Assembly: GCA_903929485.1 (NCBI GenBank)
Contig: CAIYUY010000136.1
Span: 1 to 43,954 of the forward strand
Reading direction: 5' to 3'
Source: an uncultured Desulfuromonadales bacterium
Lineage (GTDB): Bacteria; Desulfobacterota; Desulfuromonadia; Geobacterales; CAIOGM01
DNA length: 43,954 nt
The position numbers were made by a program, and so were the translations under genes. The notes beneath the pieces are model-generated. The model made no database searches, was not told the DNA's origin, and saw only the letters and a list, made by a program, of their open reading frames with translations. This document shows positions 1 to 43,954 of the stretch, in pieces; position 1 is the stretch's first letter, and each line of letters begins with the position of its first letter.

Positions 1-1
1 C

Positions 2-916
2 ATCATCTCCGAGTCGGGGCGGGCCACGGTGGCCCACTACTCGGTGCTGGTGACCAATGTGCTCAACACCGATACCTCCAGCCTGATGCCCGACTTCGAG
101 GAGACCCTCAACGGCTCGGAAAAACTGGCCACCACGGTGAAAAAGCTGGTGGATATCCACAAGAGCATCGACCGGTATTCCCTCCGGGAGGATTACCATG
201 ACACCATGCAGCTCATTCAGGAGGCGGTAAGCCTCTTCAATCTGGGCTATCTGACCCTCAACGACCGGGCCATGGCCGAGTGGCTCTACGGCAAGATCAT
301 CAAGAAGATCAACACGATCGTGGAAAAGATCAAGCCGATCCCCGAGGAGTTGCAGAATTTCCAACTGGCCCTCCGTCAGACCTATTTCGCCAACTTCTCT
401 CTCTTCCAATCCATCCCGGACTCCTGGGCCATAGACCAGCTCTTTCCCATCATCCCGCTGCAGCGGCTGGATCAGAAGCCGGGGGTCATGGCCTCCATCG
501 CCGATATAACCTGTGATTCCGATGGCGAGATCACCAGTTTTGTTGGTCAGAACGGCCGAACCAAATATCTTCCCCTCCACAAGCTTCGGAAAGACGAGGA
601 TTACTTCATCGGCTTCTTCCTCATCGGCGCCTATCAGGAGATCCTGGGGGACATGCACAACCTCTTCGGCGACACCAACGCAGTGCATGTCACCTTCAAC
701 AAGAAGACCGGCTACCAGATTGATACGGTCATCAACGGTGATGTTACCTGGGAGAGTCTCAAGTACGTGCAGTACAAGGGGCCGGAGATCCTGAAGCAGG
801 TGAGGAACAACCTGGAGAAGGACGTTGCCCTGCGCAAGGTCACCATCGAGGAGAGTAGTCATTTCATCGAACTGCTGGACCGGACGTTGTTGGGATATAC
901 GTATCTGGGGGATTAG
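2..916 (+). CDS. speA: Biosynthetic arginine decarboxylase, C-terminal part
   Basis: The reading frame is open from the first bases of the window, so this is the C-terminal 304 or so residues of a gene that begins to the left. Arginine decarboxylase converts arginine to agmatine with pyridoxal phosphate, the first step of the agmatine route to polyamines. The fragment begins with ISESGRATVAHYSVLVTNV, which fits the SESGR region of the PLP barrel fold, and it contains SWAIDQLFPIIPLQRL and GAYQEILGDMHNLFGDTNAVHV, both typical of the SpeA C-terminus (about 630 to 660 residues when complete). The GTG at 29 is an internal valine, not a start. The gene runs towards the GGDEF gene on the other strand with a 23-base gap, and no terminator hairpin was seen there. 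Confidence 0.95.
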   Translation: MISESGRATVAHYSVLVTNVLNTDTSSLMPDFEETLNGSEKLATTVKKLVDIHKSIDRYSLREDYHDTMQLIQEAVSLFNLGYLTLNDRAMAEWLYGKIIKKINTIVEKIKPIPEELQNFQLALRQTYFANFSLFQSIPDSWAIDQLFPIIPLQRLDQKPGVMASIADITCDSDGEITSFVGQNGRTKYLPLHKLRKDEDYFIGFFLIGAYQEILGDMHNLFGDTNAVHVTFNKKTGYQIDTVINGDVTWESLKYVQYKGPEILKQVRNNLEKDVALRKVTIEESSHFIELLDRTLLGYTYLGD

Positions 917-939
917 TAGTACCTTTCCGGTTCCTGAAA

Positions 940-2331
940 TTACCCTTCTTCCCCATTGCCGGATTCATCCGGGGAGTGGGTCATTACGACCCGGTTACGG
1001 CCGCCATTCTTGGCTTCGTACAATAGCTGGTCCGCATGATTGATGGTCTCGTCCAGTGAACCGAGAGGGGTGAGAGCAACACCGATACTGAGCGTCACCC
1101 GGATCGTTTGTCCTTCGTACTCCATGGAGGATGCCTCCACGACGCCGCGTAACTGGTCGAATATCCGCCAGGCAGTAGCGCGATTCATTCCGCGACAGAT
1201 GACGCAAAATTCTTCCCCTCCGAAACGCGCCACCACCCCCGTCCCCTTCAGACATTCCTTCGCCAGCGCCGCCACCTGTCGCAGAACCTCATCTCCGGCG
1301 GCATGCCCATGGGTATCATTCACTTTTTTAAAGAAATCGATGTCCAGCATGGCAACGGCCAGCGCTTCGCCGGATATTTTTGCCGCGGAAAATATGGCTG
1401 GAGCCTGGGTGAAAAACGCCAGGCGATTTGCCATTTCGGTGAGGGGGTCGGTAAAGGCCGCCTTCGTGATGGCGCGGGCGTGCTCTATGCTGCCGATGCA
1501 GTTGTAGATGCGGCAGTAAAATTCCTCCTTTTCAAAGGGCTTTGCCAGGAAATCACTGGCGCCATGTTTGAGAAAGCGGACGGCGGTGGCCGGTGAACCC
1601 TTGGCGGCAACGCCGATGATGGCAAGTTCATCACGTCCGCGGGTCTCGCGGATGCGTGTGGTCAAGGTAATTCCATCCATGAGCGGCATTTCGTTATCGG
1701 TGATCACCAGGGTCGTATCGGGGTGTTCGGCAAGCAACTGAAGCGCCTCCGCGCCGTTGGCGGCGAAAAGGACGTGAAAACGATGCGCGGTTAGAAATGC
1801 TATCTGGAAATCACGGGCGGCTACCGAGTCGTCCACGACCAGTACCTTGGTTGAGTTGTTCAGCGGTATCCGGTTGAGCGCCTGACAGACGTCTTCGATT
1901 CCGAGTTTACTTTTCACGAAATAATCAAAGATCGGATAACTAAAGATGCTTCTGCGCGTCTCTTCTTGCCATGATCCGGTAAGCACGATGGTCGGTAGCC
2001 CCTGCTCCAGGGCAAACTCCACGATCCTGGTTCCCTTGGCATCCTGAAGTTCCAGACCGACCACCGCGGCATAGAATTTCCGGCGCTTGTCCGCCAGAAG
2101 AGTCACTGCCTGTGCCAACGTCAGGGCCATCTCCACCTGACGCCCGCACCTGGCTTGAATGGCCTCGCCAAGTAACCGGGAAGCAGCTTTCGAGCCGTTG
2201 ATTACCAGGACATGTTGTAGCTCACGATTAATGGGCACGGCCGGCCGTTCAATGCCGCGAGCCATGTGTGCGATTATCCGGCCACGCATGTGCGGCACGG
2301 GTTCGATCCCACCAGGAGTGCTTCCGTGCAT
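940..2331 (-). CDS. Two-receiver response regulator with GGDEF diguanylate cyclase domain
   Basis: Predicted cytoplasmic signalling enzyme of 463 residues that would make cyclic di-GMP from two GTP. Residues about 39-155 look like a first receiver domain, but the phospho-acceptor position is not Asp (VVGLEL near 92), so it is probably a pseudo-receiver. Residues about 161-280 form a second, complete receiver: VVDDS acidic pair at 167-168, acceptor D212 in TDNEMP, and K264. Residues about 290-450 form the GGDEF domain with catalytic GGEEF at 371-375. The inhibitory I-site RxxD that usually precedes the motif is replaced by KGTG. The ATG at 2331 has CCGGAG six bases upstream on the minus strand, which decides the start. 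It stands alone, convergent with speA. Confidence 0.93.
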   Translation of the reverse strand: MHGSTPGGIEPVPHMRGRIIAHMARGIERPAVPINRELQHVLVINGSKAASRLLGEAIQARCGRQVEMALTLAQAVTLLADKRRKFYAAVVGLELQDAKGTRIVEFALEQGLPTIVLTGSWQEETRRSIFSYPIFDYFVKSKLGIEDVCQALNRIPLNNSTKVLVVDDSVAARDFQIAFLTAHRFHVLFAANGAEALQLLAEHPDTTLVITDNEMPLMDGITLTTRIRETRGRDELAIIGVAAKGSPATAVRFLKHGASDFLAKPFEKEEFYCRIYNCIGSIEHARAITKAAFTDPLTEMANRLAFFTQAPAIFSAAKISGEALAVAMLDIDFFKKVNDTHGHAAGDEVLRQVAALAKECLKGTGVVARFGGEEFCVICRGMNRATAWRIFDQLRGVVEASSMEYEGQTIRVTLSIGVALTPLGSLDETINHADQLLYEAKNGGRNRVVMTHSPDESGNGEEG

Positions 2332-2651
2332 TATAAGCTCCGGATAATTGAGTTAAGATACGTTTGCCAAGATTAACCGCTTTGACGGGTACTACCGGTA
2401 GATTACCACGAAACGGGGACAAGCATGCTCAAAAAAATTGTTTTTGCGGTACCCCCTTTCGCACCAGTACCCTGATCAGCTTAAAGTTTCGAAACCTGTA
2501 GTATGAGGTGAGGCGAGAATCGCATCGGTTTGGGAGATGAAGGGTAAGAATAGTGCGTTGTCTCGTCCTGCTGCACTGATTTCTTGACAAAAAGCGGCGG
2601 TTGTTTCATAAGAAAGCGATTTATGGCACCACTACATCAGAATGGAGCTCG
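2332..2651. other. Intergenic region between divergent genes
   Basis: About 320 bases separate the GGDEF gene (leftward) from the SseB-domain gene (rightward). Near its right end lies a sigma-70-like promoter for the SseB gene. No RNA gene, strong hairpin or coding stretch was recognised in the rest. Confidence 0.5.
2584..2612 (+). promoter_or_regulatory. Putative sigma-70 promoter of the SseB-domain gene
   Basis: A perfect -35 box TTGACA (2584-2589) is followed after 17 bases by CATAAG (2607-2612), four of six matches to the -10 consensus. Transcription would start near 2619. This argues that translation starts at the ATG at 2652, not at the in-frame TTG at 2601 which lies inside the promoter. 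Confidence 0.5.
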
Positions 2652-3074
2652 ATGATGACCGCACTTGATGCCGCCCTGGAGATTCTGCGCCAGGATATGG
2701 ATAACGCCAAAAGCCAGTCCGCCTATTATGACCTGTTTCTCAACGCCAATTTTTTTGTCCCCTCCCTTGATGCCCAGAGCGTGGAGGGGGCCGCTGAAGC
2801 CATGGAAGAGGGGGATGTGCTCCCCATGGTTATCGAGAACGAGGGGAACGACTACCTGATGCTCTTCGATAGCAGGGAGCGACTGAACGCCTGGGCCGAG
2901 GCGGAAGTTACCTGCGTGGAGATAACCGGCTACATGCTGGCGGCCACCACCATGGCGCCGCTCCACTGGGCGCTGAACGTGGGGAGCGACTACTCCAGGC
3001 AGTTTCTTCCCGATGAGATCGCCTGGCTGAGGGGGGTAGTGGAACAGTGCAACGCCGCCGCGGAAAAATCGTAA
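2652..3074 (+). CDS. SseB N-terminal-domain protein
   Basis: Small soluble protein of 140 residues related to the SseB N-terminal domain, a fold in many bacterial proteins of uncertain role. Family-like features are LNANFFVPSLDAQ near the N-terminus, a central LPMVIENEGNDYLMLFDS strand pair and SRERLNAWAE. It is hydrophilic and acidic, with no signal peptide. The start is the first of two adjacent ATG codons (2652 and 2655), with GGAG six bases upstream; a TTG at 2601 would add 17 residues but overlaps the likely promoter. The D-aminoacylase gene starts four bases after the stop, so the two are probably co-transcribed, but nothing links them functionally. Confidence 0.8.
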   Translation: MMTALDAALEILRQDMDNAKSQSAYYDLFLNANFFVPSLDAQSVEGAAEAMEEGDVLPMVIENEGNDYLMLFDSRERLNAWAEAEVTCVEITGYMLAATTMAPLHWALNVGSDYSRQFLPDEIAWLRGVVEQCNAAAEKS

Positions 3075-3078
3075 CGAC

Positions 3079-4686
3079 ATGTATTCCACTCTCTTCCGGG
3101 GCGCCACGGTTGTTGACGGATCGGGTGAGCCCCCTTTTCATGCCGATCTGGCGGTTGTTGACGGCCTGATCGCCGAGATCGCTCCCACCATAACCGCCTC
3201 GGCAAAGCGGATCATTGACGCCCGCGGAACCGTGCTGGCACCCGGTTTCATCGACATTCATGGCCATAGCGACATGACCCTCTTTACCTATCCCGGCTTG
3301 GAGAGCAAGGCGTTCCAGGGGGTGACCACGGAGGTGACCGGCAATTGCGGCCTGGGCGCTTTTCCCGTGGCGGAGGGGAGAAAAGAAGTGCTGGCTGAAT
3401 TCTTACGGCTGCACGACTTTTTACTCCCTCCCGACGGCTTGACCTGGAGCGACCTGGCCGGCTATGCCCGACGGATTGACGGCCAAGGGCTCGGTATTCA
3501 TCTGGCGCCGCTGGTGGGACACGGAGCGCTCCGGATCGCCGCCATGGGGATGGACGACCGCTCCCCCACCACCAAAGAGCTGGCAATGATGAGCTCTCTG
3601 CTGGAGACGGCCCTGCTCCAGGGGGCCTGGGGGATCTCCACCGGCCTCATCTACCCGCCGGGGAGTTACGCCGCCACCGACGAGCTGATTACCCTGGCAA
3701 AAACCGTGGCCGGTCACCACGCCCTGTATGCAACTCATATGAGGAGTGAGTCGGAGGGTCTCTTCCCCGCCTTGGAGGAGGCGATCACCATAAGTCGGGC
3801 AAGCGGGGTGCGGGTTCAGGTGTCGCACCTGAAGGCGTTGGGGAGTAGTAATCGAGGGGAGGGGAAGAGGCTCCTGGCGACTCTGGCCAAGGCGGTGGCT
3901 GCCGGGGTGGACATTGCCGCTGACCAGTACCCCTACGAGGCGTCGGCCACGACCCTGACGGCCGTCGTCCCGGCCTGGGCCCACGGGGGAGGGGTTGCCG
4001 CTTTGCTGGATCGGCTCCGGAATCCCGAACTGCGGGGGCGACTCACGGAGGAGATTGGTCGGGAGATCGAGGCACGGGAGGGGGCATCGCGGATCATGGT
4101 GGTGGGGTGTCGCTCCGCGCAAAATCGTGGTTTTTCGGGAAAGAGCCTCGCCACCGTTGCCGTGGCCCGGGGATGCTCCCCGGCCGAGGCGGTTCTTCGA
4201 TTGCTCGGAGAGGAAGAGGGAAGCGTCAGCGCGGTCTTCTTCTCCATGGCGCCGGAGGATGTGACCGCCATTCTGGCCGATCCCCTGGTGGCGGTGGGTT
4301 CCGACGGTCATGCTCTTCACGCCGCGGATTCCGCCGGCGAGGTCACTCACCCTCGTTCCTACGGGACCTTTCCCCGGGTTCTGGGGAGATACGTGCGGGA
4401 TGAAAAGCTCCTCTCTCTTTCCGCCGCCATCCGGAAGATGACCGCCATTCCGGCCGGTCGGCTGGGGTTCACTCGTCGGGGGATGCTGCTGCCCGGATAT
4501 GCCGCGGATCTTGTTCTCTTCGATCCGGTAACCATTGGTGATCCCGCCACTTACCGAGACCCGCACCGTTATGCCACCGGGGTCATTCATCTCCTGGTGG
4601 ACGGCAGGTTCGTCATCAGTGACGGTGCGCTCACCGGGGAGAGGCCGGGGCGGCTCCTTCGAAAAAGGAGTAACCATGCATCTTGA
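3079..4686 (+). CDS. N-acyl-D-amino-acid deacylase (D-aminoacylase, amidohydrolase family)
   Basis: Predicted zinc amidohydrolase of 535 residues, the usual length for D-aminoacylases, which release free D-amino acids from N-acyl-D-amino acids. The N-terminal composite domain (LFRGATVVDGSGEPP) leads into the metal motif PGFIDIHGHSD, followed by GVTTEVTGNCG with the conserved Cys and YATHMRSES with a further His ligand. A later GSDGHALH carries the catalytic Asp of the superfamily, and the C-terminal ADLVLFDP returns to the small beta domain. Other members of this branch act on related N-acyl substrates, so the exact substrate is inferred. The 3' end overlaps the next gene by 11 bases, implying translational coupling to a transporter. 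Confidence 0.88.
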   Translation: MYSTLFRGATVVDGSGEPPFHADLAVVDGLIAEIAPTITASAKRIIDARGTVLAPGFIDIHGHSDMTLFTYPGLESKAFQGVTTEVTGNCGLGAFPVAEGRKEVLAEFLRLHDFLLPPDGLTWSDLAGYARRIDGQGLGIHLAPLVGHGALRIAAMGMDDRSPTTKELAMMSSLLETALLQGAWGISTGLIYPPGSYAATDELITLAKTVAGHHALYATHMRSESEGLFPALEEAITISRASGVRVQVSHLKALGSSNRGEGKRLLATLAKAVAAGVDIAADQYPYEASATTLTAVVPAWAHGGGVAALLDRLRNPELRGRLTEEIGREIEAREGASRIMVVGCRSAQNRGFSGKSLATVAVARGCSPAEAVLRLLGEEEGSVSAVFFSMAPEDVTAILADPLVAVGSDGHALHAADSAGEVTHPRSYGTFPRVLGRYVRDEKLLSLSAAIRKMTAIPAGRLGFTRRGMLLPGYAADLVLFDPVTIGDPATYRDPHRYATGVIHLLVDGRFVISDGALTGERPGRLLRKRSNHAS

Positions 4687-5986
4687 AATAACTCCGGAGC
4701 TTTGGCGGGGGTTGTTGGGCCTTGCGCCGCTCCTTCTTTACCTTATTCTGGTCTTTCGGGGGATGGAGATCCTCCCGGCAACGGCGCTCTGCGTAGTTCT
4801 GGGAGGAGTGCTCAGCGGTCAGAGCCTGGTTTCCTTCGGCGGAGCGCTGGCCGGGGCCATGGGATCGTTCCTGGCGCTGGTGGGGCTGATCATCATGCTG
4901 GGGCGTGGTCTTGGCGAGGTGCTCACCGCCACCGGAGTCTCCCATACCATCGTTCACCGGATCATTCACGGTATCGGGGTGGACACGGAAAAAAAGGGGA
5001 TGCTGGGGATCATGGTCGCCTGCCTGGTGATTGTGGGACTCCTGGGGACCATGGCCGGCGGTAACGCCGTCATCGCCCCCATCGTCCTCCCCGTGGCCGC
5101 CTCATTGGGATTGTCCCGGAGCACCGTGGCGGTCATCTTCCAGGCGGTGGGAGAGGAGGCGCTCATCCTGGGGCCATTCACCCCCCCGGTCATCACCCTC
5201 CTGGGGCTCACCGGGATAAGCTACGGCGTCATGCTCCTCTGCGTCTCCGGCCCCATCGCCCTCATCACTCTCTCCGTCACCTGGTTCATGCTCCAACGTA
5301 TTCAGGAGCAAACCAGGGGGAGCGCCCCCTACGAACTCCCCGAAGAGCTCCAGCGGTTCATCCCCACCCCCCGGAGCAACAGGGCCACCATTGCCTTCTC
5401 CGTCACCTTCCTGGCGGCAGTCCTCTACGGCATCGCCGTCAAGGCTCCCACCTCTTTTGTGGTGGTGATCATGCTGGGACTATCCCTTGTTACCGGGTTT
5501 ATCGGAGGGTTGAAGCTGGAGACGATCCTGGGGCTGGTGGCGAGGGGGATGGCGGGGAATGTGGGGCTCTTCCTCCTCTTTCTTCTCCTGGACCCGTTCA
5601 TCTCCTTCGTGGAGAAGGCTGGTGGTTTCGCGGCCCTGGCGACTCTCCTCAAGCCGTTCATGGAGGCGGGAGGGAAGGGGGCCATCGTCATCACCGGCGG
5701 TTTCCTGGGCGCCTTCGGGATCAGCGGCGCCACCGTGGCGACTCTCAAGCTCCTCCACGAGATGTTTCATCCGCTCCTATCCCGTTTCGGCGTTTCCATG
5801 GTCGCCTGGTCCCTGGCCCTGGTGGTCGCCACCCGGGTTCACAATTTTGTCTTTCCCGGCGCCAACATGGCCAGCTCCCTGGGGTTCGCCCAATCCAACG
5901 ACATGACCCCGCTGCTGAGAAACGGCTGGGTCGTGGCGGCCTGTCAGTTGACCTTTCTCACCATGTTCGCTCTACTCTTCGCCTGA
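4676..5986 (+). CDS. Multi-spanning membrane transporter, ion-transporter type (GntP/NhaC-like)
   Basis: Integral membrane protein of 436 residues with about 10 to 12 hydrophobic segments and only short charged loops. Two related halves seem to carry re-entrant-like loops: GTMAGGNAVIAPIVLPVAASLG in the first and FGISGATVATLKLLHEMF in the second, a pattern shared by gluconate permeases, NhaC-type antiporters and other ion-transporter superfamily members. The family cannot be settled by eye. The start at 4676 has AAAGGAG five bases upstream. It overlaps the D-aminoacylase gene by 11 bases, so the pair may import and deacylate the same N-acyl compound or export a product; that is inference. Confidence 0.75.
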   Translation: MHLEITPELWRGLLGLAPLLLYLILVFRGMEILPATALCVVLGGVLSGQSLVSFGGALAGAMGSFLALVGLIIMLGRGLGEVLTATGVSHTIVHRIIHGIGVDTEKKGMLGIMVACLVIVGLLGTMAGGNAVIAPIVLPVAASLGLSRSTVAVIFQAVGEEALILGPFTPPVITLLGLTGISYGVMLLCVSGPIALITLSVTWFMLQRIQEQTRGSAPYELPEELQRFIPTPRSNRATIAFSVTFLAAVLYGIAVKAPTSFVVVIMLGLSLVTGFIGGLKLETILGLVARGMAGNVGLFLLFLLLDPFISFVEKAGGFAALATLLKPFMEAGGKGAIVITGGFLGAFGISGATVATLKLLHEMFHPLLSRFGVSMVAWSLALVVATRVHNFVFPGANMASSLGFAQSNDMTPLLRNGWVVAACQLTFLTMFALLFA

Positions 5987-6014
5987 GGTTGTCGCCAGTC
6001 AAACCACATATAAA

Positions 6015-6043
6015 TTGACAACGCCTTGATGGTGCGATAAGAA
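6015..6043 (+). promoter_or_regulatory. Possible promoter upstream of the hsd operon
   Basis: TTGACA at 6015-6020 is a perfect -35 box. Seventeen bases later TAAGAA (6038-6043) is a weak -10 (three of six). It lies 200 bases before hsdM, which has no obvious Shine-Dalgarno. The remainder of 5987-6242 holds the direct repeat TGCATT (twice within 20 bases) and a 39-codon frame judged doubtful. Confidence 0.3.
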
Positions 6044-6242
6044 CAGATTGCATTAATTATTGCATTCATGAATACCATCGGGGGCAAGAGCATGGAACAG
6101 CCGAACTTACTTGGCAGTTCCGAGGATGAAACGGCAAAATCCCTTCTTTCGAACCTCCTGAATCAAAGCCGCCTCTTTCACCAATAAAAAGTAGTCCATA
6201 CAACCCCGCAACTGCGGAACAACTATCGGACGTTAAAAAACC

Positions 6243-8207
6243 ATGCAAAACCATTCGGAAATAGCTGAGTTTCTCTGGAAGATTGCCGACCTCATCAAGG
6301 ATGATTACGACGCCAAGGATTATGAAGACGTCATCCTCCCCTTCACCCTGTTGCGGCGTCTTGACTGCGTGCTGCTTCCTAGCCGGCAGGCGGTGCGTGA
6401 GGCGGCGGAGAAGTACAAAAGCATCCCGACGCAGACCCGCGACAAGCTGTTGAAGAAAGTCGCCGGACAGCGGTTTTACAACACCTCCGAATATTCCCTG
6501 GATGAATTGATCAAACGTCCCGCCGATCTTGCCCAGAACTTCGGCGCTTATCTGGACGGCTTTTCCACCAACGTCAAGGATATCCTCTACAACTTCTCCG
6601 GCGGCATCGAGAAGGGGTTAAGCCCCATCTACGAAACCCTGATCCGGAAGCGGCTGGCGCTGAAGATTACCCAATCATTCTCCGATATCGACCTCTCGCC
6701 GGAGAACGTGGACAACCACGGCATGGGAACCATCTTCGAGTACCTCATCCGAAAGTTCAAGGAAGCCAGCAACGACGCCGCCGGTCAGTTTTATACCCCC
6801 CGCGACATCATCCGGTTGATGGTCAAGCTGATGTTTGAACCGGACAGGGCAAAGCTGGCCAAGGAAAGTCTGGTGGGGATCTACGACCCCGCCTGCGGCA
6901 CCGGCGGCATGCTCACCATCGCCAAGGAGTACCTGCTGGCCGGCGTTAACTCCGGTCTGGAAGTTTACCTTTACGGCCAGGAGTTGAACGAAAAAGCTTA
7001 CGCCATCTGCAAGGCGGACATGCTGATGAAGGGGGAAGAGCCGGAGAACATTAAACGGGAAAACACCCTCTCCCATGACCTCCTCCCCGGCAAGTCATTC
7101 AACTACATGCTCTCCAACCCACCCTTCGGCAAGGACTGGAAAAACATCCGCGAAGAGGTAGAGGCCGAGAACAAGCTGGGTGCGGCGGGACGCTATGCCC
7201 CCGGTCTTCCCGACGTGGGCGACGGCGCCATGCTGTTTCTGTTGCATAAGCTCTCCAAGATGGATAGCAAAGGCTCCAAGATCGGCCTCATCTTCAACGG
7301 TTCCCCCCTCTTCAACGGCGACGCGGGGAGCGGCCCCAGCAATATCCGGCGGCATATCCTGGAAAACGACTGGCTCGACGCCATAGTTGCGCTTCCCAAC
7401 GACATCTTTTACAACACGGGAATCGCCACCTATATCTGGCTGATTAACAACAACAAGCCGGTGGAGCGGAGCGGCAAGGTGCAGCTCATCAACGCCGCCG
7501 GCAAGGATTTCTACTCCATGTTGCGCCGCAACCTGGGGAAGAAACGGGTGGAGATCAGCGAAGAGCAGTCCGCCGCCATCCTCGCCATCTACCAGGCGTT
7601 CGACGAAAACAGCCTCTGCAAGATTTTCGACACCACCGACTTCGGCTACACCAAGGTCTGCGTGGAACGCCCCCTGCGGTTGCGTTACGACCTGAACGAC
7701 GAGCAGCTCCGACGGCTGGGACTGGATGCCGTAGTGCTCAAGCTGAAAGACGAGCGGGCCGGGCAACTTCTTACCGCCCTTGATAAACTGGCAAAGAAGG
7801 CGCCATGGAACGACGACGGTCTTTTCTTTGCCGCGCTGGAAAAAGCCTTGCCGTGGAAACTCACCGCCGGTCTGGTGAAGGTGATTCGCTCCATTCTTGG
7901 TGTGAGGGATGAGGACGCCGCGCCGCTGTTGGATGCAGACGGTCAACCGGTGCCGGACAGTGAACTGCGGGATTACGAGAACGTGCCGCTGAAAGAGGAT
8001 ATCGACGCCTACTTTCGGCGAGAGGTCGTGCCTCATGTCTCCGATGCCTGGATGGATCGGGAGAAGGACAAGATCGGCTACGAGATCAGCTTCACCCGTT
8101 ATTTCTACGAGTACACCCCGCTACGCTCCACCGAAGAGATCGGGACGGAGTTGATGGCGCTGGATGAAGAGACGGAAAACCTGCTGCGGGAGATAGTGCG
8201 AGGATGA
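6243..8207 (+). CDS. hsdM: Type I restriction-modification system methyltransferase subunit
   Basis: N6-adenine DNA methyltransferase subunit of a type I system; it would act as M2S1 with HsdS and in the full R2M2S1 complex. The protein has 654 residues. The N-terminal helical domain (residues 1-150) precedes the catalytic fold: GQFYTP at 181-186, the S-adenosylmethionine motif DPACGTGGM at 215-223, and the catalytic NPPFG at 292-296, all intact. A C-terminal extension of about 180 residues ends in a helical segment. The ATG at 6243 lacks a clear ribosome site. The last four bases overlap the hsdS start as ATGA, so the two are translationally coupled. Base composition is like the core genome, unlike hsdS. 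Confidence 0.96.
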   Translation: MQNHSEIAEFLWKIADLIKDDYDAKDYEDVILPFTLLRRLDCVLLPSRQAVREAAEKYKSIPTQTRDKLLKKVAGQRFYNTSEYSLDELIKRPADLAQNFGAYLDGFSTNVKDILYNFSGGIEKGLSPIYETLIRKRLALKITQSFSDIDLSPENVDNHGMGTIFEYLIRKFKEASNDAAGQFYTPRDIIRLMVKLMFEPDRAKLAKESLVGIYDPACGTGGMLTIAKEYLLAGVNSGLEVYLYGQELNEKAYAICKADMLMKGEEPENIKRENTLSHDLLPGKSFNYMLSNPPFGKDWKNIREEVEAENKLGAAGRYAPGLPDVGDGAMLFLLHKLSKMDSKGSKIGLIFNGSPLFNGDAGSGPSNIRRHILENDWLDAIVALPNDIFYNTGIATYIWLINNNKPVERSGKVQLINAAGKDFYSMLRRNLGKKRVEISEEQSAAILAIYQAFDENSLCKIFDTTDFGYTKVCVERPLRLRYDLNDEQLRRLGLDAVVLKLKDERAGQLLTALDKLAKKAPWNDDGLFFAALEKALPWKLTAGLVKVIRSILGVRDEDAAPLLDADGQPVPDSELRDYENVPLKEDIDAYFRREVVPHVSDAWMDREKDKIGYEISFTRYFYEYTPLRSTEEIGTELMALDEETENLLREIVRG

Positions 8208-9514
8208 ACACCAAACATCTTAACCCGTGGTTCGGTGTAGTGCCTATTCATTGGCAAAATGGACAGCTCAAACGCTTCTATTCCGTGCGCTTGGGGAAAA
8301 TGCTGCAACCAAATCCTTCAAACCCACAAGATGAGCTTGTACATTACGTGAGGGCTGCAAACATTACGTGGGCAGGCCCTGATATTTCCGACATTAAGAT
8401 GATGTGGGCGTCTTCTTCAGAAATAGACAATAATCAACTTGAAGCAGGTGACCTTCTTGTAAGTGAAGGTGGCGATGTTGGCCGTTCTTGTCTATGGAGT
8501 GTTGAAATTCCTCGCTGTATTTTTCAAAACGCGATTAACCGAATTCGACCACGTAATGAGAATTCTACAAAATTCCTTCGATATGTAATGGAGGCAGTTA
8601 AGGGCTCTGGCTGGATAGACACTATTTGCAATAAGGCCACCATTGCGCATTTTACTGCGGAAAAGACCAATGAATTAGATATACCTATTCCAACACCTTT
8701 TCACCAACGCGGCATCGCCGCCTACCTGGACGAACAAACCGCGAAGATCGACCATCTCATGGCGCTCAGACGGCGGCAGATGGAACTGTTGAAGGAACAA
8801 CGCGCCGCCGCCATTCAGCAGGCCGTCACCCGTGGCCTCAACCCCAACGCCCCCATGAAAGACTCTGGTGTTTCCTGGCTGGGGGAGATCCCAGCGCATT
8901 GGAAGGTTAAGAGACTTAGATACCTTGTTGAAAAAGGTCTAGTCAATGGGCTGTTTAAAAAAAGCGAACAATTTGGTTCAGGAGCCAAGTTAGTAAACGT
9001 ATTTGATATTTACAGAGATGACTTCATTGTTGATATTGAAAGTTTGGATAGCGTTGAGGTAAGCGAATCTGAAAAAAAACAATTTTCGGTAGAACAAGGA
9101 GATTTATTTTTTGTGCGTTCTTCACTTAAAGCTAGTGGAATTGCACGAGCTGCCTGTATGGGCGCAGTAACCGAGCCTACCGTATTCGAATGTCATTTAG
9201 TAAAATCACGGCCAAAAAAGACAATTATCAATCCGTTGTTTTTATCATTTTTTTTGAATTCAGACCTTTCGAGAAATCGTCTTGTTTCACTTGCAAAGAC
9301 GACTACAATGACGACTATTGAGCAGATGAAACTGGCCGACATTGAAATCCCTCTATTGCCCTTAATCGAGCAAAAATCAATTTTAGATTTTATTTACAAT
9401 GAAAATGCAAAAATCGAAGGACTTCATGCTTCCTACGCCTGCCAACTAACCATCCTCGCCGAATACCGCGCCGCACTTATTCATGAATGCGTTACCGGGC
9501 AACGACAGGTGTGA
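8204..9514 (+). CDS. hsdS: Type I restriction-modification system specificity subunit
   Basis: DNA-recognition subunit of 436 residues that sets the target sequence for both methylation and restriction. Two target-recognition domains (about residues 10-165 and 230-400) are each followed by a conserved helical spacer; the central one, containing AAYLDEQTAKIDHLMALRR and KEQRAAAIQQAVTRGL, is clear, and WLGEIPAHWKVKRL opens the second half. The two recognition domains are AT-rich (8230-8690 and 8930-9430) while the central spacer is GC-rich like hsdM, a mosaic that suggests recognition-domain exchange. The start overlaps hsdM as ATGA. hsdR does not follow directly: a toxin-antitoxin pair is inserted. 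Confidence 0.95.
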   Translation: MNTKHLNPWFGVVPIHWQNGQLKRFYSVRLGKMLQPNPSNPQDELVHYVRAANITWAGPDISDIKMMWASSSEIDNNQLEAGDLLVSEGGDVGRSCLWSVEIPRCIFQNAINRIRPRNENSTKFLRYVMEAVKGSGWIDTICNKATIAHFTAEKTNELDIPIPTPFHQRGIAAYLDEQTAKIDHLMALRRRQMELLKEQRAAAIQQAVTRGLNPNAPMKDSGVSWLGEIPAHWKVKRLRYLVEKGLVNGLFKKSEQFGSGAKLVNVFDIYRDDFIVDIESLDSVEVSESEKKQFSVEQGDLFFVRSSLKASGIARAACMGAVTEPTVFECHLVKSRPKKTIINPLFLSFFLNSDLSRNRLVSLAKTTTMTTIEQMKLADIEIPLLPLIEQKSILDFIYNENAKIEGLHASYACQLTILAEYRAALIHECVTGQRQV

Positions 9515-9537
9515 AGGTTTATGCTTCCGTAAATTCT

Positions 9538-9579
9538 GTCATTGCGAGCGAAGCGAAGCAATCCAGGTCTCGCAATGAC
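9538..9579. repeat. Dispersed inverted repeat, short form (GTCATTGCGA family)
   Basis: A 42-base element opens with GTCATTGCGA and ends with the complement TCGCAATGAC, with GCGAAGCGAAGCAATCC between. A longer relative lies at 22515-22603. It would fold as a hairpin in RNA or DNA. It sits just after hsdS. Confidence 0.7.
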
Positions 9580-9661
9580 TTTTTGTGAGAGAAATTGCAA
9601 AGGAATCGTCTCCGCTTATGAGGCGTTTTGTCTTGATCTCTTTTGTTTGTTATGGCAAATT

Positions 9662-9678
9662 GTAATTACTGTAATTAC
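9662..9678. promoter_or_regulatory. Tandem palindrome, likely operator of the mazE/mazF pair
   Basis: Two perfect 8-base palindromes GTAATTAC (9662-9669 and 9671-9678) are separated by one T, so their centres are nine bases apart. They lie 35 bases before the antitoxin start. Type II antitoxins of the MazE/AbrB fold usually bind such repeats to repress their own operon. The assignment is by position and symmetry only. Confidence 0.5.
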
Positions 9679-9712
9679 CAAAAACTGCCCATATGAGGCC
9701 ATAGGCGCCGCC

Positions 9713-9985
9713 ATGGAAAAAGCATTACGCTCCAGGGATATCAAGATTGTGCATATAGGCAACTCTTTGGGTGTTCGTTTACCCAAAAGCCTGTTGCAAA
9801 AATATGGATTCACCGACTCCCTCGTTTTGGAGGAAACCACTCAAGGCATCCTTCTCCGTAAGAAGCAGGACGACAAGCTTTCATTGGCTGACACGTACAA
9901 AGCCATGGCATGTGACGGTGAAGAGTGGAACGAGTATGACCAGACTCTGCTTGATGGAATAGAAGATGGTGACTTTGACACCTAA
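9713..9985 (+). CDS. mazE: Antitoxin, MazE/AbrB-fold (PemI-like)
   Basis: Predicted antitoxin of 90 residues. The N-terminal swapped-hairpin DNA-binding domain is recognisable in IVHIGNSLGVRLPKSLLQKYG (about residues 12-32), the classical MazE/AbrB pattern. The C-terminal 40 residues are strongly acidic (EEWNEYDQTLLDGIEDGDFD), as expected for the tail that wraps around the toxin. The ATG at 9713 is preferred because MEKALRSRDIKIVHIGNSLG matches the usual length before the fold; an upstream extension is possible in frame but would run through the tandem palindrome. The gene overlaps the toxin gene by 20 bases and sits between hsdS and hsdR. Confidence 0.9.
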   Translation: MEKALRSRDIKIVHIGNSLGVRLPKSLLQKYGFTDSLVLEETTQGILLRKKQDDKLSLADTYKAMACDGEEWNEYDQTLLDGIEDGDFDT

Positions 9986-10301
9986 ACGATACGAAATATA
10001 TTTTGCGGACCTGAATCCTACCCTTGGCGGAGAAATCTGTAAAATTCGGCCTGTCGTTATTATTAGCGATGATGCTATGAATACATATTTGGAAACCGTT
10101 GTGGTCTGTCCGCTGACTTCAAAAATTCACCCGACTTGGAGAACACGCCTTCAGATTGATTGTGCCGGCAAACAAGCCGAAATTGCCGTCGATCAGATAA
10201 GAACTATAAGTAAAATAAGGCTGAAGAAGAAAATTGCTCAATTGCCGGGTGACGAATCCTCTCAACTGCGTCGTATTATTACTGAAATGTATGGAGAATA
10301 G
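9966..10301 (+). CDS. mazF: Toxin, MazF/PemK-type mRNA interferase
   Basis: Predicted endoribonuclease toxin of 111 residues, normal for MazF/PemK. Characteristic segments are YEIYFADLNPTLGGEICKIRPVVIIS near the N-terminus (the beta1-beta2 region with the catalytic Arg in RPV), VVVCPLTSK in the centre, and DQIRTISKIRL towards the end, carrying the conserved Asp-Gln-Arg. All expected elements are present, so it should be active. The start overlaps the end of the antitoxin gene by 20 bases, and AGAAG lies just upstream. The hsdR start follows 26 bases after the stop, so toxin and nuclease may share one message. Confidence 0.93.
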   Translation: MVTLTPKRYEIYFADLNPTLGGEICKIRPVVIISDDAMNTYLETVVVCPLTSKIHPTWRTRLQIDCAGKQAEIAVDQIRTISKIRLKKKIAQLPGDESSQLRRIITEMYGE

Positions 10302-10327
10302 ACATATCCCCCAGAGGGTAACCAACA

Positions 10328-13300
10328 ATGACCGAACGCCTTGACACCAGTATCATCTCGGAGAAGTCCGCCGAAGAGGGAATCGTCGCCGGCCTTTCTT
10401 CAAGTCCCTTTTACCGGGAGCGGCAAAACAGCGCGTTTGACGCCGCCACTCTGCTGGACGTGGCGGAGAGCGCCGCGTTCATCAAGGCGACCCAGCCCAA
10501 GGAGTGGGCCAAGCTGAGCAAACAGTTTCCCGGTGAAGAGGAAACCGCCCTGACCGGCCATCTTACGACCCTCGTCCAAAAACGGGGCACCCTGGATGTT
10601 CTCCGAAATGGCATCTCCTTCAACGGCATCAACCTTCATCTTGCCTATTTCCGCCCGGCGGCCCAAGGCAATCCGAAACACCAGGCGTGCTACGAGGGAA
10701 ACCGCTTCAGCGTCATGCGTCAGCTCCACTTCTCCACCAAGACCCCCGACCAATCCGTTGATATCGTCCTCCTCCTGAACGGCCTCCCCATCGTCTCCCT
10801 GGAGCTGAAGAATCACTTCACCGGTCAAAACGTGCAACATGCCATGGCACAGTATCGACGGCGCGACCGGAATGAACAATTCTGGAAGCGCTGTCTGGTT
10901 CATTTCGCCCTGGATGACGACGCGGTCTACATGACGACCAAGATCGACGGTAAGGAGACGGCCTTTCTCCCCTTTAACCGGGACACCCACAATCCGATCA
11001 TCTACGAGCGGTTCGCCTCGTCCTACCTTTGGGACGACTTCAGAGAGGATGGCGAGATCAGGACCGGTATTCTGCAGGCCGATTCACTGCTCCTCCTGAT
11101 TCAGAATTACCTGCACCTGGAACGGCATGAGAAGAGCGGCAAGGAGAAGATGATTTTCCCCCGCTTCCATCAACTCATGGCGGTGCGCAAGCTGCTGGCC
11201 CACGCCAAGGCCAACGGTAGCGGTCACGATTACCTGATCCAACACAGCGCCGGTTCGGGTAAGAGTAACAGCATCGCCTGGCTGGCTCACCAACTGGCCA
11301 ACCTCTGCGGCGCCGACAATCAGCTTGTGTTCGATAGCATCATCGTCATCACCGACCGCCGGTTGCTGGATCGGCAGTTGCAGGAGACCATCAAGCAGTT
11401 CGAAAAAATCAACGGGACTGTCAGGAAGATCGACCGCAATACCCGGCAGCTGGTGGCGGCTCTGGAGCGTGGCGACAAAATTATCATCACCACCTTGCAG
11501 AAGTTCGGCTTTATCGGCGAGATCGCCAAGCTGCCGGGCAAACGGTTTGCTCTCGTGGTTGACGAGGCCCATAGCTCCCAGACCGGCGAGAACGTGAAGG
11601 ATCTCAAGCTGGTGTTGACCAGCGACGAGGATTTGAGAAAGGCGCTGGAACGCGATGATGAAGAGCCCGGTGATCCTCTGGAAGATGAGTTGGAGAAAAT
11701 CCAGAAGGCCCGCCAGAAACTCCCCCACATCTCGTTCTTCGCCTTCACCGCCACCCCCAAGGATAAGACCCTCAGGTTGTTCGGCGCTTCCGACCCGTCG
11801 GTGAAAAATCGGTATCTCCCCTTCCACCAGTACACCATGCGCCAAGCCATTGCCGAAGGGTTCATTCTGGACGTGCTGGCAAGCTACACCACCTACAAAA
11901 CCTACTTCGAATTAATCGAAAACGAAAAGGCCGAGGGGGAGAGGGAGGTGGAGAAGCTGAAGGCGCGGCGGCTGATGTTGCAGTACGTCGATCAGCATGA
12001 GTTCGCCATCAAACGTAAGGCCCACATTATCGTTGACCATTTCACCCGCAAGAGCGCCCACAAAATTGCGGGGCAGGCCAAGGCGATGGTGGTGACCCAT
12101 TCCCGCGCCCATGCCGTGCTGTACAAGCAGATGTTGGACGAAGTGCTGCGGGAGCAGCAACTCCCCTACGGGGTGCTGGTGGCGTTTTCCGGCACGGTGA
12201 CCATCAACGACAAGAAGTACACCGAGGAAAACATGAACCCGCCCGGCGCCGGAGAGATCGCCGAGGCCTTCAAAAATCCCGTTCAGCGGTTGCTCGTGGT
12301 GGCCAACAAATTTCAGACAGGATTCGACCAGCCGCTGCTGCATACCATGTACATGGACAAAAGATTGGGCGGGGTGGCCGCGGTGCAGACCTTGAGCCGC
12401 CTGAACCGTCCCTTTCTGGGGCTAAAACAGGACACCATGGTTCTTGATTTCGTCAACGACCAGGAAACAATCCGGGCATCATTCCAGGATTACTACCAGC
12501 GAACCGAACTGGAAGGGGCCATCGACCCGAACAAGCTGTACAACCTCAAGCACACCCTGGAGCAGATGCACGTCTTTACCCCGGAGGATGTTGAGCAGTT
12601 TATAAATCTGTTTATCGTGAAAAAAGTGACGTCCGACAAGCTGCAATCATTCTTCCAACGGATTGTCGAAACCGGTTACAACGAACTCGCCGCGCAACAT
12701 AAGGGGGAACGGGAGTACGAGAAACTGAAGGCGCAAGCTCAGGAAAAGTTTCGTAAAGAAACCGCCAGGTACGTGCGGCAGTACAGTTTCATCAGCCAGA
12801 TAATGACCTTTACGGACACGGCTTTGGAAAAATTCTACCTTTTTGCCAAGCTGCTCCTGCGGCAACTCCCCTATCAGAAACAGACCCTGCCGCTGGAAAT
12901 AATCGACATGATCGACATGGACAAGTACCGGGTGCAGGAAGAGCAGAATGGTTGTGTCACCCTGGAGGCTGAGGATGGCACGCTCAAACCGACGGATGAC
13001 GACGGCCACAGGGGAAAGCCGGAAGAGCAGGAAAAGATAAAGATCATCGTGCAAAAGCTGAATGAAGAGTACGGGATTGCCTTCGAGGAGGCGGACCGGG
13101 TGATACATGCCATTAAGGACAAACTGGAAGGTGACGAGTCATTACGCGCCGCCTTCACCACCGACAGTATCGAGCACCTGCGACGGGAGAAACTGAAAAA
13201 CAGCATTAACGAGGCATTCCTCGCCTCCGCCGACGAGTTCTTGAGTTTCATGACCAAGACCGAGACAGACCCCGCCTTCGGCAAGTTTTTCCTGTCGGAA

Positions 13301-13336
13301 ATGTTCCAGTGGTATACGGATGCGGTGAAGGATTAA
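10328..13336 (+). CDS. hsdR: Type I restriction-modification system restriction (motor/nuclease) subunit
   Basis: ATP-driven DNA translocase and endonuclease of 1002 residues, of normal length. The N-terminal PD-(D/E)xK nuclease is visible as D145 in SVDIVLLL and E159-x-K161 in VSLELK. The superfamily 2 helicase core follows: Walker A HSAGSGKS at 306-313, DEAH at 412-415, motif III FAFTATP near 475, and a C-terminal helical region for binding HsdM. No key residue is missing. AGAGGG lies about ten bases before the ATG. The gene ends six bases from the convergent Hsp70-like gene, and together with hsdM and hsdS makes an apparently complete system. Confidence 0.96.
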   Translation: MTERLDTSIISEKSAEEGIVAGLSSSPFYRERQNSAFDAATLLDVAESAAFIKATQPKEWAKLSKQFPGEEETALTGHLTTLVQKRGTLDVLRNGISFNGINLHLAYFRPAAQGNPKHQACYEGNRFSVMRQLHFSTKTPDQSVDIVLLLNGLPIVSLELKNHFTGQNVQHAMAQYRRRDRNEQFWKRCLVHFALDDDAVYMTTKIDGKETAFLPFNRDTHNPIIYERFASSYLWDDFREDGEIRTGILQADSLLLLIQNYLHLERHEKSGKEKMIFPRFHQLMAVRKLLAHAKANGSGHDYLIQHSAGSGKSNSIAWLAHQLANLCGADNQLVFDSIIVITDRRLLDRQLQETIKQFEKINGTVRKIDRNTRQLVAALERGDKIIITTLQKFGFIGEIAKLPGKRFALVVDEAHSSQTGENVKDLKLVLTSDEDLRKALERDDEEPGDPLEDELEKIQKARQKLPHISFFAFTATPKDKTLRLFGASDPSVKNRYLPFHQYTMRQAIAEGFILDVLASYTTYKTYFELIENEKAEGEREVEKLKARRLMLQYVDQHEFAIKRKAHIIVDHFTRKSAHKIAGQAKAMVVTHSRAHAVLYKQMLDEVLREQQLPYGVLVAFSGTVTINDKKYTEENMNPPGAGEIAEAFKNPVQRLLVVANKFQTGFDQPLLHTMYMDKRLGGVAAVQTLSRLNRPFLGLKQDTMVLDFVNDQETIRASFQDYYQRTELEGAIDPNKLYNLKHTLEQMHVFTPEDVEQFINLFIVKKVTSDKLQSFFQRIVETGYNELAAQHKGEREYEKLKAQAQEKFRKETARYVRQYSFISQIMTFTDTALEKFYLFAKLLLRQLPYQKQTLPLEIIDMIDMDKYRVQEEQNGCVTLEAEDGTLKPTDDDGHRGKPEEQEKIKIIVQKLNEEYGIAFEEADRVIHAIKDKLEGDESLRAAFTTDSIEHLRREKLKNSINEAFLASADEFLSFMTKTETDPAFGKFFLSEMFQWYTDAVKD

Positions 13337-13342
13337 TCCCCT

Positions 13343-14614
13343 TCAGACGAAAAGCGGAACGCTGGAGCCGAGACCATGGACGACGCTGGTGAAGGCATCC
13401 CTGTTCTCAAGTTTCTCCCGCCCGAAACGTTGTGCAAACAGATCCTGAATAAGGGGAATCCGTGAGGTTCCTCCGGTGAGAAAGACCGTATCCATCCCCG
13501 CCGGAGTTATTCCGGAGCGCCCGATGACTTCGTCGATGCACTCCGCGATGTTTTGAAAATTTCCCCCGTTGATCGTCTCGAATTCATCCTTGGTCAGTTC
13601 CTGGCTGATGAGCAGATCCCGCTCGGTGAACTCGATGGCGGTTCGCTCCATCCGGGAAAGCTCACACTTGGCTTTTTCAATGGCCTGAAAAAGGTAGAAA
13701 CCGTAATTGTCACTGATGATGTTTTCCAGCCGCTCCAGGGCCTGGCGGTCATCGGTGCTGTTTTTGATGACCCGGATCTGCTCCCTGGTGGTGCGTCCCC
13801 TCAGCATGGGGATACGGTGCCATTGGCAGAGGGTGTTGATGATGCTTCGAGGGAAGGTGACCCATTCATCCTTCCCCATGGTCTTGTAGCGGGCGTAACG
13901 CCCGAAATAGTGGGCGATCTTGTCCCACATGATTTGAGAGTCAAACTTGTCACCTGCCACATAAACCCCCCCCATGGCGAGGACGTCGCTGCGCCGGTCC
14001 GAGCGGCAAAAGGCTCCTCCTTTGACCCGTATGACCGAGAAGTCTGAAGTTCCACCGCCGAAATCACCGATGAAGACGATCCGCTCCTGACCCGGTTGCA
14101 ACGATTCCTCAAAAGCCAGCGCCGCGGCCACCGGCTCATACTGGAACCAGATATTCTTGAACCCCGCCTTGCGGGCAGCCCTCTCCAGCCGTTGTTGGGC
14201 CACGGCGTCCTTGGCGGCGTCCGTGGAGAATACCACCGGCCGTCCCAGAACCACGCTTTCCACGGGGCACCCCACATGGGCCTCCCCGCACTCTTTAAGT
14301 CTTTTGAGAATGATTGCCACCAGGTCATCGATGGAGTAACGCTTGCCGAACACCTCGGTGCTGTCGAAACTCGTATTGGGCAAAAAGGTCTTGATGGACT
14401 GCATGAAGCGTCCGGACGCCTCATCCCCCACATAATGGCGGATGGCCTCGCTCCCCGTATAGATCTCGTTATCCTCGCTGAAATAAAGCACCGAGCGCAT
14501 GAGTTCCTCGGGGCCTTCGCCGCCATCCACCGCAACCACCTCAACTGCGCCGTTTCGGTATACCGAAAGCGCGGAATTTGTCGTGCCGAAGTCAATACCG
14601 AATACGATCTGCAA
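13343..14614 (-). CDS. yegD: Hsp70/actin-fold ATPase without substrate-binding domain, YegD-like
   Basis: Protein of 423 residues with the Hsp70-type nucleotide-binding fold only. The phosphate-1 loop FGIDFGTTNSALSV (residues 4-17), the QYEPVAAALAFEE segment, the phosphate-2 loop GDFGGGTSDFSV and the adenosine motif FLTGGTSRIP are all present. There is no C-terminal peptide-binding domain, which places it with E. coli YegD and related predicted chaperones rather than DnaK. Its substrate is unknown. The ATG at 14614 has GGAG a short distance upstream on the minus strand (AAAGGAGTCTCTTTTTG precedes it). It converges on hsdR and is read away from the large intergenic region. Confidence 0.88.
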   Translation of the reverse strand: MQIVFGIDFGTTNSALSVYRNGAVEVVAVDGGEGPEELMRSVLYFSEDNEIYTGSEAIRHYVGDEASGRFMQSIKTFLPNTSFDSTEVFGKRYSIDDLVAIILKRLKECGEAHVGCPVESVVLGRPVVFSTDAAKDAVAQQRLERAARKAGFKNIWFQYEPVAAALAFEESLQPGQERIVFIGDFGGGTSDFSVIRVKGGAFCRSDRRSDVLAMGGVYVAGDKFDSQIMWDKIAHYFGRYARYKTMGKDEWVTFPRSIINTLCQWHRIPMLRGRTTREQIRVIKNSTDDRQALERLENIISDNYGFYLFQAIEKAKCELSRMERTAIEFTERDLLISQELTKDEFETINGGNFQNIAECIDEVIGRSGITPAGMDTVFLTGGTSRIPLIQDLFAQRFGREKLENRDAFTSVVHGLGSSVPLFV

Positions 14615-14680
14615 AAAGAGACTCCTTTACCAAAGGTTTTCTGTTTGTTGCCGTACCGCCGGCGCCTATGGCGGCAGTCG

Positions 14681-14748
14681 CTCCCGTAAGATAAAGCCAA
14701 GGGACTCAGCAGTGGCTGAATCCCTTGGCTTCGCACTCTTTCGGGGAG
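14681..14748 (+). other. Long imperfect hairpin, candidate structured RNA
   Basis: AAGCCAAGGGA (14694-14704) pairs perfectly with TCCCTTGGCTT (14721-14731), TCAGC pairs with GCTGA inside it, and CTCCC (14681-14685) can close the base with GGGAG (14744-14748). A terminator-like hairpin follows on the plus strand. It could be a small plus-strand RNA or, on the minus strand, the leader of the yegD-like gene. No known RNA family was recognised. Confidence 0.4.
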
Positions 14749-14760
14749 GTAATTATTTTG

Positions 14761-14795
14761 CCGACTTCCTGGTAAAGGGGAAGTCGGGCGTTTTT
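14761..14795 (+). terminator. Terminator-like hairpin with T-run
   Basis: CCGACTTCC (14761-14769) pairs with GGAAGTCGG (14779-14787) around a nine-base loop, and GCG then TTTTT follow (14791-14795). The T-run orients it to the plus strand, where the only element before it is the long hairpin at 14681-14748. Confidence 0.5.
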
Positions 14796-14982
14796 GCTTC
14801 AATGTCTAATGCGGTGTCAAGGTAACATCCCGCTGTGACGAAAGTCAATGGGGGAATCCTTCTCCTTGCCATGAAAGCAGCGGAGGCCGTAGGCCGGATG
14901 CCTGAAACTTTGCAGAGTACCCGGCATCTTCCTTCCGTGGTAACCGTTTTGGGGAGTTATCTCCTTTTCTCCCGGCGATAAC

Positions 14983-15017
14983 GTTGACAACCGTCTGAAA
15001 TCCGGCCGGTTGTCAAC
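14983..15017. repeat. Perfect 11-bp inverted repeat
   Basis: GTTGACAACCG (14983-14993) and its exact complement CGGTTGTCAAC (15007-15017) are separated by 13 bases. Spacing and length fit a dimeric protein site. Each arm contains TTGACA, but no -10 box lies at the right distance on either strand. Confidence 0.6.
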
Positions 15018-15108
15018 ATGTAACGTGAAAAGTGCAATTATTCAACATCTTGTTTTAGTTGTCCTTTTCGTAACAGTTCCATTACAGGAGAGTCATATGC
15101 ACAGTTTT

Positions 15109-15174
15109 TGTGGATAACTCTGTGGATAACTTCTGGAAAAGGTCATTAAGTGGTTAAACGGTGGTTGTGGATAG
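15109..15174. promoter_or_regulatory. Cluster of DnaA-box-like sites
   Basis: TGTGGATAA occurs at 15109-15117 and 15121-15129 (complement TTATCCACA, the strict DnaA box) and TGTGGATAG at 15166-15174. The first two are 12 bases apart and all have the same orientation. An AT-rich tract lies to the left. dnaA is not adjacent, so an origin cannot be asserted. Confidence 0.5.
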
Positions 15175-15322
15175 CGGATTGACTAGAATATAGGCAGCAG
15201 GTTTCGTCGCAGTTGCGGCAGGGGGATAGCATCATCGAACAGAGGAGCAGATGTTCGTTCCTACACCTTGCGGATAGAGGTTGGAGGGGTCGTAAAAACT
15301 TCCATCCGGATAAGCAATAAAA

Positions 15323-15353
15323 AATGGCTTAGCCGATTATCGGCCAAGCCATT
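15323..15353 (-). terminator. Bidirectional-looking terminator of tRNA-fMet
   Basis: AATGGCTT (15323-15330) pairs with AAGCCATT (15346-15353), with GCCGAT and ATCGGC inside. On the minus strand the stem is followed by TTTTTTATT, directly after the tRNA. A run of seven T also lies on the plus-strand side (15356-15362). Confidence 0.8.
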
Positions 15354-15361
15354 GATTTTTT

Positions 15362-15438
<77 letters not shown>

Positions 15439-15448
15439 TCACTCGACC

Positions 15449-15477
15449 TTTATACCGTATCCCCTTTATGGTGTCAA
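15449..15477 (-). promoter_or_regulatory. Strong promoter of tRNA-fMet
   Basis: On the minus strand TTGACA (15477-15472), exactly 17 bases and TATAAA (15454-15449) form a near-consensus promoter. The start point would fall about 5 bases before the mature tRNA 5' end at 15438. It is back to back with the miaB promoter. Confidence 0.88.
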
Positions 15478-15498
15478 CACTTTTTATCTAAAAGCGTG

Positions 15499-15527
15499 TT
15501 GACTTGCCGCGGGTAAATCCGTACTAT
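15499..15527 (+). promoter_or_regulatory. Promoter of miaB
   Basis: TTGACT (15499-15504), 17 bases and TACTAT (15522-15527) form a good sigma-70 promoter. The predicted start point near 15533-15535 leaves only about four untranslated bases before the miaB ATG at 15538. The -35 regions of this and the tRNA promoter form an inverted repeat, GTCAACAC and GTGTTGAC. Confidence 0.75.
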
Positions 15528-15537
15528 CCAAGAAACC

Positions 15538-16872
15538 ATGACCGAGATCGTAACCGCGACACCAAAAGGACTTTATCTGGAGACGTTCGGCTGCCAGATG
15601 AATGTCAGTGATTCCGAGAAGATCGTCTCACTGATGAGTGAGCTAGGGTATCGACGCGTTACCGACCCGGCGCTGGCCGATCTCATCCTCCTCAATACCT
15701 GCAGTGTGCGCGCCAAGGCCGAGAGCAAGGTTTATGATTACCTGGGAAGGCTCCGCCTCAGAAAACTGAAAAACAGCCGGCTCATCATCGGAGTAGGGGG
15801 GTGCGTCGCCCAGCAGGAGGGGGAGCGGCTCTTGAAGAGGGTCCCCTACCTGGATTTGGTCTTCGGCACTCACACCCTTCACCTGTTGCCGGACTTGGTC
15901 CTGGCCGCCCAGCGTGGCGAACGGCGCTCCTCCACCGATTTCATCGAGACTGAAACACGGCTAAACCTTTTTCCCCAGGCGGCTGATACCGGTGAACTGA
16001 CCCGGTTCGTCACCATCATGCAGGGGTGCGACAATTTTTGCACCTATTGTATTGTCCCCTACGTGCGGGGGCGGGAGATCAGTCGGCGCTCCGGCGAGAT
16101 TCTTGGCGAGATACGGGAGATGGTGGGGCGCGGCGCGCGGGAAATCACCCTCCTGGGCCAGAATGTCAACTCCTACGGAGTGAAGAGTCCCGGTGAACTC
16201 CATTTTGCGGATCTGCTCCGTGAGATCGCCGCCATGGCGGGGATTGAACGGTTACGATTCACCACGTCCCACCCTCGGGATATCTCACCTGAGCTGATCG
16301 CCTGTTTTGCCGATCTTCCCAAACTCTGCGGTCATCTTCACCTGCCGGCCCAATCCGGTTCCGACGCCATACTTGATCGGATGAACCGGGGGTACAGTCG
16401 GACGGAGTACTTGGCGACGGTTGCGGCGCTCAGGCGGGCGCGACCGGCTCTGGCCGTGACGGGGGACATCATCGTCGGGTTTCCCGGCGAGTCCGAGGTC
16501 GATTTTCAGGAGACTCTATCGCTCCTGGATGAGGTGCGGTATGTTGACCTCTTCTCTTTCGTCTACTCGGAGCGCCCCGAGACCGCCGCGGCAGGTTTTC
16601 CCGACCATCTTTCCCGCGGGGTGAAGCAGCAGCGACTGGAACGGCTCCAGCTTCGCCAGAGGGAGATTACCCAGGAGATCTGTCACGGTCTGGTGGGGAC
16701 GGTGCAGCGGGTCCTCCTTGAGGGGGTCAGCAGGCGAGGTGACCAACTCACCGGTCGCACCGACGCTAACCGGATCGTCAACGTGGCCGGAGATCCCGGC
16801 CTCATCGGCCAGGTGGTCGATGTCGTGATTAGCTCCTCCCACCCCAACTCGCTTCTGGGCGAACTTCTCTAG
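15538..16872 (+). CDS. miaB: tRNA-2-methylthio-N6-isopentenyladenosine synthase
   Basis: Radical SAM methylthiotransferase of 444 residues that adds the 2-methylthio group to i6A37 of tRNAs reading UNN codons. The N-terminal domain carries the second cluster cysteines (ETFGCQMNVSDSE, LNTCSVRAKAE, GVGGCVAQQEG). The radical SAM motif CDNFCTYC with PYVRGRE follows near residue 163, then GQNVNSYG, and a C-terminal TRAM domain ends the protein. The ATG at 15538 is the only suitable start: it has no Shine-Dalgarno and lies about four bases after the predicted transcription start, so the message may be almost leaderless. The bifunctional nuclease gene follows after ten bases. Confidence 0.97.
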   Translation: MTEIVTATPKGLYLETFGCQMNVSDSEKIVSLMSELGYRRVTDPALADLILLNTCSVRAKAESKVYDYLGRLRLRKLKNSRLIIGVGGCVAQQEGERLLKRVPYLDLVFGTHTLHLLPDLVLAAQRGERRSSTDFIETETRLNLFPQAADTGELTRFVTIMQGCDNFCTYCIVPYVRGREISRRSGEILGEIREMVGRGAREITLLGQNVNSYGVKSPGELHFADLLREIAAMAGIERLRFTTSHPRDISPELIACFADLPKLCGHLHLPAQSGSDAILDRMNRGYSRTEYLATVAALRRARPALAVTGDIIVGFPGESEVDFQETLSLLDEVRYVDLFSFVYSERPETAAAGFPDHLSRGVKQQRLERLQLRQREITQEICHGLVGTVQRVLLEGVSRRGDQLTGRTDANRIVNVAGDPGLIGQVVDVVISSSHPNSLLGELL

Positions 16873-16882
16873 GTGGTGATTC

Positions 16883-17377
16883 ATGTATTGTGAAATGACT
16901 ATCCATGGTTTTGGCCTTGATGCGGTAACGCGCCTTCCGGTAATCATCCTCAACGATGCCGCCGACCATAAGGTTCCCCTCTGGCTCAACGTGGGGGATC
17001 TGGTTCCCATCGCCACGGATCTTATCGGCAGGGAGTTGTCGGGGGGGAAGGAGTCGGTTGACCTGGTGCAGGCTGTTCTGCGTAACCTCGCCCTGACCCC
17101 TGACCGGCTTTACCTTGATGAGCAGGATGATGGCGGTTACCGCGCTACCTTGCATCTCTCCAGCCCTGATGGCGAAAAAGTAATGCCACTCTCCACCCGC
17201 GAGGCGATCCTCATGGCGCTCCGGTATACCTTGCCGGTCATGGTCTCCACCGTGCTTCTGGAACGGCTCACCCTTCCCACGGGGGTCTCCGATCGAGCGC
17301 CGAGTGGCGGAGCGTCGTCGTTGGTCGACCTCCTGGAGAAGCTCGACCCCAAGGAGATGGGGAAGTACCCGATGTGA
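16883..17377 (+). CDS. Bifunctional nuclease (BFN/DUF151) family protein
   Basis: Cytoplasmic protein of 164 residues of the bifunctional nuclease family; plant and thermophile members have DNase and RNase activity, but the bacterial role is poorly known. The family pattern is visible in RLPVIILNDAADHKVPLWLNVGD near the start, DLVQAVLRNL in the middle and STREAILMALRYTLPVMVS near the end. AGGTGG lies six bases before the ATG. It sits between miaB and an M42 peptidase gene with short gaps (10 and 27 bases), so it belongs to the miaB transcription unit. Confidence 0.9.
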   Translation: MYCEMTIHGFGLDAVTRLPVIILNDAADHKVPLWLNVGDLVPIATDLIGRELSGGKESVDLVQAVLRNLALTPDRLYLDEQDDGGYRATLHLSSPDGEKVMPLSTREAILMALRYTLPVMVSTVLLERLTLPTGVSDRAPSGGASSLVDLLEKLDPKEMGKYPM

Positions 17378-17404
17378 AAAAATTTTACCTTTACCCGAGG
17401 TGTT

Positions 17405-18475
17405 ATGCGCACGGAATCCTTTGAATTTCTGAAAAAATTAGTGGCAGCCCCCAGCCCGTCCGGACATGAACAGCCTGCCCAACGGGTTTTTCGCGACTAT
17501 GTGGGGGAGTTTGCGGAAGTAAGCACCGATATCATGGGGAACGTGATTAGCTTCATCCCCGGCCAGGGAGAAGACCGGCTCAAGGTTATGCTCGTTGCCC
17601 ATTGCGACGAGATCGGTTTTCAGGTCAAGTATATGGATGACAACGGTTATATTTGGTTTGGGGCCGTGGGAGGAGTAGACCCCCATGTCACCATCGGCCA
17701 GCGGGTGGTCATCCATGGCGCCGGAAAAGCGATCATCGGGGTCATTGGCCGCAAACCGATTCACCTCCTGGAGGCCAAGGATCGGGACAGCGTCATCAAA
17801 CTGGATAACCAGTATATAGACATCGGCGCCGCCGACCGGAAGGAGGCGGAAGGATTGATTCGGGTGGGTGATCCCATTACCTTTGCCGCGGAATTGACGC
17901 CGCTTCAGGGGGACCGGGTCTCATCCCGTGGTCTTGACGACAAGGCCGGCTGCTTCGTGGTGGCCGAGGTGATGCGGTTGGTGGCCAACTCCGGTGAAAA
18001 ACCGACAGTGGATCTGTATGGGGTCTCCTCGGTGCAGGAGGAGGTGGGACTCAGGGGGGGGAAGACCAGTTCGTACTCCGTGGACCCGGATGTGGGGATC
18101 TGTGTGGAGGTCTTCTTCAGTTCCGATCAGCCGGACGTGGACAAGAAGTTGAATGGTGAGATCTGTTTGGGCAAGGGGCCGGTGATTCCCAGGGGGGTCA
18201 ATATCAATCCGTTCCTTTTTGAGCATCTTATCGCCACGGCAGGGAAGGAGGAAATTCCGATCCAGCTCATCAGTCTTCCCCGGGCCAGCGGCACCGACGC
18301 CAACGCCATGCAGGTTTCCCGCTCCGGCGTGGCCACGGCCCTGGTCAACCTCCCCTTGCGCTACATGCACTCACCGGTGGAGGTTGTCTCCCTTTCTGAT
18401 CTGGAACAGGCGGCCAAGCTCATTGTCGCGGCCCTTGACGGGTTGACTGACCGGGAAGCACTCATTCCGAGATGA
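17405..18475 (+). CDS. M42 family metallopeptidase (glutamyl aminopeptidase/FrvX type)
   Basis: Predicted di-metal aminopeptidase of 356 residues. The family usually forms a large tetrahedral dodecamer in the cytoplasm that trims peptides. Visible metal and catalytic positions are H66 and D68 in LVAHCDEIGF, the bridging Asp in SSRGLDDKAGC, the general-base Glu pair in VQEEVGLRGG, and an Asp in GICVEVF context replaced by Glu (CVEV), as in some family members. The C-terminal LPRASGTDANAMQVSR and MHSPVEVVS are typical. The stop codon overlaps the rimI start as ATGA, so the genes are coupled. Glycosidase annotations (endoglucanase M) for this family are historical. Confidence 0.92.
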   Translation: MRTESFEFLKKLVAAPSPSGHEQPAQRVFRDYVGEFAEVSTDIMGNVISFIPGQGEDRLKVMLVAHCDEIGFQVKYMDDNGYIWFGAVGGVDPHVTIGQRVVIHGAGKAIIGVIGRKPIHLLEAKDRDSVIKLDNQYIDIGAADRKEAEGLIRVGDPITFAAELTPLQGDRVSSRGLDDKAGCFVVAEVMRLVANSGEKPTVDLYGVSSVQEEVGLRGGKTSSYSVDPDVGICVEVFFSSDQPDVDKKLNGEICLGKGPVIPRGVNINPFLFEHLIATAGKEEIPIQLISLPRASGTDANAMQVSRSGVATALVNLPLRYMHSPVEVVSLSDLEQAAKLIVAALDGLTDREALIPR

Positions 18476-18984
18476 AAGGTTCAAGGTCCCCGGTCCCTGA
18501 TTCCCCGGTCCCCGGTCCCCGGTCCCCGGTTTCCCTTCGCCCCATGACGTCGGCGGATCTGGAACAGGTGGTTGGCATCGAGAATCAGTCGTTTTCTCAT
18601 CCCTGGACCCTGGAGCATTTTCGAGGTGAGCTGAACTCTCCCCATGCCTTCCCCTACGTAGCGGTTACCTCCCCTGGCGTTGTCGCCGGTTATCTCTGTC
18701 CCAGGCTCCTCCTTGACGAAGGGGAAATCCTGGATGTGGCGGTGAGCGGGGAGTTCCGGGGACAAGGGATTGGGAGGCTTCTGGTGGAGTCGGCACTGAC
18801 ACTTTTTCGGGAGCGGGGGGCTGTCCGGATTTATCTGGAGGTTCGTGTCTCCAATCAGACGGCCATCTCCCTTTATCATTCCTTCGGTTTCCGGGAGAGT
18901 GGTTGCCGCAAGCGGTATTATGAAAACGGTGAGGACGCCCTCCTCATGGACTTTATTTTCAACGGAGTCTCCCATGCAGTTTAA
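18472..18984 (+). CDS. rimI: Ribosomal-protein-alanine N-acetyltransferase-like GNAT protein
   Basis: GNAT acetyltransferase of 170 residues, most like RimI, which acetylates the N-terminal Ala of ribosomal protein S18. The fold is seen as SFSHPWTLEHFRGEL, the acetyl-CoA loop RGQGIGRLL, YLEVRVSN and a C-terminal AISLYHSFGFRESGCRKRYY. The first 24 codons are unusual: they are made of a CCCCGGT heptamer repeat and encode a Pro/Ser/Val-rich tail before the normal start of the fold (SLRPMTSADL). An in-frame ATG at 18544 could be an alternative start but has no ribosome site, whereas the ATG at 18472 overlaps the M42 stop. It overlaps pyrK by 11 bases. Confidence 0.9.
   Translation: MKGSRSPVPDSPVPGPRSPVSLRPMTSADLEQVVGIENQSFSHPWTLEHFRGELNSPHAFPYVAVTSPGVVAGYLCPRLLLDEGEILDVAVSGEFRGQGIGRLLVESALTLFRERGAVRIYLEVRVSNQTAISLYHSFGFRESGCRKRYYENGEDALLMDFIFNGVSHAV
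18503..18530. repeat. Heptanucleotide tandem repeat CCCCGGT inside rimI
   Basis: Four perfect copies of CCCCGGT run from 18503 to 18530, with one more copy and a degenerate unit just upstream (18488-18501). The unit is not a multiple of three, so gain or loss of one copy would shift the frame from the first rimI start. Confidence 0.85.
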
Positions 18985-19807
18985 GTCTCTCGTTATTTTC
19001 AATGTTGAACTCTCCTCCGGTTACTGGCGGATGCGGATGACCGCGCCTCCCCTCTTTGCCGATTCCCGGCCGGGGCAGTTTCTCATGATCAAGGTCACCG
19101 AAGGGGCTGATCCGCTCCTGCGGCGTCCCTTCGGTATCTTTGACACCGGCGCCTTTGTTACCCGGTACACCGACTGCGGCTCCCAGACGTTTCTGGAGAT
19201 CCTGTACAAGGTAGTGGGGAAGGGGACCGCCATGCTGGCCGCTCTTCATGACGGGGATCGTCTGGATATTCTGGGGCCGCTGGGGCGGGGGTTCACCCCC
19301 GGCGATCCGGCGGGGGAGAAGATCCTCGTGGGTGGCGGTATCGGTCTGGCCCCTCTCTATTTCCTGGCCAAGGAGCTGGTGGGGAGTTCCCGGGTTCGGC
19401 TCTTTGCCGGGGGGCGGAGCCGGGAGGATATTCTCTGCATCACTGAGTTCGAGCGGTTGGGGGTGGAAACCTATGTGGCCACTGATGACGGATCTCTGGG
19501 TGACAGGGGTTTCGTAACTCAGGTTCTGGAAAAGCACTTGGTCTCGGCCAAGGATGCCACTCTCTATGCCTGTGGCCCCATGCCCATGCTTCAGGCCACG
19601 GCGGAGATCGCCCGTCGCCACAATGTTCCCTGTCAAGTTTCGCTGGAGGCGTACATGGCCTGCGGCATGGGGGCCTGTCTGGGGTGTGTTGTCAAGGGGA
19701 AGGAGCATCGGGACGATCATCCCGATTACCGCTGTGTCTGCAAGGAGGGGCCGGTCTTTGATCAGTGCGACCTTCTCTGGGAGAAAGGGGAGGGGGGGCA
19801 GCCATGA
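18974..19807 (+). CDS. pyrK: Dihydroorotate dehydrogenase B electron-transfer subunit
   Basis: FAD and 2Fe-2S subunit of 277 residues that passes electrons from dihydroorotate, oxidised by PyrD, to NAD+ in pyrimidine synthesis. The FAD-binding domain shows RRPFGIFD and LYKVVGKGT, the nucleotide domain [13 protein letters not shown] and [10 protein letters not shown], and the C-terminal cluster ligands are in CGMGACLGC followed by a fourth Cys in YRCVCKEGP. The start at 18974 has GGAG seven bases upstream and overlaps the end of rimI by 11 bases. The stop overlaps the pyrD start as ATGA, as expected for subunits made in equal amounts. Confidence 0.95.
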
Positions 19808-20718
19808 AACCGAATCTTACCGTGAATATAGGCGGCATCCAGCTGAAAAATCCGGTCATGACCGCCTCCGGCACCTTCGGCTACGGTCCGGAGTTCGCCG
19901 ATTACCTGGATCTGAACAGCTTGGGGGGGATCATCACCAAGGGGCTGTCGCTGAAACCTCGCGCCGGCAACCCGACCCCACGGATAGTGGAGACATGCGG
20001 CGGGATGCTCAACGCCATCGGCCTCCAGAATGTGGGGATCGAAGAGTTTATTGAAAAAAAGATCCCCTTTTACCGGACTCTGGAGACGAAGGTGATTGCC
20101 AACTTCTTCGGGACCACGGTGGATGAGTATGCCGAACTGGCGGGACGTTTGGATGCCATTCCCGAGGTGGCGGGGATGGAGGTGAACATCTCCTGCCCCA
20201 ATGTGAAGCAGGGGGGGATCGTCTTCGGCACCGACCCGGCTGCGGCTGCGGCGGTGGTGGCGGCGGTGAGGGAGCGGACCGGCAAGACGGTGATCGTCAA
20301 GCTCTCCCCCAACGTCACTGATATCGTGGCCATGGCTCAAGCCTGTGTGGCGGCCGGAGCCGACGCTCTTTCCCTCATCAACACGATAACCGCCATGGCC
20401 ATCGACCTGAAAACCAAGCGCCCGGTTCTGGCCAATATCACCGGCGGGCTTTCCGGTCCGGCCATCAAACCCATAGCGCTCCGGATGGTCTGGCAGGTTG
20501 CCAAGGCCGTAAATGTGCCGATCATCGGCATCGGCGGGATCATGACCGCCACCGACGCCCTGGAGTTTCTTCTTGCGGGAGCCACCGCCGTTCAGGTGGG
20601 GACCGCCAGTTTTCTGGACCCCGGCGCCGCAGGGAGGATCGTCCGGGAGATGGAAGAGTATCTGGTGCGTGAGGGGATCAGCGATGTAAGGGAGTTGATC
20701 GGGGCGCTGAAGGTGTGA
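19804..20718 (+). CDS. pyrD: Dihydroorotate dehydrogenase B catalytic subunit (class 1B)
   Basis: FMN enzyme of 304 residues that oxidises dihydroorotate to orotate. The FMN barrel is recognisable from [30 protein letters not shown], and NAIGLQNVG. The catalytic cysteine lies in [12 protein letters not shown], as in class 1 enzymes, and the phosphate-binding end in [26 protein letters not shown]. PyrK next door confirms class 1B. The ATG at 19804 overlaps the pyrK stop and follows a G-rich ribosome site. It is the last gene of the miaB-pyrD block; the accessory island begins right after it. Confidence 0.97.
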
Positions 20719-20777
20719 ATCGGCTGGACAGTGAGCGTGGAGTGATCCACGTACTGTAAAGCCTCAGTTGCCATTTT

Positions 20778-20825
20778 CGCCGTTTTGCAGATGATCGTCC
20801 CCATGCCGGCGATTGGCGCAATCTG
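20778..20825 (+). pseudogene. Fragment of a type III-like methyltransferase gene
   Basis: These 48 bases match 22890-22937 at 45 of 48 positions. Both translate to the same segment (RRFADDRPHAGDWRNL here, RRFAEDRPHADGWRNL there), which belongs to the N-terminal part of type III-like Mod DNA methyltransferases. No start or further homology is seen on either side, so it is a gene relic between pyrD and mqsR. Confidence 0.75.
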
Positions 20826-20894
20826 TCAAGACTTTATGAAGGACAAGTAAAACCGGTGTCTCTCTTGTTGAAAAATAAAGCTGGTTGCCAGATT

Positions 20895-20907
20895 ACCCTT
20901 AAAGGGT
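20895..20907. promoter_or_regulatory. MqsA-type operator palindrome
   Basis: ACCCT-TAA-AGGGT is a perfect palindrome with a three-base centre, ten bases before the mqsR ATG. E. coli MqsA binds AACCT-N3-AGGTT in front of its own operon, so spacing and symmetry match with a variant half-site. Confidence 0.6.
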
Positions 20908-20917
20908 TATCTTGAGC

Positions 20918-21226
20918 ATGGAAAAGCGACGTCAGCATTACGACTTGAAAGCAATTCAATCTGCTATGAGTAATGTCAACTTCATGTACCTGACACTGAC
21001 GGCGAGGCATGGAATCAAGCGCGCCGGTATGAGTCTTGAGGATGCATGGCGGGTCATTCAGAGTCTTTCGGCTGGAAACTTTTACAAGTCAATGACTACC
21101 CATGCTGACAGTCGTGTCTGGCAAGACGTGTACCATGGGGAGCATAATGGGCGGCTGCTGTACCTCAAATTTCAACGGCATGACGAGTACTTTGTCATTT
21201 CTTTCAAGGAGAGGGAAAATGAGTGA
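20918..21226 (+). CDS. mqsR: MqsR toxin, RelE-fold mRNA interferase
   Basis: Toxin of 102 residues, close to the 98 of E. coli MqsR, which cleaves mRNA at GCU. Shared positions are MEKR at the start, SAGNFYKSMTTHADSRVWQDVYH (the E. coli protein has SESDFYKSMTTYSDHTIWQDVY), and the end LYLKFQRHDEYFVISFKE with the catalytic Lys, Tyr and Arg region. The ATG at 20918 is preferred to the TTG two codons earlier because it gives the MEKR start. It is the first gene of the pair, in the toxin-first order typical of mqsRA, and overlaps mqsA by eight bases. Confidence 0.95.
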   Translation: MEKRRQHYDLKAIQSAMSNVNFMYLTLTARHGIKRAGMSLEDAWRVIQSLSAGNFYKSMTTHADSRVWQDVYHGEHNGRLLYLKFQRHDEYFVISFKERENE

Positions 21227-21632
21227 GCAATGGCAGGGGAAAACATGTCCTGAATGTTTTGACGGGACGTTGATTCATGGATCGAAGCAGGTTGATTTTG
21301 CATATCGCAATAGAACTCTGACTTACGAGCAGACGGGCGCTTGGTGTGATCGTTGCGGAGAAGGGGTGGTGAGCGGCTCCGAGGCCGAAGCAAATGAAAA
21401 GGTTCTCGATGTTTTTATGGTGTCCGTTGATCGGGAAGAGGCGGCGGAACTGGGGCGCATCCGCAAGAAGTTGAAGTTGACTCAGAGGGATGCCTCGGTG
21501 ATTACCGGCGGCGGTCATAATGCGTTCTCGCGCTATGAAAGGGGAGAAGCCAGGCCGCTTCCGGCGGTAGTGAATCTTTTTCGTCTCCTGGACCGGCATC
21601 CTGAATTGCTGAAGGAAATAAGAGCAGCATAG
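21219..21632 (+). CDS. mqsA: MqsA antitoxin, zinc-binding HTH protein
   Basis: Antitoxin and autorepressor of 137 residues. The N-terminal zinc domain that neutralises MqsR has the two cysteine pairs CPEC (about residue 10) and CDRC (about 46). The C-terminal Xre-type helix-turn-helix reads LGRIRKKLKLTQRDASVITGGGHNAFSRYERGEARP, matching E. coli MqsA VRKKLSLTQKEASEIFGGGVNAFSRYEKG closely, including the DNA-contacting NAFSRYE. AAGGAGAGGG lies four to twelve bases before the ATG. It overlaps mqsR by eight bases. All functional residues seem present, so the pair is probably active. Confidence 0.95.
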   Translation: MSEQWQGKTCPECFDGTLIHGSKQVDFAYRNRTLTYEQTGAWCDRCGEGVVSGSEAEANEKVLDVFMVSVDREEAAELGRIRKKLKLTQRDASVITGGGHNAFSRYERGEARPLPAVVNLFRLLDRHPELLKEIRAA

Positions 21633-21698
21633 CAACGAAGAGTAACAGAGAGCAGTTGGGGTGTGGATGTTCCCAGAAGACCTCGCATTCTCACCTTG

Positions 21699-21722
21699 CT
21701 AATACAATACCTAATACAATAC
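21699..21722. repeat. Two tandem copies of CTAATACAATAC
   Basis: The 12-base unit CTAATACAATAC is repeated perfectly at 21699-21710 and 21711-21722. It follows mqsA by 66 bases. Confidence 0.85.
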
Positions 21723-21758
21723 ATAAGGTGATTTGCGACAAAAAACATACCAATCGTC

Positions 21759-21830
21759 TGTCATCCTGAGCTACGCGAAGGATCTGCTTTTTAAACAGAA
21801 GCAGATTCTTCGCTATCGCTCAAAATGACA
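21759..21830. repeat. Dispersed inverted repeat (TGTCATCCTGAG family)
   Basis: The element opens with TGTCATCCTGAG and ends with CTCAAAATGACA; GAAGGATCTGCTT in the left arm pairs with AAGCAGATTCTTC in the right. This type of imperfect hairpin is a common dispersed repeat in several bacterial groups. Confidence 0.7.
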
Positions 21831-21957
21831 TCTTTTGGAATTGTCAGGGTATAGTCTTTGCCGCGAATCACCTAAGTTGTAAAAAAGTGCTTGTCGAAGG
21901 GTGCATTGGACTTTTTGTGAAGGCCTTAAATATGATAATGTTTAAGGCGTAATTTAG

Positions 21958-22228
21958 ATGACTATAAAGAAAACCAGCGTCACTAGTAATGTTTTAGAAG
22001 CAGGCGACGTACTTCGGGATGAGTACCGCTTCGACTACACGAAGTCAAAGCCTAACCGTTTTGCAGGGAAGGCCGAAGATCATCGTGGTCGTGGTTCTTT
22101 ATCCCGAGGTTGCTGAAGTTTTTGAGACTCCGGATTCCGTAAATGAAATTCTCCGTGCTCTTATTGATACCATGTTAATAGTGGTGAGGCCGGCTTCCAA
22201 GTTAAAGAGGACACAATCTGCCGCATGA
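21958..22228 (+). pseudogene. Frameshifted orphan antitoxin-like gene
   Basis: From the ATG at 21958 the frame reads MTIKKTSVTSNVLEAGDVLR and then DEYRFDYTKSKPNRFAG, a pattern of short antitoxin-like proteins. At the GGG of 22066-22068 the frame must shift by one base; if one G is removed, the protein continues GRPKIIVVVVLYPEVAEVFE with TPDSVNEILRALIDTM, the family's usual C-terminal half. As it stands the first frame stops at TGA after SLSRGC. No toxin gene is adjacent, but such proteins are often found alone. Either a real disruption or a single-base sequencing error would explain it. Confidence 0.7.
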
Positions 22229-22377
22229 ACTAATTTGTCATGAACTTTGACTCTTCACGCATCAAATCCTTTCCCGTTGGCACTGGTCGCGGAAGGGTGT
22301 TGTAGGTATTGTTAATTTTAATGTTTTATGGAGGAATGCTTGAGGGAGCAGTTGTATAGAAATTGATAGCCTGAAAG

Positions 22378-22415
22378 AGCCGTCCTGGTCAGCATCTTGC
22401 TGTCGGCGGCTTTTT
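22378..22415 (+). terminator. Possible rho-independent terminator
   Basis: AGCCG (22378-22382) pairs with CGGCT (22407-22411), with CAGC and GCTG pairing inside, and the T-run TTTTT (22411-22415) follows. The stem is interrupted, so the call is moderate. It lies about 150 bases after the broken antitoxin gene. Confidence 0.4.
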
Positions 22416-22514
22416 GTCTGTGATGGTGAGGAAGAATATTCCCCGTTGACACTGGAACAAGTCCCTCTGTCTCCCGATCCAAGAGTGATGCCTTCGCAAA
22501 TTCTCTCTCAAGAT

Positions 22515-22603
22515 GTCGTTGCGAGGAGCGAAGCGACGAAGCAATCTCAGTAGTTTTAGTTTGTTAGCGTGTTACCGGATTGCTTCGCTTCGCTCGCAAT
22601 GAC
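22515..22603. repeat. Dispersed inverted repeat, long form (GTCATTGCGA family)
   Basis: The left arm GTCGTTGCGAGGAGCGAAGC with GACGAAGCAATC is matched by the right arm GATTGCTTCGCTTCGCTCGC plus AATGAC, around a 31-base centre. It belongs with the short copy at 9538-9579. Confidence 0.75.
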
Positions 22604-22650
22604 AGAATTTGCGAGAGCATCAAGAGTAATGGTGGACCAATATTGCCCTT

Positions 22651-22674
22651 GTTCCCAAGCTGGAGCTTGGGAAC
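22651..22674. repeat. Perfect palindrome GTTCCCAAGCT-GG-AGCTTGGGAAC
   Basis: Eleven bases on each side pair perfectly around a two-base centre. It ends 14 bases before the ATG of the chimeric pseudogene. Similar palindromes are dispersed in many bacterial genomes; its origin here is not known. Confidence 0.7.
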
Positions 22675-22688
22675 GAAAAAAGGAAAAT

Positions 22689-23297
22689 ATGTTAACCGAA
22701 CAAGACCGAACCGAACTTATCCGCCTCCTGCAAGCAGGCGAAGCTATACCGTCGCATTGGCGGGGAAAACTGTTTCCCGGTGGTTCTCAGAGTGTGGAGA
22801 TTGGAAAGGAGTACCGGCTGGAGTATGCCGGGAAGATGAAACGGGAGCAGCCGTTGGCCGAGACACCGGCGGCGCCGTGGCAACTTGTCCGCCGTTTTGC
22901 AGAAGATCGTCCCCATGCCGACGGTTGGCGCAATCTGCTCGTCTGGGGCGACAATCTCTCGGACGCCATAACCAAGGCTGGTGTGGCGGATAAACCGGTA
23001 TTTCCGGTTTGTGTCGAACAGGAACTTGAAAGTTGGTTGTTGGCGGATGAAACGAAAATTGCCTTGTACCTTTCCACTGATGCCCATGCGTATTCGGTGA
23101 AGCGAACCAGCAAGCCGGATCGAGAGCCAAACCCCAAGTCAGTGATGATGAATCACTTCAAAAGTGCGCGAGGATGGCGCTATGACGATCGAATTCATGC
23201 GATCAAAATACTTGGCGCCGGAGCAACTGATTTAAAAAAAATGCGCCGATCACCGAGTTTTGCACGATTTGAGGCAAAGCTCCTTACTCCAGTATGA
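22689..23297 (+). pseudogene. Chimera of a Mod methyltransferase N-terminus and a DUF4276-like C-terminus
   Basis: An open frame of 202 codons made of parts of two unrelated genes. Residues 1 to about 84, including KLFPGGSQSVEIGKEYRLEY, TPAAPWQLVRRF and RPHADGWRNLLVWGDNL, are the N-terminus of type III-like adenine methyltransferases, which should be followed by the catalytic domain with a DPPY-like motif. Instead the frame passes directly to SDAITKAGVADKPVFPVCVE, then QELESWLLADETKIALYLS and MRRSPSFARFEAKL, the C-terminal half of DUF4276-like proteins. A deletion joining the two genes in frame is the simplest explanation. The methyltransferase must be inactive; the hybrid may still be made, since a start is present. 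Confidence 0.75.
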
Positions 23298-23448
23298 GGT
23301 TCTGTCGGAAGCGGGGGAGCCGTGGCGGTATCACTTCTACTTTCTGTCACCGGAGGATTATACGGGATTCTTCGACCAGGTTCGTTGCGGGAAGTATGAA
23401 GGATGGGTTTCGGGGCTGATGGTGGAGTTGGGGAAGCAAGCGTTGTAG
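23260..23448 (+). pseudogene. C-terminal remnant of an unidentified gene
   Basis: After the chimera, a second frame (+1 relative to it) carries LLQYEVLSEAGEPWRYHFYF, LSPEDYTGFFDQVRCGKYEG and WVSGLMVELGKQAL before a TAG. It looks like the C-terminal end of a folded protein but has no plausible start or ribosome site: the ATG at 23260 is inside the overlapping chimera. I do not recognise the family. It ends 21 bases before the intact AAA ATPase gene. Confidence 0.45.
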
Positions 23449-23469
23449 TGTGAACCGGATGGAGGAACT

Positions 23470-24762
23470 ATGGCAAAGATAGAAGGTCTGCGCATCAAGA
23501 ATTATCGGTCTCTCAAGGATATTACTCTAGGCAAGCTCTGGAATATGCAGAAGTCCGAACCCTTGACACCCATGACCGCCGTCATTGGGAAAAATGGTGT
23601 GGGTAAGAGCACCTTATTCGACGCGTTCGGTTTCCTCGCCGATTGCTTGAAAACAGGCGTAGAAGAGGCTTGTGATTCACGCGGAAGAGGTGGCCTGCAA
23701 AAAATTCGGTCACAGGGGGAAGAAGGCCCCATTGAGTTCGAAATATATTACAAAGAAGATGGTAATGCCCGACCGATAACCTATGAATTGACGATTGATG
23801 TGGATGCCACGGGTCGTCCCTATGTGCAAAAAGAACGTTTACGGCAAAGACGCAAAGGACAGGAAAAAGGGCGCCCGTTTTCTTTTCTTATTTTGAATGA
23901 GGGAAAAGGTGTTGTCTGGAAGGGGGAACGAGAAGGGAGGCAGATTGATGAGGCTAAAGGCGATTTTGATTTGCTGAGTCTTATTGAGACACTTCTGAAA
24001 GGTGAAGACGTTGAAGAAAGCAGGGAGACTGAAGTTGTCGAGCTTGATGACAAACGTAAACTGGGAATTGCAACTCTTGGTTCTCTCAAACAGCATCCTC
24101 GGGTTTCCGCATTCCGTAAGTTTATTGAAGGGTGGTATCTTAGCTACTTTACGCCGGATGCGGCCCGAAGCATGCCACTTGCCGGTCCGCAAAAACATCT
24201 GAATATTCATGGTGATAATCTGGGAAATGTCGTTCAGTTCATAGAACGAGAGCACCCTAAAAGGTTTCGCTCCATCTTGGATCGTATCGCCGGGAAAATA
24301 CCGGGAATAGATAAAATAGATACGGAAAAAACTCAAGATGGGAGGCTTTTGCTGAGGTTTAACGATAAAGGTTTTACCGACCCATTTTATGCACAGCAGA
24401 TGTCGGATGGAACCTTGAAGGTGTTCGCCTATCTGCTTCTCCTTGAAGACCCGGCGCCGCCGCCGTTCATCTGCATAGAAGAACCTGAAAATGGTCTTTA
24501 TCATAAGCTTCTTGAAACTCTGGCTATAGAGTTTCGGGAACATGCTACCGGTCGCAAAGGTGGCGCGCAAGTTTTTATCACGACGCACCAGCCTTATTTT
24601 GTGGACGCACTCGAACCCAATGAAGTCTGGGTTCTGGAAAAGGGAAAAGATGGTTTTTCCTCCATAAGGCGCGCCAGCGATGATCCCTTTGTCTTAAATA
24701 TGGTAGCTGAGGGGCTCCCTTTGGGCGGACTTTGGTATAGCGATTATCTGGATGCGAGGTAA
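23470..24762 (+). CDS. AAA15/AAA21-type ATPase, OLD/RecF-like, of a two-gene putative defence module
   Basis: Predicted ABC/SMC-like ATPase of 430 residues. The N-terminus MAKIEGLRIKNYRSLKDITL is the classical start of RecF/OLD-type ATPases; Walker A is GKNGVGKST (40-48). An insertion of about 200 mostly charged residues follows, then the signature FYAQQMSDGTLKVF, Walker B PPPFICIEEPENGL and the switch His in VFITTHQP. It has no TOPRIM domain of its own; the gene three bases downstream supplies one, as in split OLD-like and PARIS-type systems. GGAGG lies five bases before the ATG. A 23-base stretch in the insertion (23838-23860) matches a dispersed repeat at 43917-43939. Antiphage activity is inference from family and context. 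Confidence 0.85.
   Translation: MAKIEGLRIKNYRSLKDITLGKLWNMQKSEPLTPMTAVIGKNGVGKSTLFDAFGFLADCLKTGVEEACDSRGRGGLQKIRSQGEEGPIEFEIYYKEDGNARPITYELTIDVDATGRPYVQKERLRQRRKGQEKGRPFSFLILNEGKGVVWKGEREGRQIDEAKGDFDLLSLIETLLKGEDVEESRETEVVELDDKRKLGIATLGSLKQHPRVSAFRKFIEGWYLSYFTPDAARSMPLAGPQKHLNIHGDNLGNVVQFIEREHPKRFRSILDRIAGKIPGIDKIDTEKTQDGRLLLRFNDKGFTDPFYAQQMSDGTLKVFAYLLLLEDPAPPPFICIEEPENGLYHKLLETLAIEFREHATGRKGGAQVFITTHQPYFVDALEPNEVWVLEKGKDGFSSIRRASDDPFVLNMVAEGLPLGGLWYSDYLDAR
23838..23860 (+). repeat. Dispersed-repeat-like segment inside the ATPase gene
   Basis: These 23 bases are identical at 22 positions to 43917-43939, which starts a GCAAAGGAC-type 9-base tandem repeat. Here they are coding and give a basic run LRQRRKG. 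Confidence 0.6.
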
Positions 24763-24765
24763 ACA

Positions 24766-25428
24766 ATGCATTTCGTGGTACTCGTAGAAGATCAATCAGG
24801 GAAGAAAGCTCTTGATATTCTTATCCCCAAAATAATCGGTGGACTTCATACGTTTGAGGTTAAATCGTATAAGGGAATCGGACGGTTGCCCAAGGATTTG
24901 AGAGGCAGTTCGGACCCACGTAAAAGAATACTTCTTGATCAACTTCCAAGAGTTCTTCAGGGATATGGGAAAACCTTTGCAACGTATCCGAAAAATTATT
25001 CAGCTGCTGTTATCCTGGTATGCGATCTTGACGATAAATGTCTCAAGGCTTTCCGAACTGAGCTCGTTAATCTTCTTGATGCCTGTAAGCCAAAGCCTGA
25101 AACGCGCTTCTGTATTGCCATAGAAGAGGGAGAGGCATGGTTTCTTGGCGATATTCCTGCAATCATGGGAGCTTATCCCAAAGTCAAGGAGGCACAGTTC
25201 AATTCGTATGTGAATGATTCGATCTGTGGTACTTGGGAATTACTGGCTAATGCGGTGTACCCTGGAGGGTTCCAAACCCTGTCATCCCTTGGCTGGCAAA
25301 TGGTCGGGGCCGAGAAATCGAAATGGTCCGAGCGAATAGCCCCACTAATGGATGTTGAATCTAACAAATCCCCCAGTTTTTGTTATTTCCGCCGCAACCT
25401 TCGGGAATTGGCCGGTATGGAGACTTGA
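24766..25428 (+). CDS. DUF4276-like TOPRIM-fold protein, partner of the AAA ATPase
   Basis: Protein of 220 residues whose pattern fits DUF4276, a TOPRIM-like family. The N-terminal strand ends in the acidic residue of VVLVEDQSGKKAL (E8), a second acidic cluster is at AVILVCDLDDK (D87, D89, D90), and AIEEGEAWFLGD adds further acids. The C-terminal SPSFCYFRRNLREL resembles the equivalent segment of the 22689-23297 chimera (SPSFARFEAKL), so the two are diverged homologues. If the acids bind metal, the protein would be a nuclease effector controlled by the ATPase encoded three bases upstream. The stop overlaps the TTG start of the kamA gene. Confidence 0.75.
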   Translation: MHFVVLVEDQSGKKALDILIPKIIGGLHTFEVKSYKGIGRLPKDLRGSSDPRKRILLDQLPRVLQGYGKTFATYPKNYSAAVILVCDLDDKCLKAFRTELVNLLDACKPKPETRFCIAIEEGEAWFLGDIPAIMGAYPKVKEAQFNSYVNDSICGTWELLANAVYPGGFQTLSSLGWQMVGAEKSKWSERIAPLMDVESNKSPSFCYFRRNLRELAGMET

Positions 25429-26435
25429 AAATCGTACATTCCGCTCTTGATCCTCTGGTTTCCCGTTTCGGCATCGACCCCGCTCCTCTGGCGGCGGTGG
25501 CGGACCGGTATCCGGTGCGGATCTCTCCCCACTATCTTTCTCTTATTCAAGAGCCGGGCGACCCCATCTGGCGCCAGTGCGTCCCCGACACGTTGGAACT
25601 GGAGGACGATCAGCTCCCCGATCCCCTGGATGAGGAGCGGCTTTCACCGGTTCCGGGACTCATCCACCGTTACCCGGATCGGGTCGTCTGGCTGGTCTCC
25701 AAGGAGTGCGCCGTCTTCTGCCGTTTCTGCATGCGCAAGCGGCGGTTGGGGCAGCTCCTCCCGGAGCCCCGGGACTCCCGCCAGGCGGCCCTGGAGTATA
25801 TCGCTGCTCATCCGGAGATCCGCGACGTCATCCTCTCGGGGGGGGACCCCCTCATGCTTCCCGATGCGGAATTGGATGAAATTCTGGCCTCCTTGCGCGT
25901 CATCCCCCATCTGGAGATAATCCGGGTCGGGAGCCGGGCGCCGGTGGTCTTGCCGGAGCGGATCACCCCCGGACTCTGCGCTATCCTGAAAAAGTACCAT
26001 CCTCTCTACCTTAATACCCACTTCAACCACCCCCTGGAGATCACTCCTCAGTCGGCTGCGGCGTGTAGCCGACTGGCCGATGCCGGCATCCCCCTGGGGA
26101 ACCAGAGTGTGCTTCTCAAAGGGGTGAACGATGACCCGGCGGTCATGACCACCCTCATGCAGCGGCTCCTGGCCATCCGGGTCCGTCCGTACTATCTCCA
26201 CCAGATGGATCTGGTGCGGGGGACCGGTCACTTTCGCACTTCCGTGGCATGCGGCGTTCGGATTATGGCGGCGCTGCGTGGTCATACCTCGGGAATGGCG
26301 ATCCCCTACTACGTCATTGATCTCCCCGGCGGCAAGGGGAAGATCCCCATCCTGCCGGAATCGGTGAAGCGGGAGGGAAGGACTCTCATGATTACGACCT
26401 ATACGGGGGAAGTGGTGGAGTACGAGGATGTATGA
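25425..26435 (+). CDS. KamA-family radical SAM protein (lysine 2,3-aminomutase / EF-P beta-lysylation type)
   Basis: Radical SAM and PLP-type aminomutase-like protein of 336 residues. SPVPGLIHRYPDRVVWLVS leads into the cluster motif CAVFCRFC with MRKRRLG, then LSGGDPLMLPD, VGSRAPVVLPERI, LYLNTHFNHPLE and LVRGTGHFRTS. Length and lack of N- and C-terminal extensions make it nearer to EpmB-like than to fermentative KamA, and no efp gene is in view. The start is uncertain: TTG at 25425 overlaps the upstream stop as TTGA, with GGAG only two bases away; upstream in-frame codons have no ribosome site. The island may have been inserted just before this gene and changed its start region. Confidence 0.88.
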   Translation: MKIVHSALDPLVSRFGIDPAPLAAVADRYPVRISPHYLSLIQEPGDPIWRQCVPDTLELEDDQLPDPLDEERLSPVPGLIHRYPDRVVWLVSKECAVFCRFCMRKRRLGQLLPEPRDSRQAALEYIAAHPEIRDVILSGGDPLMLPDAELDEILASLRVIPHLEIIRVGSRAPVVLPERITPGLCAILKKYHPLYLNTHFNHPLEITPQSAAACSRLADAGIPLGNQSVLLKGVNDDPAVMTTLMQRLLAIRVRPYYLHQMDLVRGTGHFRTSVACGVRIMAALRGHTSGMAIPYYVIDLPGGKGKIPILPESVKREGRTLMITTYTGEVVEYEDV

Positions 26436-26446
26436 ACAGGTTCGTA

Positions 26447-26467
26447 GGGGCGCGGCTTGCTGCGCCC
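26447..26467. repeat. Short inverted repeat in the gap between convergent genes
   Basis: GGGCGC (26448-26453) pairs with GCGCCC (26462-26467). GTAGGGGCGCGGCTTGC resembles short dispersed repeats, and there is no T-run, so it is probably not a terminator. Confidence 0.4.
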
Positions 26468-26525
26468 AACGGCCTGTAGCACCGGGTATTTGAGATATTT
26501 AAGGTGCTGGCGGGTGGAGAGGGGG

Positions 26526-27014
26526 TCAGGTTGTTGCGCGTAACGTCTTTTCCCGGTGTCTGTCCGCTTTTTCGCTGGTTTTGGGAGCAAGGCGGATAGT
26601 CATACGACGGTTTTCCCGGATCAGCATGTAGGTTGCCACCGCATCACGCAGTGTCTTTATGAGCTCTTCGTTCTTTCCCGGCTTGGAAATGAAGCGAAAG
26701 GCGCCTGCCTTGTAGAGCGCCTCATGTTCCAGGTCCAGCCCCTCCTGACCGGTGAGCATTATCCGGAGTGAGTCCGGAGAGAGCTCCCATGCCCTCTTCA
26801 AAAATTCAATACCGTTCATGACCGGCATGGTCTGGTCGGAGACGATGACCCCTATGTTGCCGGTATTATTTAGTATTTCCAGTCCTTCCTCGCCTGACGC
26901 CGCGGTAAGCACCTCGTAATCTTCATCCCGCAGCAGACGCGAGAGCGCTTGAAGAACCTCTTGCTCATCGTCCACAAAGAGTACTCTTATGGGTGGTTCT
27001 TTCTCTGACGTCAT
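26526..27014 (-). CDS. Single-domain response regulator with basic C-terminal tail
   Basis: Receiver protein of 162 residues. IRVLFVDDEQEVLQALSRLL gives the acidic pair, VIVSDQTMPVMNG the phospho-acceptor Asp (near residue 61), MLTGQ the Thr position and FISKPGKNEELI the conserved Lys. The receiver resembles those joined to HD-GYP domains (RpfG-like), but only about 45 residues follow, helical and basic (RENRRMTIRLAPKTSEKADR), with no output domain. The ATG at 27014 has AAGGAG eight bases upstream; a GTG at 27080 would add 22 residues but lacks a ribosome site. It is convergent with kamA. No kinase partner is adjacent. Confidence 0.85.
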   Translation of the reverse strand: MTSEKEPPIRVLFVDDEQEVLQALSRLLRDEDYEVLTAASGEEGLEILNNTGNIGVIVSDQTMPVMNGIEFLKRAWELSPDSLRIMLTGQEGLDLEHEALYKAGAFRFISKPGKNEELIKTLRDAVATYMLIRENRRMTIRLAPKTSEKADRHREKTLRATT

Positions 27015-27133
27015 AACCCAAGCTCCTTCTCCCGTGACAGCCCCTGCCGATATTTCTTGCAAGAACGTTGCCTGTTTCACAGGTGAAAGAGAAAAACCTT
27101 AAGATGCTGTTGCTCTAGTCGGTATACACCATC

Positions 27134-28543
27134 TCAAGCTCGGGCCGTGATGAAGTCGATGGCGCGTTCCAGACGCCTGATTGTCTCGTCTTTACCCAGT
27201 ACGGCGATGACATCGTAGATGGCGGGAGAAGTCGTTACACCGCAGAGAGCTACCCGCACCGAGGGGCCGATCTGCCCCATCTTGATCCCCTGGGTGACAC
27301 AGAACTCCTTGAAGAGGATCTCGATACCTGCCGGGGTCATGTCGCCTCCCGTCGCAAGCTGCTTGGCAAAAGAGACGAGATTGGGGAGCTGAGCTGCTGT
27401 CAGCTGCTTCGCCGCCGCCTGCTCGTCGTAAACCACTTCGCTTTGGTAGTAAAAGAGGGCGCCATCGGCCAGTTCCAACATTGTTCTGGCTCGTTCCTGA
27501 AGGGTGATGATGACTCCATCCAGATCGGGAGCGTTCGCCGCCGGCTCCACCCCCCGTTCACGGAGGAAGGGGAGGAGCAGTTGCGCCAGTCGGGCCGGGT
27601 CGCCGTTCTTGATGTAGTGGGCGTTGAGCCAGAGGAGCTTGTCCGGATTGAAGACTCCGGCGGATTTGCCGATCCCCTCCAGGGTGAATTTATCCACCAG
27701 CTCTTCGCGGCTGAAGATCTCATCGTCGCCGTGACTCCACCCTAGCCGAACCAGGTAGTTGATCATTGCTTCGGGAAGATACCCCATGTCCCGATAGGCC
27801 ATGACGCTGGTGGCGCCGTGCCGCTTGGAGAGCCGGGCCTTGTCACTCCCCAGGATCATGGGGACGTGGGCAAACCGGGGGACCGGGAAGCCCAGGGCCT
27901 CGTAGAGGAGAATCTGGCGGGGGGTGTTGCTGAGATGATCATCCCCCCGGATGACGGTGGAGACCTTCATGGTGGCGTCGTCAATGACCACGGTGAAGTT
28001 GTAGATGGGGGTGCCGTCGCTTCGCTGGATGATCAGGTCGTCCAGTTCCTCGTTGTTGAAGGAAATCTGCCCCTTGACCAAGTCGTCGAAGGCGGTGACT
28101 CCCACCGCGGGCGCCCGGAAGCGGATCACGTAGGGTTTCCCTGGTATCTCTTCGCTCAAATCCCGGCATGTCCCATCATACTTGGGTTTCCCCCCCTGGG
28201 CCATGGCCAGTTCCCGTTTTTTTTCCAACTCCTCGGCGGTGCAGTAGCAGCGGTAGGCCTTCCCTTCCTCAAGCAATTTTTGGACATACTCCCGGTAGAC
28301 CGGGAAGAGGTCGGATTGGAAGAAAGGGCCTTCGTCCCATTCCAGTCCCAGCCACTGCATCCCCTCCAGTATGGCGTTCACCGATTCTTCCGTGGAGCGA
28401 GCCACGTCGGTATCCTCGATCCGGAGGATGAAGGTTCCACCCAACTTGTGGGCCAATAGCCAGTTGAAGAGAGCGGTGCGGGCGCCCCCCACATGAAGGT
28501 AGCCGGTGGGGCTGGGGGCAAAGCGGAGACGGATGTCGGACAT
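27134..28543 (-). CDS. gltX: Glutamyl-tRNA synthetase
   Basis: Class I aminoacyl-tRNA synthetase of 469 residues that charges tRNA-Glu, in many such bacteria also tRNA-Gln for later amidation. The N-terminal [20 protein letters not shown] contains the HIGH-type motif, FILRIEDTD the glutamate site, and [11 protein letters not shown] the KMSKS-type loop. A zinc-type insertion [12 protein letters not shown] and a C-terminal helical anticodon-binding domain complete it. AGGAG precedes the ATG. It is the last gene of the tmk-holB-ricT-metG-yacG-gltX run, nine bases after yacG. Confidence 0.97.
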
Positions 28544-28552
28544 GGGGAACTC

Positions 28553-28732
28553 CTAGGCTTTTTCTTCGTCGGGGGTGGCCTCTTCCAGGTGGAACAGTTC
28601 CGCGGGAATCCGGTACTCTTCAGCTACCCAGGCGCCCAGATCACGAATACGGCACCGTTCGGAACAGAAGGGACGGGTTGGGTTTTCCTCCCAGTGGACA
28701 CTTTTTTTGCAGATGGGACAAGGCGTCATCAT
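28553..28732 (-). CDS. yacG: DNA gyrase inhibitor YacG
   Basis: Small zinc protein of 59 residues. It reads [20 protein letters not shown] and [20 protein letters not shown], giving the four zinc cysteines (C5, C8, C23, C27) and the DLG-W-EEY helix of YacG. The E. coli protein (65 residues) binds GyrB and blocks DNA binding by gyrase. The first of two adjacent ATG codons (28732) is five bases after the metG stop and has GGAGG in front; the second (28729) is possible. It lies between metG and gltX and is easily missed because of its size. Confidence 0.9.
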
Positions 28733-28737
28733 GGTGT

Positions 28738-30270
28738 TTAGTTCTCCTCCTTCTCCTCGATGCGGGGGAAGAGCGGTTCCGCCTTGCGCACTGTGGTTCC
28801 AGCCGCCAAGCCGCCCCAGACAAAGGTCTCCTCTCCGGTGGAGTTGGGAACGCCGAGACAGGCAAGCGCCTTTTCCGAGGTGGAAGGGAGGAAAGCGGCC
28901 AAGAGGGAGTGTACGATCCGCTGGGACTCCAGGATGCAGTACATGATGGTCCCCAGTCGCCCTTTCTGGTCAGGGTCCTTGGCCAGGGTCCAGGGCGCCA
29001 TCTCATCGATGTATTTATTCCCCGCGGAGATGGTTTCCCAGATGGACTGAAGCGCCTTGCTGAAGGCCAGATCCCCCAGGTGACGATCCACCTGGCGTAC
29101 CATCTCTTCCGTTGCCTCCTTGTAGGCGCAGTCCCTGTCCGTCAGTGTTTCCGGTTCCCGCACCACGCCGCCGAAGTATTTGGAGAGCATGGCGGTGGAG
29201 CGGGAGAGGAGATTTCCCAGGTCGTTGGCCAAGTCGGAATTGATCCGGTGGACCAGGGCCGTGTGGGAAAAGTCGCCGTCCAGTCCGAAGGGGACTTCCC
29301 GGAGGAGGAAGTAGCGAACCGCGTCCACGCCGTATTTGTCGATGAGCATGTTGGGTTCCACAACGTTTTGCAGGCTCTTGCTCATCTTTTGTCCTTCCAC
29401 GGTCCACCAGCCATGGGCGAAGACCTTCTTGGGGAGTTCCATCCCGGCGGCCATGAGGAAAGTCGGCCAATAGACGGCGTGGAACCGGAGGATGTCCTTG
29501 CCGATGAGATGGACGTCCGCCGGCCAGTGGTTGCCGAAAGCCCCCTTTTCATCGGGATAGCCAAGCCCCGTGATATAGTTGGCAAGGGCGTCGAACCAGA
29601 CGTAGACGATGTGGCGGGGGTTGCCGGGGACCGGTATCCCCCACCTGAAGGAGGTGCGGGAGACGGAGAGGTCACGCAACCCTTCCTTGACGAAGGAGAC
29701 GATCTCGTTGCGCCGGGACTTGGGCTGAATGAAGTCGGGATGCGCCTCGATGTGAGCCAGAAGCTGTTCCTGATACTTGCTCATCCTGAAGAAATACGAC
29801 TCCTCCTTCAGTTTTTCCGTGGGGCGGTTACAGTCGGGACACTTGTAGTCGATGAGTTGGGTCTCCGTCCAGAAGGTCTCGCACGGGGTGCAGTACCAAT
29901 CCTCATACTCACCCAGGTAGATGTCCCCTTGGGCCAGTACCTTTTCGAACAGATGAGAAACCCCCTGCTTATGCCGTTCCTGAGTCGTCCTGATAAAATC
30001 GGTGTAGGAGATGCCCAGCTTTTCCCAAAGAGCCTGGAAGCGGGTTACGACCCGGTCGGCCAGTTCCAGCGGGGTCTCTCCGGCGGCGGTGGCCACCTTT
30101 TCCACCTTCTGCCCGTGCTCATCGGTGCCGGTGAGAAAAAAGACATCGTCTCCCTTGAGTCGGCGGTAACGGGCCAGGACATCGGCGGCTACGGTGGTGT
30201 AGGCATGACCGATATGAGGGACGTCATTGACATAATATATGGGAGTGGTAACGTAGAATGTTCTGCTCAT
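28738..30270 (-). CDS. metG: Methionyl-tRNA synthetase, short form
   Basis: Class I synthetase of 510 residues charging elongator and initiator tRNA-Met. [20 protein letters not shown] holds the HIGH motif, [10 protein letters not shown] and CPDC are the zinc knuckle cysteines, and [11 protein letters not shown] the KMSKS loop near residue 300. It ends after the helical anticodon domain and lacks the C-terminal OB-fold dimerisation domain found in many longer forms. The start ATG (30270) overlaps the stop of a 16-codon frame made by duplication of its own first codons. AAGGA is located six bases upstream. Confidence 0.97.
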
Positions 30271-30328
30271 GGCTTTTCCTTACAGATGGGAGTAGCGACG
30301 TAGAATGCTCTGCTCATGGCTTTTCCTT
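30241..30328. repeat. 41-bp direct duplication at the ricT-metG junction
   Basis: 30241-30281 and 30288-30328 are the same sequence at 37 of 41 positions, offset by 47 bases. Each copy carries, on the minus strand, AAGGAAAAGCCATGAGCAGA, that is a ribosome site, an ATGA stop-start overlap and the first codons of metG. Confidence 0.92.
30267..30317 (-). CDS. Putative 16-residue coupled leader peptide (duplicate of metG start)
   Basis: Reads [16 protein letters not shown] and stops. The first eleven residues copy [11 protein letters not shown] of MetG with two Thr-to-Ala changes and three other base changes that are silent or share a codon with them. Its ATG overlaps the ricT stop (ATGA) and its TGA overlaps the metG ATG in the same way, so ribosomes could pass from ricT through this frame to metG. 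The last four residues, KEKP, equal the end of RicT. Whether it is translated is unknown; it may simply be the scar of the duplication. Confidence 0.5.
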   Translation of the reverse strand: MSRAFYVATPICKEKP

Positions 30329-31264
30329 GGGGCCTCGTCCGGGGCCTTTGCGGTCGGTGCGGCGCTGGGGAGGTTTCTGCGGGGCTTTGTTCTCACGGGC
30401 CGGTCGCTGGGGGGGCGCAGCCTCCATGGGCTCTTTGGGAAACGGTTTTTTCGGTTTCTCCATGATATGTTCCGGGCGGATTTCCTCGCTCTTGATGACG
30501 ACCTCGCGATGTTCCTCTGTCCGGATGGTGACGGTTCCCGTGACGACATTCTGTTTCACCACCTCGCCGCACTGCTCGCCACACTGGATGTAACGGCCGC
30601 ATTTGGGCATGGTTTTCTTGATGGCGCTGTAGGTCTCGTATTCGTAGCCGAGACAGCAGAGGAGGCGGCCGCATTGGCCGGAAATCTTGGTGGGGTTCAG
30701 CGCCAGGTTCTGTTCCTTGGCCATTTTCACCGAGACCGGCTCGAATTCCCGCAGGAACGACGAGCAGCAGAGTTCCCGGCCGCAGATGCCGATCCCTCCC
30801 ACCATCTTGGCCTCATCGCGGACGCCGATCTGGCGCATCTCGATACGGGTATGGAAGGCGTAGGCCAAGTCCTTCACCAGTTCGCGGAAATCGATGCGGC
30901 CATCCGCGGTGAAAAAGAAGATGGCCTTGCTGCCGTCGAAGAGGTATTCGACCCGGATCAGCTTCATATCCAGATTGCGTTCGATGATCTTTTTCAGGCA
31001 GTAGGCGCGGGCGTCTTTTTCTCGCACCTTGTTGCGGGCTGCCGTTTGCAGATCTTCTTCCGTCGCCCCGCGGAGAACCTGTTTGATCCCTTCAGGAAGC
31101 TCCGTGCCGGACAGTTCCCGCGGTTCTCTCACTACGGCGCCGATACCCCGTCCTTTTTCGGTCTCCACCACGACCTGATCGCCGCGGCGGAGTTCCATGG
31201 CGCCACAGGTGAAGTCGTAGAGTTTTCCGGCATAGCCGAATTGGATGCTTATGACACGCGCCAC
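30314..31264 (-). CDS. ricT: RicT-like PSP1-domain protein
   Basis: PSP1-domain protein of 316 residues, homologous to Bacillus YaaT/RicT, part of a complex carrying iron-sulphur clusters that affects RNA processing and phosphorelay. SIQFGYAGKLYDFTCG opens the protein, and the conserved cysteines are in GGIGICGRELCCSSF and CGRLLCCLGYEYETY. The last 55 residues are low-complexity, rich in Pro, Lys and Arg (PKKPFPKEPMEAAPPQRP), probably disordered and RNA-binding. The order tmk-holB-ricT is conserved in many bacteria. The end of the gene lies inside a 41-base duplication with the metG start. Confidence 0.9.
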   Translation of the reverse strand: MARVISIQFGYAGKLYDFTCGAMELRRGDQVVVETEKGRGIGAVVREPRELSGTELPEGIKQVLRGATEEDLQTAARNKVREKDARAYCLKKIIERNLDMKLIRVEYLFDGSKAIFFFTADGRIDFRELVKDLAYAFHTRIEMRQIGVRDEAKMVGGIGICGRELCCSSFLREFEPVSVKMAKEQNLALNPTKISGQCGRLLCCLGYEYETYSAIKKTMPKCGRYIQCGEQCGEVVKQNVVTGTVTIRTEEHREVVIKSEEIRPEHIMEKPKKPFPKEPMEAAPPQRPARENKAPQKPPQRRTDRKGPGRGPKEKP

Positions 31265-31309
31265 GTATACCTCCGGTCGTCCGGAGACGACAATAATATC
31301 TTATATTCT

Positions 31310-32275
31310 CTATTTCCCCGCAGCCAGAGCCATGAAGAGCGCTTCCAGGGTAAGCCGCGGGTTGATGTTTCTCAAGAGCGACTGTCCGGCGCCGATTACC
31401 GCTTCCAACCGCTCCATGATCCCGCGAGTGGAGAGTAACCCTGCCGTCCGTGCAACGATCACCATCAGGTCGGCATTAACCGCGGGGGTGGAGCCGTGCC
31501 GGCAGAGCATGACATCCCGGTAAAAGAGAGTCAGCACCTCCACCACCTCCTGGGCCTGTTCCCGCTCGTGACCCAGACGTTCGGCCGTGGTCGTCAGGAG
31601 GGCAAAATCACGGGGAGTGAGTCCGATGGTCTGTTCCACGATCTCTTTGCGCCGAGCCAGGAACCCTTCCTGGAGTATGGCTATTCCCTTCGCCATGCTT
31701 CCTCCCGCGAGGGCCGCGGCGCTCCGCGCCTGCTCCGTCGGTATCCCCTGGGCCAAGAGGAGTTCCACCACGATCTCCAAGGGGAGCGGGTTGAACCGGA
31801 GCCTTTGGCAGCGGGAGAGAATCGTCGGCAGGAGCGCCGTGGGGGTGTCGCTGAGGAGAATGAGCAGCGCGTTGCCGGGGGGCTCTTCCAGGGTTTTCAG
31901 GAAGGCATTAGCCGCCGCCTGGTTCATCTGGTCGGCTTGGCTGACGATGCAGACCTTTTTCGGCGCCTCCACGGGGCGCAGGGACAATTCTTTTTGGAGT
32001 TCCCTGATCCGGTCGATCTTGATGATCCCCTTTTCCGGCTCCAGGAGATGGAGGTCAGGGTGCTGCCGGGTTGCCAGCTTTCGACATGCGGGACAGGAGC
32101 CGCAGGGGGGATTTACTCCGCAGAAAAGGGCTTCCACCAGAGACAGCGCCGCCATCATTTTGCCGCAGCCGCTTATCCCCTGGAAGAGGTAGGCATGGGC
32201 GACCCGGTTCGCCTCCAGAGATCTTTTGAGAACGCCGACGGCGTGCTCCTGGCCGCGGATGAGGTCAAAGGGCAT
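31310..32275 (-). CDS. holB: DNA polymerase III delta-prime subunit
   Basis: Clamp-loader subunit of 321 residues. The AAA fold shows FDLIRGQEHAVGVLKRSL, HAYLFQGISGCGKMMAA (P-loop with Met where Thr/Ser is usual, consistent with the non-hydrolysing delta-prime role), the zinc module CGSCPACRK preceded by PPCG, and NAFLKTLEEPPGN followed by the SRCQ motif. The gene lies between tmk (two-base gap) and ricT (45-base gap), the order found in many bacteria. Confidence 0.93.
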   Translation of the reverse strand: MPFDLIRGQEHAVGVLKRSLEANRVAHAYLFQGISGCGKMMAALSLVEALFCGVNPPCGSCPACRKLATRQHPDLHLLEPEKGIIKIDRIRELQKELSLRPVEAPKKVCIVSQADQMNQAAANAFLKTLEEPPGNALLILLSDTPTALLPTILSRCQRLRFNPLPLEIVVELLLAQGIPTEQARSAAALAGGSMAKGIAILQEGFLARRKEIVEQTIGLTPRDFALLTTTAERLGHEREQAQEVVEVLTLFYRDVMLCRHGSTPAVNADLMVIVARTAGLLSTRGIMERLEAVIGAGQSLLRNINPRLTLEALFMALAAGK

Positions 32276-32277
32276 GG

Positions 32278-32913
32278 TCAGCGCGCCCCGAGTCGGGCCG
32301 TTACGATGGCGGCGATCTGTTCGGCAATTTGAGGGATCGGCCCCGTGGCGTCCTGCAGAGCGAAGCGCTTAGGCTCATTTCCGGCCAGGAGGAGATAGCC
32401 GTTTCGTACCGCCTCGTGGAACTGCAGCGACTCCAGTTCGAACCGTTCCTCCTTCGCCCCCTGGGTCGCGCCGATCCGGCTCAAGGCCCGTTCCAGACCG
32501 ATCTCCACCGGGCAGTCCATGAGGATGGTCAAGTCTGGAGCGAGACCGCATGTGGCGAGATCGTTTAACTGCCTGATCAGGGCCTGATCCAGGGAGCGAC
32601 CGGCCCCTTGATAGGCCAGGGTGGCGTCGGTAAACCGGTCACAGATGACGATCTCCCCTGATTCCAGCGCCGGACGAACCTTGTCGTGAAGGTGTTGGCT
32701 CCGAGCCGCGGCATAAAGGAGAAGTTCCGTCAAGGGGGTCATGGCCGTATTGTCGGCATCCAGGAGGATGGCGCGAATTTTGTCGGCAATGGGGCATCCC
32801 CCCGGTTCACGGGTCAGGGTCACGCCGTATCCCCGGAGGCGGAGTTCCTCTCCCAGCAGCTTTACCTGGGTGCTCTTGCCGCACCCTTCGATCCCTTCAA
32901 ACGTTATGAACAT
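32278..32913 (-). CDS. tmk: Thymidylate kinase
   Basis: dTMP kinase of 211 residues, making dTDP for DNA synthesis. The P-loop FEGIEGCGKSTQ (5-16), the DR(F/Y/H) motif CDRFTDATLAYQGAGR and the lid region GAKEERFE are present, and TREPGG binds the nucleotide. It is the first gene of its operon. A likely promoter lies at 33027-33055, giving a leader of about 107 bases. A weak ribosome site (AGG, eight bases upstream) precedes the ATG. Confidence 0.96.
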   Translation of the reverse strand: MFITFEGIEGCGKSTQVKLLGEELRLRGYGVTLTREPGGCPIADKIRAILLDADNTAMTPLTELLLYAAARSQHLHDKVRPALESGEIVICDRFTDATLAYQGAGRSLDQALIRQLNDLATCGLAPDLTILMDCPVEIGLERALSRIGATQGAKEERFELESLQFHEAVRNGYLLLAGNEPKRFALQDATGPIPQIAEQIAAIVTARLGAR

Positions 32914-33026
32914 CTACGGACCTGACCGATCATGAAAGCTTTCACCAGAGAGATAAGATGACAGGGGGGACAGGGCAAACCCCCGTGTGACCAGTGAACG
33001 ATAGTTCAAGTGGCGACAAAAAAGAA

Positions 33027-33055
33027 ACTATAGGAGAAATCGCGGGAGAACTCAA
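33027..33055 (-). promoter_or_regulatory. Sigma-70 promoter of the tmk-gltX operon
   Basis: On the minus strand TTGAGT (33055-33050), exactly 17 bases and TATAGT (33032-33027) match the consensus at four and five of six positions. It lies between the NtrC-type regulator gene (ending at 33101) and tmk. Confidence 0.7.
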
Positions 33056-33100
33056 GATAAATGCCGCGACTCTCTTGCCGGGGGAGCGAACAAGAGGGAA

Positions 33101-34456
33101 TCAGTAGAACAGCTTGCGGGAGCTTTTCAGCAGGCGCGCGGCGGATGACTTATTGTCATCGCACCGGTCCAGCGCCCACTCCATTACCCGGTGGTTGACG
33201 GCGTCCAGTGAAAATTCTTCCGGCGTGAAGTCGAAACTTAATGATATCCGGTCCGTGGCCAACTCTTCGTGGCCGGCTCCTCTCTGTGGCAGCCGCAGGT
33301 GTTCCGGTTGGATCAGGTCACCGGTGGTCACGATGGTGGCATATTCCAGCAGGTTGCGTAGTTCCCGGACATTGCCGGGCCAGTCATGGGTCATCATCAG
33401 CTCAAGGGCTGACTGGGAGAGACCGGGGAGCTGCTTCCCCTGGTGCTGCCGGAAGTACTCCAGAAACTGCCGGCAAAGTTGCGGTATATCCTCCCGGCGC
33501 CGGCGCAAGGGGGGAATGGTGATAGGGAAAATGTTCAACCGGTGGTACAGATCCCGACGAAAGCTCCCCTGGTCGCAGCATGCATCCAGGTCGCGATGCG
33601 TGGCGACAATGATTCTGAAGTCAGTAGCAACCTGACGGTCTGAGCCTACCTTTTCATAGAGTCGCTCTTCCAGGAGCCGCAACAGCTTGGGTTGGAGCGA
33701 AAGGGGCATGTCGCCGATCTCGTCCAGAAACAGAGTCCCGCCTCGCGCCCGACTGCACTTGCCGTCGCGTTCACGGTCGGCGCCGGTGAAGGCCCCCTTC
33801 ACATGGCCGAACAGCTCGCTTTCCAGCAACGTTTCCGGTATGGCGGCGCAGTTCACCGCCACAAAGCTGGTCATGTTCTGCCCCGAGGCGTTATGGATGG
33901 CCCGGGCCAGAACCTCTTTGCCCACCCCGCTTTCGCCGTACAGGGCGACGGTGGTGCGGTGGGAAGCGGCCACCTGCCGGGCGGCGGCCAGAGTGCTTCC
34001 CATGAGCGGCGAGATGCTGATAATGTTTTGAAAACTGAATTTTTCCCGTTCTGAGTCAAGCATCCGGTCGTAACTGTCCCGCAACTGGGAATGGGCCAGC
34101 AGCCGTTTTACCACCAGGAGGAGCTCTTCCCAGTTCAGCGGCTTCAGCAGGTAGTCATCCGCTCCCTCTTTCATTGCCGCCACTGCGCCGTCGACGCTGC
34201 CGTGGGCCGTGATAAGCACAAAGGGGAGCTGCGGAAAGCGGCTGCGGATCCGGCGGAGCAGAGTCACCCCGTCCATCTCCGGCATGACCATGTCGGATAA
34301 CACCAGGTCAAAGGGAACCCGCTCCAACTCGGCCAGGGCTTCGGCTCCGCCGTCCATGCCGGTTACCTGATACCCCGCATCCTCCAGGTATCCCTTGATC
34401 ATGAAAAGAAAGCTCTGCTTGTCGTCAACCACCAATATTCGGGCGCCGTGATTCAT
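33101..34456 (-). CDS. NtrC-family sigma-54-dependent response regulator, C-terminally short
   Basis: Regulator of 451 residues: receiver (acidic pair D11-D12, phospho-acceptor D55 in VLSDMVMPEMDG), AAA activator domain (Walker A GESGVGKE 174-181, sigma-54 contact loop GAFTGA 221-226, Walker B TLFLDEIG about 241-248, arginine-finger region RRDLYHRLNIFP) and a Fis-type helix-turn-helix. The last is cut short: it ends DDNKSSAARLLKSSRKLFY, about seven to ten residues before the usual end of the recognition helix and tail. It would activate sigma-54 promoters in response to the kinase whose gene overlaps it by four bases (ATGA). Confidence 0.93.
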   Translation of the reverse strand: MNHGARILVVDDKQSFLFMIKGYLEDAGYQVTGMDGGAEALAELERVPFDLVLSDMVMPEMDGVTLLRRIRSRFPQLPFVLITAHGSVDGAVAAMKEGADDYLLKPLNWEELLLVVKRLLAHSQLRDSYDRMLDSEREKFSFQNIISISPLMGSTLAAARQVAASHRTTVALYGESGVGKEVLARAIHNASGQNMTSFVAVNCAAIPETLLESELFGHVKGAFTGADRERDGKCSRARGGTLFLDEIGDMPLSLQPKLLRLLEERLYEKVGSDRQVATDFRIIVATHRDLDACCDQGSFRRDLYHRLNIFPITIPPLRRRREDIPQLCRQFLEYFRQHQGKQLPGLSQSALELMMTHDWPGNVRELRNLLEYATIVTTGDLIQPEHLRLPQRGAGHEELATDRISLSFDFTPEEFSLDAVNHRVMEWALDRCDDNKSSAARLLKSSRKLFY

Positions 34457-36582
34457 GATTTATCCTCCCTCGTCATGGTGAAGCGGCAGGTAGTTCGTAA
34501 CTCCGCCACCACGATCCCCAACCGCTGGAGGGGGGCGGACGGGGCGTTCTGTTGCAGCCAGCCCGCCAGTTCCACCGGCTTTCGGTGGGACAATTGACCG
34601 CAGAGCCCCTTCAAGGTGTGGGCGGCGCGGCCCAAGGCCTCACGATCAACGCCATCCAGCGCGCTTTGCAGGGAGTGCAGCTCGTCGCTAATGTCCTGCC
34701 CCAGCAGGAGCCGGTAGCGCTGGGCGCGATCAGGGTCGCTTCCCAACCCGTTCACGACCTGCGAATTCAGCTGGGGGTTCAGTTTCGGCGGCGTCTCCAC
34801 TCCCTTGCCGCAATGAGCGGCCATGGCCCGGGCCAACTGATCGGGGATAATCGGCTTCCCCAGCACCTCGTTGATCCCTACCCGGAGACAGGCATCGCGG
34901 GTGGCGGGCTCCAGGTCGGCGGTAAGGGCGATGATGGGGACGGGGGAGTGGCGACGTTCCTGTTCCTGACGCCTGATCCGACGGGCTACTTCAATGCCGT
35001 CTATTCCCGGCATCCGGATGTCCAGCAGAATCAAGTCGAACCGTCGCTCATCCACCAGTTGCAGCCCCTGTCGGCCATCTTCGGCCAAGGTGACCTGTTG
35101 CCCCCAGCCGGTGAGAAGATCCTCCAGCAGGAGCCGGTTGAACCGGTTATCCTCCACCACCAGAATCATACCCAACGCAATCCGCACCGGATGGACGAGT
35201 AACTCTTCCGGCAGGGGTTCGCTCTCCGGCAGCGGCAGTTGGACGGTGAAGCAGCTCCCCTCACCGTCCCGGCTCTCCACGGAAATATTCCCTCCCATCA
35301 TCACCACCAGACTTCGCACGATGGCCAGGCCGAGCCCGCTACCGCCGTATTTGCGGGAGGTCCCGGGATCCAGCTGTTGAAAGGGGGTGAATAACCGCGA
35401 CTGTTTGCTTTCCGGGATGCCGATGCCGGTGTCACGCACCTGGATGCGAATCAGAGGCGGGGCGCCCTGGTCACCTTGAGGAAGAAGGGCAATGGTGCAG
35501 CTAATCTCGCCGCTTTCGGTAAACTTGACGGCGTTGCCCAGAAGGTTGGCGAGAATCTGGCGCAGACGAACCGAATCCCCCAGCACCCAGGTCGGCACTT
35601 CCTCCTGGACGACTATCCTCAGTTCCAGCATCTTCTGAGCCGCAAGGTGACGATAGTGACTGTCCAGACCGACGAGAAGTTGCCTCAGATTGAACGGTAT
35701 CGCCTCGAACTCCATCCGCCCGGCCTCGATCTTGCTCATGTCCAGGATATCGTTCACCAGATCCATGAGCGAGCGTGACGACTGTTCCAGAATGGCGTGA
35801 TACTGGCCAAGTTTTACCGGATCGGTCGTGGCGCGGGCCATGCTGCTGAATCCTACCAGGGAGTTGAGGGGAGTCCGTATTTCATGGCTCACCAAGGCGA
35901 GAAACTCGGACTTGGCTCTACTGGCCTCTTCGGCGGCGATCTTTGCCTGTTGCAGGAGAATCTCCGCCTGTTTGCGTTGGGTAAACTCCCGGGAGATCCC
36001 CTGATATCCCGTAATCTTTCCCTGGCCGTCAAACAGAGCGGTGGAGTTTATTTCCGCCCAGACCAGGCTTCCGTCCTTGCAACGGTGCCGCGCTTCGAAG
36101 GTCATGGTCCCCAACTGCTGGCCGCGCTGTACGGCCGCATGTCTCTCCATGGCGAGGTTTCTAATTGTGGCGGCCCCTTCTTCGTCGAAAAGTTCCTGGC
36201 AAAGCCGCCCGACCACTTCGTCAGCCCGGTAACCGCGCAATCGCTGGTCCGACGGGCTGATGTAGGTGACACGATAGTCACTGTCCAACCGCCAGAGCAC
36301 ATCGGGCGCATTCTCGATGAAGAGCCGATAGTAAGCCTCCCCTTCCCGCAGCTTCTCCTCCACCAACGCGCGCCGCTCAATCTCCCGCGTCAGCTCTTCA
36401 TTGGTTTGTCGCAGGGTCTCGTTTTCCTGGGAGAGTTCCTTCGTCCGTTGGGCGATGGCTTTGGCCAGCAACTGAATGACCGGCTCCTCCTGTTCCATGG
36501 GGAGCCGATCATCCCGTGTGGGATAACGTCGGAGAAAGTCATCAAAAAGCCGGCTTAATTCCCGGTAGTCGCCTGGACTCAT
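34453..36582 (-). CDS. Soluble hybrid histidine kinase (PAS, HisKA, HATPase, REC, HPt)
   Basis: Phosphorelay kinase of 709 residues with all modules intact: an N-terminal coiled coil (about 35-85), a PAS domain (about 82-205), HisKA with H233 in [11 protein letters not shown], HATPase with N350 in [15 protein letters not shown] and YGGSGLGLA, a receiver with D521 in LILLDIRMP, and a C-terminal HPt domain with H655 in [10 protein letters not shown]. It has no membrane segment or signal peptide, although the next gene upstream encodes a periplasmic haem protein. Start and stop overlap the neighbours by four bases each, so all three are coupled and probably form one pathway. Confidence 0.95.
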
Positions 36583-37172
36583 TTGACTTCACTTTCGGGA
36601 ATGTTTTCTCTTAGGGTGAGGCTGATGATTCCTCGCAGCTCCCCTTCCTTATACCCGACTCCCTTGTCCTTGGGATAACGCGCCCCGAGGGCCTTGACCA
36701 CGTCGGCGGGGATCTTGTCCGGTGCGCCGTGGCACCCCACACAGACCCCCTGCATCATGACCGGTTTGTAATAGCGCAGCGTGCGCACCTTGCCGGACTC
36801 CGTTGTGGAGAAGAGCGTGACCTCCTGGGGAAGGGGCTCTCTACTCTTCAACATTCCGTCCAGTTTTTCCAGAAGGGCTTTTTCCACCCCATCCGGGCTG
36901 TTCTCCGGATTACGCACCCTGAGGGCGGTACGCTTCATGGTAAGAGAGAAATTTTTTTCCTGATCGGCCATAATGGCGGGAGCATCCTTGGCGCAGACAT
37001 CAATACTTCCTGCTAACCCGCTCTTCAGGATGGAGAGCGTCAGGCTCTTTCGCATCTCCAGGTTCAACCGTCCCGCGGCGGCGGTTGCCTTTGCCAGTGA
37101 CGACGGCTCAACGGCCAACAACGGCGTGGCGGCCAGGATGATTCCAGCGGTCATAAAAAAAATCTTTTTCAT
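36579..37172 (-). CDS. Periplasmic c-type haem sensor-like protein (DUF3365/Tll0287-like)
   Basis: Exported protein of 197 residues. A signal peptide (MKKIFFMTAGIILAATPLLA, cleaved after about residue 20) precedes a helical and PAS-like domain, with the single haem-binding motif CVGCHG near residue 145 in YYKPVMMQGVCVGCH, the pattern of the DUF3365 family, which occurs both alone and as the sensor part of kinases. Here it is separate, with its stop overlapping the kinase start by four bases. It could report redox state or a small gas ligand, but how the signal would reach a soluble kinase is unclear. The start is two bases after the IHF gene. Confidence 0.9.
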   Translation of the reverse strand: MKKIFFMTAGIILAATPLLAVEPSSLAKATAAAGRLNLEMRKSLTLSILKSGLAGSIDVCAKDAPAIMADQEKNFSLTMKRTALRVRNPENSPDGVEKALLEKLDGMLKSREPLPQEVTLFSTTESGKVRTLRYYKPVMMQGVCVGCHGAPDKIPADVVKALGARYPKDKGVGYKEGELRGIISLTLRENIPESEVK

Positions 37173-37174
37173 GG

Positions 37175-37465
37175 TTAAACCCCCAAGCCGTCTTTATTTA
37201 TCCCCTGCTTCAGTATCTGGCTTGGCTTGAAGGTCAGCACCCGGCGGGCAGTGATGGTCATCGTCTCTCCGGTCTGCGGGTTACGTCCCTTGCGGTCATG
37301 CTTTTGATTGACTTCAAAGTTCCCGAAGCCGGAAATCTTCAGGTTCTCACCGGATACCAAGGTATCTTTCATGACGGCAAATACCTCCTCCACAAGGTCG
37401 TAGGCTTCGTTCCTGGTGCAATCCATTGTTTCGGATACCCTTGCGATTATGTCGGCTTTCGTCAT
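37175..37465 (-). CDS. ihfA: Integration host factor alpha-like DNA-bending protein
   Basis: HU/IHF-family protein of 96 residues. MTKADIIARVSETMDCTRNEAYDLVEEVF forms the helical base, LKISGFGNFEV, KGRNPQTGE (the arm tip with the intercalating Pro) and ITARRVLTFKPSQILK the DNA-binding arm, closer to IHF-alpha than to HU. AGAGGAGG lies seven bases before the ATG at 37465, a strong site. The same frame is open further upstream and includes a GIY-YIG domain, so a longer fusion product is possible. IHF normally helps sigma-54 promoters, which fits its position in an operon with an NtrC-type regulator. Confidence 0.9.
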   Translation of the reverse strand: MTKADIIARVSETMDCTRNEAYDLVEEVFAVMKDTLVSGENLKISGFGNFEVNQKHDRKGRNPQTGETMTITARRVLTFKPSQILKQGINKDGLGV

Positions 37466-37756
37466 TGACTGCTCCTCCTCTGTTGTAATAGTCGCGCTCA
37501 GCAGATTAATTTTATCATACCGGCTCATTGCCTTGATAGTGGCTTCCCTGCCGGCGGCTGAAGAGCGGCTGTGCCCCTGTTCCAGGTAGACCACGCGTAA
37601 CGGCTGCCGTCCCCTGAAATACTTGGCGCCGCTGCCATCGCCATGTTGGCGCAACCGTCTTTCCATATTCGTGGTGATTCCCGTATACAGGGAGTCGTCG
37701 GAACAGAGGATGATGTAAACGTTCCATTTCATCAAATCAGAGAGGAAAGTATGCAT
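37175..37756 (-). CDS. GIY-YIG nuclease domain fused in frame to IHF-alpha
   Basis: The frame that encodes IHF-alpha continues upstream without a stop through a YhbQ/UPF0213-type GIY-YIG domain: MKWNVYIILCSDDSLYTGIT (residues 9-28 from the ATG at 37756), ERRLRQHGDGSGAKYFRG and GREATIKAMSRYDKINLL. Eleven residues (SATITTEEEQS) then join it to the IHF methionine. Possible starts are ATG 37756 (AAGGAG three bases upstream) and ATG 37732 (no ribosome site). Normally the GIY-YIG gene would end about here. If the frame is correct, two products are expected: a 193-residue fusion and free IHF from the internal strong site. A sequencing error that removed a stop or a frameshift would be the trivial alternative. 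Confidence 0.75.
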   Translation of the reverse strand: MHTFLSDLMKWNVYIILCSDDSLYTGITTNMERRLRQHGDGSGAKYFRGRQPLRVVYLEQGHSRSSAAGREATIKAMSRYDKINLLSATITTEEEQSMTKADIIARVSETMDCTRNEAYDLVEEVFAVMKDTLVSGENLKISGFGNFEVNQKHDRKGRNPQTGETMTITARRVLTFKPSQILKQGINKDGLGV

Positions 37757-38013
37757 GGGCTCCTTGATGACAACTGTGGACGCTTCGCATAGTAGTGAAA
37801 GAATGGGAAAAATTCCACATATTTTTCCGTCGAACAGATTCCATGACCTCAAAAATAGAGAAATCACAAGGACGCCGACTGGCCGAAGCTACTCCTTGGA
37901 GCAACGAAAAGCCAAGAGCTTTCAGGAAAAAGGATGACATCAGCCGGGCAACCGAATATACTGTAGAACTGTTTCGGATCGCGTCGTTTCCAACACCCAA
38001 AAAGAGGGACACC

Positions 38014-38184
38014 ATGGCAAAACCGAATTTTGCATTTCAGAAGCGGCAGAAGGAACTGGAAAAGAAAAAAAAGAGCGAGGAAAAGTTGCAGCGTAAACAG
38101 GAGAAGAAGAGCCCCACGGAGGAAGAGGTTGCCGACACGGACGTGACGGATGGAGCCGGCGCCGACGTCTGTTTAAGCGAGTGA
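38014..38184 (+). CDS. Small highly charged hypothetical protein
   Basis: A 56-residue protein beginning MAKPNFAFQKRQKELEKKKK and then a Lys/Glu-rich coiled-coil-like helix to about residue 35, ending in an acidic, Asp/Glu-rich tail (EEEVADTDVTDGAGAD). Similar short proteins with the MAKPNFxFxKRQKELxKKKK start are common in this and related bacterial groups and have no known role. AGAGGG lies six bases before the ATG; the upstream region is shared with the divergent GIY-YIG/IHF operon. The stop at 38184 is 68 bases before the next gene. Confidence 0.7.
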   Translation: MAKPNFAFQKRQKELEKKKKSEEKLQRKQEKKSPTEEEVADTDVTDGAGADVCLSE

Positions 38185-38252
38185 CTTCCGGAGGGTGAGG
38201 TTGAGGTGTTGTGCGCGTTACATCCCTTAAAAGGAAAAGAGGAGGAAGATTT

Positions 38253-38696
38253 ATGCTCATGCAGCGAATCGTGATGGCAACCATGCTGCTACTCCTGTGC
38301 GCGGGCGCCGATTTTGCGACGGGTAAGGAGATCAGGAAGGGGGGGGGGCAAAGGAAGGAGGGGAGGGCGGCCGGCCAGAGGAAGGAGATAAAGTCGGTGT
38401 CCGCTCCGAGAAATGACGGGATGGAGATTATCAAGGTCGGTCGTTATCAGTTGCTCCCCGTGGAATATGCCGGCACTGATTTGATTAATGACACAACGGC
38501 GACGAAGAAAGAGCTGATCCTGCTGGATACGGCCACCGGTCGGATGAAGGTCTGCATGCAGAAGAGTTGGCTGAATGTGGCCGACGGCAAGGAAATTTCG
38601 GAGAGAAAGTGCCTCCCCTTCGAGACGTATGGCGAATACCCCGTGGGAACCATGAAGGGGAGGAAATCCCGTGAAGGGGAGCTTTCTCGACCCTAG
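38253..38696 (+). CDS. Exported hypothetical protein with a G10 tract
   Basis: Protein of 147 residues with an N-terminal signal peptide (MLMQRIVMATMLLLLCAGADFA) and a basic linker (KEIRKGGGQRKEGRAAGQRK) followed by a small folded-looking domain with three Cys (two in CMQKSW and RKCLPF contexts, one in the signal peptide). I do not recognise the family. GGAGG lies seven bases before the ATG. The codons for the triple Gly are part of a run of ten G (38339-38348), so slippage would shift the frame just after the signal peptide. The small charged-protein gene lies upstream and uppS downstream. Confidence 0.65.
   Translation: MLMQRIVMATMLLLLCAGADFATGKEIRKGGGQRKEGRAAGQRKEIKSVSAPRNDGMEIIKVGRYQLLPVEYAGTDLINDTTATKKELILLDTATGRMKVCMQKSWLNVADGKEISERKCLPFETYGEYPVGTMKGRKSREGELSRP
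38339..38348 (+). repeat. Homopolymeric G10 tract in a coding region
   Basis: Ten consecutive G inside the exported-protein gene at codons 29-32. Such tracts are prone to slipped-strand mutation and to sequencing error. Confidence 0.9.
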
Positions 38697-38765
38697 CTCC
38701 TCCTGTCTTTCCCCCTTTTTTTCTTGCGAAATTCGGCATGCTGTGGTTAAATCCAGCGTTAATAG

Positions 38766-38785
38766 CCCCTTACGGGGGATTTTTT
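38766..38785 (+). terminator. Weak terminator-like hairpin before uppS
   Basis: CCCC (38766-38769) pairs with GGGG (38774-38777) around TTAC, and TTTTTT (38780-38785) follows. The stem is short, and it lies only seven bases before the uppS ATG, so it may instead act on uppS expression. Confidence 0.35.
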
Positions 38786-38792
38786 CGGGGTC

Positions 38793-39536
38793 ATGATGCC
38801 GCACGGTAAGATCAGTAAAGTCCCGACACATCTGGCCGTCATCATGGACGGTAATGGGCGATGGGCCAAGGCCCGGATGCTCCAGCGGATCATCGGTCAC
38901 CAGCGTGGCGTGGAGACGGTTAAGAGGGTCGTGGAGGAGTGCTCGAATCTCGGTATCAGGTACCTGACGCTCTTCGCTTTTTCGGCGGAGAATTGGTTCC
39001 GTCCCAAGACGGAAGTCAAGGCGCTCATGCTGCTGCTCAAGCACTACATCATCGCCGAAACCAAACGGATGGCGGATGACAACATCAGATTTCAGGTGAT
39101 TGGTAACCGACCGGAACTTCCCGCCGACGTACTTCATCATCTGGACGAGGCGAGTCGGGTTACGGCGGGGAATACCGGAATGACCCTGACCTTGGCGCTC
39201 TCCTACGGCGCCCGGCAGGAGATCGCCGCGGCAGTTCGACGGATCGCTCATGACGTGGCCGCCGGTCGCCTGGCTCCCCAGGATATCGATGAAGGTTTGT
39301 TCGCCCGTTTTCTCGACACAGCCGATATGCCTGACCCCGATTTCCTCATCAGGACCAGCGGTGAGATGCGGATCAGCAATTTTCTGCTGTGGCAACTTGC
39401 CTATACTGAACTCTATTTCACCGAAAAAAACTGGCCGGACTTCGACCGTGACGAACTTATGAAGGCACTGGTTCATTATCAGTCGCGGGAGAGACGTTTC
39501 GGCAAGACCGGTGACCAGGTGAAAGGGAGGATCTGA
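38793..39536 (+). CDS. uppS: Undecaprenyl diphosphate synthase (isoprenyl transferase)
   Basis: Cis-prenyltransferase of 247 residues that makes undecaprenyl diphosphate, the lipid carrier for cell-wall and surface polymers. Region I HLAVIMDGNGRWAK with the catalytic Asp, GHQRGVETVK, region III TLFAFSAENWFRP, and the C-terminal DPDFLIRTSGEMRISNFLLWQLAYTE are all intact. ATG codons at 38793 and 38796 are both possible; the ribosome site is weak (GGGG three bases upstream). It opens the uppS-cdsA-dxr-rseP-tsaB cluster. Confidence 0.96.
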   Translation: MMPHGKISKVPTHLAVIMDGNGRWAKARMLQRIIGHQRGVETVKRVVEECSNLGIRYLTLFAFSAENWFRPKTEVKALMLLLKHYIIAETKRMADDNIRFQVIGNRPELPADVLHHLDEASRVTAGNTGMTLTLALSYGARQEIAAAVRRIAHDVAAGRLAPQDIDEGLFARFLDTADMPDPDFLIRTSGEMRISNFLLWQLAYTELYFTEKNWPDFDRDELMKALVHYQSRERRFGKTGDQVKGRI

Positions 39537-39537
39537 C

Positions 39538-40332
39538 ATCAAGCGCCTCCTGACAGCAGTCATTGCCTTACCGCTTCTCATCATCTTCATCCTCAAGGCG
39601 CCGTCGCTGCTCTTTGCCGGACTAATGGTTATCTGTTCCGCCCTCGGCCTCCATGAGTTCTACCGGATGGCGCTTCCCGGCAGATCCGGGGGATGTTCGC
39701 TCCCGACAGGTTGCGGGGCGCTTCTCCCCTTGCTGTTCTACTACGGTTTCGGAGCTCAGGCTCCGGCGTTCCTGACTGCCGCCACCCTGGCCATTGCCCT
39801 GTTTTACCTTTTCAGCGTTAACGACCTCAAAACGTCGGCCACCGAATTCGCCCTTACCGTCTCCGGGTTTCTCTACGTGCCGCTTCTTCTGGGACATCTC
39901 GTCCTCATGCGGGAGCTTCCCCACGGCATTCAATGGATCTTCCTCCTCCTTCTGCTGGTCATGTCCGGTGACACGGGGGCTTATTACGTGGGGAGGAGTC
40001 TGGGACGGCGCAAACTCTATCCGCTGGTAAGTCCCAACAAGAGCGTCGAAGGCGCCCTCGGCGGTCTGGGAGGTTCCCTGTTGGGCGCCCTGGTTGCCGG
40101 CGGGACATTCTTTCCGGAACTCACCGTGGCGGACTGTTTCCTGACCGCTTTGGTCATCGGCCCGTTGGGCCAGATGGGGGATCTGTTCGAGTCGCTTCTC
40201 AAGCGGAGCTTCGGGGTGAAAGATTCCGGAACCATAATTCCCGGTCACGGCGGGATTCTTGATCGCCTGGACAGCATCCTCTTCGCGGCGCCGGCGCTTT
40301 ACTATTACGCTGCATTAAAAGGTATTTCATGA
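39538..40332 (+). CDS. cdsA: Phosphatidate cytidylyltransferase, apparent ATC start
   Basis: Integral membrane enzyme of 264 residues making CDP-diacylglycerol from phosphatidate and CTP. About eight membrane segments are visible; [15 protein letters not shown] and the signature [19 protein letters not shown] with ILDRLDS are intact. The natural start, giving (M)[18 protein letters not shown], would be at 39538, exactly seven bases after a perfect GGAGG and one base after the uppS stop. The codon there is ATC. A stop lies in frame at 39520 and no ATG, GTG or TTG occurs before 39625, which would remove the first membrane helix and has no ribosome site. The stop overlaps the dxr start as ATGA. 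Confidence 0.9.
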
Positions 40333-41501
40333 AAAGCTTGAGTATTCTCGGTTCCACCGGCTCCATCGGTGTCAGCACCCTGGAGTTGGTTGCAGCCCAC
40401 CCGGATCGTTTTCGCATTGAGGCGCTCACCGCCGGTGCTAATCTTGACCTGTTTGCCCGACAGATAGAGACGTTCCGGCCCAGGGTCGTGTCCGTTCTGA
40501 ACGAGGAGTTGGCGCTCAAGCTCTCCGGGATGCTTTCCGGACCCGGACCCAAGCCGGAAATCATGCACGGTGTTTTGGGACTCATTGCCGCGGCTACCGC
40601 CACTGACGCCCGGATGGTCGTGGCGGCCATCGTGGGAGCCGCGGGATTGGTCCCCACCGCCGCCGCCATCAAGAGCGGGAAGGATGTGGCTTTGGCAAAC
40701 AAGGAGACTCTGGTCTGCGCCGGTTCCATCATCATGGATCTGGTGCGCGATCATGGGGTGGCGCTCTACCCGGTGGACAGCGAGCATAGCGCCGTTTTCC
40801 AATCCATTGAAGGGCATCGGAGCGAGGATATCGAAAAGATTATCCTCACCGCCTCGGGGGGGCCGTTTCTGGAGACGTCATCGGCGCGGATGGCCACCGT
40901 CACCATTGCCGATGCCCTTAATCATCCCAACTGGACCATGGGCAAAAAAATCACCATCGACTCGGCCACCATGATGAACAAGGGGTTGGAAGTTATTGAG
41001 GCGCGTTGGCTGTTTGATGTCCCGGCGGCCAAAATCGATGTCAACATTCACCCCCAGAGTATTATTCATTCCATGGTGGAATATATTGACGGCTGTGTCA
41101 TTGCCCAGTTGGGAACCCCGGACATGAAAGCGCCCATCGCCTACGCCCTTTCGTATCCCGAACGGGTTGCCACCGGTGTAACTCCCTTGGATCTGACGCT
41201 TTTTTCCGGGTTGACCTTTTTTAAGCCGGATATGGAGAAGTTCCGCTGCTTGAAATTGGCCTATGACGCTCTGGAGTGCGGTCCAAGCATGCCCGCGGTC
41301 ATGAACGCCGCCAACGAGGTTGTCGTGGCGGCATTCCTGGAAGGTCGGGTTGGTTTTACCGCCATTCCACGGGTTATAGAGGAAACCATGGCCGCCCATG
41401 AGGCGGTTGCGCTGGTTACCATCGAAGATGTTCTTCTTGCCGACCGCTGGGGGCGGCGCAAAGCTGTGGACGTCATTAAAAAAATAAACGGAGATGTTTG
41501 A
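40329..41501 (+). CDS. dxr: 1-deoxy-D-xylulose 5-phosphate reductoisomerase
   Basis: Enzyme of 390 residues catalysing the second step of the MEP isoprenoid pathway, DXP to MEP with NADPH. The nucleotide loop ILGSTGSIG (residues 6-14), [19 protein letters not shown] with the metal-binding Asp and Glu, [10 protein letters not shown] and [14 protein letters not shown] are all present. The start overlaps the cdsA stop by four bases and the stop overlaps the rseP ATG as TGATG. Isoprenoid precursors feed uppS at the head of the same cluster. Confidence 0.97.
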
Positions 41502-42571
41502 TGATCAGCGTCCTGTCTGCTGTCGTAGTCCTCGGTATCCTTGTCTTCGTTCACGAACTGGGACATTTCCTTTTTTGCAAGCTGCTGGGTGTGGGGGTTG
41601 AGAAGTTCTCCTTGGGCTTTGGCCCGAAAGTCTGCGGGTTTCGCAGGGGGGAGACCGAGTATCTTCTGTCGGCGTTGCCCCTGGGCGGCTATGTGAAGAT
41701 GCTGGGAGAGACTGATACGGGAGAAGATCTCCCGGAGGAAGACAAACAGCGAACCTTCCTGGGGAAACATCCCTTCAAGCGGATTCTTATCGTGGCTGCC
41801 GGCCCGTTCTTCAACCTCATCTTTGCCTGGTTCGTGATGATCCTTATCCATCTTCTGGGGGTGCCGTCGGCCACCACGAAGATCGGAGAGGTCTTCAAGG
41901 ACAAGCCTGCCGCCAGGGCTGGGCTTCAGGCGGGTGATGTGGTAGGGATGATCAACGGCAAGGAAGTGGTTCGCTGGGGCGACCTGTATCAGACGATCGT
42001 CAGCGGCAAGGGGGAACCTCTCCTCCTCCAGGTAAAGCGGGGCGGTAAAAACCTTGTTTTCTCCGTTACGCCGGAACTCCGCGTCAGCAAAAATCTCTTC
42101 GGTGAGTCGGTTTCGTCTCCGGCCATCGGCATCGTCGCATCTCGTGATCTGTTCAAGGAAAAGTTCGGTCCCGTGGATTCGGTGGTCAAGGGGACGGAGC
42201 AGACCGTGAAGCTTATTGAGATGACCATACTCTCCCTGGCCAAGATGGTGCAACGGGTGGTTCCGCTGGACTCCATCGGCGGACCGATCATGATCGCCAA
42301 GATGGCGGGGGAGCAGGCGGCGGCGGGGGGGGTGAGTCTCCTGGCGTTCATGGCTCTCTTGTCCATTAATCTGGGAGTCCTGAATCTCCTTCCCATTCCG
42401 GTGCTGGATGGAGGGCATCTCCTCTTCTATGCCATGGAGATGATCTTCAGGCGTCCCGTGAGCATGAAGGTTCGCGAGGTGGCTCAGCAGTTGGGATTGG
42501 TGCTTCTTATCAGCCTTATGGTGTTGGCGTTTTATAACGATATGATTCGCTATTTTCTGAAGCAGGGATAG
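41501..42571 (+). CDS. rseP: RIP metalloprotease, site-2 protease RseP
   Basis: Intramembrane zinc protease of 356 residues. The first membrane segment holds FVHELGHFLFCKLLG (HExxH), one PDZ domain follows (about residues 125-200, VFKDKPAARAGLQAGDVVGMIN), and the second motif LNLLPIPVLDGGHLLF supplies the third zinc ligand. Members cleave anti-sigma factors and signal-peptide remnants. Only one clear PDZ domain is seen, versus two in E. coli. The ATG at 41501 overlaps the dxr stop, with GGAG seven bases upstream. tsaB starts two bases after the stop. Confidence 0.95.
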   Translation: MISVLSAVVVLGILVFVHELGHFLFCKLLGVGVEKFSLGFGPKVCGFRRGETEYLLSALPLGGYVKMLGETDTGEDLPEEDKQRTFLGKHPFKRILIVAAGPFFNLIFAWFVMILIHLLGVPSATTKIGEVFKDKPAARAGLQAGDVVGMINGKEVVRWGDLYQTIVSGKGEPLLLQVKRGGKNLVFSVTPELRVSKNLFGESVSSPAIGIVASRDLFKEKFGPVDSVVKGTEQTVKLIEMTILSLAKMVQRVVPLDSIGGPIMIAKMAGEQAAAGGVSLLAFMALLSINLGVLNLLPIPVLDGGHLLFYAMEMIFRRPVSMKVREVAQQLGLVLLISLMVLAFYNDMIRYFLKQG

Positions 42572-42573
42572 CA

Positions 42574-43272
42574 ATGAGACTCCTGTTCGTGGACACCTGC
42601 GGCGCAATGGCGGGAGTGGCGCTGGCTGACGGCGAAAAAGTTCTGGCCGAGACCAATCTGATTCTGGAGCGACGCATGTCGGCGCGACTGCTTGCCGTCA
42701 TGGAGGGCATTCTTGCCGAAGCCGGCCTGACCGTGGCGGCCCTGGACGGCATCGGTGTGGCCTGTGGCCCAGGTTCTTTCACCGGCGTACGTATCGGCAT
42801 GGCCACGGTCAAGGGGATGGCGCTGGCAGCGGGATTACCCGTGGTCGGGGTTTCCTCCCTGGCGCTTCTGGCGGCCAACCTTCCCTATGCCCGGCATCAG
42901 GTCTGCGCCCTCATGGATGCTCGGAAGAAGGAGGTCTATGCCGCCACCTTTCGCTGCGATTCATTCCCCGTGGCGACCTGTCCTGAATCGGTTCTTCCTC
43001 CCCGGACTCTTCTTGACGGCATTCTGGAGCCGACCATCTTTGTGGGGGACGGTGCTCTGGCCTACCGGGAGCTGATCGCCTCATCATGCGGACATTTGGC
43101 GCTGTTTGCTCCCTGCTCCGCCAACTATCCACGGGGCGCCTGCGGCATAAGTCTGGCGCGCGAGTCGTTTCTCAGGGGAGAAGGGGGCGCGCCGGAGCAG
43201 TTGGATTCGGTTTATATCCGGGCTTCGGAGGCGGAGACTGCTAAGATGCTGAAAACCGTGAAAAGTGAATAG
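42574..43272 (+). CDS. tsaB: tRNA threonylcarbamoyladenosine biosynthesis protein TsaB
   Basis: ASKHA-fold protein of 232 residues, the scaffold partner of TsaD in making t6A37 of tRNA. LLFVDTCGAMAGVAL opens the fold, followed by LDGIGVACGPGSFTGVRIGMATVKGMAL, the segment that contacts TsaD, and DARKKEVYAATF. The C-terminal YIRASEAE end resembles the usual YLR. It lies two bases after rseP, a common arrangement in this group. A tandem heptamer repeat follows in the gap before the next gene. Confidence 0.94.
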   Translation: MRLLFVDTCGAMAGVALADGEKVLAETNLILERRMSARLLAVMEGILAEAGLTVAALDGIGVACGPGSFTGVRIGMATVKGMALAAGLPVVGVSSLALLAANLPYARHQVCALMDARKKEVYAATFRCDSFPVATCPESVLPPRTLLDGILEPTIFVGDGALAYRELIASSCGHLALFAPCSANYPRGACGISLARESFLRGEGGAPEQLDSVYIRASEAETAKMLKTVKSE

Positions 43273-43291
43273 TGAAAAGATCAAAGGCTTT

Positions 43292-43317
43292 TTCACCCTT
43301 CACCCTTCACCCTTCAC
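43292..43317. repeat. Heptanucleotide tandem repeat TTCACCC
   Basis: Three perfect TTCACCC units (43292-43312) plus TTCAC. It lies in the 62-base gap between tsaB and the P460-like gene, 18 bases before the latter's start. Upstream GTGAAAAGTGAATAGTGAAA could pair with it in RNA. Confidence 0.8.
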
Positions 43318-43334
43318 AGTTTTAAGGGGCTAAG

Positions 43335-43817
43335 ATGAGAAAGCTTGTCGTAGGTATGATTTGTGCGGTCATGTTGTCGACTGCGGCTACTGTCCCGGCG
43401 GTGGGGACCGTTTCATTGCCCAAGGGGTACGAGTCTTGGGAGAAGAGCCGGCAAAAAATTGTGGAAGATAAAAAGTCCCTCTTCCATGGGGTTCATTATA
43501 TCTATCTGGACAAGAAGGGAATGAAGGCCTACAAGGGGGGGGGGGATTATCCTCAGGGGAGCCGCTTTGTGGTGGTCTTCCACAACCTGAAGGTCGAGGC
43601 TGGGAAGCAGGTGGAGGGGAAGAAGAGTATGATCGTCCTGATGCAGCGCGACAGTGAGCGGAAAGAGACCGGAGGCTGGTTCTTTGCCGGTTTCGGCCCC
43701 GAAGGCAAGCCCAGTGGGATCGATCCGGTGAAAAACTGTTTCGACTGTCATAAAAAGGATGCCGCCGATCGTCAGTTCGTGATTTCCACTTATGAAGATT
43801 TCGCACGGAAGAACTAG
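43335..43817 (+). CDS. Cytochrome P460-like exported c-type haem protein with a G11 tract
   Basis: Exported protein of 160 residues. A signal peptide (MRKLVVGMICAVMLSTAATVPAVG) precedes LPKGYESWEKSRQKIVEDKK and FHGVHYIYLDKKGMKAYKGG, the domain pattern of cytochrome P460 proteins, and VKNCFDCHKKDAADRQFVIS with the haem motif CFDCH near residue 143. P460 proteins oxidise hydroxylamine in some bacteria, but many relatives here have no known substrate. AAGGGG lies nine bases before the ATG. Codons 67-71 include a run of eleven G (43535-43545), so the frame is exposed to slippage. Confidence 0.85.
   Translation: MRKLVVGMICAVMLSTAATVPAVGTVSLPKGYESWEKSRQKIVEDKKSLFHGVHYIYLDKKGMKAYKGGGDYPQGSRFVVVFHNLKVEAGKQVEGKKSMIVLMQRDSERKETGGWFFAGFGPEGKPSGIDPVKNCFDCHKKDAADRQFVISTYEDFARKN
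43535..43545 (+). repeat. Homopolymeric G11 tract in a coding region
   Basis: Eleven consecutive G encode most of KGGGD in the P460-like gene. Gain or loss of one G would end the protein before its haem motif. Confidence 0.9.
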
Positions 43818-43916
43818 TACCCTGTCCGGCTTGATATTGCGGTATGCACCCCAAAGAGCCCGAGTGAACCGTGATTCGTAAGATAACTCACTGACACGAC
43901 GAAAAACAAAAACAGT

Positions 43917-43954
43917 TTTACCGCAAAGACGCAAAGGACGCAAAGGAACCGCAA
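43917..43954. repeat. Tandem GCAAAGGAC-type repeat at the window end
   Basis: Units GCAAAGAC(G), GCAAAGGAC and GCAAAGGAA follow one another, and the array may continue past the window. The first 23 bases match 23838-23860 in the AAA ATPase gene at 22 positions. Confidence 0.65.

Follow-up and report, generated by a model that had tools for sequence, protein, structure and literature searches.

Proteins of the UPF0213 type, represented by 1zg2 (BH0048), 1ywl (EF2693), and Escherichia coli YhbQ, contain a single GIY-YIG domain, and one report places YhbQ in the Slx1 family (PMC7017083). IHF-alpha, represented by 1ihf_A and others, is a DNA-bending nucleoid protein. Some bacterial genes have internal in-frame starts, and in AerR the short form arises from an inner start. 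A long and a short form from one frame are described for AerR and for SpaO of Salmonella (PMC13059759, PMC6199135).

The locus reviewed here lies in a stretch of 43,954 nucleotides (the window) from an uncultured Desulfuromonadales bacterium. It encodes the same GIY-YIG domain as the UPF0213 proteins. In those proteins, as in the relatives inspected, the chain stops once the domain is complete; the window frame instead continues into IHF-alpha and is not a stand-alone single-domain gene of the YhbQ type. Compared with known IHF-alpha, the window protein is a paralogue with an in-frame N-terminal GIY-YIG extension. As in a gene with an internal start, there is a second in-frame start with a strong Shine-Dalgarno (SD) site (ATG 37465), but while the products of SpaO and AerR have been demonstrated, the two products of the window gene are predicted and the arrangement was found in one genome only. 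A search of the open-licence literature for GIY-YIG fused to IHF or HU, or for YhbQ/UPF0213 with GIY-YIG, found no paper.

Two Domains in One Open Frame

The frame and the features within it are as follows:

37175 to 37756, minus strand: GIY-YIG domain plus IHF-alpha-like protein in one open frame, 193 aa (ORF translation, Pfam, NCBIfam)
37760 to 37765, minus strand: AAGGAG, 3 nt before ATG 37756, the probable GIY-YIG start signal, in a leader shared with the cache histidine kinase gene of a congener
37517 to 37729, minus strand: GIY-YIG catalytic domain, UPF0213/YhbQ-like (Pfam and alignment)
37474 to 37479, minus strand: AGGAGG, the SD site for the inner IHF ATG, which the fused frame reads within Glu codons
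37175 to 37465, minus strand: IHF-alpha-like paralogue with its own ATG, 96 aa (Pfam, NCBIfam, alignment)

The original prediction was that no stop separates the GIY-YIG and IHF-alpha parts, and the frame indeed has none between ATG 37756 and its end at the stop codon at 37175; it is open further upstream as well, from GTG 37867 (230 aa). Both domains pass their Pfam cut-offs within this one frame, PF01541 (GIY-YIG) with 60.4 bits against 22.6 and PF00216 (Bac_DNA_binding, the HU/IHF domain) with 101.2 bits against 22.4. The NCBIfam models for the alpha subunit diverge on the IHF-alpha-like second half: NF001401 (IHF alpha) scores above its cut-off (119.2, cut-off 111), and TIGR00987 (himA), at 102.3, falls below its cut-off of 120.25. 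Structure matches fall on each part: 1zg2 matches window residues 7–88 (1.3e-14) and 1ywl residues 13–86 (6e-13), and IHF-alpha chains match from residue 97 (E 2.9e-20). The solved IHF-alpha chain 9y7b_G, of 121 aa, is matched from its residue 22.

The GIY-YIG half keeps all 34 of the 34 columns that are invariant across 18 other GIY-YIG rows of the alignment, and by this conservation the domain looks intact, as that of a predicted nuclease. An AlphaFold model gives the domain high confidence, with ten-residue means of 91–97 over residues 11–80 and one exception of 77. The input alignment held GIY-YIG rows only, with none for the IHF half, so that half of the model is of low confidence and not interpretable. 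A mixed alignment of both domains was set aside, as the two came out misaligned. The best-placed GIY-YIG start is ATG 37756, whose site pairs with the anti-SD at −7.7 kcal/mol but stands just 3 nt away; ATG 37732, the position where most GIY-YIG relatives begin, has no SD site (+0.6 kcal/mol). The GIY-YIG sequence is 75% identical to that of a genome from another family (G086), compared with 64% to congeners. These identities hint at a transfer of the gene from another family, but the AU test does not reject a grouping with the congeners (p 0.198).

In the IHF half, 27 of the 27 columns invariant across 14 other IHF rows are kept, and with every invariant column retained in each, both halves look intact. 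ATG 37465 is the homologous start of the IHF relatives, which open with MTKAD. The very strong ribosome site predicted at this methionine is present: AGGAGG, 8 nt from the ATG, pairs with the anti-SD at −12.0 kcal/mol, and only 0.37% of 3,000 random 20-mers from the window pair as well. The IHF genes of the congeners carry SD sites of their own (−8.4 to −9.1 kcal/mol).

This IHF half is one paralogue among nine HU/IHF-type matches in the window's genome. At least 20 such matches occur in some genomes of the order (G100, G114, G120, G122, and G129), with 32 in G120. In the congener G002 (L048:5226-6288), tandem IHF-alpha-type genes have a tRNA-Pro between them, and the second is the orthologue of the window's paralogue.

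Search for the Fusion in Other Genomes and in Mobile Elements

The whole fused frame was used as the query against 141 genomes of the order, 277 of the class, and 395 drawn from the phylum, which are overlapping sets with 655 handles altogether. About the 150 best matches per search were listed, those of the class and phylum searches at E ≤ 1e-25. A fusion as similar to the query as the window's own parts would top such a ranking, and a far more diverged one may escape it. The search for the same fusion elsewhere, which the original prediction had proposed, gave no second case: among the matches listed for order, class, and phylum (655 handles), the two domains are joined in the window alone, and no other listed match spans from before query residue 50 to past residue 111. 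Three IHF matches lying in long open frames (in G492, G297, and G084) were inspected, and no GIY-YIG part precedes the IHF start. A scan of the contigs of named genomes yielded five loci, none with the fusion; the fifth (L051) matched by its GIY-YIG part alone and has no HU/IHF gene in the locus. Among the genomes searched, none from the same species turned up besides the window's own.

The fusion was not found in 72,556 plasmid records, no match among 50,697 phage records reaches 80% coverage of the query, and the viral contigs yielded no relative. One plasmid record, H9, is the sole record to cover 80% of the query (query 35–188, 29.5% identity), and it has stops in frame and no visible GIY-YIG part. 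An origin from a phage or plasmid was set aside on these grounds, the phage and viral collections having yielded no fusion and the sole plasmid match at 80% coverage being broken by stops.

The Junction and the Separate Genes of Relatives

In three congeners (G001, G002, and G003), an orthologue of the IHF paralogue (75–78% identity) and a GIY-YIG gene (62–68%) are both present, on different contigs. Separate genes are the rule in every relative looked at, and this part of the case against the fusion, which the original prediction had named in advance, holds for gene order. The GIY-YIG relatives have 78–109 residues from a conserved Trp to their end, most of them 78–88, and the matching distance in the window, from that Trp to the IHF methionine, is 87 codons; by this measure the relatives terminate about where the window's IHF gene starts. 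One codon may mark the place:

37478 to 37480, minus strand: GAG codon, opposite the TAG that ends the GIY-YIG gene in G024 (L056; ungapped alignment)

The G024 gene aligns with the window codon by codon and without a gap up to its TAG, where the window reads GAG (37480 to 37478). A missed base had been raised as a cause of the open frame; it is not needed, and a frame open only through a lost base was rejected on this ungapped alignment. The leader of the G003 IHF gene aligns with the window junction too, so the join itself, rather than one base change, may have removed the stop. Judged from these alignments, the open frame is explained by the loss of the stop through one base change or, alternatively, by a join within the leader.

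Gene Neighborhood and Rearrangement

The genes and regions on either side of the frame are listed below:

36579 to 37172, minus strand: Tll0287-like protein (PF11845), with its ATG 2 nt after the IHF stop (Pfam)
34453 to 36582, minus strand: hybrid kinase with PAS, histidine kinase, receiver, and Hpt domains (Pfam)
33101 to 34456, minus strand: sigma-54-activating response regulator (Pfam)
37733 to 38060, minus strand: upstream region with homology to G003; there a cache histidine kinase gene follows it, not GIY-YIG (alignment)
38014 to 41501, plus strand: divergent block of a small ORF, an ORF, and three genes that we take from their sequences to be uppS, cdsA, and dxr; kept in all three congeners

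The upstream region, about 330 bases before the GIY-YIG frame, aligns to G003 with a score of 165, against 61 for the best of 200 shuffles. The leader before the Tll0287 gene, compared with that of G003, does no better than chance shuffles (score 18, shuffle maximum 24). The uppS-cdsA-dxr and kinase/regulator blocks lie apart in G001, G002, and G003; the Tll0287 gene was matched beside the kinase/regulator block in G002 and G003; and the stretches read around both blocks in the three genomes have no GIY-YIG or IHF match. Because the flanking blocks are apart in the congeners and the leader leads to a kinase gene in G003, the GIY-YIG and IHF genes lie at a point where gene order has changed specifically in this lineage. 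The Tll0287 ATG lies 2 nt past the IHF stop, and the IHF paralogue is therefore probably co-transcribed with the hybrid kinase and the sigma-54 activator. IHF commonly assists sigma-54 promoters, and such help may be a reason why the join was tolerated.

The two small ORFs of the divergent block (38014–38184 and 38211–38696) have no Pfam match and stand just before uppS in the window and in the three congeners.

Origin of the Fused Frame

The reading that we consider probable, judging from sequence comparison, is a recent, lineage-specific read-through fusion, in which the loss of a stop merged two tightly spaced genes into a single frame. A change of gene order would have set a small stand-alone GIY-YIG gene directly ahead of an IHF-alpha paralogue, downstream of the leader that points away from uppS and upstream of the Tll0287/kinase/sigma-54-activator operon. 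The GIY-YIG stop would have disappeared at the join or close to it, by a change of TAG to GAG if the simplest alignment is right, and the GIY-YIG frame thus continues across the ribosome site of IHF into the IHF gene. The main product would probably be free IHF-alpha, started at ATG 37465, ribosomes starting at ATG 37756 would likely make a GIY-YIG–IHF protein as a minor product, and there would be no selection for the fusion or for a dual output. One point that counts against such a recent accident is the state of the two domains, as a fusion that keeps every invariant residue in both is not decayed.

The claim that one frame gives free IHF and a nuclease fusion stands as a prediction of two products, and its functional part lacks support: the relatives have separate genes, the join falls at their stop, and the locus is a lineage-specific rearrangement. 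The fusion is a genuine feature of the given sequence and probably yields two products at the ribosome, but it is single and recent, and nothing in this analysis supports selection for a dual-product gene.

An artefact is an unlikely alternative. A wrong base, a minority strain variant in the consensus, or a chimeric join is conceivable in a draft, probably metagenome-derived genome of 369 contigs, where a single base (G for T at 37480) decides the open frame in the simplest alignment and where the gene order was not found in the congeners. On the other side, the ungapped match to G024 up to its stop requires no missed base, the upstream leader is continuous with congener sequence, and the domains and signals are intact.

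We regard as improbable a functional dual-product gene, in which the long form is a nuclease delivered to bent or branched DNA by IHF bending and free IHF-alpha pairs with it and dilutes it. Both domains are intact, an SD-like site in the leader precedes ATG 37756, the internal site is very strong, and 9y7b_G shows that IHF-alpha bearing an N-terminal extension can be worked with as a folded protein. A GIY-YIG gene also lies directly ahead of a separate HU gene in two other loci (L049, L052), and a broken one does so in G112. Against it stand the want of a second fusion among the matches listed and in the plasmid, phage, and viral collections, and the rarity of adjacent pairs, which occur only in the window, L049, and L052/L076 of 47 loci with a GIY-YIG match; moreover, L049 and L052 carry HU and not IHF-alpha. 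The 47 loci include several places fetched twice, and the neighbor count is not unbiased because L049 and L052 were located by scanning with the fused query. A doubtful extension of the same idea is that of a nucleoid-protein nuclease seen at its very birth through the loss of a stop, in which a GIY-YIG domain borne by IHF-alpha would cut bent or branched DNA at IHF sites and free IHF-alpha would set its dose.

That the GIY-YIG stretch serves the IHF operon only as a leader, translated rarely or not at all, with no fusion produced, is very improbable: the start signal is poor at both ATGs, but the retention of all invariant GIY-YIG residues fits a gene translated until recently.

To return to the read-through fusion, its meaning depends on the long product. 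If made, this product would couple a GIY-YIG nuclease to a nucleoid protein that bends DNA, a combination not found in the genomes searched, and would be a clear case of a two-domain protein with an inner start born by stop loss between packed genes. If it is not made, the locus is a useful warning for automatic fusion calls, as a two-domain frame that is open in a single draft genome does not have to encode a fusion protein.

GIY-YIG Genes Beside HU Genes

In L049 and L052 the GIY-YIG gene has its own stop, 30 and 53 bp ahead of the HU gene, respectively. The GIY-YIG sequences of the window, L049, and L052 do not come out as a clade, though the AU test does not reject one (p 0.104). Descent of the fused frame from a conserved GIY-YIG–HU/IHF operon was set aside, as this clade is not recovered and a LexA-like gene comes after the HU gene in L052, unlike in the window.

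The GIY-YIG, HU, and LexA-like repressor genes stand in a row in two Geobacter relatives, in L052:4984-6412 and in L086 (G112:C36), with the GIY-YIG gene broken in G112, and the gene after the LexA-like one in L052 resembles that of a Y-family polymerase. In L090 (G129:C128), positions 114–1593, a frame-broken GIY-YIG remnant lies about 950 bases after an IHF-alpha-type gene.
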